Shown here one piece after another: positions 1 to 64,000 of a stretch of DNA of 64,000 nucleotides (position 1 is the first letter of the stretch; the number at the start of each line of letters is the position of its first letter). The stretch spans positions 841,543 to 905,542 of the forward strand of contig NC_136012.1 of the NCBI RefSeq assembly GCF_048128805.1, given 5' to 3'. The notes under the pieces were generated by a model. That model searched no databases. It was given only the letters and a program-made list of their open reading frames with translations, and was not told where the DNA came from. The position numbers were made by a program, and so were the translations under genes. The stretch is from Centroberyx gerrardi (Eukaryota; Chordata; Actinopteri; Beryciformes; Berycidae).

Positions 1-880
1 ATAAAAACATGTAGTTGGTAGGAAGACTATGAAGGCGAACAAACTATCTGTTAGGAAGGCTGATGTGAAAAGCTGGAGGGTACTAGTAGTATGAAGAGTA
101 GGAAGGCAGTGACAAGTAATAATGTTAAAAATGTACTAAAATGTATTAATACTAACAAGTAAAAAAGGTATGAAAATATGTTAAAGATATGTTGAAATGG
201 AGAAGAGTGAAATAAGCAGAACAGCTGCATGTGTAAGAGAGCAGCAGAGCAGCAGAAACTACTGTGAAAGAGACTGGAACACTAGTGTCAAACAAACGTT
301 AATATCTCAAAAAGTATACATCGCATCGCTTATATATTGACATTGTGAGTGAGAGCAGAAGCAGCTGAAGGGTTTGATGTATAATATGTGTATGTAGTAT
401 TAAAGTTGTGTGAACTGTCACAGTTTTAAAATGTGTGAATTTAGTAAAAAGTACAGCCTGTAAAGTCTGCTAGAGTGAATTGTGACATCACGCACTCTAG
501 CGTAGCTCCATAGGGTCCCATTATAAAGGTTGAAAAAAGTATAAAACGTAAACTGCGATTACTCAAAAAGTACAAAAGGTATGAAAAAGCTGAATTAAAG
601 TGATAAAGTACTAAAAGTGGTGACCCGTTTAAAGTTTGAATGGAGTTAATAGCTTAAAGTATGAAAGAGTAGTTAGAGTTCAAAGAGGGCATGGTTTTAA
701 CATTCCGCCCATAGACTTCCATTGTAAAAAAAAGTAGAAAAAAGTAGAATAGTTTAAAAAGTAGAATAGATATCAAAAAGTTGAATACACGCGCCTATGT
801 CCTAAACAAGCTGAACATTTTAAAGTTTGAACGGAGTTTCTAGCTAAAAGTATGAAGGAGTAGATAGGTGCCAAAAAAGT

Positions 881-1340
881 GTACGGATTAATAATAATAA
901 TAATAATAATAAATAGTGGGAATATTATACCTGTGATTGCTGAGTCAGCAATCACACAATAATAAATAGTGGGAATATTATACCTGTGATTGCTGAGTCA
1001 GCAATCACACAATAATAATAAATAGTGGGAATATTATACCTGTGATTGCTGAGTCAGCAATCACACAATAATAAATAGTGGGAATATTATACCTGTGATT
1101 GCTGAGTCAGCAATCACACAATAAATAGTGGGAATATTATACCTGTGATTGCTGAGTCAGCAATCACACAATAAATAGTGGGAATATTATACCTGTGATT
1201 GCTGAGTCAGCAATCACACAATAATAATAATAATAATAATAAATAGTGGGAATATTATACCTGTGATTGCTGAGTCAGCAATCACACAATAAATAGTGGG
1301 AATATTATACCTGTGATTGCTGAGTCAGCAATCACACAAC
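881..1340. repeat. Tandem hairpin array with T-MARE/AP-1 cores
   Basis: Eight units of about 45-60 bp, separated by variable AAT triplets, each carry the perfect 25-bp palindrome seen at 932-956 (arms TGTGATTGCTGA and its complement around one G). The centre, TGCTGAGTCAGCA, equals the textbook 13-bp TRE-type Maf recognition element and contains the AP-1 core TGAGTCA. Function is inference; the sequence identity is direct. Confidence 0.85.
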
Positions 1341-1515
1341 TAGAAAGGTGCATTTTCTGGAGAAAATGCGTGTGATTGCTGAGCGTGCAAACTGTGGCAC
1401 TGGTGCAGTTTAGTGTGGGTACAGCTCACCCTTTCTGTTGGCTGTCTGTGACTGGTCTATCACTCTCCTCTTTCCCTCTTTCTTATCCTATGGCTGTATC
1501 TATGTCACATATTTC

Positions 1516-1517
<2 letters not shown>

Positions 1518-1569
<52 letters not shown>

Positions 1570-1595
1570 CGGGTGGATGTGTACATACCAGCAGC

Positions 1596-1637
<42 letters not shown>
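1518..1637. repeat. (TG)n microsatellite, two blocks
   Basis: Long GT dinucleotide runs at about 1518-1565 and 1601-1637 are separated by a short unique segment. The overlapping open frames are only translations of the dinucleotide (Cys-Val on +, His-Thr on -). Confidence 0.95.
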
Positions 1638-1640
<3 letters not shown>

Positions 1641-2186
1641 ACGCCTGTTTTTGAACATGACTGTGGATCGTCTGTTCAAACTGAAACGGCTGAAGCAAAG
1701 TTTAATATGTGTATGTAATGTTAAAACTGTGAGAAATGTGGCAGTTTAAAACACTTCTGTGAAGGAGCTGTAATGAGTGTCAAAGTGATAAGTAATGATG
1801 TTAGAAATGTACTAAAATGTAAAAATAGTGAGAAGAAAAGGGTGAGCAAATGTGTAAAAGACACATTAAAATGGAGAAGAGTGAAATAAGCACAAGAGCT
1901 GCATGTGTAAGAGAGCAGCAGAGCAGCAGAAACTACTGTGAAAAAGAGTGGAAATGTACTAAAATATACTAAAATGTAACAATACTAAGAAGTAAAAAGG
2001 TATAAAAATATGCAGTTGGTAGGAAGAGTAGGAAGGCTTATGTGAAAAGCTGGAAGGTACTAGTAGTATGAAGAGTAGGAAGGCAGTGACAAGTAATAGT
2101 TAGAAATGTACTAAAATGTAACAGTACTAAGAAGTAAAAAGGTATAAAAATGTGTAGTTGGTAGGAAGACTATGAAGGCGAACAAA

Positions 2187-2227
2187 CTATCTGTCCTGAT
2201 GCCCTGGAGGGGCATCAGGACAGATAG
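2187..2227. repeat. Perfect 18-bp-arm hairpin insertion
   Basis: Arms CTATCTGTCCTGATGCCC and its exact complement surround the 5-base loop TGGAG. The paired copy of the macro-repeat (near position 40) has only the first seven arm bases, so most of this hairpin is an insertion or templated duplication specific to this copy. Confidence 0.85.
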
Positions 2228-3078
2228 TAGGAAGGCTGATGTGAAAAGCTGGAGGGTACTAGTAGTATGAAGAGTAGGAAGGCAGTGACAAGTAATAATG
2301 GTAGAAATGTACTAAAATGTACTAATACTAACAAGTAAAAAAGGTATGAAAATATGTAAAACACATGTTGAAATGGAGAAGAGTGAAATAAGCAGAAGAG
2401 CTGCATGTGTAAGAGAGCAGCAGTGCAGCAGAAACTACTGTGAAAAAGACTGGAACACTAGTGTCAAACAAACGTTAATATCTCAAAAACTATACATCGT
2501 ATCGCTTATATATTGACATTGTGAGTGAGAGCAGAAGTAGCTGAAGGGTTTGATGTATAATATGTGTATGTAGTATTAAAGTTGTGTGAACTGTCACAGT
2601 TTTAAAATGTGTGAATTTAGTAAAAAGTACAGCCTGTAAAGTCTGCTAGAGTGAGTTCTGACATCACGCACTCTAGCGTAGCTCCATAGGCTGCCATTAT
2701 AAAGGTTTAAAAAAGTATAAAACTTAAACTGTGATTACTCAAAAAGTACAAAAGGTATCAAAAAGCTGAATAAGACTGATAAAGTACTAAAAGTGGTGAC
2801 CCGTTTAAAGTTTGAATGGAGTTTCTAGCTTAAAGTATGAAAGAGTAGTTAGAGTTCAAAGAGGGCATGGTTTGAACATTCCGCCCATAGACTTCCATTG
2901 TAAAAAAAAGTAGAAAAAAGTAGAATGGTTTAAAAAGTATAAAAGATATCAAAAAGTTGAATACACGCCCGAATGTCCAAAACAAGCTGAAAGTTTTAAA
3001 GTTTGAACGGAGTTTCTAGCTAAAAGTATGAAGAAGTAGATAGGTGCCAAAAAAGTGTACGGAAGAAAAAGAATAATA

Positions 3079-3342
3079 ATAAAGAGCGAGAATATTATAC
3101 CTGTGATTGCTGGGGCAGCAATCACACAATAAAGAGCGAGAATATTATACCTGTGATTGCTGGGGCAGCAATCACACAATAATAATAATAATAATAATAA
3201 TAAAGAGCGAGAATATTATACCTGTGATTGCTGGGGCAGCAATCACACAAATAGTGGGAATATTATACCTGTGATTGCTGAGTCAGCAATCACACAAATA
3301 GTGGGAATATTATACCTGTGATTGCTGGGGCAGCAATCACAC
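3079..3342. repeat. Second hairpin array (GGGG-loop variant)
   Basis: Five units related to the 881-1340 array. Four carry TGCTGGGGCAGCA and one (about 3280) carries TGCTGAGTCAGCA. The stems (TGTGATTGCTG and its complement) are unchanged while the loop differs, so the stem is better conserved than the AP-1 core. Confidence 0.85.
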
Positions 3343-3540
3343 AATAAGTAAGAAGACTAACAATAGTTTGCTTGCTGAAGCAAGCACACTAATAAGTAAG
3401 AAGAATAACAATAGTTTGCTTGCTGAAGCAAGCACACTAATAAGTAAGAAGAATAACAATAGTTTGCTTGCTGAAGCAAGCACACTAAAAATAATAATAA
3501 GTATGCAAGATAGTAAGAGTGTGCCCTGCCTACGGCAAGC
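3343..3540. repeat. Third hairpin array (GCTTGC stem)
   Basis: Three near-identical units of about 48 bp ('aataagtaagaagaataac' plus a hairpin) contain TTGCTTGC-TGAA-GCAAGCA stem-loops, followed by a degenerate unit near 3530. The long minus-strand open frame here is repeat translation and is not treated as a gene. Confidence 0.8.
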
Positions 3541-3610
3541 ACACTAATTATAACAGATGATATAGTGAAAATTAAGACTTGACAAGAAAGTCTTTGGCGC
3601 TTAGACTCTA

Positions 3611-3647
3611 CACCACCACCACCAGCACCACCTGGTGGTGGTGGTGG
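3611..3647. repeat. CCA/TGG imperfect palindrome
   Basis: A run of CCA triplets is followed by CACCAC and then TGG triplets, giving a hairpin with arms of about 13 bp. It could fold strongly as single-stranded DNA or RNA. No function is inferred. Confidence 0.7.
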
Positions 3648-4650
3648 CTGATGACTCTGCTGAGACTGATAGGCTGGTGAGGCTGATGAGTGAAGAAGCT
3701 GATGAATCTGCGAAGACTGGGCGGTGACGGGGAGGTGGAGGGGTGCGCATAACAGCAGCATGAACGGACTAAAGCGGAGAGAGAGAAACATATTTAAAAA
3801 GACAGCAGCAAGATGATAGGCTAACAATGGAGGTGTGTCACTGTGCTATTGGATAGATGTGACCAGCTGATGTGAACAGCTGATATCTCAATTGACGCCC
3901 CGGGAAAAGACAGCAAGGAAATAATGAGTGAGCATGCGAGAGAGATGTGAATGGCAGGATGGTATGAGAAGTAAAACTACAGTCTAAGCATGCAAAAGAT
4001 AGTTTTCCAGACTGAACCTTCGCTAAAGTTCCATATAAACCATCAACATACAATGGTGAGAAATAAACAAAATCTTCAATAAAATAGTTCTCCCCATGAC
4101 GTGGTAAGTAATGGTATTGCCCAGGCCATGGCTCCTGGCATCTTAAACCCACAGCTGCAGTTAACGCATCTTTTGCCCAGCCACGGACCAGACACCACTC
4201 AACAGCACCGGTAACTCAAAGAAATTATAATTAGAACAATGAAACAAACTGAAAGAGAGGTAATATAAATCATACAATGTTAACTAAAATGTGCGCGCTA
4301 CAAATCAGAAAACATGTACTGTGTATTTGCTAATAAAGTTGTGAGTATGCTATATAAAACAAAAGCCATGTGTCGAGTCATTTATTTGTTTGCTTGTATG
4401 TGTATGTGCATTATGACTGTAAAAAGTGCAAAATGTAATGACTAAATGAAACAAAAGTAAATTAACCAAAAGGTGAGTAGAGTGTAGGAGTGTTCACCGA
4501 CATTCAATGTGTGGCTGTAGATGCGGCCATCACAGTGCCATTACTAGCGTCCCAAAGACTTCTATACAAAACGACCTACCAAGCTGTGAATTTTTGTGTG
4601 CTGTTTCTAAACTGCGGCTCCATGGTGGCTTAAACTTTCACCCCTCCTCC

Positions 4651-4860
4651 TAGGCCTTAGTATCGCATAGATGTTACCATCAAAGTTCCAATAAAGTCTT
4701 TCGTTTTCCCAAAAGCTTTTGGGAGCTGAGAGCCAAAGATAGCTAGCTCGCTGATGTTGATTCTACGCTGCTGCACACAGCAAGCTAGCATTAGTTTTAG
4801 CTCCCAGCTTCCGACTGCATTGGAACTTTGATGGTACCGTCTACATGATACTAAGGCCTA
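4651..4860. mobile_element. MITE with ~42-bp terminal inverted repeats
   Basis: The 210-bp segment starts TAGGCCTTAGTATC and ends GATACTAAGGCCTA. The inverted match extends about 42 bp inward to CCATCAAAGTTCCAAT and its complement with a few mismatches. It has no coding capacity, so it is a non-autonomous DNA element. No convincing target duplication is visible. Flanking 3660-4650 and 4861-5170 hold AT-rich sequence in which I see nothing else. Confidence 0.75.
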
Positions 4861-5177
4861 TTTCGAATTGTAAAAAAATTGGCATTGAAAAACAGGATAT
4901 TGGCATTGAGAACAAAAAATGAACAAAAAAAAAACTTTCATTGAAAATAGTATTTATTGGAATTGAAAAAAAACAATCTTGGCATTGAAAAAATGTATTG
5001 AAAAATAAAATCATCAAAAAATAAAAAACTTTTGTTCAAAGTTGTTTTTTTTTTTCAATGACAGTTTTCTTGTCACTCTTGTTTTCAGCGGAGGAGCGTG
5101 ATTTGCATCTAATCTGCATATTTTGGGAAGAATGCTGGCTGCTGGGAACTGACGAGAAGAAAAAGACTCAATGGACC

Positions 5178-5590
5178 TAACCAGCAGACCAGTGAGATCT
5201 TTTGGATCCTCGCCACGTTATAGTTTGTCATTGTAATTTTGTGGTCAATATCTATTCTATTTTATTAGGCCTATGTTTTATTTTATACGATGGTGGGTCG
5301 CTTATGTATGAACGGTGAACTTATGTGGATAGAGAGACTAATAGATCCCACCAGCAGACCATTGTGGCTTCCTTGATTTTGACCACGTTATAGTTTTAAC
5401 ACGTATGTAGTATGTGTTGGAATTTTATTTTATCTCATTTACTAAATCTATCCTAGTCATGATGGGTCGCCTACTGGAATAGAAATAGTTTTTGCCAGCA
5501 ATTTTATTTATTTTTTTTGACTTCATTCACTTAGAAATTTGACGATAAGAGGGAGTACTTATTATTTTTAACATTGGACTTATTTAGAGT
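5178..5590 (+). repeat. Imperfect direct duplication upstream of the LINE
   Basis: Two related segments (about 5178-5310 and 5335-5480) share 'ccagcagacca' followed by 'ccacgttatagttt' and 'gatg(g)tgggtcgc'. The position just upstream of an L1 ORF2 start suggests remains of the element's 5' or inter-ORF region; this is inference. Confidence 0.45.
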
Positions 5591-5599
5591 AGCTAAGAT

Positions 5600-7260
5600 T
5601 CTTTCTCTATGATTACTTGCCATCTCAAGACTGGCGCCCTCTATCTACAGGAGGCTATCCCTTGATCTACCAACGGGATCAAGCACAGGAGTGGAATAGA
5701 ATCCCTCCTCTTCTTGGAGGGCAAATGTTACGGTTATATTTGTTTATGTTCCAACTGCCAAATGTTCAGGCAATGTTTGTGGGGTTACTGTTTCATGACC
5801 TTGTGTGTCTACACTGACAATGCAACTCAATAGTGTAAAGTTGGTGTCCTTAAATGTAAACGGACTGAGCAACCCGATTAAAAAGAGGTCAAGTTTTGGC
5901 TAAATTGAAGAAAGAAAAGGCCCAAGTGATATATTTACAAGGAACACACCTTTCCCAACAAGAGCATGACAAACTTAAAACATTTGGGTATAAAAATACA
6001 TTCTCCAGCTCTTTTACAGTAATAACGATATTCAAAAAGATATCAGGAGATGGTCTACATTTACACTGGACTTCAATTCAAGAATTGAAGTGATAAAAAT
6101 GAATGTACTGCCAAGGCTGTTGTATTTCAATCTATCCCAGTTATGATTCCAGAAAAACAATATATAGCCTGGGATAAATTGATATCCAGGTTTATTTGGG
6201 CTGGCAAAAAACCAAGGGTCAGATATAAAACACTTCAATTGAGTAAAGACAAGGGAAGAATGTCTTTGTCAAACCTGAGAGAATACTTCTATGTAGCCTT
6301 GTGCACACTTATTGCAGATGGAGAACTTAAGAGTTTTGAAGAACTGAAGAAGGAATTTGGTCTTGAAAACAAAGATTTATTTAGGTATTTACAAGTCAGG
6401 GATTACTACGCAGATAAAAACTGAGCTATCTAAGGAGGGTAATACTGTGATTGATGTATTAAGTAAAGCATACACATAGATTCATTCAAGAATTATTTCA
6501 AAACTGTATCAGGGTTTACAGAATCACAGAGGTAACACTGCCCTATACATAAAGGAAAAATGGGAATCAGAACTGAATATAGAATTATCAGAGGATGATT
6601 GGCATTCTATGTGCGTAACGCCGCATACTACAACCAACTCGAAAAAATTGAGAGAATTTGGTTGGAAAAACATAATTATTTTTTTTATTACACCCCACAT
6701 TAAAAGCAAACAGCTCTTGACACAACAGCAATGCTGGAGACTGTGTGGGCACATGGATGCTAATCACTCTCATGTATTTTGGACATGTGAAAAGATCAAG
6801 GTTTTCTGGGATAAGATATGCTCTGCTTTGAGAAAGATCTTGGGATATGAAGTCTCCAGCGACTGTAAGGTACGATACCTTGGTGTAATATCAGAGGATG
6901 TGGTATTAAAATGTGACTGGCACCTTTGTAAGATATTACTTGTTGCTGGCAAGAAAGCAATCACCAGAAACTGGTACAAAACTGAAGCCCCTGGACATGA
7001 ACAATGGATGGACATTGTAAGGGAAATATTTGTAATGGAAAAACTAACATTGACTAAGGAAGATGTATTCCATAGAAAATGGGATAAATGGACGACCTAC
7101 ATCACAAACAAAGAGGACCCCGCCAACTCTATTAATAAAAATGGTTGAAATGTAGAACAATGCACTAGATATTTCTGAAATATGAACCCCACACTGTTTA
7201 TTGTTGTTTGTTAACTTTTGTATGATGCAATTTCCAATAAAAAATAAACAATCTAAACAA
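5600..7260 (+). mobile_element. L1-type LINE, internally deleted
   Basis: The plus strand encodes broken ORF2 pieces. Near 5830-6015 is the endonuclease N-terminus (VSLNVNGLSNPIK, then KAQVIYLQGTHLSQQEHDKL after a frameshift). At about 6055-6290 the protein jumps to the post-RT region ([10 protein letters not shown]..., WDKLISRFIWAGKKPRV), so the whole reverse transcriptase is missing. A second jump leads to 6300-7147, the C-terminal domain (SHVFWTCEKIKVFWDKI, EDVFHRKWDKWTTYI). The 3' end has an AATAAAAAATAAA-like tail near 7240. Stops, frameshifts and deletions make it non-functional. The L1 clade assignment rests on the ORF2 motifs. Confidence 0.85.
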
Positions 7261-10150
7261 TTAACAACCTTACAAATAAGTAGGCCTATATATACACAAT
7301 CTGACTATACCTCATAGAGCAAAAGTAGTCTATAAGCTGCGCGACCTTCATTCCATCTTTGTAAAGATTATGTTTCGGACATTTTTACTTTATTTAGCAG
7401 TATTGACTGAAGAGAGAATACAGAATCTGTGCCTTAGCTCTGATACTACACAAGTAATGATAGATCAACCAGGATTGCAATGTACAAACCAACACCCACT
7501 TGGGTTCAGTCATGGCATTCTTGCATTGGATTCCCATACAAACTAAATGCATACAAATCTATCTGCCTCCAGGTCGTTAACAATCACGGGGCAATCATTA
7601 ACAATCACGGGGCTGTGATTATCTTCGGCACATAGGTCGTAGATATACAGTACAACAGCACTCCCTCTCGTGTGATATTGCTTAATCAAATATCAGCCAG
7701 TCAGTGTCGTCCACCTCTGATATGATGGAAGTTCCTCCCTGATCGCAGCTACAGAAAAACAGACTGACATGAAATTGCATTTTCTTTGCACATTTAATTT
7801 TTTGTAAATTATTTCTTCCTTTAAAGGCTGTAATGTATCCCAGAGTTTCCACTACAATTAAATAGGTGTGGCGGGTCACCCTGCCTTAAAGAGCTGCTAA
7901 CACTACAAGAATTTCAGTGGAGAGTTGGTCTAAATGCTGTTTCAGAGGCTTTTCCACTCTGCCAAGAATAAAATTCTGGGGGGAAACACTGAATACTTTT
8001 TACATTCTTGCCTCTGAACTATTTCACTGTAATAGGAAAGGAAGGAGGGGTTAGTGTTGGGAGGAAAAGAGGACTGATCTGATTGCTACTGGTAGATGCT
8101 GCCTCCTTTTGATAGATACTTATCTTTACACTTTGTTCTGTGCCATTTTCTCATGAAGTGCCAAATGCTATAAGTTTGATCCAACATTAGAATAATAAGT
8201 ACACACAAGCAAGGATGGAACATATTTCACTTTGGTCTAACTATTTCAAGTTTTTAACACACATTCACTTACATATGTGTTCTGACTGAATACCGGCTGT
8301 CCCTGGGTATCTTTAGTAATGTTACTGTACATGTGCATACTAGAAAACTGCAAATTCTACTTGTACAACATCAACTAAAGTATAGTGACTGAGCACTCTG
8401 ATTTCACAGCATTTCAGTGGCCTGTAATGAGGTTTGGTACTCAAGGACACATACAATTGGGTAAAAACATAAAGTTGTACCAAGGTGAATTGCAAAATTT
8501 TGAATTCAATTCAATCATTCAATTTCTGACTACTGAGGATGATTTTGCGCTAGTTCTCAGGAAAACACTAATATCAGGTTAATATATACAGGTCTGCATA
8601 CAAACATTGTTTTATATTTGAATAAACCAGGGCACTGAGATTTGATTTCAACTGTACTCCTGAGTTACTGTGGAGTGTCGGTACTTAGTAATGTATGACA
8701 AGATGCAACTGTATTCATTCATGGAAGGTTGACTAAGCACAATGATCTTTTTCAGCAACACCCTATTACACAGTGTTATACACATTCACACGGTCCAACT
8801 ACCTACCTATCCACTGGATTAGATGGGGGTTAGTGGTTCACTGTAAGGGAACCCTGATCGACTAGGTTGAGACAGACTGTTTGTGCTTTCCTTTGCCTGG
8901 AGATTTTGTGATTCACACAAGTTGTCCATCTCTGATTGGGTGGAGGGTAGGTTTGCTGGTCAGACAGTTGTAATACATAGCGCCTGCCTTACCGGTGGAC
9001 AGAAGTGTCTTTTTGTATGAGAATAGGGGTTAATATAGAGTTCTCTGCCTTGTATATTGCAAGAAGAGACTGATATTCTGCAGGAGTGCACAAACGTAGA
9101 ACTACAGAAACCAAGGGAAGAGCATTTCAAAAGTCTCTGGAGGTGAAGTGAGAGTAGTCTGAGATATTGCCAACAGTCCAGGGCAAATACTGAGTCCATT
9201 GATTAACTCTGTGTAACTCTAGTCCACAGCGTGTCCCACAGTGAGTCAAGGGAAAAGTGGCAAAGAGTTATAGGACTGAGAAGTACTCAAAGCTCTAGGT
9301 AGTGCAGTAAACACAGCCTCGTCTATTAAGACAGACAGGTCCACAGACTCTTCCTGCCTCGTGTGTTTAGCTTTTCAAGAAACTTGTTTATCTCTAGAGT
9401 TTGAGGTAAGATTTAGTGGACAGACATAATGCGTAGCATCCGCTTTACAGTAAGCTGAGACAAGTTCACAAGTCATGAAAACCTCAGTTCTAGAAGAAGT
9501 GGGGTATCCAGGTGTGCAATGCCTCGTAACGTTTTCCCAACGCTGGTCCTGCTGCTGTTCCTATCTCTGTTTGGGGCGTCCTGAGGCTGCCTGGAGGAAC
9601 CTGCCTTGGCCTACCGGTACACCGGAGCTGTCTGCAGGCTCACCCACCCTGCTGCTGTTGTCTGTGAGTGGGATTTTGACCCTTTCTTTTCTTGCTTCCT
9701 TCCAAGGATTTGCTTTTACTTGTTTGTTCATTGGTTCAATTATCCGTCCACCCATTCATTTGATTCATTAATTCAGTCATTCACTTTTGTTCAAAGACCT
9801 TCCCTGCTGCTGTGAGATGGATTTCACTTATTTTTTCTTTATTTGGTTGCTGCTTCCTTCTTTCTTTTTTCCCTTCCCTTTTTCCTTCCTCTGTTCCTAC
9901 CACAACTGCTTAGCAGTGCTACATGTAGCATTTTTAAACATCAATATATCATTGTCAGATTTATTTTGACGCCTTGGTATAATTACCATAAACAAAAATT
10001 AGCAGCTGGTCGAGATGATTGGTAGCGTCTAGTATCTCACTCTAGTGGTATTGTTAGTGCTATTGTTTCTCAAAATTAAGACTATATTTCCCATAAACCC
10101 TGTTGCTTCCTGTCCTGATCCATCCAGGATCTTTGCTTCTTCAGTCAAAG
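7261..10150. other. Intergenic, no gene recognised
   Basis: Only short open frames without recognisable domains occur. A segment at about 7925-8005 (ctaaatgctgtttcag ... ggaaacactg) resembles 50665-50740 inside an SPDL1 intron, so it is a dispersed fish repeat of unknown class. I see nothing else supportable. Confidence 0.6.
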
Positions 10151-12692
10151 GTACGGTGGCCCTGAGGGTCAAAACACAACGACATTTCACAAAACACGAC
10201 ATTTCACAAAACACAACAATATTTCAGAAAACACAATGACATTTCACAAAACAAATGAACATTTCACAAAACAAATGAACATTTCACAAAACACAACATT
10301 TCACAAAACACAACAACATTTCACAAAACAAATGAACATTTCACAAAACACATTTCACAAAACACAACAACATTTCACAAAACAAATGAACATTTCACAA
10401 AACACAACAACATTTCACAAAACAAATGAACATTTCACAAAACACAACAACATTTCACAAAACACAACATTTCACAAAACACAACATTTTACAAAACACA
10501 CTTCACAAAACACAACATTTCACAAAACAAATTAACATTTCACAAAACACAACATTTCACAAAACACAACATTTCACAAAACAAATTAACATTTCACAAA
10601 ACATTTCACAAAACACATTTCACAAAACAAATTAACATTTCACAAAACACAACATTTCACAAAACAAATTAACATTTCACAAAACACAACAACATTTCAC
10701 AAAACAAATTAACATTTCACAAAACACAACATTTCACAAACAAATTAACATTTCACAAAACACATTTCACAAAACACATTAACATTTCACAAAACACAAC
10801 ATTTCACAAAACACAACATTTCACAAAACAAATTAACATTTCACAAAACACAACATTTCACAAAACACAACAACATTTCACAAAACAAATTAACATTTCA
10901 CAAAACACAACATTTCACAAAACACAACAACATTTCACAAAACACAACATTTCACCAAACACAACAACATTTCACAAAACACAACAACATTTCACAAAAC
11001 ACAACGGCAAAAGAGAAAACAATTCAACATTTCACAGAAAACGGAAAAGGTAGGTCCTTTCTTTGTTGTTACTGATTGGATGTATTCGTTGTCACTCGAG
11101 GTAACAGGAAGTGGGACCAGAGCAATGGCTCTGAGAGATGTGTTCTGCTGGTTCAGATGAACAGAAAATAACGGTTCCGGCATTTAGCCTTCAAAATAAA
11201 AGTGCGATATTTTAAACATGTATAAATACTGTTTTAAACCAATTACTTTGTATTTAATTGTCAAATTCAATAAGTGAACACCCATATTAATGTTTGATGT
11301 CAAAATAATAGAGAAAAATGCTATATGTGCCATTTTTAACTATAAACGCTGCATATATTACACTTTCTGACATTTTTGACTAAATTGGACACTGTACAGT
11401 TTACCTTTTAGTGTAACTGCACAAGTTCTATGTCAAAACACTGCAGACCTGAACTTTCACACACACTAATATTTAGGCCCAAATGGTTTAAGAAAAGTCA
11501 TGACAGGCCCTCAAAGTCAGCCATACTCTAACACTGTGACATTTGTAGAAAAAAGTATCTAAGACACACATTTGAAACACACACAATAGTGTCAAGTCAA
11601 GTCTTTTTCACACTGTAAAATCTTTTTTTTTTTTACAGTTTTCAATTTTACTGGTTTCAATGGCAGGTGTGACTGAAAAAAAGAAATGGGACAAATTAGA
11701 TATAAATACATAAATAATAAATAAACAGCTTGGACCTAAATGATAGTGTGTAGAGAAAGTACAGATCTACAGGAGTGTTTTGATAGAACTTGTGCAGTTA
11801 CAATGAAAGATAAACTGTACAGTGTCCAACTTAGTCAGAAAATGTCACATTATTACAGTATGGCTGACTTTGAGGGTCATGACTTTTCTTTAAGAGCTTG
11901 GGCCTAAACGTTGGTGTGTAGTGAAAGTACACATCTGCAGGAGTGTTTTGACATAGAACTTGTGCAGTTACTCTAAACTGTACAGTGTCCAGTCAGAAAT
12001 ATCAAAAAGTGTAATACATGCAGCATTTATAGTTAACAATGGCGCATAATATGGCATTTTTCATTATTATTTTGACATCAAACATTACTGTAATATGGGT
12101 GTTCACTTATTGAATTTGACGATTAAATACAAAGTAATTGGTTTAAAACAGTATTTATACATGTTTAAAATATCATGCTTTTATTTTGAAGGCTAAACGC
12201 CCAAACTGGAAGTGTTTTCTGTTCATCTGAACCAGTGGAACACATCTCTCAGAGCCATTGCTCTTGTCCCACTTCTTGTTACCTTGAAACGAATACATCC
12301 AATCAGTAATGACAAAGAAAGGACCTACCTTTTCCGTTTTCTGTGAAATGTTGAATTGTTTTCTCTTTTGCCGTTGTGTTTTGTGAAATGTTGTTGTGTT
12401 TTGTGAAATGTTATTGTAATTTGTTTTGTGAAATGTTGTTGTGTTTTGTGAAATGTTAATTTGTTTTGTGAAATGTTGTTGTGTTTTGTGAAATGTTAAT
12501 TTGTTTTGTGAAATGTTGTGTTTTGTGAAATGTGTTTTGTGAAATGTTAATTTGTTTTTTTAAATGTTGTGTTTTGTGAAATGTCCTTGTGTTTTGTGAA
12601 ATTTTGTTGTGTTTTGTGAAATGTTGTTGTGTTTTGTTAAATGTCGTGTTTTGTGAAATGTTGTTGTGTTTTGACCCTCAGGGCCACCGTAC
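10151..12692. mobile_element. 2.5-kb foldback element with tandem-repeat arms
   Basis: The ends are inverted copies: GTACGGTGGCCCTGAGGGTC at 10151 and its complement ending at 12692. Inside the left end lies about 840 bp of tandem ATTTCACAAAACACAAC-type units (10180-11005). The right side carries the complementary array, only about 315 bp (12360-12675). Further inward, unique inverted arms match (about 11005-11480 against 11950-12360), with a central loop and an extra partial copy near 11780. The arrays translate to FTKHNISQN-like repeats, which I treat as meaningless. No transposase is present. Superfamily is unknown; foldback-type DNA transposon is the best description. Confidence 0.8.
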
Positions 12693-12890
12693 AAGGGTTT
12701 TCTCTTTGTCTTTACTGAAGGATCAACATGTTGGAAGTGATTTTTCCATCTGCCTTTCACTCCCTCCACCATCTGCCATTGGCAGAAACTGAAAACTTTA
12801 GCTCTGTTTGCACTGGAAGAACTCTTCCTGTTTTGTGCCATAAATCAATTCAGCAGATTTCCCGCCAAATCTGACCCGGTGGCTCACAAT

Positions 12891-13652
12891 GACTGTGTTT
12901 GCATGGACTTGAGTATCCCGGTTGTTTGCGCATGTAAACATCATATCCCGATTTCAGAAACCTGGATAAGCCCTTATCCCGGTTTTGAGAAACCCGATTA
13001 TGCTAGCTGGAGTACCCCGAAAGAAACTGGGATACTGTTGCATGTATACATCTTATCCCGGTTTCTGACCGCTGCCGACTACCTGCGCAGGCGCAGCTTC
13101 AGCCAAGTGACGTAGCAGAAAAACACAAACAATGGTGGCAACGAGAGCGTCTCACTTCTGGAGCGATGACGAAACAGAGTTTTGTCTTTCGGTGATGAAA
13201 GAATTAAATATACTTGGCAGTTTAGATGGGAGAAAGCATCGAAATGCTGACCTATTCAAGTCTGTAGTATACAGACTACAGGACGCCAGTTTCCCAACAC
13301 ATACAGTGGAGCAAGTCAGGTCACGGTGGAAAATACTAAATATAGCTTATAGCCCGCTATAATCCAAAGTGGTCTCATTTTCAAAAGCCACAGTCAAATT
13401 AATTTAAGGTTAACAGTTAAAGAGGAATATCAGATTAACGATTTCAAAATTGCCGGTTTGTGTTGTAAACATCACAGGCGCCTGAGCAAATAGCATGCAG
13501 TAATCAGTAACCGGGATACTAGTATCTATCATGTATACGGGGATATGAATAACCAGATTTCTCTGTGTTCCATGTAAACGCCATATCCCGAATATGATCA
13601 AAACCGGGATAAGCCTCATAACCGGGATACTCAAGTCTATGTAAACGCAGTC
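12891..13652 (+). mobile_element. Harbinger-type DNA element with Myb/SANT ORF
   Basis: Terminal inverted repeats of about 33 bp begin GACTGTGTTTGCATGGACTT on the left and GACTGCGTTTACATAGACTT on the right (complement). They are flanked by the 3-bp duplication AAT on both sides. About ten TATCCCG/CGGGATA motifs crowd the subterminal regions. A Myb/SANT-like ORF lies inside and no DDE transposase is present. Three-bp duplication plus Myb protein fits the PIF/Harbinger superfamily; the element is non-autonomous or deleted. Confidence 0.75.
13132..13362 (+). CDS. Myb/SANT-like DNA-binding protein of a Harbinger-type element (76 aa)
   Basis: The ORF starts in a good context (AACAATGG). Residues 8-70 read as a trihelix Myb/SANT-like domain: FWSDDETEFCLSVM (helix 1), a middle helix around NADLFKSVVYRLQDA, and a third helix EQVRSRWKILNIAY with the typical W. 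In Harbinger elements such proteins bind subterminal motifs and help load the transposase on DNA. Here the product is short, stops shortly after the third helix and lacks the usual linker and C-terminal part, so it is probably a truncated relic. Upstream, at 13085-13113, are an NRF1-like GCGCAGGCGC and a CRE-like TGACGT that could serve as a promoter. Expression is unknown. Confidence 0.5.
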   Translation: MVATRASHFWSDDETEFCLSVMKELNILGSLDGRKHRNADLFKSVVYRLQDASFPTHTVEQVRSRWKILNIAYSPL

Positions 13653-15393
13653 AATGTAAACTGCAGTGTAGAGGCCAGTAAAGACTGACAATAATTATCA
13701 GCGATGCTCTCATTTGTTTACGATCAATATACTAATGTCTATGAATGTAAATTAATGTGGTAATGACTTACTGATGTTAAAATGGATCACCTTGTTTCCC
13801 TTTATTGATTCGTGTTTGTATGTGCAAATGTATGTGCAATAAATGTGTGTGTGTGTCTGTGCATGTGTTTGTGTGTGCTGGCCTGGGAAATTGCGTGTGT
13901 GTGTTTTCTTGTACCTGAGTTCATGTTTGTGTGGTTGAGTAGTTTTTTTTTGTTTGTGTGTGTGTGTGTGTGTGCCTGCCTGCATGCAACTGTGTGTGGA
14001 GGCGTGTCTGCCCACATATTGTGCACACGTTTTTCGCTGTTGTTTGCCAGTGAATGAGAAAACCGCTAAAGTGATCGCGGTGGCGTTCCAACATGCCAGG
14101 TACCCGAGCATGAAGGGAGAGAAGTCATTGCTCAGGCAAAGTCAAAAACAATGAGTGGACACTGAACATGAAGAACATGTTTTCACGTGGACAAATGATT
14201 CAGCATGCAAGAACGGATCTATCACTGTTATAGTCTCTTATTCAGTCATGTAACTTGCTCAGCCAATTTCAGACAGGGACTTCACAATAGATTATCATTG
14301 GTAATTAAGTTAGCATGGGATTGTATCATAAAGAGAAAGTTCAACTTTGTTCAGGCAGTTTGAGCCTCATTACCAGAACTGTTTTAATTCGGCCCAAATG
14401 GATAGACGGCAGAGTTGATCTAATTAGAAGGAGTTTTAGACTGTTTGAGGATCCAGATGCTCCACAGAAGCAGTGCTGATGCAGGATCATAGACCAATTT
14501 GCTCTTTTCCAGATGTACTGATTCTACCTTCAAGGGAAAAACAGATTTTGAATGAGCTCTTCTATTGTGAGTTATAATTATAAGCTCTATGGACTTTCTC
14601 AGTAGATAATGGTCTTTAGAGGAACTATGGATACAGCTTCATTATCTCTATATATAGTAATCATTATAAGTCATCCGTCATCTATCTCTGTGATGTCATG
14701 TAGTGCAGTCCAGAATTTATAGTAGTAACTAATGTGTGTTATATATGGTCCCTGTAACATCAAGAACCAGGACATTTCTCTAAGGTCCACCAATGAACTA
14801 GGGTTAGTACGATATCTCAGGCTAATATTGTCTATTTATTAAAAATCTAATATGATGGACATGGTGCAGTGTGATTGATTACATATGTATTGTAGAATTG
14901 TTCAATACTATACTGGTTGTTTGTGGGAAGCCCTTAACCTGAACTGATTGACATTTTGATTAGATTCCATTCAACTATCTATGATAGTAGTAGTAGTTTA
15001 AATTTATAGATATTGAATATCAGCACAAAATATCAGGTATCAGCTTAGGTGTTTCAGGGGCAGCAAGGTGTGCAGCTATGTTGAGGAGGGGAAGCGAATA
15101 TATGTTGGCTAGTGTTTGTAAGTTTGAGTCTTTGTATTGATTTGTTCATTTCGAGTCAGTCCATCTCAATTCAGTATACGGGTTACGTACGTACTGAAAC
15201 TCGAGAACCCGAATGAATGGCTAAAGGTCCCAGATTCTACACTTTCCAGTGTTTTATTTTATGTCTTGAGGTCCATTAAAAGCTGTTTGTGTGGTGTCAT
15301 GTACCAAAAACACTCTCAATCCATTTTTACACGTTCATTTTCCAGCATCTCTCTGAGCCTTACCAAGAACAGGCTGTTTTTGTTGTTGTGTCT
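13653..15393. other. Intergenic with dispersed repeat
   Basis: TG-rich tracts lie at about 13810-13980. The segment 14825-15045 resembles 57045-57290 in an SPDL1 intron in the same orientation ('tattgtagaattg', 'actggttgt', 'gggaagaccttaacctgaa'), marking a dispersed repeat. No gene is recognised. Confidence 0.55.
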
Positions 15394-15728
15394 TTAAGGC
15401 TCATTAATATTAACGACTCTGTTCTGATTGGCTAACCGTTCCAAGAGTGAAATGTGAGACACCACAGCGCCGGCAGCTACAGGTAGGGAAAACTCTCCGG
15501 TAAATAAGCCTATTAGCCTATTATTTCTTACAAAAATGATAATGAGTGAACCTTTGTGATGCCACAAAGTTACGGCTTATTTAGAGGCTCAGTTTTCTAA
15601 TATGGATTGTATGGATTTAGTTGGCGACCGTGCGTTTTGATACTTTCACAATGTTTAGATAGCACATCCAACTTCTTTATAATCAAAGAGGCAAGGGAAA
15701 TCCCGTTTTCCACAATATGGGACCTTTA
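15394..15728. mobile_element. Possible short MITE
   Basis: The segment begins TTTAAGGCTCATTAATATTAA and ends ACAATATGGGACCTTTAA. The second end is an end sequence I recognise as common in fish genomes. Only the outermost TTTAAGG/CCTTTAA bases are inverted, so the boundaries are tentative. Confidence 0.4.
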
Positions 15729-15761
15729 ATGAGCTTTGATGGAAGCTTGAAGTGGGAGGAA

Positions 15762-16278
15762 CCTATGAAGGCAAATAAGGGCCATAAAAATTGAATTTTA
15801 GCAGCCACTGAATTCTTAATATTGAAAATTAATCACAGCTGAACTCATAACATTGAAATATTTTACTTTGAAAACCATGTATCTGAATTTATTGGTTCTG
15901 AATTCACCTCTTTGAACTTAAAATATTACATTTCTTGATTTGCAATTTCAAAAGCTGAAATTTAAATATATTTTTTTCAATGTTCACAAATTCAGATCCA
16001 AAAATTAAAGTTTCAGAATTTCAAAAAAACATATTCAGGTTGCTCACATTCGACTGGTCAAATTTGGTTCCAGAAATTAAAGTCGAAAAAATTCAAATGG
16101 AACATCATTCAAATTCGACTGGTCAAATTCAGATCCAAAAATTCAGTTTGCAACATCCGGGCTACCAAGGACAGGCTAAGCAATTGAGTCTGAATGCAAT
16201 CGAACCGACTTCTGGCCTATCAGAGCACGGTCTGTCAGCCACTTGATCCAGGAAAAAGGCTGGCTGCTCCAGCAGCAG
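15762..16278 (+). repeat. Left copy of a 0.5-kb inverted repeat pair
   Basis: It begins CCTATGAAGGCAAATAAGG, runs through AATTC-rich sequence (TCAAATTCGACTGGTCAAATTC) and ends near 'aaaggctggctgctccag'. It matches 23656-24181 in reverse complement along essentially its whole length. Confidence 0.8.
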
Positions 16279-16429
16279 GCCCCTGTCATGTGATCCAGGG
16301 ACCTGCTGCAAGAGGTGGAAGTGTCATTGATTTTTGAAACTATATGAATGTGAAGAAAGTAGAAATCGACAATATGTATAATAAATTAATTCATTAATTT
16401 ACTGCCGACCAAAACTTCCAGAACACGCT

Positions 16430-17090
16430 CAGTGGGTGTTAGGAATGGTTTGTCTTCTTGGACCCAAATGCAGACACGGACAAGGTGTAAAAGGTAAAGG
16501 GGTTTATTGAAGGTAGGATTTAGAGGTGAAGAGATGAAGGCAGGTAGCCGGAGTTGGGAAGATGATCGGGGCTGGGCTGGCCGGCGAGCTGACGGGTTAG
16601 CCGGCGAGCGAAACGGCTGGCTGGAGCTCGGGTTGGTATATAGCGAGCTGGCAGACAGGCAGGAAAGCTGGGTGGCTGGCAGATGTGGCGCGGGCAGGTG
16701 GAGAGACTCATGGAGGAAATCCTGGGCACAGGAGAGACACGATCAACATGAGCAGAACTAGGTACACAAGGTTAGTCCAAACATGAAAGTGTAGAGCGAC
16801 CGAGAGTGTGTCTACCACGGAGTTGGTGGAACAATCTGGCGACCACTGGTAGGAACGCCGGGGTTGATATACAGGAGGTGATGAGTGATGAGGTTCAGGT
16901 GTGTCGGCAACTCAGGAACCCAGAAGCTGGGAAGGAGAGGGAGCCACGCCCACGCCACACACGACATGCACAGACAACACAGAAAGACAGACCAGGGAGG
17001 CGGAGACACACAGGGGGCAGGGAACAACGAGAAACACAAGGAAAACTAGAGTCACGGCAAGAGCCGTGACAGTGGGGGATATTATATAAG
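16430..17090. repeat. Unclassified GC-richer repeat ending in a hairpin
   Basis: The composition (GGCTGG/CCGG-rich) differs from the AT-rich surroundings. The start (GTTAGGAATGGTTTGTCTTC) and the perfect hairpin GTCACGGC-AAGA-GCCGTGAC at 17051-17070 recall fish dispersed repeats. No coding domain or long terminal repeat was found. Confidence 0.4.
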
Positions 17091-17116
17091 ACTCAACGGA
17101 AGAAACGGACAACAGT

Positions 17117-17275
17117 GACTACGTTTACATGCACACAATACAAACTGTAATCTGTTATGTTGTCTGTAGTGTGGTAGGTTGCACTGCTGCCTGTCTTGGC
17201 CAGGACACTATTGAAAAAGAGATTTTTAATCTCAATGAGGCTTTTCCTGGTTAAATAAATAAATCAAATACACCA
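17117..17275 (+). repeat. Harbinger-like terminus plus LINE 3' tail
   Basis: GACTACGTTTACATGCAC at 17117 matches the terminal repeat of the 12891 element, but no partner end was located. 17185-17270 reads like a fish L2-type LINE tail ('gagatttttaatctcaatga' ... 'ctggttaaataaataaat'). Confidence 0.5.
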
Positions 17276-17649
17276 TAGTCGCATTTCTTGAACTGTGACC
17301 AATTTGCACATGTGTCCAGCTTACCATGTGAAGGTAAAAGTTAATTGTAGTCTGTACTGGGCTAGATTAAGGGGCTATTCTTACCAATATCTGTCATCCA
17401 CAACAGCTTGTAGGATATATTTCAGTTAATATCGCTATATCCATCCAAAGGCGGCTTGACAGTTGTGTGTGTGTTCCATCTGCAGCCTTTAATTTGATGA
17501 GGTGCGCATTTTCAAAAATTACGCACACCTCAGTATCTTGATTAAATATTGCACAATCAGCATCCACACAAACATCTGTGTTTTTGTGCACACCAAGCTG
17601 GTAGGCCATTCCGTGCAGCTTCCAGGTTTCTACAGTGCAAATAATCCAA

Positions 17650-19273
17650 CTCACGGCAGTTCGCGAAATAGTCACGTAATTTAATCTATCGATTCGTGTT
17701 CATGGACACGATTTTTCCATTTTTTTCGTGACACTCAGCACGACTTTCAAACTACTGTATTTCAATTGGAAGTATCTTTCGTGCCTGCAGCACGTTTTTT
17801 TTTCTGTCAGTCGGGACTCGGTAGCACAGAAGCCGTAACATAACCTTTGATTTTAATGATGCCTTTAACATTTCTCAACACAAAAACACGAAAGTGTCCC
17901 TGATAACTCAACAATACGATAGGTTAATGTTATGGCCATCCGTTTTAATTATTTCACCTTCGAAGGCTACATTAGCCTACCCATGATCCTCAGCGACCAT
18001 TACTATGAAAAAAAGATATAAAAGATATATCTACTGAATATATCAAATATCTAGTGCAGCCGAACTAGTAATTACACTGCATCTAGATGATCTATGTTAA
18101 GAAAAAGTAAAGATATCGGTTTATTTCAGATATTTTAGCCAAAACAGGAGTCGAACACACACACATTGGATGACATGGCTCACGGAAGGGCATTGCACTG
18201 TTGTGGGTGGACTTGGTGCGTTGAACTCCTGTTTTGGCTAAAATATCTGAAATAAACCAACATCTTTACTTTTTCTTAACATAGATCATCTAGATGCAGT
18301 ATAATTACTAGTTCAGCTGTAATAGATGTTTGATATATTCAGTAGATATATCTTTTTACGAACCTACTTACAACCCTACTTTGCAAACCAGAAGAACTAC
18401 AACTGTGGTGGTGATTTGTATCAAGCTGCATGGCGCGGCTCTAGGGAATTGTAGTTTTTAAAAAATATTAGCGTTTTTCCTACAATTGGAAGTTGTAAAT
18501 ATTGAATTGAGAGTACACTGAGGAGTTTAAGGAGATGGTAAACACATTTGTGTAATCAGATTTTAAATATCTAATTGTTAAATGGGTGAAAATTAATTTT
18601 AACCATATTTTACCCATATTTGACAGCACACCCAGTTGACTATACTCACATGATAGCTGAGGTCAAGAGCTCTTTATAACAGTTGGTCCCATGTCTGTAA
18701 CCCCTTTTGTTGCTGAATTATAAGCCTTCAAACATACACCGAGGTCAAGGTTCAAAGGACAGCATTTCAAAGCAGGAGCCATGTAGAATCTTCATACTGA
18801 CATATGTTACCCTCCAGGTCGAGACCTTTCCAACGATGTATTTGGTTTAGCTCTACGACAAAGTTTTAATTTTTTCATTTCACAGAGCACTTTGAAGGCC
18901 CAATATATAAAATGAAGCTTTTTGTTTCTTTGTCGTAGAGCTAAACCAAATACATCGTTGGAAAGGTCTCGACCTGGAGAGTAACATATGTCAGTATGAA
19001 GATTCTACATGGCTCCTGCTTTGAAATACTGATCTTTGAACCTTGACCTCGGTGCATATTTGAAGGCTTATAATTCAGCAACAAAGGGCTGTTGTCTGGC
19101 CCGAGTCCCGACTGACAAAAAAAAAAACGTGCTGCAGGCACGAAAGATACTTCCAATTGAAATACAGTAGTTTGAAAGTCGTGCTGAGTGTCACGAAAAA
19201 AATGGAAAAATCGTGTCCATGAACACGAATCGATAGATTAAATTACGTGACTATTTCGCGAACTGCTGTGAGA
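17650..19273. mobile_element. Foldback element with three nested inverted repeats
   Basis: The outer arms, about 180 bp each (17650-17830 and 19087-19273), start CTCAC(G/A)GCAGTTCGCGAAAT and contain TTTCGTGCCTGCAGCACG. Inside lie two further independent palindromes. One is 18012-18355, with arms of about 140 bp around a roughly 60-bp spacer. The other is 18705-19085, with arms of about 150 bp around a roughly 75-bp spacer. No protein is encoded and no convincing target duplication was found. Confidence 0.8.
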
Positions 19274-20729
19274 CCGGGTTGAATAATCAGGAATACAGGA
19301 GACGGACGGTGACATCCTGGAGGCGCGCCGGACACAGCGGCTCAGCTCCATCCAAACACACCACAACAAATGCATGCATCGTCTCCTTCCTTTCAACAGG
19401 TTTCCCAATAGTAGAGCCTGAAGCATGCCATTTTGTAATTGTAATAGAGATAGATAGGCATATGGCTGCGACGATGTGGTAGAGCACAATCAGTAGTAGT
19501 AGTAGTAGTTGTTTTGATTAAATTTGAAAGTGGCGGGACAGAAAAGGAGTTACTTTTATCAAAACATTTATCTAGGCTATATATGCCATTTCCACAATTC
19601 TCTTGAAAAATGGAAGTGCTTCAGTCAACGGTATTATCATATTATCATTACCATGCTTATCATACGCATATGATAAGAAATGCCAATTTCATGTATAGAA
19701 TGGTCCAGAGATGAAGTTTTTTTCAGGTCAGGTACTCAAGCAGTAGCTTTGGGCTATATTAGGCCACACACGGTAAGACCCTAAAGGAAAAGTAGCCTAT
19801 AGTGATACCAGGATATACGTAGATGATTAGGACAGTATGAACTTAATATCTATCGGTTCTATCGGTTCCTGGTTACATACCCCGCCCTCAACACACCTGG
19901 TTAATATATCGGGCTTTGTTAACCATGTTGCTTCACTTACCATGTTGTGGTCATTCACTGTAGGCCTAAATACAGCACAGAGAATCCTCATGTCCGCAGT
20001 CACTGCACCAGATTTGTATGAATTTCTAAATAATAGTTATTAACTAACCAGCCAGTCAAGTGGCTAGCTGACTCCCATCTTATTTTGTCATCAGAAATTA
20101 TTCCGTAGTTGAAGTCTGCTGTCAAGCATCACTGAATACTGTCACAAAATAAACTCACTTTACCCTCCTGTCGTCACACATAAAACTTAAATGTTATGAA
20201 CTGTCAAATTGTTTCAAGTCTCAAACACATTTAGAAAAAATGCATTCATGAAAAGACCGCATTGCATGGTCAGATTTCACAACTTTATTCCAGCAGACAA
20301 ATATACCTACATAGATTTCAAAAACATTTATATGGAATTATGTGAAATGATAAATGAATTAATAGTATAACAAATTAATTAGGCCTAGTATTGTAAGAAT
20401 TGATAAATTAAGTTACGTCCCTTCCTCCCGGTGGGGAGAGAAGCGCAGCGGGAAGCAGAGCTCCATCCAGGCTGACGGACTGTTCTCACCCTGGCATGGA
20501 AGTATATCCTGGATGTCCCTGGATGAAAGAAATAAACCTGTACTCCATTGTTCTAAGACGTTAATGGTATACACCTAACCATACATTTATATTTATTCTA
20601 AAATATTTGTTTGTAACCTCAACATTAACAGCGAATTTGAGCTATAGGCTACTATAAGAAAAGCAAGGCAGATACCTATCACTAATCTCTATGGTAAACT
20701 AGGATGCTGTCGGGGGCCGACAGCAAGGG
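19274..20729. other. Intergenic, no gene recognised
   Basis: An (AGT)n tract lies near 19494-19510. A perfect small hairpin GCTGTCGG-GGG-CCGACAGC sits at 20706-20724, five bases before the next element. Nothing else is supportable. Confidence 0.5.
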
Positions 20730-21987
20730 TATATCCCCGAAATTCCCCAATCCTCAAAGGCCCCATTAAGTCAAATGTAATAAAAAGCCATTCAATTCAT
20801 TCCCCAATAATAAAGGGTATGTACCTTAACTATTTTTTTAACGCTCAATAACAAATTTAACTACTAATTAAAAATAGCCGCTAGCGGCAATGGCTGGGTT
20901 CATGCCAGTACAGCAGCCAGAGCTGAAACGTGGAAGTTTGCATTAAGATTACTGTCAGTTTTGTCATATTAGGCTGTTGAGCCATCAGGCCCCAAGCTAT
21001 CAAGTTCTGATACTGAACAATGTAATAGCAAGTTAAATGTCAATATCCAACTTCGTATTGGCTTTACTGTGTCTAGCTGTACACTCAAAATGCTGCTGTT
21101 GGGCAAAATCTGGTCGGATCTGTATGGAAATTGCATGCTCCACATAAAGGTTGGAACATGATTGCCAAGTTTCATAGTGATTGGTGAAATTCTGTTTGAG
21201 TTATAAGCCAAAATGTCATAGGCCACGCCCACTTTCACTAATGACGACCAAACTTCAGATTTTGACTAGGACATGGTCCTAGAGCATGCGTAGCGAATTT
21301 CGTGCAATTTCACCTATTGGATTAGGAGATACAGTTTTCTGGCCTTTGTGGCGCCCCCTATTAGTCAATATTTGAATGGCTTTGCACACATGTTCATTCA
21401 TTATATCTGAACACGTCCAAGTTTCATAATGATTGGACCACCAATTTAGCTTATAGGCCACACCTCGTTCACAACTTTAAGAGTTAATATCTTCAAAACT
21501 GCAGTAGATATCAACAATCTATGAACAAAATTGAAAGAGGACCATAGATGCTACTGACCGATTTTGGTGGTAATTGGTCAAACAGTGTAGGAGGAGATGT
21601 TAAAAATGTGTTTTTCAAATAATTCAAAATATCTCAAAAATTTTCCAGGCGGACCTTGAGGGTCCTTATGGCAAATTTGTAGAGTACGGTTAGGTGGACA
21701 TGTGTACCAAGTTTCATGTAAATCGGATAAACATTGTGGGAGATACAGCCCTTTAAACTTTTTATTTTTGACCTTTAATTATAGCGCCACCATCAGGCTG
21801 ATTATAATCATAAACACATCAAAATCAATAGAGTTCTTCCTCTAGGGGTCATCAATGTCCATACCAAATTTTAAAAGATTCTTATAAAAACTGTTCAAGT
21901 TATCGCGTTCACACGAAGGATCTGCGGCGGACGCGGCGGCAGGTGGGGTGAATCCATAATATCCCCGCAACTCATTTCGGGGATATA
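20730..21987. mobile_element. Non-coding DNA element with 14-bp TIRs
   Basis: It starts TATATCCCCGAAAT and ends ATTTCGGGGATATA, a perfect 14-bp inverted pair compatible with a TA target. The interior contains phrases typical of a widespread fish repeat ('ccaagtttcatgtaaatcgg', 'ccaagtttcataatgattgg'). The right end also carries a second inverted ATATCCCCG near 21959. No transposase ORF was found. Confidence 0.65.
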
Positions 21988-22436
21988 AATACCACAAGCA
22001 GGCTAAAAAGCTAACAAGCCACGTGTAGCTTTACCTGCATTTTCAACAACGAAAATGTGTTCAGAAAACACTTTAAGCGTTTTACTAATATCTGATGACA
22101 CACGAACCATCTTAGTAAAAACAAATATTGTCTAATTACATTTGTAGTCCAGAGTAGCAGTGACGTTGGAGGATGCGACCTCTGCTGTTCACTCTTTTCA
22201 CAGGCAGGTTAGCCTAGCGTTAGCTTTTTACTAATATTGATTACATTTATACGTTAAAACGCATAAACGCGGTGTTGACTTGTCAAGATTATCTTATATA
22301 TTAGTGTACAGGAATATCATAAGCCTGCGTTGAACACTTATTTTCAGAAATAAGCTAAATTGAAGTGGGGCTGCGGCCAACGAACCATGGCAGAGCTGAC
22401 TTCTTCTTGACCCATGTGGCTTGCCGTACACGCACC

Positions 22437-23631
22437 CAGTGCTTAATTTGTGCCGGATCCTGCCGGAACAGGATCTGGCACCTCACGGTTTTGGACTACC
22501 TGCATTCCGGTACTTATTTGCGTGGACCCGGCACCTCTGGTGGCATGAAAGTTTTTTGGGTTTTTTTGTCTGCCATGTAATAATCCCAATAGTTGACTCC
22601 TCCTTTCCTCTCCCTTCCAAAAACCGAATTGGCTCATTTTCATATGAAGACAGGTGATTACCCTATTAGAAAGTAGCAACAAGCGCATAGTAATCACGTC
22701 ACATGAGTGAGCTGCTCTGCAGAGTGTGTTATGGTAAACTTCAGACATCGTCATGGCTAAAAGACAGTTGAATTTGCTGTCCATATGTCCACTGTGTGGA
22801 CTATTTTTGGAAAATTAGAACAAGGTAAGCATGTTTTTTTTTTTTTTTGTAAATGTGTTACAGTTTTCTGCTGGGACAATAACATCTAAATTCATATTTG
22901 CATGGATGAAAACAGAAATTATTTGGAGTGTGGACCTGTAAGTCCTGCAGTTAAATATGTAGGCAATTGCGCATGTTATGTTGAGTGTCCAGAAATAATT
23001 GGTAATATAATTGGTTGACGTGAATCAGCGCGGCCCAGCTGAGTGTACGCATTTAGGCCGACTTCTAGCTGCATGGCATGACCATGACACGTTTTATTGC
23101 TGTCATTTCATTATTCGCTGACATTGTTTCCTACGTTTAAAATAGATCCTATGAAAGTATTTGTGTTGAATATTGATGTGTAACTACTCGAGCCAGAATT
23201 TGTCTGGTAAATGGTTGAAGCCATTGCAGTTTCCTTGATGTGTTTATGTAGGCTATGATTAGGATATCTCACAGCCAAATATGCAGGCATTTTTATGTTG
23301 TGCACAGAGCAGTCATATTTTTAGTCCACTACTTGAAGGGCAGGTTTGTAAAAACCCATCGGTTTGAACAAATTGAGCATTATGTAGCCTATGCAATAAT
23401 CAAATATTGTTATAGGTCCCCAGTAGTCGGAGCTCTAGGTCATATAGTCGGTCATTTAGTAATGTTTAGGCTGTTGGTCTACGGTAAGCTATATGGCTGT
23501 ACTGAGCACCACCGTGCCTCCAATGCGCTTGTTGTCTTGATATGTTCCGGAACCTTTTCCTTCCAGACCGACTCGCGGGAACACCGACCACTTGGTGTTC
23601 CAGGACCTTATCATTTACAAATTAAGCACTG
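22437..23631. mobile_element. Non-autonomous hAT transposon
   Basis: The terminal inverted repeat CAGTGCTTAATTTGT (22437-22451) pairs with ACAAATTAAGCACTG (23617-23631). Both sides carry the identical 8-bp duplication CACGCACC (22429-22436 and 23632-23639), diagnostic of hAT. The 1195-bp interior has no recognisable transposase. Confidence 0.9.
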
Positions 23632-23655
23632 CACGCACCCCCCCTGTACGCTGGA

Positions 23656-24181
23656 GCAGCCAGCCTTTTTCCTGGATCAAGCGGCTGACGGACCATGCTC
23701 TGATAGGCCAGAAGTCGGTTCGATTGCATTCAGACTCGATTGCTTAGCCTGTCCTTGGTAGCCCGGATGTTGCAAACTGAATGTTTTCGACTTTTTTTTC
23801 GATTTTTGGATCTGAATTTGACCAGTCGAATTTGAATGATGTTCCATTTGAATTTCTTCGACTTGAATTTCTAGAACCGAATTTGACCAATCGAATGTGA
23901 GCAACCTGAATATGTTTTTTTGAAATTATGAAACTTGAATTTTTGGATCTGAATTTGTAAACATTGAAAAAAATATATTTCAATTTCAGCTTTTGAAATT
24001 GCAAATCAAGAAATGTAATATTTTAAGTTCAGAGGTGAATTCAGAACCAATAAATTCAGATACATGGTTTTCAAAGTAAAATATTTCAATGTTATGAATT
24101 CAGCTGTGATTAATTTTCAATATTAAGAATTCAGTGGCTGCTAAAATTCAATTTTTTATGGCCCTTATTTGCCTTCATAGG
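23656..24181 (-). repeat. Right copy of the 0.5-kb inverted repeat pair
   Basis: Reverse-complement counterpart of 15762-16278. Its outer limit is the complement of CCTATGAAGGC. Together the pair brackets about 7.4 kb of transposon DNA. Confidence 0.8.
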
Positions 24182-24596
24182 AACCAGTATGTACCACTAC
24201 AGACACGGTATGTTTCGAGCTCGAGAATGATTTTCTTTTTGGCCCAGCACTAATGTTGGAGAGTGGTTATGGCTGTGTACTAAACATTAATGTAGTGTAT
24301 TAATGGAAGTATGTTTATGCTGACATAAACGTGTGTCCTACATTCTTTTAGATTAGTAGCCTACATGAAGATTAACATCTGTATCTGTAAATGATCTCTA
24401 AGGGGATGGTATTAGTATTTGCTATGTGTTTGTATTGTTTGGTGCATTAATGACTTTTCATGAAACACATCAAGGTGATGAAGTTATAATACAAAACAAT
24501 ATTTACATCTTAATTGTACACAATTACATGTGAAAATTGGTTACTGGTAGGTCTAAATAAAACTATGTAACTGTACAATATTGTTCTACCAACTGT

Positions 24597-24928
24597 TAGG
24601 GGAGACCAGGGCATGTTGTCACACTTTTTACTCATTGGTGTATTTCTCAGCAGTGCCTTACCACTGAGATACAATATATATTAAGGTCTTCTCAAAAATC
24701 ATCATTTTTACATTTTAAATAATTAAATGGAAGCAAAAGTTTACCACACTAAGATTTGTGTTACTTTAGACTGTTGTATTCAACATAGGTGAAAATTGGT
24801 TATTATACTCTTATTAAGAAAGTAAACATTTGTGTAATTGGACTTTTGGCTCTAAAATATTTTGTTTCAGAAATAAAGCCACTGGGAAAACTTACCCAGC
24901 ATGTGACAACTAGCCCCGCTCTCCCGTA
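24597..24928. mobile_element. MITE of the GGGGAGA family
   Basis: Left end TAGGGGAGACCAGGGCATG followed by TTGTCACA. The right end, complemented, reads TACGGGAGAGCGGGGCTAG then TTGTCACA: an imperfect 28-bp inverted repeat. The first bases resemble the ends of the 28850-30570 element. Confidence 0.7.
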
Positions 24929-27642
24929 CTTACCAGACTGCACCCCGTTGCTTGTCTTGCATATTAATATTGTACTTGGTTTTGGTTCAGTTTAGTACAA
25001 TTATAATGACTTACAGAAGCAAAACTCAATGGATTGTATTAATTCTGGTTAGGGTCACTGTGGTGGTCATCTACTAGGAAATGTAGCCTATAAAACTTCT
25101 CAATAAACACAAAGCCTATTAAAATACACAGACGTGTATTTATATTGAAGCATTTAGGTTACATTCATTTGAAGTTACTGATAAAAACATGTATTACATG
25201 TAAGTATTCCTTGAAGTAGTCCTTGTTGATTGGTACAGCCGCACACACAGCACAAAGTCATCACAATGTTAAGAAGTTTGTGCACTTATTTTTAATACTT
25301 GCTTGACTGCTTCTAATTCCATTGAATGCTGTCCAAAATAGTCCATGGGCTAAAGCCCCAAATTTTACTTTTCAGTACCACTCAAGGTGGCAAATTCTGA
25401 AAATTTTGAAAAGGTATATCTGTAGATTATATTATGGTTCCATGCCCTAAAAATATTTGTAGGCTATCAGTCTTCCAAAACCCATTATGGTTGAACCCTA
25501 CAATGTTCCTTTGTCTATTGTCTTGTGACTTGTCTTGTACTGTTCACACATAGTGACTTGATGATTGTACAAGACACATTTCTTGGAAGCACTGCCAGTT
25601 TTCTTTAGGTCTGTCAGCATTACAAAGTTATAATTTCTCACCATTTTCAAATGTAGTGACAGCAAAATACACAGGCAGCATTATAGCAGACCAGGCATAA
25701 CACAAAGCAAATGTTCTGATCTGGATCACTGACAATCTAAAAATACATGGTTGGATGGGAATTTACAAACCTGGGACAAGTGCTACATGCTGGTGTGTTT
25801 CCCACTCTTATCCCCACCTCTCCATGTCTGTCTATTCAAGCAGAATAGCCATGAACATTTAAGAAAACAAGTAATTTGTGATAAGGTGCGGGCTGCGACC
25901 AGTTTGGTGCTTTCAGAAGGCGTGGCAGTCAGGTCACATTTTTTTCATTTCAGTGTGTGGCTTCAATGAGGAAACTGACCCCCTGGCACATTAAAAAGGT
26001 TACTTTAGGCTGTGTATTTATAGGCACAGAGCTGAGCAATTTTCTATTCTATTTTCTATTATATATTGACTTTTAGGACCAACACAGTGACTTAGCCTAT
26101 ACTACCTGCTGGTCGTAGCTAAAAACTGAAACACACACCTCAGAGGAAAAGAATGAATGTACAGTGTATCCCTAACCCATCACGTTATCCATGCTAAAGG
26201 CCACTTCATGTTTTCAGCATGGGACACACACACACACACACACTTAGCGTTAAGTTTCTTTAGAAATGTGGAACAACGGGTTTCAAATGCATGTCATGTT
26301 GTTTATGGAACATTGTAATTGGTGAGATGACAATGGAATAATGTTATTGTGATAACATCTAATTTGTTTTTGCCCCGCTTGGAATTTAAAGTTTCAATTT
26401 GATTTCAGTTGCATTTATTGTTTAAGTTTTTTATTTTTTTTTATTTTGTGTTTAGATAATGTCAGCTTGTTAGCTAGCTGGTCAGCTAACCATTACTGTC
26501 TTGTTGTTAACACATCTGATTAGCATACTAGCTAACGTATCTAGTAGCAGCTAGCGTTAGCATGTTAACATTAACACCAGTGGTTTTGCTGGCTAGTTAG
26601 CTAGCTAACAGTTTGTTCAGGTTAACTGAGCTGACTCTTCTCAAGCTACAACTTTACAACTCTTCGTGTTTTGGAGTAGAGACTCGGGCTAAAAACAAGA
26701 CAGTTTACTGTGTCACAGTAACCTACATTTACAATCCACCTCATCAGAAGGTCCTTATATTCACTTTTACTTAGAACATTACTGACTGGATCGACAGCTG
26801 CACTACAACAATCTTTTTCAGGTATCTCTCTTTTTCTAGCCTGGTTGTTATATATTTAGACAATAACTAACAGATACATTTCCAATGGACCTCCATGATG
26901 GAGACACACCTGGTTCATAAGAGATTTCTGACACCAATTCCAAACCAAGCCTCTATAATGGGCCACATTCCACTTATGTGATAACAGAAGTGTAAACGAA
27001 TGTGTTTTTAGAAAAGTAAATGAAAAACTTTAATTAAAAGAAAAATGCTGGTGTTGGATTCGCAGATATTGTAGAAGCACTGTTCCAGACTATATGACTT
27101 TCAGTTGAGATTTGGTTAAAATGGTTATAAAACGGTTAACTTTCCAGCAGTCGTTTTGTGAAATTATGACCTACATATCTTTCTGAAATCAGATGATTTT
27201 TTACCGTGCCATAATATCATATGGTGAAAACGTATTACTTAGTATTTGTTTGGGTTGGTGTTTGAGCTTGGCCTCCTCCTGCATGCCGCTGTACATCAAA
27301 CACTTGCAAGGTTGATGGATTTTCTTTGAATCATAAAAGTCAAACTAGTCCTTAAACCCAGATTTTTAAAAGAGAATAGCTTTTGACATTCAGCACAATG
27401 AAATCTATTAACAGTAATATTGAATGAGGAGTGACCCCCCACACCAAAGTGCCTCTATTTGGAGGTCCATTTGGCATCCTATTGACTTTAAAATGTAGAT
27501 TTATTTAGGATGCTTGGAACAAGAAGCTTTGGGAACCCCTGATTCATGAAACATCTGTGTGTTGGACGCTTCACCACTCAGACATAAAGCAGTGAGCTCA
27601 TGTTGGACTTTCACCTGAAAATGGGTGACGCAGTAACACTTA

Positions 27643-27683
<41 letters not shown>

Positions 27684-27979
27684 GAAACACAAGTCGAGTC
27701 TCTGTTTCTTATTGACATTGTGCAGTCATCATAGTTTCTCTGAAATGACACAACTGTCTCATTTCAGTAGTCTGGTTTACACTACAGGATCAATCAGGGC
27801 TAATCTGGTTTCCACTACAGGACCAAACATCTAGCCTGCCTCGGCGTATTTATTATTCATGATATTCACATTTACCCAAAAAACATTGCTGAATGTTTTT
27901 TTTTACTGCATTGTATGTGTCATTTTGTGTCGCCAATTTAAAGTGGTAATCCCGGAGTTCCTCATTGTTTTTATTTAGT
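24929..27979. other. Intergenic, no gene recognised
   Basis: AT-rich sequence with short CA runs (about 26227-26242 and 27643-27679) and GCTAGC/TTAGC-rich stretches near 26465-26610. No exon with conserved protein content was found on either strand. Confidence 0.6.
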
Positions 27980-28163
27980 CTCCATCTTTGGTGCTCAGCG
28001 CTCATTGCTGTGGTGTTTCTGCACTGCGCTTCCCAGAGATCACCTGTCAATCAAACAGTGTGTCCAGTGCTGTGACGTCTTTTTCCTTGGATCTTCTGTT
28101 CATGAAGTTTGAGATTCTGTTTTGAGTTTCTTTTCTTTTGTCTGTACAGCCATGGTGGCTATC
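27980..28163 (+). repeat. Dispersed ~184-bp repeat, intact copy
   Basis: TCCATCTTTGGTGCTCAGCG ... CAGCCATGGTGGCTATC. The same unit occurs at 36440-36563 joined to 37773-37832, where a hAT element splits it. This copy shows the uninterrupted order. Confidence 0.8.
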
Positions 28164-28359
28164 AGACATTTATATACATGAAAATGTTGCTGATCATTAC
28201 TTTAAGAATAGTGGAGGACAGTCTCATGTAAATAAACAGTGCTTCTGATTCAATATTATAATCTTGGCCCTGACCCTGACGAGCCTCACCTGGCCCTTCC
28301 AGCTCAGCCTATCAGATTACAGCGGTGGACAGGAGGGCCCACAGTTGAGGCGGGTGGTG

Positions 28360-28369
28360 TATAAATAAG
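28360..28369 (+). promoter_or_regulatory. TATA box of the SPINK gene
   Basis: TATAAATAAG lies 95 bp upstream of the start codon, predicting transcription start near 28390. A strong TATA element fits a tissue-restricted secreted inhibitor. Confidence 0.7.
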
Positions 28370-28454
28370 AAAGAGACGTGTGAAACGCACACCTGTCGGC
28401 TAAGACGAGCAAACACACAGACGCACACACACAGCAATTGATGTGCAAGAAGCC

Positions 28455-31157
28455 ATGAAGCTGACTGTGCTGCTCTGTTCTGTCCTGCTGCTCGCTCTGC
28501 CTGGTGAGTTCATCACTAGTAGGATAAGATGAGCAATAAGAATGCATTGTAACGTTTTGATCTTAGGATAGACCGACCTAAACCTCTTTATCTGCAGAAC
28601 AGTTCACCACTTTTGCAGGCTGAAAGTCTTTATGAGGTAAATTCATAGTAGAAATCATAGTCAGTAGTATCAAAGTGATGGAAATTATATGACAATAAGG
28701 TCTTTAAAGGAAAAGCAAGTACAAATGAATGCTTCCTTGAAAATATCATTGATTTTTGTTAATATTGGTGCATGATTGTTTGCCTTATGATGATGACTGA
28801 AGCCATAGTTTACCCCTCTGTTTATTTAACACTATATCAATGACGACAGTAGGGGAGAGTGGGGTAAGATGAGCCAATTATTTACTGAAGTTTATGTTGT
28901 GTCGACAAGAAAAAATGATGTAGAAGTAAAACAAATAAATTTACCCATATCCATGGTGGATGGCGGTGCAGCTAATGCCTGCTAATTTATGCTAATTGGC
29001 AAATACACGTTTTGACGCAAAAGAAATGGTGCATGTGATTTTATGAGATTGATAACTTGCATTAACTGTGTCAGAAATTTGCCAGGCAATGGTGCATATT
29101 TGTATTTTGCAAGACAAAGAGCGATCTGATTTGATATACATTTTTGAGTTGCATTTTCAACACCAAATGTATTTAGACTGCAGACTGTGGACTATAACCA
29201 AAGAGTTGAAAACCACATTTTGTACCTGCGAAAATACACTATATGAAGGCTTTCTCAGGCTTTGGGTTTTCTCAGGCTTCAGCCTTAAAACCAGGCTCAC
29301 GGGAGAAAAGCGTTTTTCTTTTTCCAGACAGAGACAAAGGAGGCTTTAACTGAAAGTAGCATCTTCAGTTTCACTGGTGTTTCACCCTCAATAAGAGACA
29401 AGACAGGAAAGAGCAGAAAAACAAGAAGAGGAAAACAATAAGAGGAGAGCAGAGCAAGCTGAGACACTTGCTTGGCTGCATTCCTCTGGACAAAAAGCTT
29501 GTTACATATTTGTTACACCCCTCCAACAAAACAATGCTTGTTACTGACTTTATTTTGTTGGAGGGGTGTCGACTTTTACATTAAAGAACTGATGATGTGT
29601 ATGTGTTTGTGTGTGTGTGTGTGTGTAGTCCTGTCACAGGAGGATGTGTTTCCAGAGACGGATGACATGATCCTGTCTGAAGAGACAGAACCAACCATGC
29701 AGCCTGAACCCCCAGTGGTGAGCCTGTTGAGTTTATCATCAGACTTTATTTTGAAACTTTCCCCCTGGGACTCCAATTTGAAAAAAACAAAAACAATTAT
29801 CTCTTGAAACCCAATGGTTGCTTTACAGGATGGAGGAGAGGAACAATGGATTATTTCCATTTGAAACAGCTCTGCATCCCCTCAGTTGTTTGAATCTAAA
29901 TTACTCCCAACCCTGCTAACAAGGGTGATTAGGACAAAACAAAAAGTAAGCATCTCTTTTTTGCATGTACAAAAATCCTAAAATCCCTGAAAAAAAAAAA
30001 GGCAGTTGAATTATCTAATCCTAATGTGTTTCGAGCTCACATGATCGTCATCACTGTCAAAATTCAATGACCATTTATATAGATATTTTTATAGATTATA
30101 TTATATATTTTTATATTGTATATATATATTTTTTTATATTCATGAGGCTTTTTTACCCTCAAATATTGTTTGCGTTTCATCTCTTTAGTGCATTTGATTT
30201 CAGTTGACCCACGCACCTGAAGAATAGAGTAGCCCAGCTTCTTTTTTCTGCACTATATCACAATGTAATAGATAATAATAAAGATAATATATAACCCAAC
30301 TACTAAAAGAAGATCAAATCAAATCCAAATGATCTAGAAATGGTCCCCAGATCTTGAAAAATCTCTTTTCTGTGAAAAGAAATGATGAAAAAAAAAATGA
30401 TGCACAGGTTTGCTTACCACTTTTCCCATATGCTTCCCTCCATCACAGCCAGAGCAAAATGAAGGGTCCTCCCTAAATTTATCGTCACGTGACAAAAAAT
30501 GTGTACAGTTGCCTAGATACAGGCGGTGGGTCGACTGACTCACTGGCTCATCTTACCCCACTCTCCCCTACCATAAAGCGCGAAAGCTGGAGTCTACCAG
30601 ACAAAGCCAGAAGGCAGATCATGTACTAAATAGGATACATCGACTAGCATAAAACATGAAAATAATGTATGCTGAAGCGTTAGAACTTTCTAATTAGAAC
30701 TTTCTACTGGAGATACAGAGCTGATTTTTGGTGCCAATCCTCTCATCAGGTATTGGGTAAGGTGACCAAGGGCCAAATGCCCCAAAAGTCGGTGTAGTCC
30801 TTAAAGAAGATGGCAAGTAAATTCCATATTTAATGTATCATTTGCATCCACTAAGCTCCACTGTAAGTGTTTCCCTTGTGTTCGTCTCCAGCCTGGATGT
30901 GAGCAGTATGAGGAAGGACACTGCACCAGGGAGTATGAACCAGTATGCGGCACCGATGGAGAAACATACACCACGGAGTGTGTTCTCTGCATGTCCAACA
31001 GGCATGTGACACACACACACACACACACACACACACCCACCCACCAAGGCATGTAGATGTAATGTTATGTACTGTTTTCTCCTACAGGATTAAGAAGCAG
31101 CAGGTGAAGGTGGCACAAAGAGGAGAATGTCCACCTTCCACCTCGACTGTGTCTTAA
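28455..31157 (+). CDS. Kazal-type serine protease inhibitor (SPINK-like), 4 coding exons
   Basis: Coding exons: 28455-28503, 29629-29717, 30892-31001 and 31088-31157 (318 nt, 105 aa plus TAA). Exon 1 encodes a signal peptide ([17 protein letters not shown]). Exon 2 encodes an acidic linker ([19 protein letters not shown]...). Exons 3-4 encode one Kazal domain with all six cysteines: [31 protein letters not shown] and RGEC. By family rules the P1 residue is the second after the second Cys, here Arg, predicting inhibition of trypsin-like proteases outside the cell. Intron 3 would have to use a GC donor (AG|GCATGT) to stay in frame; the nearby GT reads into a stop. A 5-codon upstream ORF (28441) ends in TGA overlapping the start (ATGA). 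Which SPINK paralogue this is cannot be decided, so no symbol is given. Confidence 0.88.
28850..30570. mobile_element. DNA-transposon-like frame with perfect 27-bp TIRs around SPINK exon 2
   Basis: TAGGGGAGAGTGGGGTAAGA plus TGAGCCA (28850-28876) is an exact inverted match of 30544-30570. The 1721-bp interval contains most of SPINK intron 1, exon 2 and part of intron 2. A smaller perfect hairpin with 17-bp arms lies inside at 29515-29569 (ACACCCCTCCAACAAAA and its complement). No transposase was found; only TA is duplicated outside. It could be one element or two solo ends. Confidence 0.7.
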
Positions 31158-31190
31158 GCAGACCACATGGACACCATATCTCCCTCTCTC

Positions 31191-31196
31191 ATTAAA
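31191..31196 (+). terminator. Polyadenylation signal, SPINK gene
   Basis: ATTAAA lies 34 bp after the stop codon, a common variant of the AATAAA signal. It implies a very short 3' UTR. Confidence 0.65.
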
Positions 31197-31722
31197 GACA
31201 AATACTGCAACTTGTCTGCTGTGTGTATGCTTTTGGCTCTGGGTTTTGATGTAGTGCAGGTTGTAGGACTAAAACTTTTTGGGATACTCTATTTGGCCTG
31301 TTGTTGCTTGGGCTTTAAAGTATAGCCTATGTATATGTATGTATGGTATATGTATAAGTCTATGTCCAAGTGATATAACACAATAATGATGAAACCTATA
31401 TTCAGTTCATGAAATCCTTTACATTTGTTGTTCTTTCACATTTCAGTTTTTTCTTTGAGTAGAAATAAGCAGGTAGAGAAAATGAATGAATATTGCTAAC
31501 CATGAAGCAGGACAAATGTTTGAAAATGAAATGTCAAATGGCTTTTTCATAAAAAAAATACAAACAAATAGTCATAGAATGCAAATGACAGGAGCATGAA
31601 GATTCAAAACAAAAGGTTTATTGAATTTTAATCTTAATTATGACTTAAATATTAATTCCAGTTATTTTCAACCTGGGCCTTATTTTAAGGTTTGAATATT
31701 GTTAACCCTAAAGCACAACAAG

Positions 31723-32207
31723 TAGCCTGGTAAAACCATCCTGATCACGTGATCTCACATTCTGTTTCGCTCCACGGATCAGTCTGGACTTCTAGCCGCC
31801 CACATCGATTTCCTGAAATTACAATGTAACCGGGCCAATCAGGGACTGCGTCGTAGTTGATGACGTGAAATACAGGCCGCTGCTGCGTCTCCCGAAGCAA
31901 CGAGCGGTAACGTTAACGTTAGTAGAGTAAACACAGCCATAAGTGCAGTTATTGCAGAAATAGACTCAATAACAACAATTAAACAGGAACAAGAGTATGC
32001 ACTAGCGGAGTTTCTCGGCGGAAAAGACGTTTTCGCCGTTCTTACGACTGGATTTGAATTTGGATTCACTGATTGGCTGAAGGAGTTTGTCTGTCAAGGC
32101 AAGTACTCCCGCCCACTGAAATCGATGTGGGCAGCTAGAAGTCCAGACTGATCCGTGGAGCGAAACAGAATGTGAGGTCACGTGATCAGAATGGTCTTAC
32201 CAGGCTA
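31723..32207 (+). mobile_element. 485-bp MITE with a RecQ-like helicase remnant
   Basis: Inverted ends of about 90 bp start TAGCCTGGTAA(A/G)ACCAT and include GATCACGTGA and GAAATCGATGTGGGC-type sequence. Perfect 9-bp duplications CACAACAAG flank it (31714-31722, 32208-32216). The plus strand at about 31921-32100 reads NTAISAVIAEIDSITTIKQE, then EQEYALAEFLGGKDVFAVLT and TGF. This resembles the start of RecQ-like helicases encoded by fish transposons, with the Walker A (TGFGKS type) degraded to TGFEFG. It is a deletion derivative of a larger helicase-bearing element. Confidence 0.75.
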
Positions 32208-32216
32208 CACAACAAG

Positions 32217-33362
32217 TGTTTGAATATGAAATGTCAACTGCCCTTTGCATTAATATTTCAATAATGTCAGTGAATATGCATAGTAGATCATGAAAATTCA
32301 AATTAGATTATTGCGTTGGAATTTTCATTTTGACCCAAATAGTGCATGTATAAGTGGAAAATGAAAATTCTACTGTGGGACTGCATTTTGATTTTCCAAT
32401 ATGCATTAAGATTTGAATTGACTATATGCTTCCAAAGGTTGACCTAACGATACCATTTTGAAAATACAATGAAACAGGAATTAACATATTGATTTAGTAC
32501 AAAGGCAGTGGAGTAGAGAGTGGGAGAATGTTGCATACTGACAAACTGGTAAACTTAAGGCATAATGAGAATTGAAATTGTCATTTGATTATTTCATATC
32601 AACGTGTTATTAGCTTTACCAAATGGTATAGCTAAAAGTCCTGAGAAGTGAACCTGAAGCAAATCAAAACAAACAGTGGAAGAAAATATGGTAGAGAAAT
32701 GAAATTAATGAAACTAATGTGATTTAAAGACACAATACAGAGGCAGGCTGATCATATGAGACAGCTAATCAACATTTAGTAGCTCATAATTTTCTTAGTC
32801 ACTTCATTTTATTCAATTTTATTCTCAGATCCAATAAAGTAAAATACATTAATTAAAAAAAAAGTATTGATTCTTTAAGGGGGGTGAGAAAGGAAAGTCA
32901 ATTTAACCAGGAAAAAAAGAGGAAAAATATCATGCTTTCCTTTCAGATCATATCTTCATAAAAACCAAATACTGACATGATTAGATCATAGTTTACAGTG
33001 TGGCTGAATCCTTGCTGTGGTTGATTGATTTGTGCCTCTCATATGTGATTTAAATTTGTAGTCATTTGAAATATCAGGCACTTTTCTGGATAACAAGCCG
33101 AGGTTCACAGCAAGTACAAAGTGGTTCTTTAAAAAGGCTAGGCAACCATTGCATTTCCTGAGCAGGCTATATAGTTTTGCAGTAAGCAGAGGCATTTTAG
33201 AGTCGGTGTACATCTGTAATTCTCAGTGTTGTGACTCTTAACTTAGTATGGCAACCTTTAGTCAAAAAATAGGAGCAAATTGACAAAGACTGAATATGCC
33301 CAGAGAGGTTTCACCTGAGCATTCTTATCGCGTTTGTTCTGCGTATTTCGTTTATATTCCAT
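32217..33362. other. Intergenic, no gene recognised
   Basis: AT-rich sequence between the MITE and the inferred 3' end of SIL1. A 75-codon minus-strand frame at 32986-33213 has no recognisable domain and is not called. Confidence 0.5.
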
Positions 33363-33368
33363 TTTATT
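33363..33368 (-). terminator. SIL1: Candidate polyadenylation signal of SIL1
   Basis: AATAAA on the minus strand, about 620 bp after the SIL1 stop. It is the first canonical hexamer I noticed downstream; not proven. Confidence 0.4.
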
Positions 33369-33989
33369 ATCAGTATCTAATCTTTGTCTCTCGGGACTCT
33401 GTACTGGTAGAAGCATGGGACCCACCCACTGAATAGAAATGACCTATTCTTAAGTAAAATGATGAAAGATTTTCAATGTGCCAAATGTTTTCAAAAGGCT
33501 TCTGTGAACCGGGTTTGAATTTAGAACGTCAGCAGCGGTGGTTTTTCACAAGGATCTGGAGAGGAACTGGAGAGACCAGTGACCTATGTTGGGGCAGGAC
33601 ATAAATGATCTAGCAGCTGTATGGACAAAGTTTTTAAAAAATGATATAGTTAGCTGGCATCCAAATATGGGACATCTTTTATGTCACTCTAAAGAAAATG
33701 TAATATTCTAAAATTGTCCATTTGGTGGATGAAGTGCAGGTGATGCTGACACTTCAATCTGCTGTTTGCAATGCTCCAAGGACACATCCAATGATGGCGG
33801 ACAGCTATTGAGTCTCTACTGTCCTTCTCTAGACCGTGGCGCTCTGTTGACACCATGGGGGGTCCTTTGTTCTACCGCGACTACAGCCTTCTTCCAGGCT
33901 GAGCTGCCCTCTAACCTGCCAGCTTCACAGAAGGACTCGGAGTTGAATCACTTCATATTCGCCCACAACCCTGTACGACCCATGTTAGA

Positions 33990-36900
33990 TCATTTTATTT
34001 TGAGCTCCAGTGCATCCAGAAGTTCCAGCATCTCTCCATAATAACCGTCCTCCTCTCCCAGAATCCTCTCGGTGTGGACCAGTTCCTGGTACTGGCCTCT
34101 CAGCGAGCCCAAAGAAAGCAGCAGAGAGCCGTCTGAGCGGTAGCGTTCCAAGCACACTGGGGCCATGGCCAACAGAGCCCGCAGAGCCTGCAACAGAATG
34201 GCACCAACACTTAGACCAGGTTCATGCTGCTCCTATTTAACATGTTTATTTGTAAGGTAGCGCCTCTTCGACTTTTCAAAATCTTCAAAGAAGCCGCACC
34301 TTCTCTCTCCAGTCATGCTCAGCAGTCTCCAGTAGCTCTGGGACCAGACTGCACCACCCCCCCTCCAACAGCTCCAGCTGCAGGGACACCTTGGAGTACT
34401 GACGCAAGCGCTCCTCGTGGGCGGAGTCCAGCGATGGGTCCAAGCCTGCCTGGAAGATTAACTCCTGGATGAGCAGAGGAGACAAGATTCAGCATCGACT
34501 TCATCCGACAAATGACATTACAGGTGTAAGGACTGTGATTTGGTGTATACAGACTCTGAACTTTATAGAGAGCAGAGGAGAGGAGAGGAGAGAGTAAAGA
34601 GGACAGGGAGGAGAAGGGAAAACCAGGAAGTAAAGTTCATTACACTTTCATTGCTGCATCAAGAAAAAAAAAAAAGAACCTGCATGGAAAATTGAATGAA
34701 TAAAGTTTTTAATCTTCTCGATGAAATAAAGTTTGGTTTAGTTTTACCTTCTCGCTAATCATGTCGTAGAGCATGGTGACGATGCGGAGGCGCAGAGCCC
34801 CGCCCCCTTCTGCTCTGAACAGCTCTGATAGGACCTGCAGCCCGCCATGTGACAGGAAATGACTCTGAGCGTAGGGGAAGTGACGTAAGAGGGACGCCAT
34901 CGCAAAGAGAACCTGGTAGGAGGACAGCCACAGACAGGAAACGTTAACAACTGACTGATTGTGTGTGTGTGTGTGTAAACACCTTATTCTCAACACTGAG
35001 GGGTTGTGTGTGTGTGTATAAACACCTTTTTTTTGACACTAAGGGGTTGTGCAGTGGCCAATATGGTTAACAGCCTCTGGAGGGCGCCGCTCTCTGCAGC
35101 CTCCACCTGAACCACTGGGTTGCTGCAGGACAAAAGCACAACTGAGAGAGCTGTTGGTCAAGGGTGTTTTCACATATAGTCCTTTTTAAACAAACCAAAC
35201 TCAGTCCTCTTAAACTGGACCAAAAAGTGGACCAACAGAAAAGGGACTCAGTTCTTTTTGCGTTCACATTGTCAGTTCATTTGAAAGAGGACTCAGTTCT
35301 CTTTCTGGTCCACTTCAGCTCTGATGGGGCCTCAGTCCTCTTTCTGTTCACACTATAGTTCCTCTGGAGCTCAGACCTTTACTGCTATGTATGTATTTAC
35401 TGTTATGTATTATTATTAGCCTACTGTTATTACTTATTTGCTATTCATTTATTACTTTTACCATCACCCTTGATTATCACAAAATCTTTGACATCATCAA
35501 TTATACTTTATGCCAATAAAAGTAGTTTAATTACATTTGGAGAGAGATAGAGATAGAGATAGATAGATAGATAGATACATAGATAATATCACTGCGGGTA
35601 AGGTTTCACCAGTGGTCGCTAGGGTGTTCCTAGGTGATTTCTAGGCTTTTGCTAGGTGGTTGCTAGGGTGGTAGGGACAAGAAGGAACATTTGACCAAAC
35701 TTTGGAAGCCAATAACATCAAAACGGTACGGAATATGAAATATCACTCTGCTGGCCAACAATTCCCCCTTCAATGACATTTTTAGGGTTGGCACAGGCGC
35801 TTCCACACAGAATACTGTCCAGTAAAAGGGGCATGTGTCTTTTATGTCAGAGGATTCTCCGCTTTTTCTCATTTTATCGCGTGTGGTAAAGTACTTTTGA
35901 CGTAGTTTTTTTACTTTGACGCGGCACTGCAGTGTGGTCCTAATGAAGCCCCTCGCTGAAACTGAACTGAAAATTGGAGGAAAACCATAGCGTTTCTGTG
36001 CGTTGTAGACAGTTGCCGTTTGATGTATTCTTCGTTCCATATCTGGAGAAGTGCAGTAGTTTCTTCCTCGGACCAAACTACTCCTCGTCCACTAGTCTTG
36101 CTAGCGTTACCAGCGGCCATGGTTCCGTCTATTTGTTTTTTCGAGTGTCCCAGTGCAATACATGATCTGTCTACGGCAAGGCTAGAGGGCTAAAATACAA
36201 TGGCAAAGGGCGAAGCGAACCTGGAGCGCTTTGTGTTCACAATGCACAGGTTAAGCAAACCGCAACACGGACTTGAAGCGAACCGTACTCAGACCACCTC
36301 CCAAGGAGGTCTGAGTGTTCACATATGCGCAAAAACTGCTGACTAATCGACTAATCGTTCGTTTGGAGGGCTGAAAGGGACCATGTGTGAAAACACCCTA
36401 AGTCACAGTGTGACCTATGTACACAGACAAATACACATACTCCATCTTTGGTGCTCAGCGCTCATTGCTGTGGTGTTTCTGCACTGCACTTCCCAGAGAT
36501 CACCTGTCAATCAAACAGTGTGTCCAGTGCTGTGACGTCTTTTTCCTTGGATTTTCTGTTGATTAGTGATGGGAATTACGGCTCTTTAATGGGAGCCGGA
36601 TTTTATGGCTCCGTTCCTTTCCAAGAGCCGTTCACCGTTCTTTTTTTTTTATTTTTATTTTTTTAGGGGGCGGGGGTTACTAGGTTTATCTGCGAAATAA
36701 TCACTAGGATAATGATAGGATTATGATAGGATATGATAGGATAATGATCAGATTCAAATTTAGACATCCCACCAATATAATTTAATTTCGTATGTGTGAA
36801 CTAGGTTTAGCAGCACTAAATTACTCGTATTGCCAGACCTAATGTCAATGATCTGCATTGTAAACATTACACAAGGTGACGCCATATCCCTCTGCTTTGT

Positions 36901-38763
36901 CAGTGAATTTACCACTTTGAATTTACCCTCTGTATGAAATGTGTTATGTAAATAAAGTTGCCTTGCCTTTAATGCAATTCATGCAACACTTAATATTAGA
37001 AAACTTTTTATTGGCACAATAAAAAAAACCAAGTATAATGAACTTTTGTGCAAAACAGATTTTAGTGCAAATCAGATAGATAAACAATTATCTGAAAAAC
37101 ATTTCACACGAGAAAAAAAAGAATAAATAGTAAAACAACTTATCAAAATAATAATACTTTGTGCAATAGGCCCATACTACAGCCAACTTCTGAACAATAT
37201 TTCAATATTATAAAAACAGAAAAATAAAATAAAATAGAGAAAAATATACAGATACTACTAGTATAAACCCTGCAATGGACTAGTGAACTGTCCTGGGGTG
37301 TGTACACCTGAGCTGCTTTGACAAAAACAGGAGATGAGCTCCTGGCCTATGAGCCACATCGGCTCAAACAAGGCTTACTTACTTAACAATAAACAATAAC
37401 ATAATAATACTCACAGGTGTGTGAATTGACCTGGATATGAAGCGTCCGTAGCGCAAAATAATATAACGTTAGTTTCTAAAGAGATAAGACGGAGCCCTCT
37501 CCTCTCCTCTCCTCTCCTCTCTCCTCTGGTAAAAAAAAATAATTCAGCAGCGGCGGTCATATTTCTACCTTGCGAGGCAGCTGGATTCGCGAGATCACGA
37601 TCACGCGAGACCATCTGGCGCGTCAGGTTAAGTGGATTTAGGGCAGGCAGTGAAATTTCGGCACAACAATAAAAAGAACGGCTCTCAAGTACGACTCGGT
37701 TCCCTTCGTTCATACCAAAGAGCCGTTGAAAAGAATCGGATCGTTCGCGAACGTCACATCACTACTGTTGATGCAGTTTGAGTTTCTGTAGGTGGCGCAC
37801 TTTTCTTTGTCTGTTCAGCCATGGTGGCTATCACTGCTCATGCTAACTACACAGTTCTTCTTCTATTTATTCCAAACAAATCAGAAACACAAACACATCA
37901 CTAACTGGGGGACAGAGGATTTTTCCCAGGAAAGAGCTACCAGACACAGGGTATTTACAACTGTAAATGTAAAAGCTTTCATGAACTGGCTATTGATTTA
38001 CTCACTATTGAGTTATAGCAATCAGTGATAGCGAGTAGCACAATGGACATTTATTTAAATGAAAAGTTCACAGATTACTTTAATAATCAATTATATTTCA
38101 ATAAAGAACAAGCATGATTTGTAGAAAATAATTTTGAGTGATGTTCCACATTATGATGTAGTTTGATAGTATTCAGCTGTAGAGGAGTGATGTAGTTTGA
38201 TAGTGTTCAGCTATAGAGGAGTGATGTAGTTTGATAGTGTTCAGCTATAGTGGAGTGATGTAGTTTGATAGTGTTCAGCTATAGTGGATTGATGCAGTTT
38301 GATAGTGTTCAGTTATAGAGGAGTGATGTAGTTTGATAGTGTTCAGCTATAGAGGAGTGATGTAGTTTGATAGTGTTCAGCTATAGTGGAGTGATGTAGT
38401 TTGATAGTGTTCAGCTATAGAGGAGTGATGTAGTTTGATAGTGTTCAGCTATAGAGGAGTGATGTAGTTTGATAGTGTTCAGCTATAGTGGAGTGATGTA
38501 GTTTGATAGTGTTCAGCTATAGAGGAGTGATGTAGTTTGATAGTGTTCAGGTATGAAGTCAAGCCCCGTCAGCCTAACCTTAACTAAATGTTAACACGTT
38601 AACAGGTTGTTGTGAACCTTTCCCACCAAAGCCTTCCTACCTGGCCAGAGCAGATCCCAAGACAAAGGCAGAGCTTTCCTGTAATCTGGAGTCAGAGCTG
38701 TTCAGACCTGCTAGAATCATCTGAAGACCCCCCATGGAGCACAGGGTCTGGGCATTATCCACC

Positions 38764-38828
<65 letters not shown>

Positions 38829-41800
38829 GTTAGTGGCCTAACCTCTAGGACAGAGCATTAGACTAAGGTCTTCGAAGTGGATGTATGTGTGTGTGTGTCC
38901 AGACAGTCTACCTGATGTACTAGATACTCTAGTTCCAGCAGTATGTTCAGTCTCTGCTCTGTGGTGGAGTTGGTGCTGTTCAACTGGGTCAGCAGACGCC
39001 TCATAACCTGGACAACACCACAACACAAAGCTTCATTCAGCAGAACCAACAGCAAAAATCAACTTCAGGGTCAGGTCAGGGCCTATTGATGTAAAGTTAG
39101 ACAAAATACCCCAAACTGCCAGTTTTGTGTAAATTTGAACAACACCCTTTGTGAACAGAATCATACAGTTTTAGATATTTAATCTACTTCCAGGTATAAA
39201 TGATGTTAATTATTGCCAGATTTTGAAGGATGCTCTGATTGGTCGACAGTATACACAGCTAATGAGACAACTTGTTGTCTGCGTGTCGTCACTGAAAGAC
39301 ATATCTTGTCCTTGTACACGACGGCATCTCCTGGCTGCTCTTTTTAAACACTTCATGTTTGTGAGACAAATGTGGCACTGGCACATTTGGGCTCAAATTT
39401 TGTTGCATTTCATTACTATATAGTACTAAATACCAGTTTACAAGTCAAACTAGAAATAACCGCCTCGCGGTTGTATGCCTCCGCCAACAAGTCAAGTTGC
39501 TGTTTACATCCATGTCTGTCCAGACTCATAAAATATATGTAGTGAAGACTTTGAAGGAATTTAATAAAAGGTATTAAGTGTATTTTTTGGCGAAATGTAT
39601 GATTCCAGTGAATAATTTCCAGTGAGAAACATGCTGTCTTCACTTAGAGACTATTTTTACAGAGGAGTACAGAGGACTGATAGAGAGCTTCGTCACATGG
39701 TGCAACGACAATCACCTGAAGCTCAATATCAGAAAAACCAATGAGCTTGTGGTGGACTACCAGAGGAACAGGAGGCCCCCTGTCCTGGTTGTCATCCAGG
39801 GAGAGGAAGTGAAGAGGGTGGACTCATACTCATAAGTATCTTGGGGTCCAAATCAATAAAAAACTGGACTGGACTCACAACACTGAACGAAGCCCTCTTC
39901 AGAAAGGGACAGAGCAGACTGTTCTTCCTGAGGAGACTCAGATCCTTCAGTGTGTGCAACAGGCTCCTGCAGATCTTCTATCAGTCTGTAGTAGCCAATG
40001 CTCTGTTCTTCGCGGTGGTGTGCTGAGGTGATGGCATCAAGGCTTGGAGGTCAGCAGTCTCAACAAGCTGTTAGTCTATGAATCAGTCTTTTCAACAGGT
40101 TTTTTTTTTTCTAAAAGCCTGACAATGTCCAAACATCTTACAATACAAGCTGCGCTTGCCATAAAATAAATAATTATGTGTAGGTTAGGCTATAGTCTAT
40201 TTGGTTAGGGACATCCAAGCAAAGGGTTAATGCGCCTTCCCCTTAAATAATATTTTTTATGAAGGATCTAATGGTCGTTATTAACGGATGTTTGCACAAA
40301 ATACTATGTTAATACGTGTAGTATGTAAGATGTATCATGTTAGTTGCTGTTAGTTGTTGTTATCTAGATTGCGCTGGATCAGTGTATGCTAAAGCCATAT
40401 GGTTTGTTTGTCTGCCTGGATCTTGCCATCTTGGCAAAGCTAATTAGCCAGCCAATACAGTTTTGTCATTTTTTTATTTGCAAATTAAATTAGAAAACTG
40501 TACAGTCATGTACCTGAACATGTTAAAAGACATACATGTGTGTTCAATTTGGCCGCTGATCACTGAGACATATTTACAAGTTGAGATCAAGCAGCTGAGA
40601 ACCATGCAAAAAATAACAAAAAACGGATGGAGGGTTGAACTATAGAAAGACAGACTGTTTGTGCTCAATAAATATGTTACAATTTTTTCGAACAATATAG
40701 CCTATATTTTTAAAAATCACGTCTAATTTTTCCAAAGAAACGAAATAAAAGCTGTCAACACAGTAATCCCAACACAACTCTCTTTTTCTAAACAATTAGG
40801 CTACAGTATAAGTAGTTGTCCAGTAAAATTTATTGAACATATTTAATTAATGTGATTATTAGGTCAACTTAAAGGATTTTGGTGTCTGCAAAAGTAAGTG
40901 ACAGCACTTCCACCGTTTTTGTAGAATGACCCAAGATTGTTTTCTCAGCTACAGTGGTAAGCAAAACATTATGATGTCACAGTGATGTTGACCTTTCAAC
41001 TTTTGGATATAAAATGTCATCACTTCATCATTTTATCCTATTAGACATTTGTGTGAAATTTTGTCATAATTAGCGTATGAATTCTTGAGTTATGGCCAAA
41101 AACATCTTTTGTGAGGTCACAGTGACCTTGACCTTTGACCACCAAATTCTAATCAGTTCATCCTTGAGTCCAAGTGGACGTTTGTGCCAGATGTAATGAA
41201 ATTCCCTCCAGGCGTTCCTGAGATATCGCGTTCATGAGAATGGGACGGACGGACGGACAACCCGAAAACATAATGCCTCCGGCCACGGCTGTCGCTGGTA
41301 CAGAGGCATAAAAAGTGTTTTAGTAGGGAGTTACTCTAAAAAAAATAGTTCACCCAAAAATGACAATTTTGCCATTATGTAGGCTACTCACCCTCATGTC
41401 AGTTGAAACACTGGTGAAGTTTGTATGTCAATATAACACAGAGAGCTAGCTGGCACAGCTTCACTTCAGCCTTCTCCAAAACAACTGGAGTGAATCGAGA
41501 CCGTTTCTTTTGAGTTCCAAAAAGGGCAAAAAAATGACCAGAACATTACTCCAAACAGCATAATCCAAGTGTCCTGAAGCCAAACGATTACACTTTGGGT
41601 CTCCATTCACTCCAGCTGTTTTGGAGGCAGTTGTCCTATATTGGGATTAGACTGCCGTACCTGAATGTCCGTCTCCACCAGCAGGTCTAGCTGAGCCATG
41701 TCTCTCTTTAACTCCTCTAGGGGGCGATACCGAGATGACACCGAGTCCTACGGAGAGAGAGAGACAAGAAGGAGAGAGGAGAAAAACAGATGGATTATGT

Positions 41801-44773
41801 TGCACATCGATAATAAATGTGTGTGATATTTAGCGAGAATATTAGTACATTTCAGTGTTGTGAGCACTTCACTCTGCTACCAGCTATAGTGGCTCGCTTA
41901 AAAAGAAACAAGCATATCATTTGTGATAAACTGCACCTATTTAGCTCTATGAAACCAAATACAAAAGCCCATTACAGCTTATTGGTTACTTGCACCCAGC
42001 TTCCATCACATAATTGTTAGCTCTTAGATTTTTTTCATAAAGCATGAGGATGCATTTATCAGTGAAATCCTGCAAATTAACATTAATGCAATTTTGGGAT
42101 TAACAGATAAAGACAATGAAAAGCAGCCAATCAAGAAAGAGGGAAGGCTATTAATGACATCACTAATCAAAAGGAAACTCTCTCCTGAGTCTGATGAGCC
42201 ATCATCAATCTCAATGCAACTCTAGGATAAATAGATATAGGGCACAGATGATAAAAAAACAGGGAATCAGGAAAGGGGGAGGGTCTTAAATGACACCACC
42301 AATTGTTAGGACACTCTCTTGAGTCCGACGAGCCATCACACACTTCAGTGTGGCTTCGGGATTGCTCTCCTGAGTCTGACGAGCTGTCACTCGTAAAAGT
42401 GACTTTGGGATCAACAGATATAGACGATTGCACAACTCAATGGGACTTCAAGATCAATATCGCCAATCACAAAAAAGGGGAGGGGCTTAAATGACATAAC
42501 CAATTGACAGGAAACCCTGAGTCTGATCAATAGATCAATCAAGGTTCTTGTCACCCACAGAGGAAGTAATTACAGTTTTCTTCTACATTACACTGTCATG
42601 AACCATAATATAACTTGATTGCTTATGTGGAAAGATGGATAATTTACATAAGGGCTAGTTCATTGGAAAATCTGTTTTAAAGCTTGACAAATAAAATCAG
42701 TGAATCAATCATAACAGTAACGTTCTAGTGGTGTGGACAGGTTTTTACCTTGTGGTATTTTTATTGTTGGTTGTTGTTGGTTACCCTCTTATCACTCCTC
42801 CCCTTCATGCAATGTTGACTTTAATATACAAATAATAGACAGTCATTTGTCAAACAATAAATTATAATAACCTTTACTAGTATTTTCCACAAGTACATTG
42901 AGTAGCCAGCCAAACAGATTGATGAAAAGGCTTTATTTATGTGTCTGTTCATGCATTGTGGCACCTGGACTTCATTCAAAATCTTAATTATTGAGTATTT
43001 TATGTTTACCTAAAGAAGCACTGATCCTGTACAGACCCACGGCGCGTGTGTTCAATTCAAATCAATGCACTGAAGCATAACGACATGGTTATCGGTTAAA
43101 TAATTCCACTAACATCACTTAAATACCACAGGTAATAATGTTACCTAACGTTAAAGTTTTTAGGGCAATGGAAGACGTGGATGTATGTAAATTAATGGCA
43201 GAAAGTGGGGCTCAGTGTGGGAGCAATGCTCGGCTAGCGTGACACGTTTATCGGTTAAATTACCTATTCACTCATCACATACCACAGGTAATAACGTTAC
43301 CTACCGTTAAGGTTTGCAGGACAGCAGAAGATTTGGATGTCTGGAAATTGATGCCGAAGAGTGCGGCTCAATGTGTGAGATCCAATATGGCATTATCAGT
43401 GTATGGGACTAATGGGGCATTTAGCCCATAGGCGAGAGGCCATCTCTTAGTCAAAGACGCCCTCTAGAGGCCATCTCACAAAGCAACATCTCACTAAGCG
43501 TTTTTGTTTGTAAGGATAGCTGGATTGCCAATTTGTTTATGCGTCGATGTTAGATTGTCTTACCTGTTGGTCTGTATCTTTGCTCTCTGGGTTCAGGTCC
43601 TCCTTCATCTTTTTCAGGGCCCGTTTCAGCTCATCAGCACTGAAGGAGGGCTGGACCTCCTCTTCCTCCTGCCTGAGAAACAGACGTGGGACACAGACAG
43701 ACAGACAAAGAAAGAGAGAGAGAGAATTTTGCGTTGATATAATATTAATACTTTGTCATGTGCCTACTACCTTGTACAATCTGCTTTGGCTATACTATAA
43801 ATTTAGTATGGTCAGGCCAATGAAGCCTCATTGAATACAACTGAGAGAGAGAGAGAGAGACGCATGAGAAAGCAATCCATACACACGCACAAAGAGAAAC
43901 AGATAGAAAGATGGATAGATAGGTAGAGCGGCGCAGTAATTATTTCCCCCACTCCCTTGATAAAACTGAATGGAGAACATGAATCAGTTCCACTCAGACT
44001 GAGCAAATACAATAAAATTAAATGAAATTGCCTATATTAGGAAGTACTGCTTATACAAATTGCTGATTAGGTTGCACTGAAAATTAACTCATAGGCTAGT
44101 CATAGGCTAAGCTAAGTTAGACTAAGAGTAAAACGCAATGGTGGTCTCAAAATTCCGCGGCACACTTGACCTACCGTACCTGTGTTTGTGCGTCCAGTAT
44201 TTAAGCTGCTCCTCTCCCAGTCTGACCTCCCTCTGGCCTGTCTGGAGGTTCAGCCTGACATGGGAACCTGCTGGCACCGCCTGGCCTGCACAAACACAGA
44301 ATTAAATGTACAACGGACACAGAGAAAGACAGAGTTCCAGAGTCCCAGCACATCCCCAGTGTATTACCTGGTTTGAGGGTCTGCCACTGCTCCGTAGGTT
44401 GGACCACCTCTAAATCGCCTCCGTTTTCATCTTCATCAGCCACTGTAGCCTCCTCCTCCTCCTCACCACCTCCTCCTCCTTCTGTGCTCTCCACCACAGT
44501 TAGGGCAGAGTCAGACTGCACAGAGGCAAATGGGTTCAGGGGAAATATTGTGTGCTTTGATGTCACAGTACTGTTAACAATATTAACAGGGAGCAGACGT
44601 ACAGGTTCTCAAGGGCTGTGTGAAAGCAAACCATATGAAAAACACTAAAATCCATTATAACTCACCTTTTGGCCAAGGATGGTTGCTAGCTGACAGCAAT
44701 GCAGCAACAAGAGAAAAACCATGGTCAAGCAGCTGAATGAAGCTCCTCCGGTACTACTGGATATCACCACCAT
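33990..44773 (-). CDS. SIL1: SIL1 nucleotide exchange factor for ER Hsp70 (BiP), 11 coding exons
   Basis: Exons in order: 44773/44722-44666, 44515-44368, 44285-44180, 43672-43564, 41747-41661, 39007-38912, 38762-38641, 35122-35026, 34912-34748, 34464-34300 and 34187-33990. From ATG 44722 this gives 449 aa; an in-frame ATG at 44773 adds 17 residues (466 aa; the human protein is 461). Both ATGs have A at -3 and G at +4. SIL1 works in the ER lumen, where it releases ADP from BiP/HSPA5. Visible: a hydrophobic leader ([12 protein letters not shown]), a poly-Gly/Glu acidic linker ([11 protein letters not shown]), the conserved [18 protein letters not shown] block, then armadillo-like helices ([67 protein letters not shown]). 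The C-terminus ends ELKIK rather than a clear KDEL-type signal. All splice phases close. The introns are full of transposons. Confidence 0.95.
35162..36398. mobile_element. Harbinger-like element in a SIL1 intron
   Basis: Ends GGGTGTTTTCACATAT and, complemented, GGGTGTTTTCACACAT. The flanks CAA/TAA fit a decayed TAA target duplication. It carries a broken Myb/SANT gene on the minus strand and no DDE transposase. Confidence 0.65.
35790..36120 (-). pseudogene. Frameshifted Myb/SANT-like protein of the Harbinger-like element
   Basis: Starting at the ATG near 36120, residues read [20 protein letters not shown] (helix 1). After a frameshift near 35960, the other frame supplies [20 protein letters not shown] and a typical TCPFYWTVF segment. 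Together these cover a Myb_DNA-bind_4/trihelix domain. The frame break shows it is dead. Confidence 0.65.
36440..37832 (+). repeat. Dispersed repeat split by a hAT insertion
   Basis: 36440-36563 and 37773-37832 together equal the intact unit at 27980-28163. The interruption is exactly the element 36564-37764 with its duplication. Confidence 0.8.
36564..37764. mobile_element. Non-autonomous hAT element, 1.2 kb
   Basis: Ends TAGTGATG and CATCACTA, flanked by identical 8-bp CTGTTGAT (36556-36563, 37765-37772). An 8-bp duplication is diagnostic of hAT. Near-terminal GGCTCTTT/AAAGAGCC motifs are also inverted. No transposase is visible; a CTCTC-repeat tract lies near 37497-37525. Confidence 0.85.
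38155..38551 (+). repeat. 34-bp minisatellite, ~11.7 copies
   Basis: Unit TGATGTAGTTTGATAGTGTT followed by CAGCTATAG(A/T)GGAG, very homogeneous, within SIL1 intron 7. It is likely length-polymorphic. Confidence 0.95.
38765..38825. repeat. (CA)n microsatellite at a SIL1 splice acceptor
   Basis: About 30 CA units begin just beyond the acceptor of the 38762-38641 exon. On the SIL1 strand the acceptor reads (GT)n-TAG|GTGG, so the repeat stands in for the pyrimidine tract. Confidence 0.95.
39458..41312. mobile_element. Composite fish repeat interrupted by other elements
   Basis: The left end 'aaccgcctcgcggttgtatg' and the right end 'aatgcctccggccac ... gcggaggcat-like' resemble the two ends of a widespread fish element. 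Inside, near 41100-41260, is 'tgacctttgaccacc ... gatatcgcgttcatgag'. A LINE piece (39655-40060) and AT-rich sequence break it up. It lies in SIL1 intron 5. Confidence 0.5.
39655..40060 (+). mobile_element. Non-LTR retrotransposon RT fragment (L2/Rex1-like)
   Basis: Plus-strand frames read [20 protein letters not shown] then [10 protein letters not shown]. After a frameshift they read [18 protein letters not shown] and [14 protein letters not shown] with [14 protein letters not shown]. These are the thumb and post-RT motifs of jockey/CR1/Rex-like LINEs. It is a truncated, dead fragment. Confidence 0.75.
41345..41632. repeat. Fish dispersed repeat with internal inverted arms
   Basis: It starts 'aatagttcacccaaaaatga', a common fish repeat head. 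Internal arms 'tccaaaacaactggagtgaat' (about 41475) and 'attcactccagctgttttgga' (about 41604) are inverted. It abuts the 41747-41661 SIL1 exon. Confidence 0.6.
42160..43390. repeat. Degenerate direct repeats in SIL1 intron 4
   Basis: Three or four units built on '(c)tctcctgagtctgatgag(c)' occur at 42176-42390. A separate duplication of about 150 bp pairs 43085-43230 with 43248-43385 ('tatcggttaaat', 'taccacaggtaataa(t/c)gttacc', 'gaaga'). No coding content. Confidence 0.6.
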
Positions 44774-45581
44774 AATTACTAAAACACATTACAGCGATAC
44801 ATGAGTATTATTATCTTTGGATCCAGGTCGAGCAGCTGACAAGGCCTGGATCTGACCAATAGTTTCTAACAGGAAGGCAGTATTAGGTGGATGAGAGCAA
44901 CATTTTATTACTGGAACACAGTTCGTCTGGAGAATGAACCCAAGTCAGGCCAAACTCCATTAAAAAATCTGGCATTTTAAAGTTGTCTTGCTTATGGGCA
45001 AAGTTATATAACAGGCAAAAAATATTTTAAGACATTTTACTAATTGTTAGGGTCTTTTGGGAAATTCCCCAACATATGACCCATCAAGTAACACTTTATT
45101 TCAGTAAAATCTTAACTTTTAGAGTAGGTTCGCTAGCTATTCCTACAATAATCATCGAGCAAAAGACAATCATATGTACGCCGTTTTTTGCCAGAGGCCC
45201 GTACCGATTTAGAAAAGGGCTTAAATAATGTTCTACCAGGTGTGTACGTTTGCAGCATTAAAACAGCCTAAAACCTTTGAATGGGATTTTTTGGCATGAC
45301 GTTCTGTCCATGCATGACCTGACAGCTGTGTAGCTCCAAGCTAAAAGATGGTCTGACTAGCTAACAAAGTACAAGGAAACAAACATAATAACCGCAGACC
45401 TACAAATACTATAAACTAATTCGTAAAAAATGACAGCTAGGTAGACGTTTCTACCAACCGAGACTGGCAACCACGCAATGTAGTGCCAACGGGTAAGCTA
45501 ATTCTTGATTTCAGTTTGGTTGCTGGCAGCTGGTGTTGTCAATGTAGCTAACTATTAGTGCCTTGAATCATTTTCACTCAC

Positions 45582-45850
45582 CTGTTTCACTAAAATCAGA
45601 GTGGTGACAGAGAAAGTGTCGCTTCGCTACAGAAATGTCTACTGTCTCTTCAACTGATATACTGTAATGGTAAATCTAGTATTAGGGTTTTATTTATATA
45701 GAGTACGGTTGTATTCAGTCTTTGGCAGACGGGACGTGGCTGGTAGAGCGCGGTAGAGCGTCAACATCCTGCCTGACAGCCAATGGTAGACAAGAGAGTA
45801 GACTTTGATGATACTTGGATTGGCTGGCTGGATCGGCTTGACACGTGACG
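45582..45850 (-). promoter_or_regulatory. SIL1: SIL1 5' untranslated exon and promoter region
   Basis: A strong donor (ACAG|GTGAGTG) ends at 45582, and the next acceptor (TTTTAG|) precedes the coding exon at 44778, so a non-coding first exon ends here. Upstream are a CCAAT box (45780-45784), an ACGTGG (45734-45739, CCACGT on the gene strand) and a CACGTG (45842-45847). CCAAT and CCACG are the two halves of ER-stress elements, but the spacing (about 40 bp) is not the canonical 9 bp. Confidence 0.55.
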
Positions 45851-45891
45851 CAATATTACCACTAGTTTCCCTACTAATGATGCTTTCAAAG

Positions 45892-47167
45892 AACTGGTTA
45901 AAAAATGTCTTAAAAATCCTGATTCAATTTGGTATTTCATCCCAAATCACATTTTCAACAAAATTGGTGGTCTTTCTTTTCTTTTGACATGTAATTTTTT
46001 GCCGAACAGATTGCCAATCAAATTGTCAAAATTCCATCAGCAAGCCCTTCTAGCTTGGAAGCTGTCTTATGTCCACAATTTCTCGCCTCACAAAACTTTT
46101 CTCTGGAACAACTGCGACATACTTATCAGAAACAAATCCTTATTCTTTCTTAAATGGTTCCAAAGAGATATAAATCATATTCTCAATCTTTTTGATGAAT
46201 TTGGTAATATGCTGTCCTATGAACAGTTTATGGCTGTACACAGTTTTCCAATTCCTTTCAGAGAATTTAATTCTTTAACTCGTACTATTCCAAATGGATT
46301 AATTCAACTTGTGAAAAGCCACTTAAGTTATGGTGAGAATAATATAACACAGCCTTTACTGATGTTGGGCGGAATTGAACTGACAGATACAAAGTGTAAC
46401 AACAAGCATATTCGCCAAACTTTTCAAAGAAAAAATAAAACTGTTCCTAGAGGCAAGTTTTTCTGGAGGTCTCAAATTGAGAAAATAAACTGGAGAAGGG
46501 CTTGGCTCTTACCTTATAAGTACTGTATTTCAAACAAGGTTAAGGAAGTACATTTCAAAATTTTACATAAGATATACCCTGCTAATTGTCTTATTGCTAC
46601 GTTTACAGACATTGATATTTTTTGTACCTTCTGAAAACATAATATAAGAACAGTTTCTCACCTATTTTTTGATTGTGAAATATCCCGAAAATTTTGGACA
46701 GATCTAGTCTCACTTTTTTGAAGATGCTAACTATGTCTACTCTTTTAATCTTAGGGATAGTATCTGTTACTATAATAATCCAGATGATGGCGCTCTTGAA
46801 TATCTGATTAATTTCATTATCCTATATGCAAAGTTTTTTATTCACAAACAAAAGTTTTCTAAATCACTACCTAAGATCTCACCTTTTCTCCTAGGAATGA
46901 ATTCTCTACTTAAATCACTCAGTTTATTAAACAACAAAAAAAGGAATATGCTATTGAAACATTATGGAACTTTTTTCCCTGAAACCTCTGACTAAATGTT
47001 ATATTTGTGTGTATGTGTACTCCTGTTTTTATTTTTATGTAATTGTCTTTTAAATTTTCCCTCTATGTTCCTCATATACATTTGTCCTTAAATTTGATCT
47101 ATATGTGCTGCTATTGTTTACCTGAATGTTTGTATATTATTCCTTTGTTTAAAAAACAATTTAAAAA
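45892..47167 (+). mobile_element. 5'-truncated L1/Tx1-type LINE with 16-bp target duplication
   Basis: AATGATGCTTTCAAAG occurs at 45876-45891 and again at 47168-47183. The plus strand between them encodes an ORF2 C-terminal half: LVKKCLKNPDSIWYFIPNHI, QQALLAWKLSYVHNFSPHKT, FLWNNCDILIRNKS and SHLFFDCEISRKFWTDL. A TGA replaces the second Cys expected in the terminal zinc-knuckle-like motif (FCTF-stop), so it is inactive. It ends in an A-rich tail without a long poly(A). Confidence 0.9.
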
Positions 47168-47225
47168 AATGATGCTTTCAAAGCCCTTTGGAAAGACGGT
47201 AGATATGAGCTTCCCCACTAGAAAG

Positions 47226-47730
47226 TACTGTTAATCTCAGCTTTCAGATGGTAAATACTACTCGAAAATACTGTTCACTTCAGCTTTCAGATGGTAAATA
47301 CTACTCGAAAATACTGTTTACCTCAGCTTTCAGATGGTAAATACTACTCGAAAATACTGTTCACTTCAGCTTTCAGATGGTAAATACTACTCGAAAATAC
47401 TGTTTTCAGCTTTCAGATGGTAAATACTACTCGAAAATACTGTTTTCAGCTTTCAGATGGTAAATACTACTCGAAAATACTGTTCATTTCAGCTTTCAGA
47501 TGGTAAATACTACTCGAAAATACTGTTCATTTCAGCTTTCAGATGGTAAATACTACTCGAAAATACTGTTTACCTCAGCTTTCAGATGGTAAATACTACT
47601 CGAAAATACTGTTCACTTCAGCTTTCAGATGGTAAATGCTACTCGAAAATACTGTTCACTTCAGCTTTCAGATGGTAAATACTACTAGAAAATACAGTTC
47701 ACCTCAGCTTTCAGGTGGTAAATCCTATTT
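47226..47730 (+). repeat. 43-bp minisatellite, ~12 copies
   Basis: Unit TACTGTTCACTTCAGCTTTC followed by AGATGGTAAATACTACTCGAAAA. Two units lack about 5 bp (TACTGTTTTCAGC). It begins 43 bp downstream of the LINE's 3' target duplication. Confidence 0.95.
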
Positions 47731-48269
47731 GGGAACTCTGGGTTTGGTTATGGACTGATTTCTCTGACAATTATGACATCAACAAGGAAATCAAGTTGAA
47801 AAAAAGCAGCACACCAATATTATAATATAATATTCTTTTCCATTATAATATCGCTGTGCTGCTTTCTTTCAACTTGAACTCTGATCATTGATGTCCAGCA
47901 CCCAGCTACAAAGTAGCCTTTTGGAAGAAGCGCGCCTGTTTCTATTCTGTATTTGATCAACAAGGAAATATCTGCAGTCAAGTGCAGGTAATATATTCTT
48001 TTAAACAAAAAAAACAACGAAATTATCCAATTTCATCACATAAATCATTTTGTAGTCACAACTTTTAACATGCCATGGCGAGACACTACATTTTCTGCAA
48101 GAGTTGCACATTATTCACAGTGGCTCAATGAATCACAGCAAAACATGTAAGATGAAACTGTATGGCGGCAACAAAAACACTTTACAGAATGAGGTAAATC
48201 GAAGAATATTCATGTGTTTTGGAAAAAAATTACAGAATACCATATTTTTCAATCATTTAATACGTATTC
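47731..48269. other. Intergenic between SIL1 and SPDL1
   Basis: Short AT-rich interval. Inverted 'caagttgaaa(aa)aagcagcac' and 'gtgctgctttctttcaacttg' near 47790-47875 suggest a small MITE remnant. No gene. Confidence 0.45.
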
Positions 48270-48275
48270 TTTATT
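48270..48275 (-). terminator. SPDL1: Candidate polyadenylation signal of SPDL1
   Basis: AATAAA on the minus strand, about 245 bp after the SPDL1 stop codon. Confidence 0.5.
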
Positions 48276-48518
48276 CTTATACTTATTTAATAGTACATAA
48301 AAAATGCATAGACACAGTATATAAGAAAAACCACTGAAGTCAGCAGTTAGCTGAACTGGGTCACAAGCCAGTTTCTGGTGGGTTTCCACATGAGTACTTG
48401 TACTTTCTATCATACAAACCAATGCATGTTCATTCTTAGATGATCCTCAGGCCAAAGGACCATCTGTTACAATGTTGACAGCAGGTAGACCGGTCCAATA
48501 CGATGTTCCAGATGAGTC

Positions 48519-50880
48519 CTATTGCTGGGCACACTGGTTCTCCATACTGTTCTTGGAGCTAACATGGATTACCTCCACTGTCCTCTGCTTCTTCCTCCTC
48601 TCCTCTTCCCTCCTGTTGTGCTGCTGGTTCTCCTCCTCCTGCTCCTCCTCCTTCACTTTACAGTCAGTCACAGGGGAGCTTAAGGGAAGATCATAACAAT
48701 AGATTCCTGTATGATTTACGCCATCATACTGGGCATACTGGCAGCCGTACCAAAATAGGATCTCAGGTTTAAATGTATCCATCAATAATATAGCTCAAAT
48801 TAAGTATTATCCTAGGTTCAAATAAAACACATTTTTTAAAAGCAGCACAAATGCATGTAAAGTCAATGGAAGGAGGCAAATGAGCAAAAGAGTGAGATGT
48901 ACCCAAATTCACTCTATGTGGCACACATTGAGGTGAAGGGGCATTGCTCCATCGTAATGGGACTATAGAAAGATGTCAACCAAAACCACTAATCATAATG
49001 ACTGGACTATAGAAAGATGCCAACCAAAACACTAATCATAATGGCTGGACTATAGAAAGATGTCAACCAAAACACTAATGACACTGAACTAGGATATAGC
49101 TCAGTAACAGAAAAGACATACAGAATATGCGTTTCATGAGCCTCAAAAGCCAGGAAATTAGCTGGATCTCCCCCAATGCTGACAGTGTGTATACTGACCT
49201 GGGAGGGTTGGGAATTACAGGAAGCTCTTCACTGATTCTCATGCACATGGCAGGCCGGGCGTCAAGCTTGGCACCTACAACAAATGACAAGCGGAATGAA
49301 TAATGGTGCCATCACATGGTAGACATTTCTCACTCATGAAGCCACAACTATTATTCAAATGTCAAGGAAATGGAACAGAAAGCAAAATGCTATCTCTACA
49401 ATGGATTTCTCCCCGTATGATTGTGAACGTCAGTGCAAAATGGCGGCTCTAGAAAGAAGCCCTCGCTCTTTGAGTGTTTTAGGGTGGATTTTTCATTTGT
49501 GTAGATTGTAATTATACATTCTGATCCCATGTCAGCCCACTGAGTTGCTGACTTCGGGTTCCAATGCAGAGACCTTGTATAGAGCTGACAGCCTCAGTTG
49601 TGGGATGGGAGTCGGCCTCAGGTTCTGCTGTCCTGCTATTTGTTACATCCATCTCCAAGGCAACAACAGGCTCCACCTTGGTAACCGTGGTAGCTTCGAC
49701 GGAAGGCATGATGTCGACCGGAAGCTTCTCTTTCTTTCTCTTCTGGATGAGGTTCCTTTTCGCCTCTGGAGACAAAAACAGCAGCAAGTAGCAGTAACGT
49801 GTTCATACTGTGGAATTTGAAAAAGTTTTGGTATACCTCTAGTTACCTTTGGGCTCGTATTTGTGTTGTAGCTCCTCAACTCGTAGCTGCAGTTTGATCT
49901 TGTCACTCTGAGCCTGTGGGAGAGAACAGGAATGTACAGTGAAGCTGTACTGCAAATATCACACTGTTACAACCACGACTGTCATAGAGGGCCGAGGTTC
50001 AAAATCTAAGACTGCTAGTGTGCTTCAGGTCAAAAAGATGCAACTTGGCCATTCATATTTTTAGAATGTATCACATAAACAATAGCTTCTGAAGTCTTAT
50101 ATAATCAAACAACTTACTGTAATGTACCTAATTATGTATAATCAAAAAAAAAAAAAAATAAAAACAGAAAAGAAAAAATTGCTGGTGAATATTTTAGCTA
50201 CAACTAGATTGAGCTAGGAAAGCTTTTTTTTTTTTTTTGCGTATGATGTTTGGAATTTATTAAGTTTGCCCAATGCTAACGAAATGGCGCTTTCTCACTG
50301 CATCTTGAATACCAGTGTTTGTATCACAATGTGTGTTTGTAACTGCTGTGGCAAATCTGTGTGACAAAAAAAAAACACTGTTTCTGGCAAAAAATGTAGT
50401 TACAACTAGATTGAGCTAGCAAAGCACTTTTGCCAAATGTGGAGTTTGGGCAACTGACGAAACATTTTGGCTAACAGGCTACTAAAAAAGACAACTAACC
50501 TACTGGAGCGTAGCTGTACAGTAGAGTGAGGCAGTCCTCTAAGCTTACTCTCTAGAAGTTTTTCAACTTTCAAACCCACGAGTGCATGGACTTGCATTTT
50601 TTCATGCAACAAGAACACAATGGTGGTCTTCTTTCTTTCTTTCTTTCCCCGGTTCCAACTCTGGGTGATAATGGTCTAAATGCTGTTTCAGTTGCATTTC
50701 CACTTCACCAAGAGATATTTATGGAGGAAACACTGGGAATAAGAGTTGCCTTTTACCTGTTTGAACAGCCGTTCAGATGAGAAGAGTTTCCTCTCTAACT
50801 CCAGCGCTCTCTGGCTCTCCGACAAAGACTTCATCCTTTGGAGGGAAAGCTCATCTCCTAGACGCACTGCATCCTTACTG

Positions 50881-50912
<32 letters not shown>

Positions 50913-53900
50913 TTAAGTGAGTCAGATTATAAAATTCAATCTCTCCGATTTAGTAAATTGAATTTCTGCTACTTCACTAACAATTACACCAAATGACTAA
51001 CTAACTGACTAACTTGTTAACTGACTATTTGACTAAGTGAGGTAGCGGCCAACTGATGAACTACCTGAATAACTGACAAACTGACCAAACAAATAAACTC
51101 ACACAGAGTTGTTTAGCTTCATTTTGAGCAGGTCAGTGTAGTAGGTTTCATCTTGGCCGTCTCCACTGTCTGTTGATGCAGGACAAGATGGCTGGGACTT
51201 CAACATCATCTATACACACACACACACACACACACAACCAGATGAAGACAGTTGTTCAAAGGCAAAATGATCAATTTGCATCTTTCTTCTAAAGTTTATA
51301 TATATTCTGTGTGATGTTCTGTTATGTACATTTTTTTCAACAGGTGACAATGTTCTTATTTACTTTCCTTCACCTCAAACTGAAATGTCATCAGACTCCA
51401 AACTTGAATTTTAATGGAGAGTTTGAAAGGTACTGGTACTACAGAATACAGGTAACCTATATCAGGTTGCACTGTAACAGACTACAAATCGTCACTGTAC
51501 TCAAACTGAAGCATGTGATTAGGGATGTCAGTTTCGGTTAATTTTGCTTTCGATAGGCCGACACCCATTAACCGGTAACTAACCGGTTAATTTTTAAGAA
51601 AAAACGCAAAATGATGTGAAATACAAGAAAGTGCCGCTTTCCTTTTAGTCCTGCGCTCCATTGACTCAACTAGTGCAGTGCCCGTTCGCCCCGCTGCTGC
51701 ACAGAGCGCTGTTCGCGTTTATTAATAATGAACGTGTTGCGTGTCCAAATTGCACCAAATCCGACACTGCAAGTCCTTGGTCCCCAGCAATACACCCGCC
51801 AAGTGTGAAGTGGATCGGTTCTCGAGATATGCGAAGGACACACACACTCACACATTCACTCACAGACAGACTCACAGACAGAGATTCCATGCTTTAGTAG
51901 ATAGATGAGCTTTGGCGCCGCATTTCGAAGCGCTGTCATTTGCTGTAATTTGCATATAAATATCTGCACTTGTTATGCACGCCGCGGCGTAGTTCGTTTT
52001 AAAGACGAGATGAAATGAAAAATGCCTTTTTAACCCTTTTAGATCACATCCCCGGTCATACTGTGCACCTATTTAACAATATATGCCAAAAAAAATACCA
52101 AAAATCAATTTCATTGTATTCTTATATCAAAATTCAATCATGTTTTCTTCCTGTAAAACAAAATATGCCGTGTGCTTACGTAAGCATGCCCGTAACTAAT
52201 TTCAACCAATAATATCATGACATCCACCCATCAATCAATTTTCAACTTTTAGCGCACAGAGCTAAGAGGCTAAGATTCATTAGTTAGCTAGCTAGCAACA
52301 GCACACCCACTTTTCAACGTTCAAATCAAATTCCTCCCAACGGTATGTCCCGCCTGTCTTTCCTGTTTCACTCGGAAATACGTCACGATACGGAAGTTAG
52401 ATACTCTCGAAATGCCGCTTCATCTCGACTTTAATAAGTGCTGACTCCGCCCACCCGGGCCAGTTTCGGCGTACGCCGGTAGCAATTACAAGTGGACCCT
52501 ATCCTACAGTCCCTGCTCTCAGCGGAGGGAGGGGGCTACACTGTGTGGGGGAAACGGTGTGATCGTCAGACCTCTCTGGATTAGACAAGCAAGTAGAGAA
52601 AACCAGCATCAGCCGTACCAATTTATTGCCAAATGCTTTGGGATTCAACACATTAACATTGCTTCCTATGGTCAGAAAAAGTCGCCAGATTTGTCGCTAG
52701 TCGCTTTTGAGAAATAAAGTCGGCAGGGGGGTCTGAAAAGTCGCTAAGACTAGCGACAAAGTCGCCAAATTGGCAACACAAATTAACCTATAGACCGACA
52801 TGCGTAACCGGTCAAAAATATTCTCCATTGACATCCCTACATGTGATAGTAAAAAATAACACCCCTACAGTATGTTCTGTATTCTCTCACCTCCACCTTC
52901 TCCAGTCTCTGTTTGGACAACAGATACCACCAGAATCCTATTCTTATCATTATAAGAAGTCAATTACCCATTCATTTTCCCCATAGGAAATTGCATTTTT
53001 AGCCATACGTTTTTACGGTGTAAGGTCGACCTACCGTCATCATCATCAGATTGTGAAACGATTATATATGTTCCTGTAGAAACCATCAGTCAATTTGATT
53101 TGAACTTCATTGTCAAGAAATTATGTTTTATCGTAGAGTTCCTTGTGAAGTACTACACTACCCACAAGCATTAGCGGGTTCCCGCCAAAATAATTCCATG
53201 AATATAGTGATATTAATTTTGTCCATATCGCCGAGCCCTAGTACAAAGTCTCACCATTTTTGTTATCTATATCTATATCTATATAGATATAGATAGTCAG
53301 ATATGGTCAGATATATATGTTCTGAATCTATTGCTATGATTTATCTGGTACCTGGTCAGTTTGGTTCAAAGCTTAAAACTGTTCGTATTGTGATTTTCTG
53401 TGGAGAAAATGAATGGGAAATGTACTTCGGTGACCAGGGCGACTGAAAAAGGAAGCAGGGTGTCCCAGCTCTGTAGCTCACCTCCACCTTCTCCAGTCTC
53501 TGTAGTTTGGTCATGAGATCTTGCATCTCTCCATTCTTCTCTGACAGCATGGACTGGAGTCTCTCCAGCTGGGCAGGGTCAGCCCTTGAACCCTGAAGCT
53601 GCATCAGAGTGGCTATTTGGATCTGCAGCACACACACACACACACAATCAGAACTAGTTTGGGATCAATTACAATTTTCTGTGAGTCGCTACTTTATTTT
53701 TTTTACCACATTGTTGTGGTAAAGGTAAATCTAGATATTTTTTATATTATAGGACCTTAAATAAAACACACTTCACCCATGTACCCTTGCAACAATGTAA
53801 ACTCATCACCAACAATTAATACCGTGTAATAAACAAACACACAATGACAAAGATCTTTTCCTATGTATTGATGTTAAGAGTCTTCATTCAGTTTCAGTAT

Positions 53901-56900
53901 GGTGTGAGTGTGTGTGAGTATGTATGCGGTTCTGTTCAGTTCAGTTCATTGAACACAAAAAAAGAAACAAAAAGTAATCCAAATTCCTCATTCTTTCAAT
54001 AGCAATACCAGTGTTTACTTCTTGTTTTTGACCCAACCAACATCAAAACCGTTGTGCCAACATCTAAGTTGATGTGGTAACACGCCGATTGATGGCTTTT
54101 CATTTTTGCTGTGGTATTGTAGTAAAATCAGATTTTTAGATATTAAAATTAGTACTTCAGTCGAAATTCTGGTATTGCGACAACACTAGTGGTATGGTTT
54201 GCTGGTTACATATTGTGTGGTACCTTCATGCGGTGTAGTTGTTGTTTGCTGAAGGCATGTTGTTTCTGCAGAGACTGGTACTGGACCTTCATACTGATCA
54301 GCTGCCTTTCCATCTCAGCCCGCTTGTCCTCTAACTACAATACAAAAAACAAAAAAGTAAAAAATAATATTATATTTTCACACACAAATAAAATATATCC
54401 AGTATATGTTATCACATATGGCAAAACATAAAGATTCATTAAAATGTTTAGTGACACCGCAAGTCTTCTAGTAGATTATTTTAAGACAGAATGAATGTGT
54501 GGGATCACACTGGCAGCAGTTTTAGTGAATACCTATAGTAAAAAAGAAGTCTGAAAATAACAAACTTCCAAATTTAAAAGTGAATAGTCAAGTTCTTGAT
54601 TGCATAATTTACCAGTCAAAGATACTCATTGCCAATATGGAGCTTCCGTTAGTTTACCTCATCCAGGTAGAACACGATGAAGTCCAGCCGTGATTTGTGG
54701 AAATAAAGAAGTCATGGCTCACATGGGACTAGTCTTGAGTGTTTAGGTAGGTTTTTTACCTCACCTTGCTGTTTGGGTCCTGTAGTGAGTTTACTTAGTT
54801 TAGTTCAGTTTTCTACCTCAGCAAACAGGGAGTTGCCCTTGCTGTTGGGGTCCTGGGCCTGCTGTAGAACCTGGTCCAACTGGATCTGTAGGTCCTGGTT
54901 CACCTCACGAGATTTCTATGGCAGCACAGAGAGAGATACACACAGATACAAACATACACACACAGACACTAGGATTAGTAACGACATATTAACAATCGGA
55001 TATCAGTCAGTTAGTGTTATGCACCACTGATAGGATGCAATTTTACTGATATAGTAGAATCAATCAATCAATATGCAAGTCCAATGGCAATAGCTCCCTC
55101 TAGTGGCTCCAATTAGAAAGCTAAAAAAAAAAAAAAAATTACATTTTTAAAAAGAGACTTAAAAGATGAGACTGAACCTTCTAACCTAATCTCCTCAGGT
55201 AGGTCAATCCAAAGTCTAGGGGAAATTTTCCGTTTTCCATGAAAAAAAGTAATGACATTTTGATGTAGGAATGCAAGAAAATACATATACACATACACAC
55301 TCAAAAATTACCCAACTTAAAGGATAAGGCCGGTGTTTTTTAATGGATTGCTTACCGTCAACAAATCATATGAAAATAACAAAATCAGCAATGATTTTGT
55401 TTTGCCAACAAATCTCGTCCATGTAGCCGGTGCCCAATGCAGCCATGTCCCAGCAGCCACAGAACTCCATTGTATTAAAAAAACGATTAAAAACACGTCA
55501 AAGAGCCATGCCGTTGCTCTGGGCAGCATATTTCATCATCGCGATGCACCGGGCCAGCCGACTTTTTCCTCAAACAACTTAATAAGCCAGCTGTAGACAT
55601 GTTTGCGATCTCAGGAAAGTAGTTCCGTAGCACCGAAAATAGTCCCCGGTGTAATGAAGAATTTGTTCCCATTTGAATTTGATTTGGTAATAACTACAAC
55701 AGTCTGACTTTTCGTGGTAACAGTTATCGATTTTTAAAATTGAAACTATGTCTTTGTGAGCTGTATTTCAAGGTTTTTAGCTTACAATTGGAGCCAATGA
55801 CTTCTGGGTTGACGGCTAAAAATGGTACGTGGGAAGTCAGAAAGTAACGGGAGTAGAGCCAACGCATTGTTGATTTTGTTATTTTCATAGGATTTGATGG
55901 CGGTAAGCAATGCATTAAAAAACACCGGCCTTATCCTTTAAATGCAAATGTGGCAATTGAACAGATTATTTCTAGTATCAATATAGTAGTTGTTACTGTG
56001 CTTACCTCTAGGGAATTGAAGCAGGAAACAGCTTCTCTCTCTCTCTCCTCCTTCTCCTCTGTGATTCGCTGAAGCTGGCGCTGCAGGCTGCTATTGGTCA
56101 GTTCCAACTGCTGCTCTCTATACTGCGCTTCCTGTAGTGAATGCTCCAACTCCACCTGGTAGACACGACAGGTTTGATTTTACATCTTGTCAGGCCAAGT
56201 CTGGTCATGGTCAAATAAACCACTCCAAACATGCTTGGTGTGAAGTCATGTTAGGCCTAGTCCCCCTTACCTTGGCATTCTCCAGCTCCATTCTCTTCAT
56301 CTGTGCCTCCATCATCTCAGACGACATGGAGTCCTGGGTTTGTTCGTTCAGAGCTCGTAACTCTTCCATCTTGTGATTCAGAGTCTCAGTCTGGACTTCT
56401 AGCTTGTGTTTCAGCTGTTTTTCATTCAGCTGCGATTCCTCCAGATCTGACTGCAGCATCAACATCTGAAAGAACAGATAGATATGGTACAGTTTATGTG
56501 GGAAACCAGTCAATGTACACATGTCCCGGTCAATTTGTGAATTTACCAACAGTGTGGTACATGTATACCTTACACTCAAACACACCAAGATCTTTAGTCT
56601 AGGTTGTGTTTTAGCATTCAGACAGCTGGAATTTCTCTTCCTCACATGTAATACATTAGGCAGGGAAACAGAAAAACAGACATAGACAGACCCTGCCTAA
56701 TTCATCAACATGTTGTGGTTCTCTAGCTGTTCCCGCTCCAAGACCAGAAAGCAGACCAGTACCTTCTTGTTCAGCTCATTGACTTCCATGCTGTGGTTCC
56801 TCTCTAGATGTTCTTGTTGCTGTTGCAGCTGCTGTCTCTGCTGTCTCTTTATACAGTCATAGTCTGACTGCAATGATTCCAGCATCCGAGTCTTCAGCGT

Positions 56901-57525
56901 CACCTCCTTCTGCAGGGAGTACTTGTCTTGTTCTAGAGCCTAAGACACAGAAGAACAAAGCATTACCTAGCCCATGGTCTCCATGTTAGTCAGCTGTACT
57001 CTGTTTCTCCACCAGTTCTCCATTAGTTATTAGGTAGGTTGTGGTGCTTGACTGATATATGGTCCGATACTGTCCTTTTATTAAAACTTAGATATGGTCC
57101 ACCTCTGATATGAAATATGAAGCCGGTTGACTGATGACATATTTATTGTAGAATTGATCAATACTACACTGGTTGTCTATGGGAAGACCTTAACCTGAAT
57201 TGATTCTAATGCCACATTTTGATCAGATTCCACACAACTATGCATGGATATATATTTTTGTAGTAATAGTTATTATTAGATGGTATCTGGTATCTATTTT
57301 CTCCAGCTGAGCAGGTTGATCAGTATTATCTGATGTTAATGTGTAGCGTCATACCTCCAGAGCATTGGTCATCTCGACTCTCTGCTCCTCCAGCCTGTTC
57401 TGCAGCTCCACCTGCTGGTTGAGGAGATCCAGGCCGGCCTGGGCCGCCTGCTGGACCTGCTCCTCCCTCTCCTTCAGCTGGCTCCTCAGCCGCTGCACCT
57501 GCTCCTCTGATGCTAACTCACACAT
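48519..57525 (-). CDS. SPDL1: Spindly (SPDL1), kinetochore dynein-dynactin adaptor, 13 coding exons
   Basis: Exons in order: 57525-57355, 56939-56763, 56465-56271, 56155-56006, 54915-54817, 54334-54224, 53622-53482, 51209-51103, 50877-50757, 49913-49847, 49765-49574, 49274-49199 and 48678-48519 (588 aa; human 605). Spindly recruits dynein-dynactin to RZZ at unattached kinetochores and supports checkpoint silencing. It is a long coiled coil. The CC1 box AAQAG (residues 27-31) is the dynein light-intermediate-chain site, and NSLFAE (259-264) is the Spindly motif for the dynactin pointed end. MERQLISMKVQYQSLQKQ, TYYTDLLKMKL, LSLQRMKSLSESQRALELER and KEKLPVDIM match the known family. The C-terminus CAQQ is a CaaX box (human CPQQ), farnesylated for kinetochore targeting. 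The start codon directly follows an acceptor (TCCAG|ATG), so the upstream exon is non-coding. Intron 7 carries a hAT element. Confidence 0.96.
51520..52839. mobile_element. Non-autonomous hAT element in SPDL1 intron 7
   Basis: Ends TAGGGATGTCA and TGACATCCCTA, with perfect 8-bp duplications CATGTGAT (51512-51519, 52840-52847). Subterminal TAACCGGTTA/ACCGGTTAAT motifs are inverted near both ends. The 1320-bp interior has no transposase. Part of it (about 51750-51890) resembles another fish repeat ('ggttctcgagatatgcgaagg'), so the element is mosaic. Confidence 0.9.
55317..55941. mobile_element. TTAA-flanked non-autonomous DNA element in SPDL1 intron 4
   Basis: The inverted ends AGGATAAGGCCGGTGTTTTT-TAATG are flanked by TTAA on both sides. 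TTAA targets are typical of Kolobok and piggyBac. The inverted match extends further inward ('gcttaccg(t)c', 'gaaaataacaaaatca'). No transposase is visible. Confidence 0.8.
57045..57290 (+). repeat. Dispersed repeat in SPDL1 intron 1-2
   Basis: Resembles 14825-15045 in the same orientation. Related short pieces ('gaccaat', 'tatattggtctaacc') occur near 61690-61800 in UVSSA intron 1. Class unknown. Confidence 0.5.
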
Positions 57526-57599
57526 CTGGAGGGAGGAGGAGAGAGGGAGGGAGGGGGGAGGAGAGAGACGTTAGCAGCGGGCTAGGAAAAAAAGACAAG

Positions 57600-58007
57600 C
57601 CGAGTAACATCATCAAGCAAATCCACATCTTTCACACCCTACCTGTAAATTTATGGAGAATACCTTTTTGAATTTATTTTCCATTCCATTTTTTTTTTTA
57701 GGAATTTTTACTCATGCCAAAATACCATGTGACCAAGAGGTCTCAAATTCAGTCTCTCTGTTGATATTCTATACTTGATTACTTCGCGTTCAATAACGTA
57801 TTAACAATTTATTTGTATTTTTCATATATTCCAATATACTAAAATACATACTAAAGCGCAAATACAATTCATTGTTCACACTCAAAGTCTTCATTGAGCT
57901 ATACAGATATCAACCTTTTCTTACAATGTCAACATTAATGATGCTGTATTCACAAAATTGAAACAACTTCTACAGCCAATTAGAGTGCGGTCTACAAAAC
58001 ACAATTG
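57600..58007. other. SPDL1 first-intron sequence, nothing recognised
   Basis: AT-rich sequence between the first coding exon and the SINE. No exon or element is supportable. Confidence 0.5.
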
Positions 58008-58270
58008 ATTGGGCGGCCTAGTGGCTCAGTGGTCTAAGGGTGTACCATGTAAACGTGACATCCTGGGTTTGAATCCGGTCCAGGACCTGTTCTGTCTTTT
58101 CAACATGCTATTGTGTCTTGTGCTTTATTTGCTTCCTTGTGTTTTATTTTGTTGCATACTGTATTACATAATTTTGTTTTGTGATTATTAGTTAGTTATA
58201 GGTAGGCTTGTTCTCCGTAAAATCCTTTGAGATATGTTTGTGATGAAGGAATATATAAATAAACATAACT
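58008..58270 (+). mobile_element. tRNA-derived SINE
   Basis: The head (about 58011-58085) has an RNA polymerase III A box (TGGCTCAGTGG) and B box (GGTTTGAATCC). The body is T-rich. The tail reads CTTTGAGATATGTTTGTGAT ... TATATAAATAAA, resembling L2-type LINE tails that SINEs borrow. It lies in SPDL1 intron 1, antisense to the gene. It is not a functional tRNA gene, because the cloverleaf is degenerate and continues into a SINE body. Confidence 0.85.
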
Positions 58271-59888
58271 TGACACCCTGTTCCATCGCAAGACTTGAAC
58301 CTTCTTGTCGCCTGACCTAGGCTTAATGGACGTTCACAGTACAATTGACGCTTAAGTAAATTCTACTGTGAAAATAATAAAATATTTTAAAATCCACATG
58401 TCAAATTCAATTGCAAATGTTAACTATATAAGCCAAGGAACTGAAGATACCCCGTGTACAGCAATGCTTCTCTCCTGGGTGCCAGCTGGTGCAGGGTAAA
58501 CCACAGTAAACCAAAAAAATCAATATTCCAGCGCACACCAGGATATTAGGATTGACACTATTTTATTAACAAATTACATTAAAAACAAAAAGGAGCGAAC
58601 TACGCGTTTCGCATATTGCTTCATCAGATTCGCTCTGTCTATATAAGCCAAGGGTTTAACACAGAGGTCTCTCTCTGTCTCTGTACCCGCTCACACAGAT
58701 CAGCTCCCTTATCCACTTAACTTAATGAGTCTGATGAAAATAATATGCATGTTCATAAGAAGTGAGAATTAGTAAACTATCGCCTAATTGCCATTTTACA
58801 CCAGCCTACATTGTTCTTGATGGCTGCCAAGATAATCATTCTGTTGCCTTTCTCCTCCCTCTCTCTCTTTCTGCTCCTAGCGACCTGATTAAATATGCTT
58901 ACTGTTGACCAATGGAAGAAGTCATTCAAATCTGGGTATATTTGACATCATTTATACCAGGAGGTGACTAGATAAAACAGATTCTGTTGATAGCCAGATG
59001 TTTCTCAAAATTCCACAACACTGACAGTTATAATATTTGGGGTTAACCCCACAGTAAAAGCCCCTTTCTTAAATGGTACCATGACACTGGGAAATGCCAT
59101 TGTCATGGCACTGGAACTTAGACCAATCATTCTGCCAATCAAAGAAAAAAATAAAATACAAGGTACTGATTGGCAAGAACTTCCTTACATTAGAAGGAGG
59201 TTGTCAGCCTTAACAAATGCATCTTGTTTTGTAAGACTACTAGGGCTTATGGGATGCGAGTTATTGAAATTCAAATGTTGCCATGAATAAAACATCCTGT
59301 TAAAAAGAGAAATAATACCAGGGCGTCTAAAAGAAGACAGGTCACATGGGAAATGAGGTATTGGAATTGGAATGTGATAGGTTTTAACATACTGAAAACG
59401 AAAACAAATAACTGGGTGTACATTGTCGTCCATCTTCCAGTGATAACTTTATCCATCTTGATCCTTTGTTCTTGCGTGTTTCATTTACAAGTTACTGAGG
59501 TAGAAAAACGAATATGGACTAAATCTCCAGCTTGTAATATCAAAACAAAACAAAACACTTCTAAATCTTGACACCAACTGCTTGGTAAATCGTATTTGCC
59601 GAATTTACCAATGGAAACCTCTTAATTAATGTTTTATGAGCTTTATAACGATAATGTTCGGTGATAAGCAAGGCTGTATTAAACAGTAAAGGTTTGGTAA
59701 TTGGCGCATTTGGCGCATGACCTGCTGTTCTCTCCCAAATCTTTCCATGAGATACTTTAACGTTAGCATTTGCCTTCACTCGACCGCTTGTGTCACTATA
59801 AATCGCATTCATTGAATATTTATAGGCAAACACATGTGCAGAAAACCGTAATAATCGAATAAGTAATATAAATAATGAGCTTGTTTAC
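58271..59888. other. SPDL1 first-intron sequence
   Basis: Around 58520-58665 is a segment 'aactacgcgtttcgcatattg ... cttcatcaga' that looks like a dispersed repeat of unknown class. Otherwise no gene or element is recognised. Confidence 0.45.
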
Positions 59889-60045
59889 CTTTTTAGCGAA
59901 CAATTGTCAAACCGCTCTACCGTTTGAATTCAACAACCAGGAATCGCTTTCAACAGCGAAGTATCGCGACGACGAGATCTTGCCCCAACGGGGAAGCCTT
60001 GGGTTTGCCTGATTGGCCAGATTTGCGCAGGCGCAAATTCGGCAG
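59889..60045. promoter_or_regulatory. SPDL1 5' exon and shared SPDL1-UVSSA promoter
   Basis: On the minus strand a good donor (AAAAAG|GTAAAC, exon end 59889) fits a non-coding first exon of SPDL1 starting near 60000. Just upstream is a CpG-containing block with an inverted CCAAT (ATTGG, 60012-60016) and the near-palindrome ATTTGCGC-AG-GCGCAAAT (60021-60038), close to the NRF1 site. No TATA is seen. UVSSA transcription would leave to the right. A shared bidirectional promoter is inferred from spacing. Confidence 0.65.
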
Positions 60046-60355
60046 ACGAGGGAGACGGAACAACAATGCTAAAGTAACACAACAGCCATAACACCTCCTG
60101 GTGATTATTAAATGTGTGTCATGGTTGAACAACGACTCATTCTTCTGCATTAAGCGAGGAGCGAACAGCTGAAAAGGTCGTTAAGTTTAATAACTATATA
60201 GCGTCTGGATAGGAGTTTTTATAGTATTTGTTGTCATTGTGTTGTTGTTAGGCTAACGTTACTTGATGGTGATACAGTATGTAGACCCTTTCTACCGTTT
60301 AACATTTCTCCTGTAATGGAGATTAGCCAGAGAAACAGATTCTATAACGGCCTAT

Positions 60356-60389
60356 AGTACGAAACAACACATTTGTGTTGTTTCGTACT
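60356..60389. repeat. Perfect 15-bp-arm hairpin upstream of UVSSA coding exon
   Basis: AGTACGAAACAACAC-ATTT-GTGTTGTTTCGTACT; 15-bp arms with a 4-base loop. It lies in the 5' UTR or first intron of UVSSA. Confidence 0.8.
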
Positions 60390-60711
60390 GTAGGTTTACA
60401 CTGACAGTACAAAACAAGCTTCAACAATCACCCGAGAACAGCTTTCTTAATTATTATATTACATATTATTATATTATTCTAAATTATATTGAGTTGCACT
60501 TCCCTTTTCACGGTCCATTCCTCGTGTCTCTTCATCTCTACATCTCTCCTTCATTAGTGTAACTGATTGTAGTTTTCACCAAGATTCACCTGCTCTTTCT
60601 GTTTAATGTTGGTTTGAGTAACTTAGTGTTTTTATCTCTGTGTACTATTGTCTGCTCTGCTACTGATGACCACAATCTTCTCTTTCTCCACAGGTTTCTA
60701 TGTGATTCAGA

Positions 60712-62892
60712 ATGGAGCTGGCCCAAAGGGACAGGCTGTCCGAGCTGGTGGAGGAGCTGACCACATCAGGACAGCCACAGCTCAACCAGGACAAGATGAA
60801 AGAAGTCAAGAGGATCTGCAAGTAGGTTTAATACTGAGATAGCTACTTCTTTTCACTGTTTCCCCCAGTGTTCTTTCATGAGGCCACACACATGACACAG
60901 AGCTATATGAAAACACTTACATTTGGGGTTCGATTGATTTGGGTTTTGGTAGGCCAATACTGATGTTATGGAATTGAAACTGCCAGTAGCCAATAGCCAA
61001 TAGTCAATATCTTTAAATTTGAACAGTTCCACGCCCAAAATTCCAGTGTTTCTCCAGAATTTTATTGCTGCCAGGATGAAAAAAAGCCTCCGAAACAGCA
61101 TTTAGATTTGTGTTAACACTATGACACTTTATGTCACTTTATGCCACATTATGTCACTTTGCACTACAGTATTATGTTCTTGTGTTTTTTTTTTGTATTT
61201 CTTTCATCCTAACTTATTTTTTAATTGATTCTTATTTTTATTTTAATTCTCTATTTATCTCTGTGAATATATACTTAACTAAAATATAAGCGCAACATGC
61301 AACAATTTTACTTTGAAGATTTTACGTGGTTACAGTTCATATAAGAAAATCATTCTTGTCCAAGGAGAAATGCTCACTAACATGGATGTAAACAAATTTG
61401 TGCACAGGATTTGAAAAAATAAGCTTTTTTTGTGGGAAAAAATATGATATTTTATTTTAGCTTTTAAATGTTGCATTTATATTTTTGTTCAGTATATGTT
61501 ACTATTCTTTTATTGTTACTATTCTTTTTATACTGAGAGGACCCAGCACACAAGCATTTCATTGCACTGTTTACCCTGTGTATGCTGTGTGAGGATCAAG
61601 AATAAGGATGATAATAACAAGAAAAATGTATTCATGCATATTCATCAAAATGTCTAATAGAATCAATTCAGGTATTCCCGCAGATACCCAGTGTAGTATT
61701 GACCAATTCACTGCATCATATTAATCATATATGACTGGATCAGATCCCATTTTTAAAAAAGGACAGTATTGACACCATATATTGGTCTAACCCTAGTTTA
61801 AGTCTTCAGCTAGCCCGATTACTCACCTAGCATAAAAAGCAAACATGTGGCTAATCTCTGTCCATTCTTTGTCCGCCATACTTCTCAGAGTATCTACTGA
61901 CTGCGTAGACCATGTGTACCACTCGGTGATGTCCCAGCTCAACCAGGAGCATGCTGAGATCAGACTGTCAGCCTTCCAGATAGCCAGCGAGCTCTTCTCC
62001 AGGTCGCACCAATTCAGAACCCTACTGGTGGACAACTTCCAGGTACTGGAGAGCTGTAGGCCTGCAGCTTTTCATTCCAACCAAACACTACAGCAGCCGA
62101 TCCCACTGATGAGCACAACTTCAGTCAGAGAAAGGGAACGAATCACTGACTATGTTTCCATGCCAGAGTCACCTGGTTACTAGTCATACTCTGGTTAAGG
62201 TCTTATTCAGGTTGTTTTGTTTCCATGAACCTTTGAGTCTCCCTGTTGCCATGAATAAACCAACTAACAGAATGTTCCTCCTCCTCTTTTGAGTGAGCAA
62301 TAGTACTTCTAATACAGGGGAAGCAAATGATGATGCCACTAGTGATAGTAATAAGTAATGCTGGTGCCGCTGTGTTTTTTGTTGTCATAAAAATGTACCC
62401 ATAATGCTGTGCGAGTCTGAGTTTGACACATGCTGAAAACCAAAAGTGTGAGTGCAATGCCACAGTAACCATTTTAATATCAGAGTAAGTCATGGAGATA
62501 CATTTCTGTCCAAACAAAGTGTTTGTGAACTGAACATTTTGAAACGTCTCCTTTGTAAAATCTGTATTTGCAAACCTAAATTCTGCTTTTACAAGAAATG
62601 TGTCTTCATGTATCTCCTCTTCTGCTCTTTCTCCTGCTCTCCCTCCTCCTCTTACTCCTCCTCCTTCTCCTCTTCCTTCTTCGTCCTCTTCCTCCTCCTG
62701 CTCTCCCTCCTGCAGGAGTTCTTGGAGCTGACGGTAGAGACGGACTCGGAGCAGCCCCTCCCTCCTCCTAAAGAGGTAGCCAAGAAGCTGAAGTCGTCGG
62801 CCATCCAGACAGTCCAATCGTGGCAGGCCTCCTATGGGTCAGCCTATAAGAAGCTGGCGCTGGGCTACCACTTTCTCAAGCAGGTCAAGAAG
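60712..62892 (+). CDS. UVSSA: UVSSA (UV-stimulated scaffold protein A), 5' part
   Basis: Coding exons: 60712-60821, 61889-62042 and 62716-62892 (147 aa; further exons lie beyond the window). UVSSA binds stalled RNA polymerase II and, with CSA/CSB and TFIIH, acts in transcription-coupled nucleotide excision repair in the nucleus. Visible is the N-terminal VHS/ENTH-like helical domain: [73 protein letters not shown] and [16 protein letters not shown]. These are family hallmarks; the domain binds CSA. The first coding exon follows an acceptor at 60691-60693, so the 5' UTR begins in an upstream exon near the SPDL1 promoter. A minimal start-stop ORF (ATGTGA) lies 12 bp before the start. All phases close. 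Confidence 0.94.
61130..61620 (+). repeat. LINE-type 3' region in UVSSA intron
   Basis: The right part 'actgagaggacccagcacac ... catttcattgcactg ... gtgtatgctgtgtga' and the left part (about 61135-61265) look like one fish LINE tail. It is interrupted by the element 61270-61496. Confidence 0.5.
61270..61496. mobile_element. Tc1/mariner-like MITE nested in the LINE tail
   Basis: Inverted ends TATACTTAACTAAAATATAA and, complemented, TATACTGAACAAAAATATAA, followed by GCAACAT motifs, are the hallmark ends of a very common fish TA-target element. 227 bp, non-coding. Confidence 0.8.
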
Positions 62893-63763
62893 GTGAGTGA
62901 GACAGCTATCAAACTATGGATTGCTTTCACCCACCTCATGTTGCACTGCAAACTGAATATGTACCAGTAGATTAAAAAATACCCACTAAACCCCAAGTGC
63001 CATTAGTCTTTGATAGGTGAATCACAATATTTTCCAAGGTATCGAATATCACGATATTCACGCCCCCAGATCACAGTTGTGCAAACTTTTAAATTTATAA
63101 ACCTATAATCTACTAGTGGTAGGATAGTAAAAAACAAAAGTAATCATGGAAAAATGTGTCATTTTATTTCAAGTGGTTTCCCTTTTCCACAATCAGCCCG
63201 TTTTCCTGGAAATAGTAGGAATGAGCAAAATTATACCAAATGGCCATTGTTTCCTCCAATGCTGGAATAGTAAGATCAAATTATTAGACTATTATTAATA
63301 GCCTAGAAATGTGATGTAATTTAGAATAAATAAGATAAAATTAAAAAAACAAAAAAAAAACATAACCTACCCTCGCTCCCTCCCCGCGATAATATTGTAT
63401 ATCGTGATATTTTGGCGGGACAGCATCGCGATGACGATAGCATATGAATGTCTTGGATATATAAAGGTTTTGGTCTTTGGCTGTTCTCAAACTTTGTCCC
63501 TGCTGGCCACTCTGACTGTGAGCCAATCAAATATGTCCTATTATTATTTGCTGCTTCAACAACCCAATTTCCCACGCAGGGAAGTTTCATCTAATCCCAT
63601 TTTATGGTATCTTACCCTACTGTATATAAAAAAGACACCAAAACTACATGGATTTTATTGGTGTGAATCTACACAGACTGGGATAGCCTGTCTATGAAAT
63701 ACTTACTACAGCTTTCTCACTTTCCAACCTCTCTGGATTGCAGCATTAATTCTATACTTCTAA
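62893..63763. other. UVSSA intron with MITE-like fragments
   Basis: 63030-63070 and 63360-63440 contain 'gataatattgtatatcg(t/c)gatattttgg(c/t)gggacagcatcgc(g/a)at', the body shared with the 63764-63895 MITE. No exon was recognised. Confidence 0.5.
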
Positions 63764-63895
63764 GTAAGCTTGGGGCAATATTCTATAATATTGAATATAA
63801 AGGAAAACACCCCACCCCCATGATAATATTGTATATCGCGATATTTTGGTGGGACAGCATCGCAATATTACATTTTAGATATCGCCCAAGCCTAG
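63764..63895. mobile_element. Short MITE (GCTTGGGCGATAT ends)
   Basis: Left end AAGCTTGGGGCAATATTC; the right end complemented is CTAGGCTTGGGCGATATC, then AATATTG motifs inverted inside. About 132 bp, non-coding. Confidence 0.65.
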
Positions 63896-64000
63896 TTATG
63901 AGGCACAGACAGTACATTGAGTCAGTTTATTTCGCCATTAATTATGAACAACAGTATTTCTATTGTAGTGTCCTTTTGATCCACTGTTATCCACATCCAC

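Follow-up and report, generated by a model that had tools for sequence, protein, structure and literature searches.

A tandem array of T-MARE palindromes in Centroberyx gerrardi, very probably the multiplied 5' end of a non-autonomous Helitron-like transposon

We analysed a stretch of 64,000 nucleotides of the Centroberyx gerrardi genome (contig NC_136012.1, positions 841,543 to 905,542, hereafter the window) in which a 13-bp Maf/AP-1 recognition site is repeated in tandem. We propose with high confidence that the palindrome carrying this site forms the 5' end of a rolling-circle transposon of the Helitron superfamily, which is non-autonomous and lies on the minus strand. The limits of the element, its layout, its mode of insertion (at one insertion) and the arrays of both whole elements and 5' units could be read directly from the sequence. 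The T-MARE core corresponds to the loop and inner stem of the palindrome and most likely serves no regulatory purpose, and the look of an eight-site binding platform is most likely a by-product of the transposon end.

The 13-mer TGCTGAGTCAGCA was found on the plus strand at all nine places given by the sequence-only reading (938, 991, 1047, 1100, 1150, 1200, 1268, 1318 and 3276), and it agrees with the Maf recognition element (MARE) published as TGCTGA(C/G)TCAGCA (PMC4073273), as that reading had held. With at most one mismatch, it gave 18 matches on both strands of the window, against a mean of 0.08 in 100 shuffles. All nine sites are embedded in the 25-bp TGTGATTGCTGAGTCAGCAATCACA, which had been described as a perfect palindrome; its two 12-bp arms do pair, but a single central G breaks the perfection. 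Likewise, the nine sites all exist but do not count as nine independent ones, the eight at 908-1337 being copies of one unit that is identical over 50 bp in 8/8 cases. Units of the 938-1330 array vary only in the number of intervening AAT triplets, with spacings of 53, 56, 53, 50, 50, 68 and 50 bp (i.e. steps of 3 resulting from the AAT number). The array opens with an (AAT)n microsatellite (890-912, plus strand), further AAT tracts lying between the units, and consists of the 5'-terminal unit repeated eight times on the minus strand (908-1339), each identical 50-bp unit comprising the palindrome, about 25 nt and AAT repeats. The outermost 25-bp palindrome (1312-1336, minus strand), i.e. the 5' subTIR and its complement, holds a T-MARE.

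This array belongs to a partial copy of the element (copy A, minus strand, 1-1339), a purine-rich repeat devoid of any reading frame of 120 aa or more, whose 5' terminus, when the element is read as a Helitron, falls at 1339 and whose 3' end lies left of the window, where the nearest CTAG end was found at L009:8505. Copy B follows (minus strand, 1340-3547), with its 3' end CTAG at 1340-1343 and a 5' end that we infer at 3547, with T at 3548; its 3' limit was set by comparison with the dispersed copies L021, L025 and L026. On the minus strand, this 3' end is made of the terminal 10 nt (ACCTTTCTAG-3', 1340-1349), which form an identical end after unique flank in the same three dispersed copies, of a terminal hairpin (1350-1369, GCATTTTCT-GG-AGAAAATGC in plus-strand reading) and of a 3' subTIR (1370-1383), an inverted copy of 13-14 bp of the 5' palindrome arm. 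Towards its 5' end, also on the minus strand, copy B carries five A-type palindromes (3102-3341) with loops GGG, GGG, GGG, AGT and GGG, the AGT one being at 3270-3294, then outside them three D-type palindromes (TTTGCTTGCTGAAGCAAGCACA, 3367-3488, the last at 3463-3484) and, outermost, an E-type palindrome (GTGTGCCCTGCCTACGGCAAGCACAC followed by TAA, 3519-3547). When the A, D and E stems were set in register, one bulged E base being omitted, two of the ten pairs differed on both sides and were still paired, and broken pairs were limited to one in D and one in E. Compared over 880 positions, the bodies of the two copies are identical at 842 and differ at 38 (span 2144-3345 in copy B). A perfect hairpin with 19-bp arms (2186-2228) is present in copy B and missing from copy A, which corresponds either to a foldback insertion in B or to a deletion in A.

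The loci read for the limits of the element comprised 20 fetched stretches, two more and several small ones. Dispersed copies stop sharply on the plus strand at the palindrome followed by CACAA, beyond which the sequence is unrelated. Eight dispersed 5' ends were counted (L019, L021, L022, L025, L026, L028, L029 and L030); L020 was dropped from this count as a paralog of L019, L023 as a composite and L027 as a variant, the 5' end of the latter reading TTTCTGTG. The host base outside the 5' end is A in six of the eight (G in L022 and T in L028). The other end was located in L021, L025 and L026, where CTAGAAAGGTGCATTTTCTGGAGAAAATG and then the arm GTGTGATTGCTGAG come after unique flank; the host base beyond CTAG is T in all three, and the elements measure 1660, 2135 and 2177 bp, respectively. 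The plus-strand base preceding CTAG is A in 55/55 matched ends, 50 of which are tandem junctions where this base belongs to the neighbouring element. Read on the minus strand, the layout is thus a host A, TT, GTGTGATTGCTGA (subTIR), C, TCAGCAATCACA, an internal part including (ATT)n, TCAGCAATCACAC (3' subTIR), the 20-nt hairpin and 10 nt ending in CTAG, followed by a host T. Reading the hairpin as a 3' terminus on the plus strand was ruled out, as dispersed copies carry CTAG at the opposite end, and a non-LTR retrotransposon tail with AAT repeats was ruled out by the CTAG and A/T limits. Within L027, a stretch of 4.7 kb between matching ends (L027:5196-9926) holds what we take by eye to be a PIF/Harbinger-like transposase frame, either captured or nested.

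The mode of insertion was examined at L025, which lies within a repeat. A search with its joined flanks led to 40 places scored out of 516 first-look candidates; two of these 40 are the flanks of L025 itself, and six of the other 38 were fetched. All six paralogous empty sites run through the junction without any target duplication at this one insertion tested, the junction reading A/T in five of them (i.e. an A followed by a T) and A/C in one.

Whole elements are themselves arrayed. In the 10 kb left of the window (L009), the element is repeated in one orientation, as it is in the sampled stretches of C4, C2 and C5, and the left edge of the window is the close of such a head-to-tail array. 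In 11 cluster stretches, the 50 CTAG ends matched all share one strand and follow each other at intervals of 1452-2470 bp. They are preceded directly by the palindrome in 16 cases, by the palindrome via AAT triplets in four, by the end ATTATCTGCAATA in 24 and by an AAT tract in six, so that the palindrome is absent before 30 of the 50. Genome-wide, the 3' end of the element gave at least 798 matches with up to two mismatches (601 + 197).

The 5' unit is multiplied to variable extents. Among 20 palindrome arrays joined to CTAG, eight have a single unit, five have two, five have three, one has five and one has eight, the eight-unit array of the window being the longest within this set only. The longest T-MARE-family array among the matches listed has ten units, nine exact and one with a changed stem, and no CTAG joint (C2:5,713,748-5,714,261). 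The duplicates L019 and L020, with an identity of 98.0-98.6% on either side, contain one and four units, respectively, which argues that units multiply in place. A sister family, E, has a different stem and a pattern that lacks the T-MARE; it gave at least 550 genome matches (249 + 301) and forms arrays with runs of at least 13 matches among the matches listed, at steps of 50, 53, 56 or 59 bp that widen to 100-130 bp at units missing the pattern. In L023, the 3' subTIR of this family (CGGCAAGCACAC) matches its own 5' palindrome (GTGTGCTTGCCG), just as the 3' subTIR of family A matches the 5' palindrome of A. From one family to the other, both ends thus change in concert, and the bZIP core does not persist. 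A mixed joint was also observed in L023, where an E-type palindrome is followed by an A-type CTAG end.

The genome searched amounts to 778,876,752 bp, over which repeat counts are lower bounds. The exact 25-mer palindrome occurs at least 371 times (261 + 110), against none for the reversed control, a perfect stem with any loop at least 419 times, and the palindrome with up to three mismatches at least 435 times on the forward strand and 433 on the reverse; since the palindrome is nearly self-complementary, forward and reverse matches are largely the same sites. The stem is altered in about 16 of the 435, and the loop differs from AGT or ACT in 48 of the 419 perfect stems; among listed or fetched sites, these other loops are GGG and, once, AGG. 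Consistently, 82 units read in fetched loci show 20 of 21 palindrome differences in the 3-nt loop and one in the 22 stem bases, a sample biased in that exact palindromes or stems guided the choice of its loci, and a contrast that is not a count of independent events, the GGG copies being related by descent. The genome counts of 371, 419 and 435 are free of this bias in the choice of loci. The centre base of the palindrome is inverted in L022, L027 and L028 (ACT for AGT in the plus element orientation), the T-MARE being kept. The caution that structure rather than the core might be what is kept was borne out by these stem and loop counts, as well as by the sister family without the core. The earlier proposal had named random core changes on conserved stems as the observation that would speak against it; the outcome is intermediate, since stems are indeed perfect in 419 of 435 sites, but the loop is AGT or ACT, i.e. 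the T-MARE core, in 371 of the 419. The loop is hence not random, and we take this predominance to reflect a probable recent spread of one subfamily. The search for the 25-mer across the genome, also suggested there, recovered at least 371 copies, dispersed and in head-to-tail arrays.

The view first put forward was that the array evolved as a binding platform or decoy, i.e. that it was selected to bind the predicted Maf, Nrf2/Bach-small Maf or AP-1 and that the palindrome is kept for this reason. It would account for the exact MARE consensus, for the core kept in 371 of 419 perfect stems and for the distribution of perfect T-MAREs over the genome, where 371 of the 498 recovered (against two for a reversed control pattern), i.e. 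about three quarters, sit in the palindrome. We nevertheless regard it as very unlikely and found it unsupported: the palindrome is the 5' terminus of the element, whose opposite end bears a corresponding half copy that has no T-MARE, the array results from local multiplication with a unit spacing of 50-68 that tracks the AAT number, and copies or families lacking the core behave alike. Thus, the two GGG-loop copies fetched, L029 and L030, are dispersed and show the end seen in T-MARE copies, and family E, which lacks the core, is arrayed in runs of at least 13 matches, against ten units for the longest T-MARE-family array among the matches listed. Since GGG copies end alike and the sister family arrays similarly, terminal identity and the palindrome, rather than the bZIP core, are what goes with mobility. 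Incidental but real binding, in which bZIP factors occupy unselected sites and the transposon has spread or concentrated putative Maf/AP-1 sites, is a possibility on the unlikely side. The exact consensus and the 498 sites against two speak for it, as does the report that zebrafish MafK binds MARE-containing promoters by ChIP (PMC4073273), while many copies stand in long tandem arrays where chromatin is likely closed. It is quite improbable that the element's T-MAREs (371 of the 498 found) bind Maf/CNC/AP-1 in vivo in such a way as to titrate stress factors, or to open or mobilise the element when these factors are active. Lastly, the eight units differing only in their AAT number, and whole elements arrayed at the satellite-like period of 1452-2470 bp, could evoke a common minisatellite or satellite whose palindrome arose by chance, in place of a transposon end; this reading is contradicted by the single units with which dispersed copies stop at unrelated flanks, empty sites having been recovered for one such copy, and we find it scarcely credible.

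Within rolling-circle transposons, the ends point to an unusual position. In agreement with canonical Helitrons, the 3' end follows CTRR, with CTAG at the limits of L021, L025 and L026 and at 50 cluster junctions, a 3' palindrome (16-20 nt, about 11 nt from the end in canonical elements) is present as a 20-nt hairpin ending 10 nt from the terminus, and the one insertion tested took place between A and T with no duplication of the target (A/T in five of its six empty sites). The canonical 5' TC is replaced by TT in 8/8 counted dispersed ends. A Helentron/HINE end rather than a Helitron end is a genuine but less favoured possibility. SubTIRs are found at both ends, as in Helentrons and HINEs (A having GTGTGATTGCTGA twice and E GTGTGCTTGCCG twice), and the 5' subTIR with its adjacent complement, the microsatellite and the 3' palindrome are as described for HINEs (PMC4067079, PMC7492417). 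Moreover, two parts of the C2 cluster flank a Helentron-type gene (2481 aa, with PF14214, PIF1 and Exo_endo_phos). Against this, the TT target and the T string at the limits were not found (A/T in five of six empty sites of one insertion, and a CTAG end), the combination of 5' TT, 3' CTAG and A/T insertion is given for proto-Helentron while Helentrons prefer TT sites (PMC4067079), and the C2 gene is devoid of such ends in the surrounding 17 kb. The ends we observed (5' TT, 3' CTAG, A/T target, no duplication) are those of proto-Helentron. Its hairpin, CTAG end and A/T insertion make the element operate like a Helitron; as TC and the HINE TT target are absent and these ends are shared with proto-Helentron, we call it Helitron-like and, judging by its ends, it would stand nearest to a Helitron-Helentron intermediate.

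Proto-Helentron has itself been proposed as such an intermediate (PMC4067079). The described element, proto-Helentron-Pi of Phytophthora infestans, shares 5' TT, 3' CTAG, insertion between A and T and the lack of target duplication; the present one differs in that it is found in an animal, is non-autonomous and has its palindromic 5' subTIR in tandem, tandem 5' ends being absent from the description of proto-Helentron-Pi (PMC4067079). Hel-2 Helitrons of Lepidoptera have in common the 5' subterminal inverted repeat, the downstream microsatellite, the 3' stem-loop, CTAG and the A/T flanks, but they start with TC, their microsatellite is CTGT and no multiplied 5' palindrome appears in their description (PMC4344730). 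HINE, Cg_HINE and DINE-1 elements share the 5' subTIR with its adjacent complement, the microsatellite, the 3' subTIR, the 3' palindrome and internal tandem repeats, and differ by their TT target preference and by arrays described as central repeats rather than as a terminal unit (PMC4067079, PMC7492417). In plant tandem Helitron arrays, as reviewed in PMC12628747, one 3' end is likewise accompanied by several 5' ends; those arrays consist of truncated copies, whereas here it is a 50-bp terminal unit that has been multiplied, in addition to the arrays of whole elements. Finally, a 3' CTAG that directly abuts the 5' end is also described for Helraiser circles (PMC5876387).

The autonomous partner would be expected to be flanked by TTGTGTGATTGCTG...CTAG or TTAGTGTGCTTGCCG...CTAG. 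PF14214 (Rep/helicase) gave 129 matches in the genome, and no partner with the element's ends was found among the three of these that were fetched, within the stretches fetched. One of them, an open Rep-helicase-endonuclease frame of 2481 aa and of Helentron type, with PIF1 helicase and endonuclease domains (L031:1946-9388), is located between two C2 cluster parts. This gene at C2:5.69 Mb was rejected as a partner, as were two further Rep genes (C17:27.02 Mb and C2:3.41 Mb), matching ends being absent from each stretch fetched. PF14214 frames of 2394-2481 aa also occur at C4, C6, C21 and C78. Two further sets of PF14214 genes, with frames of 1152 and 333 aa, respectively, both recur many times among the matches listed, and many of their members lie within a few Mb of the contig start or, for contigs of known length, of its end. 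Pattern scans of IMG/VR and a scan of GTDB genome contigs gave no match, and a literature search for stretches of the element sequence found none.

Other features were observed elsewhere in the window. Within 10150-12690, a CAAAACACAACATTTCA-type repeat forms two arrays in inverted orientation (10170-11005 and 12373-12673); by eye, they sit between matching GTACGGTGGCCCTGAGGGTCAAAACACAAC-like ends and resemble a foldback element with tandem-repeat arms. An Rfam mir-16 family match above the gathering score was obtained on both strands at 47795-47873, adjoined by a 43-bp minisatellite (47217-47727). Among seven frames scanned, the sole host gene recognised was a UVSSA_N (Pfam) match at 62695-62889.

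As a mechanism, we propose that a Rep/helicase would nick at the palindromic 5' end and halt on reaching the 3' hairpin and CTAG. Together with its 3' partner, the palindrome may constitute the recognition sequence of this enzyme, which would explain why both ends are alike within a family and different between families. The 5' units could multiply either by re-initiation at 5' ends or by slippage of synthesis on AAT tracts at the hairpins, and whole elements might be joined CTAG to TT, as in Helitron circles.

An apparent array of transcription factor sites is very probably a transposon end, which calls for caution in motif scans of repeat-rich genomes. The element combines, in an animal, traits that the cited papers assign to separate groups, i.e. 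the ends and target of the intermediate with the subTIRs and microsatellite of HINEs. With two families whose palindromes differ and are matched at their ends, and with near-identical loci of one and four units, both the recognition and the multiplication of the ends become testable. The share of T-MAREs located in the element is an unexpected remainder: since one transposon carries roughly three in four of the perfect sites found, this genome offers a natural setting in which to test their importance.
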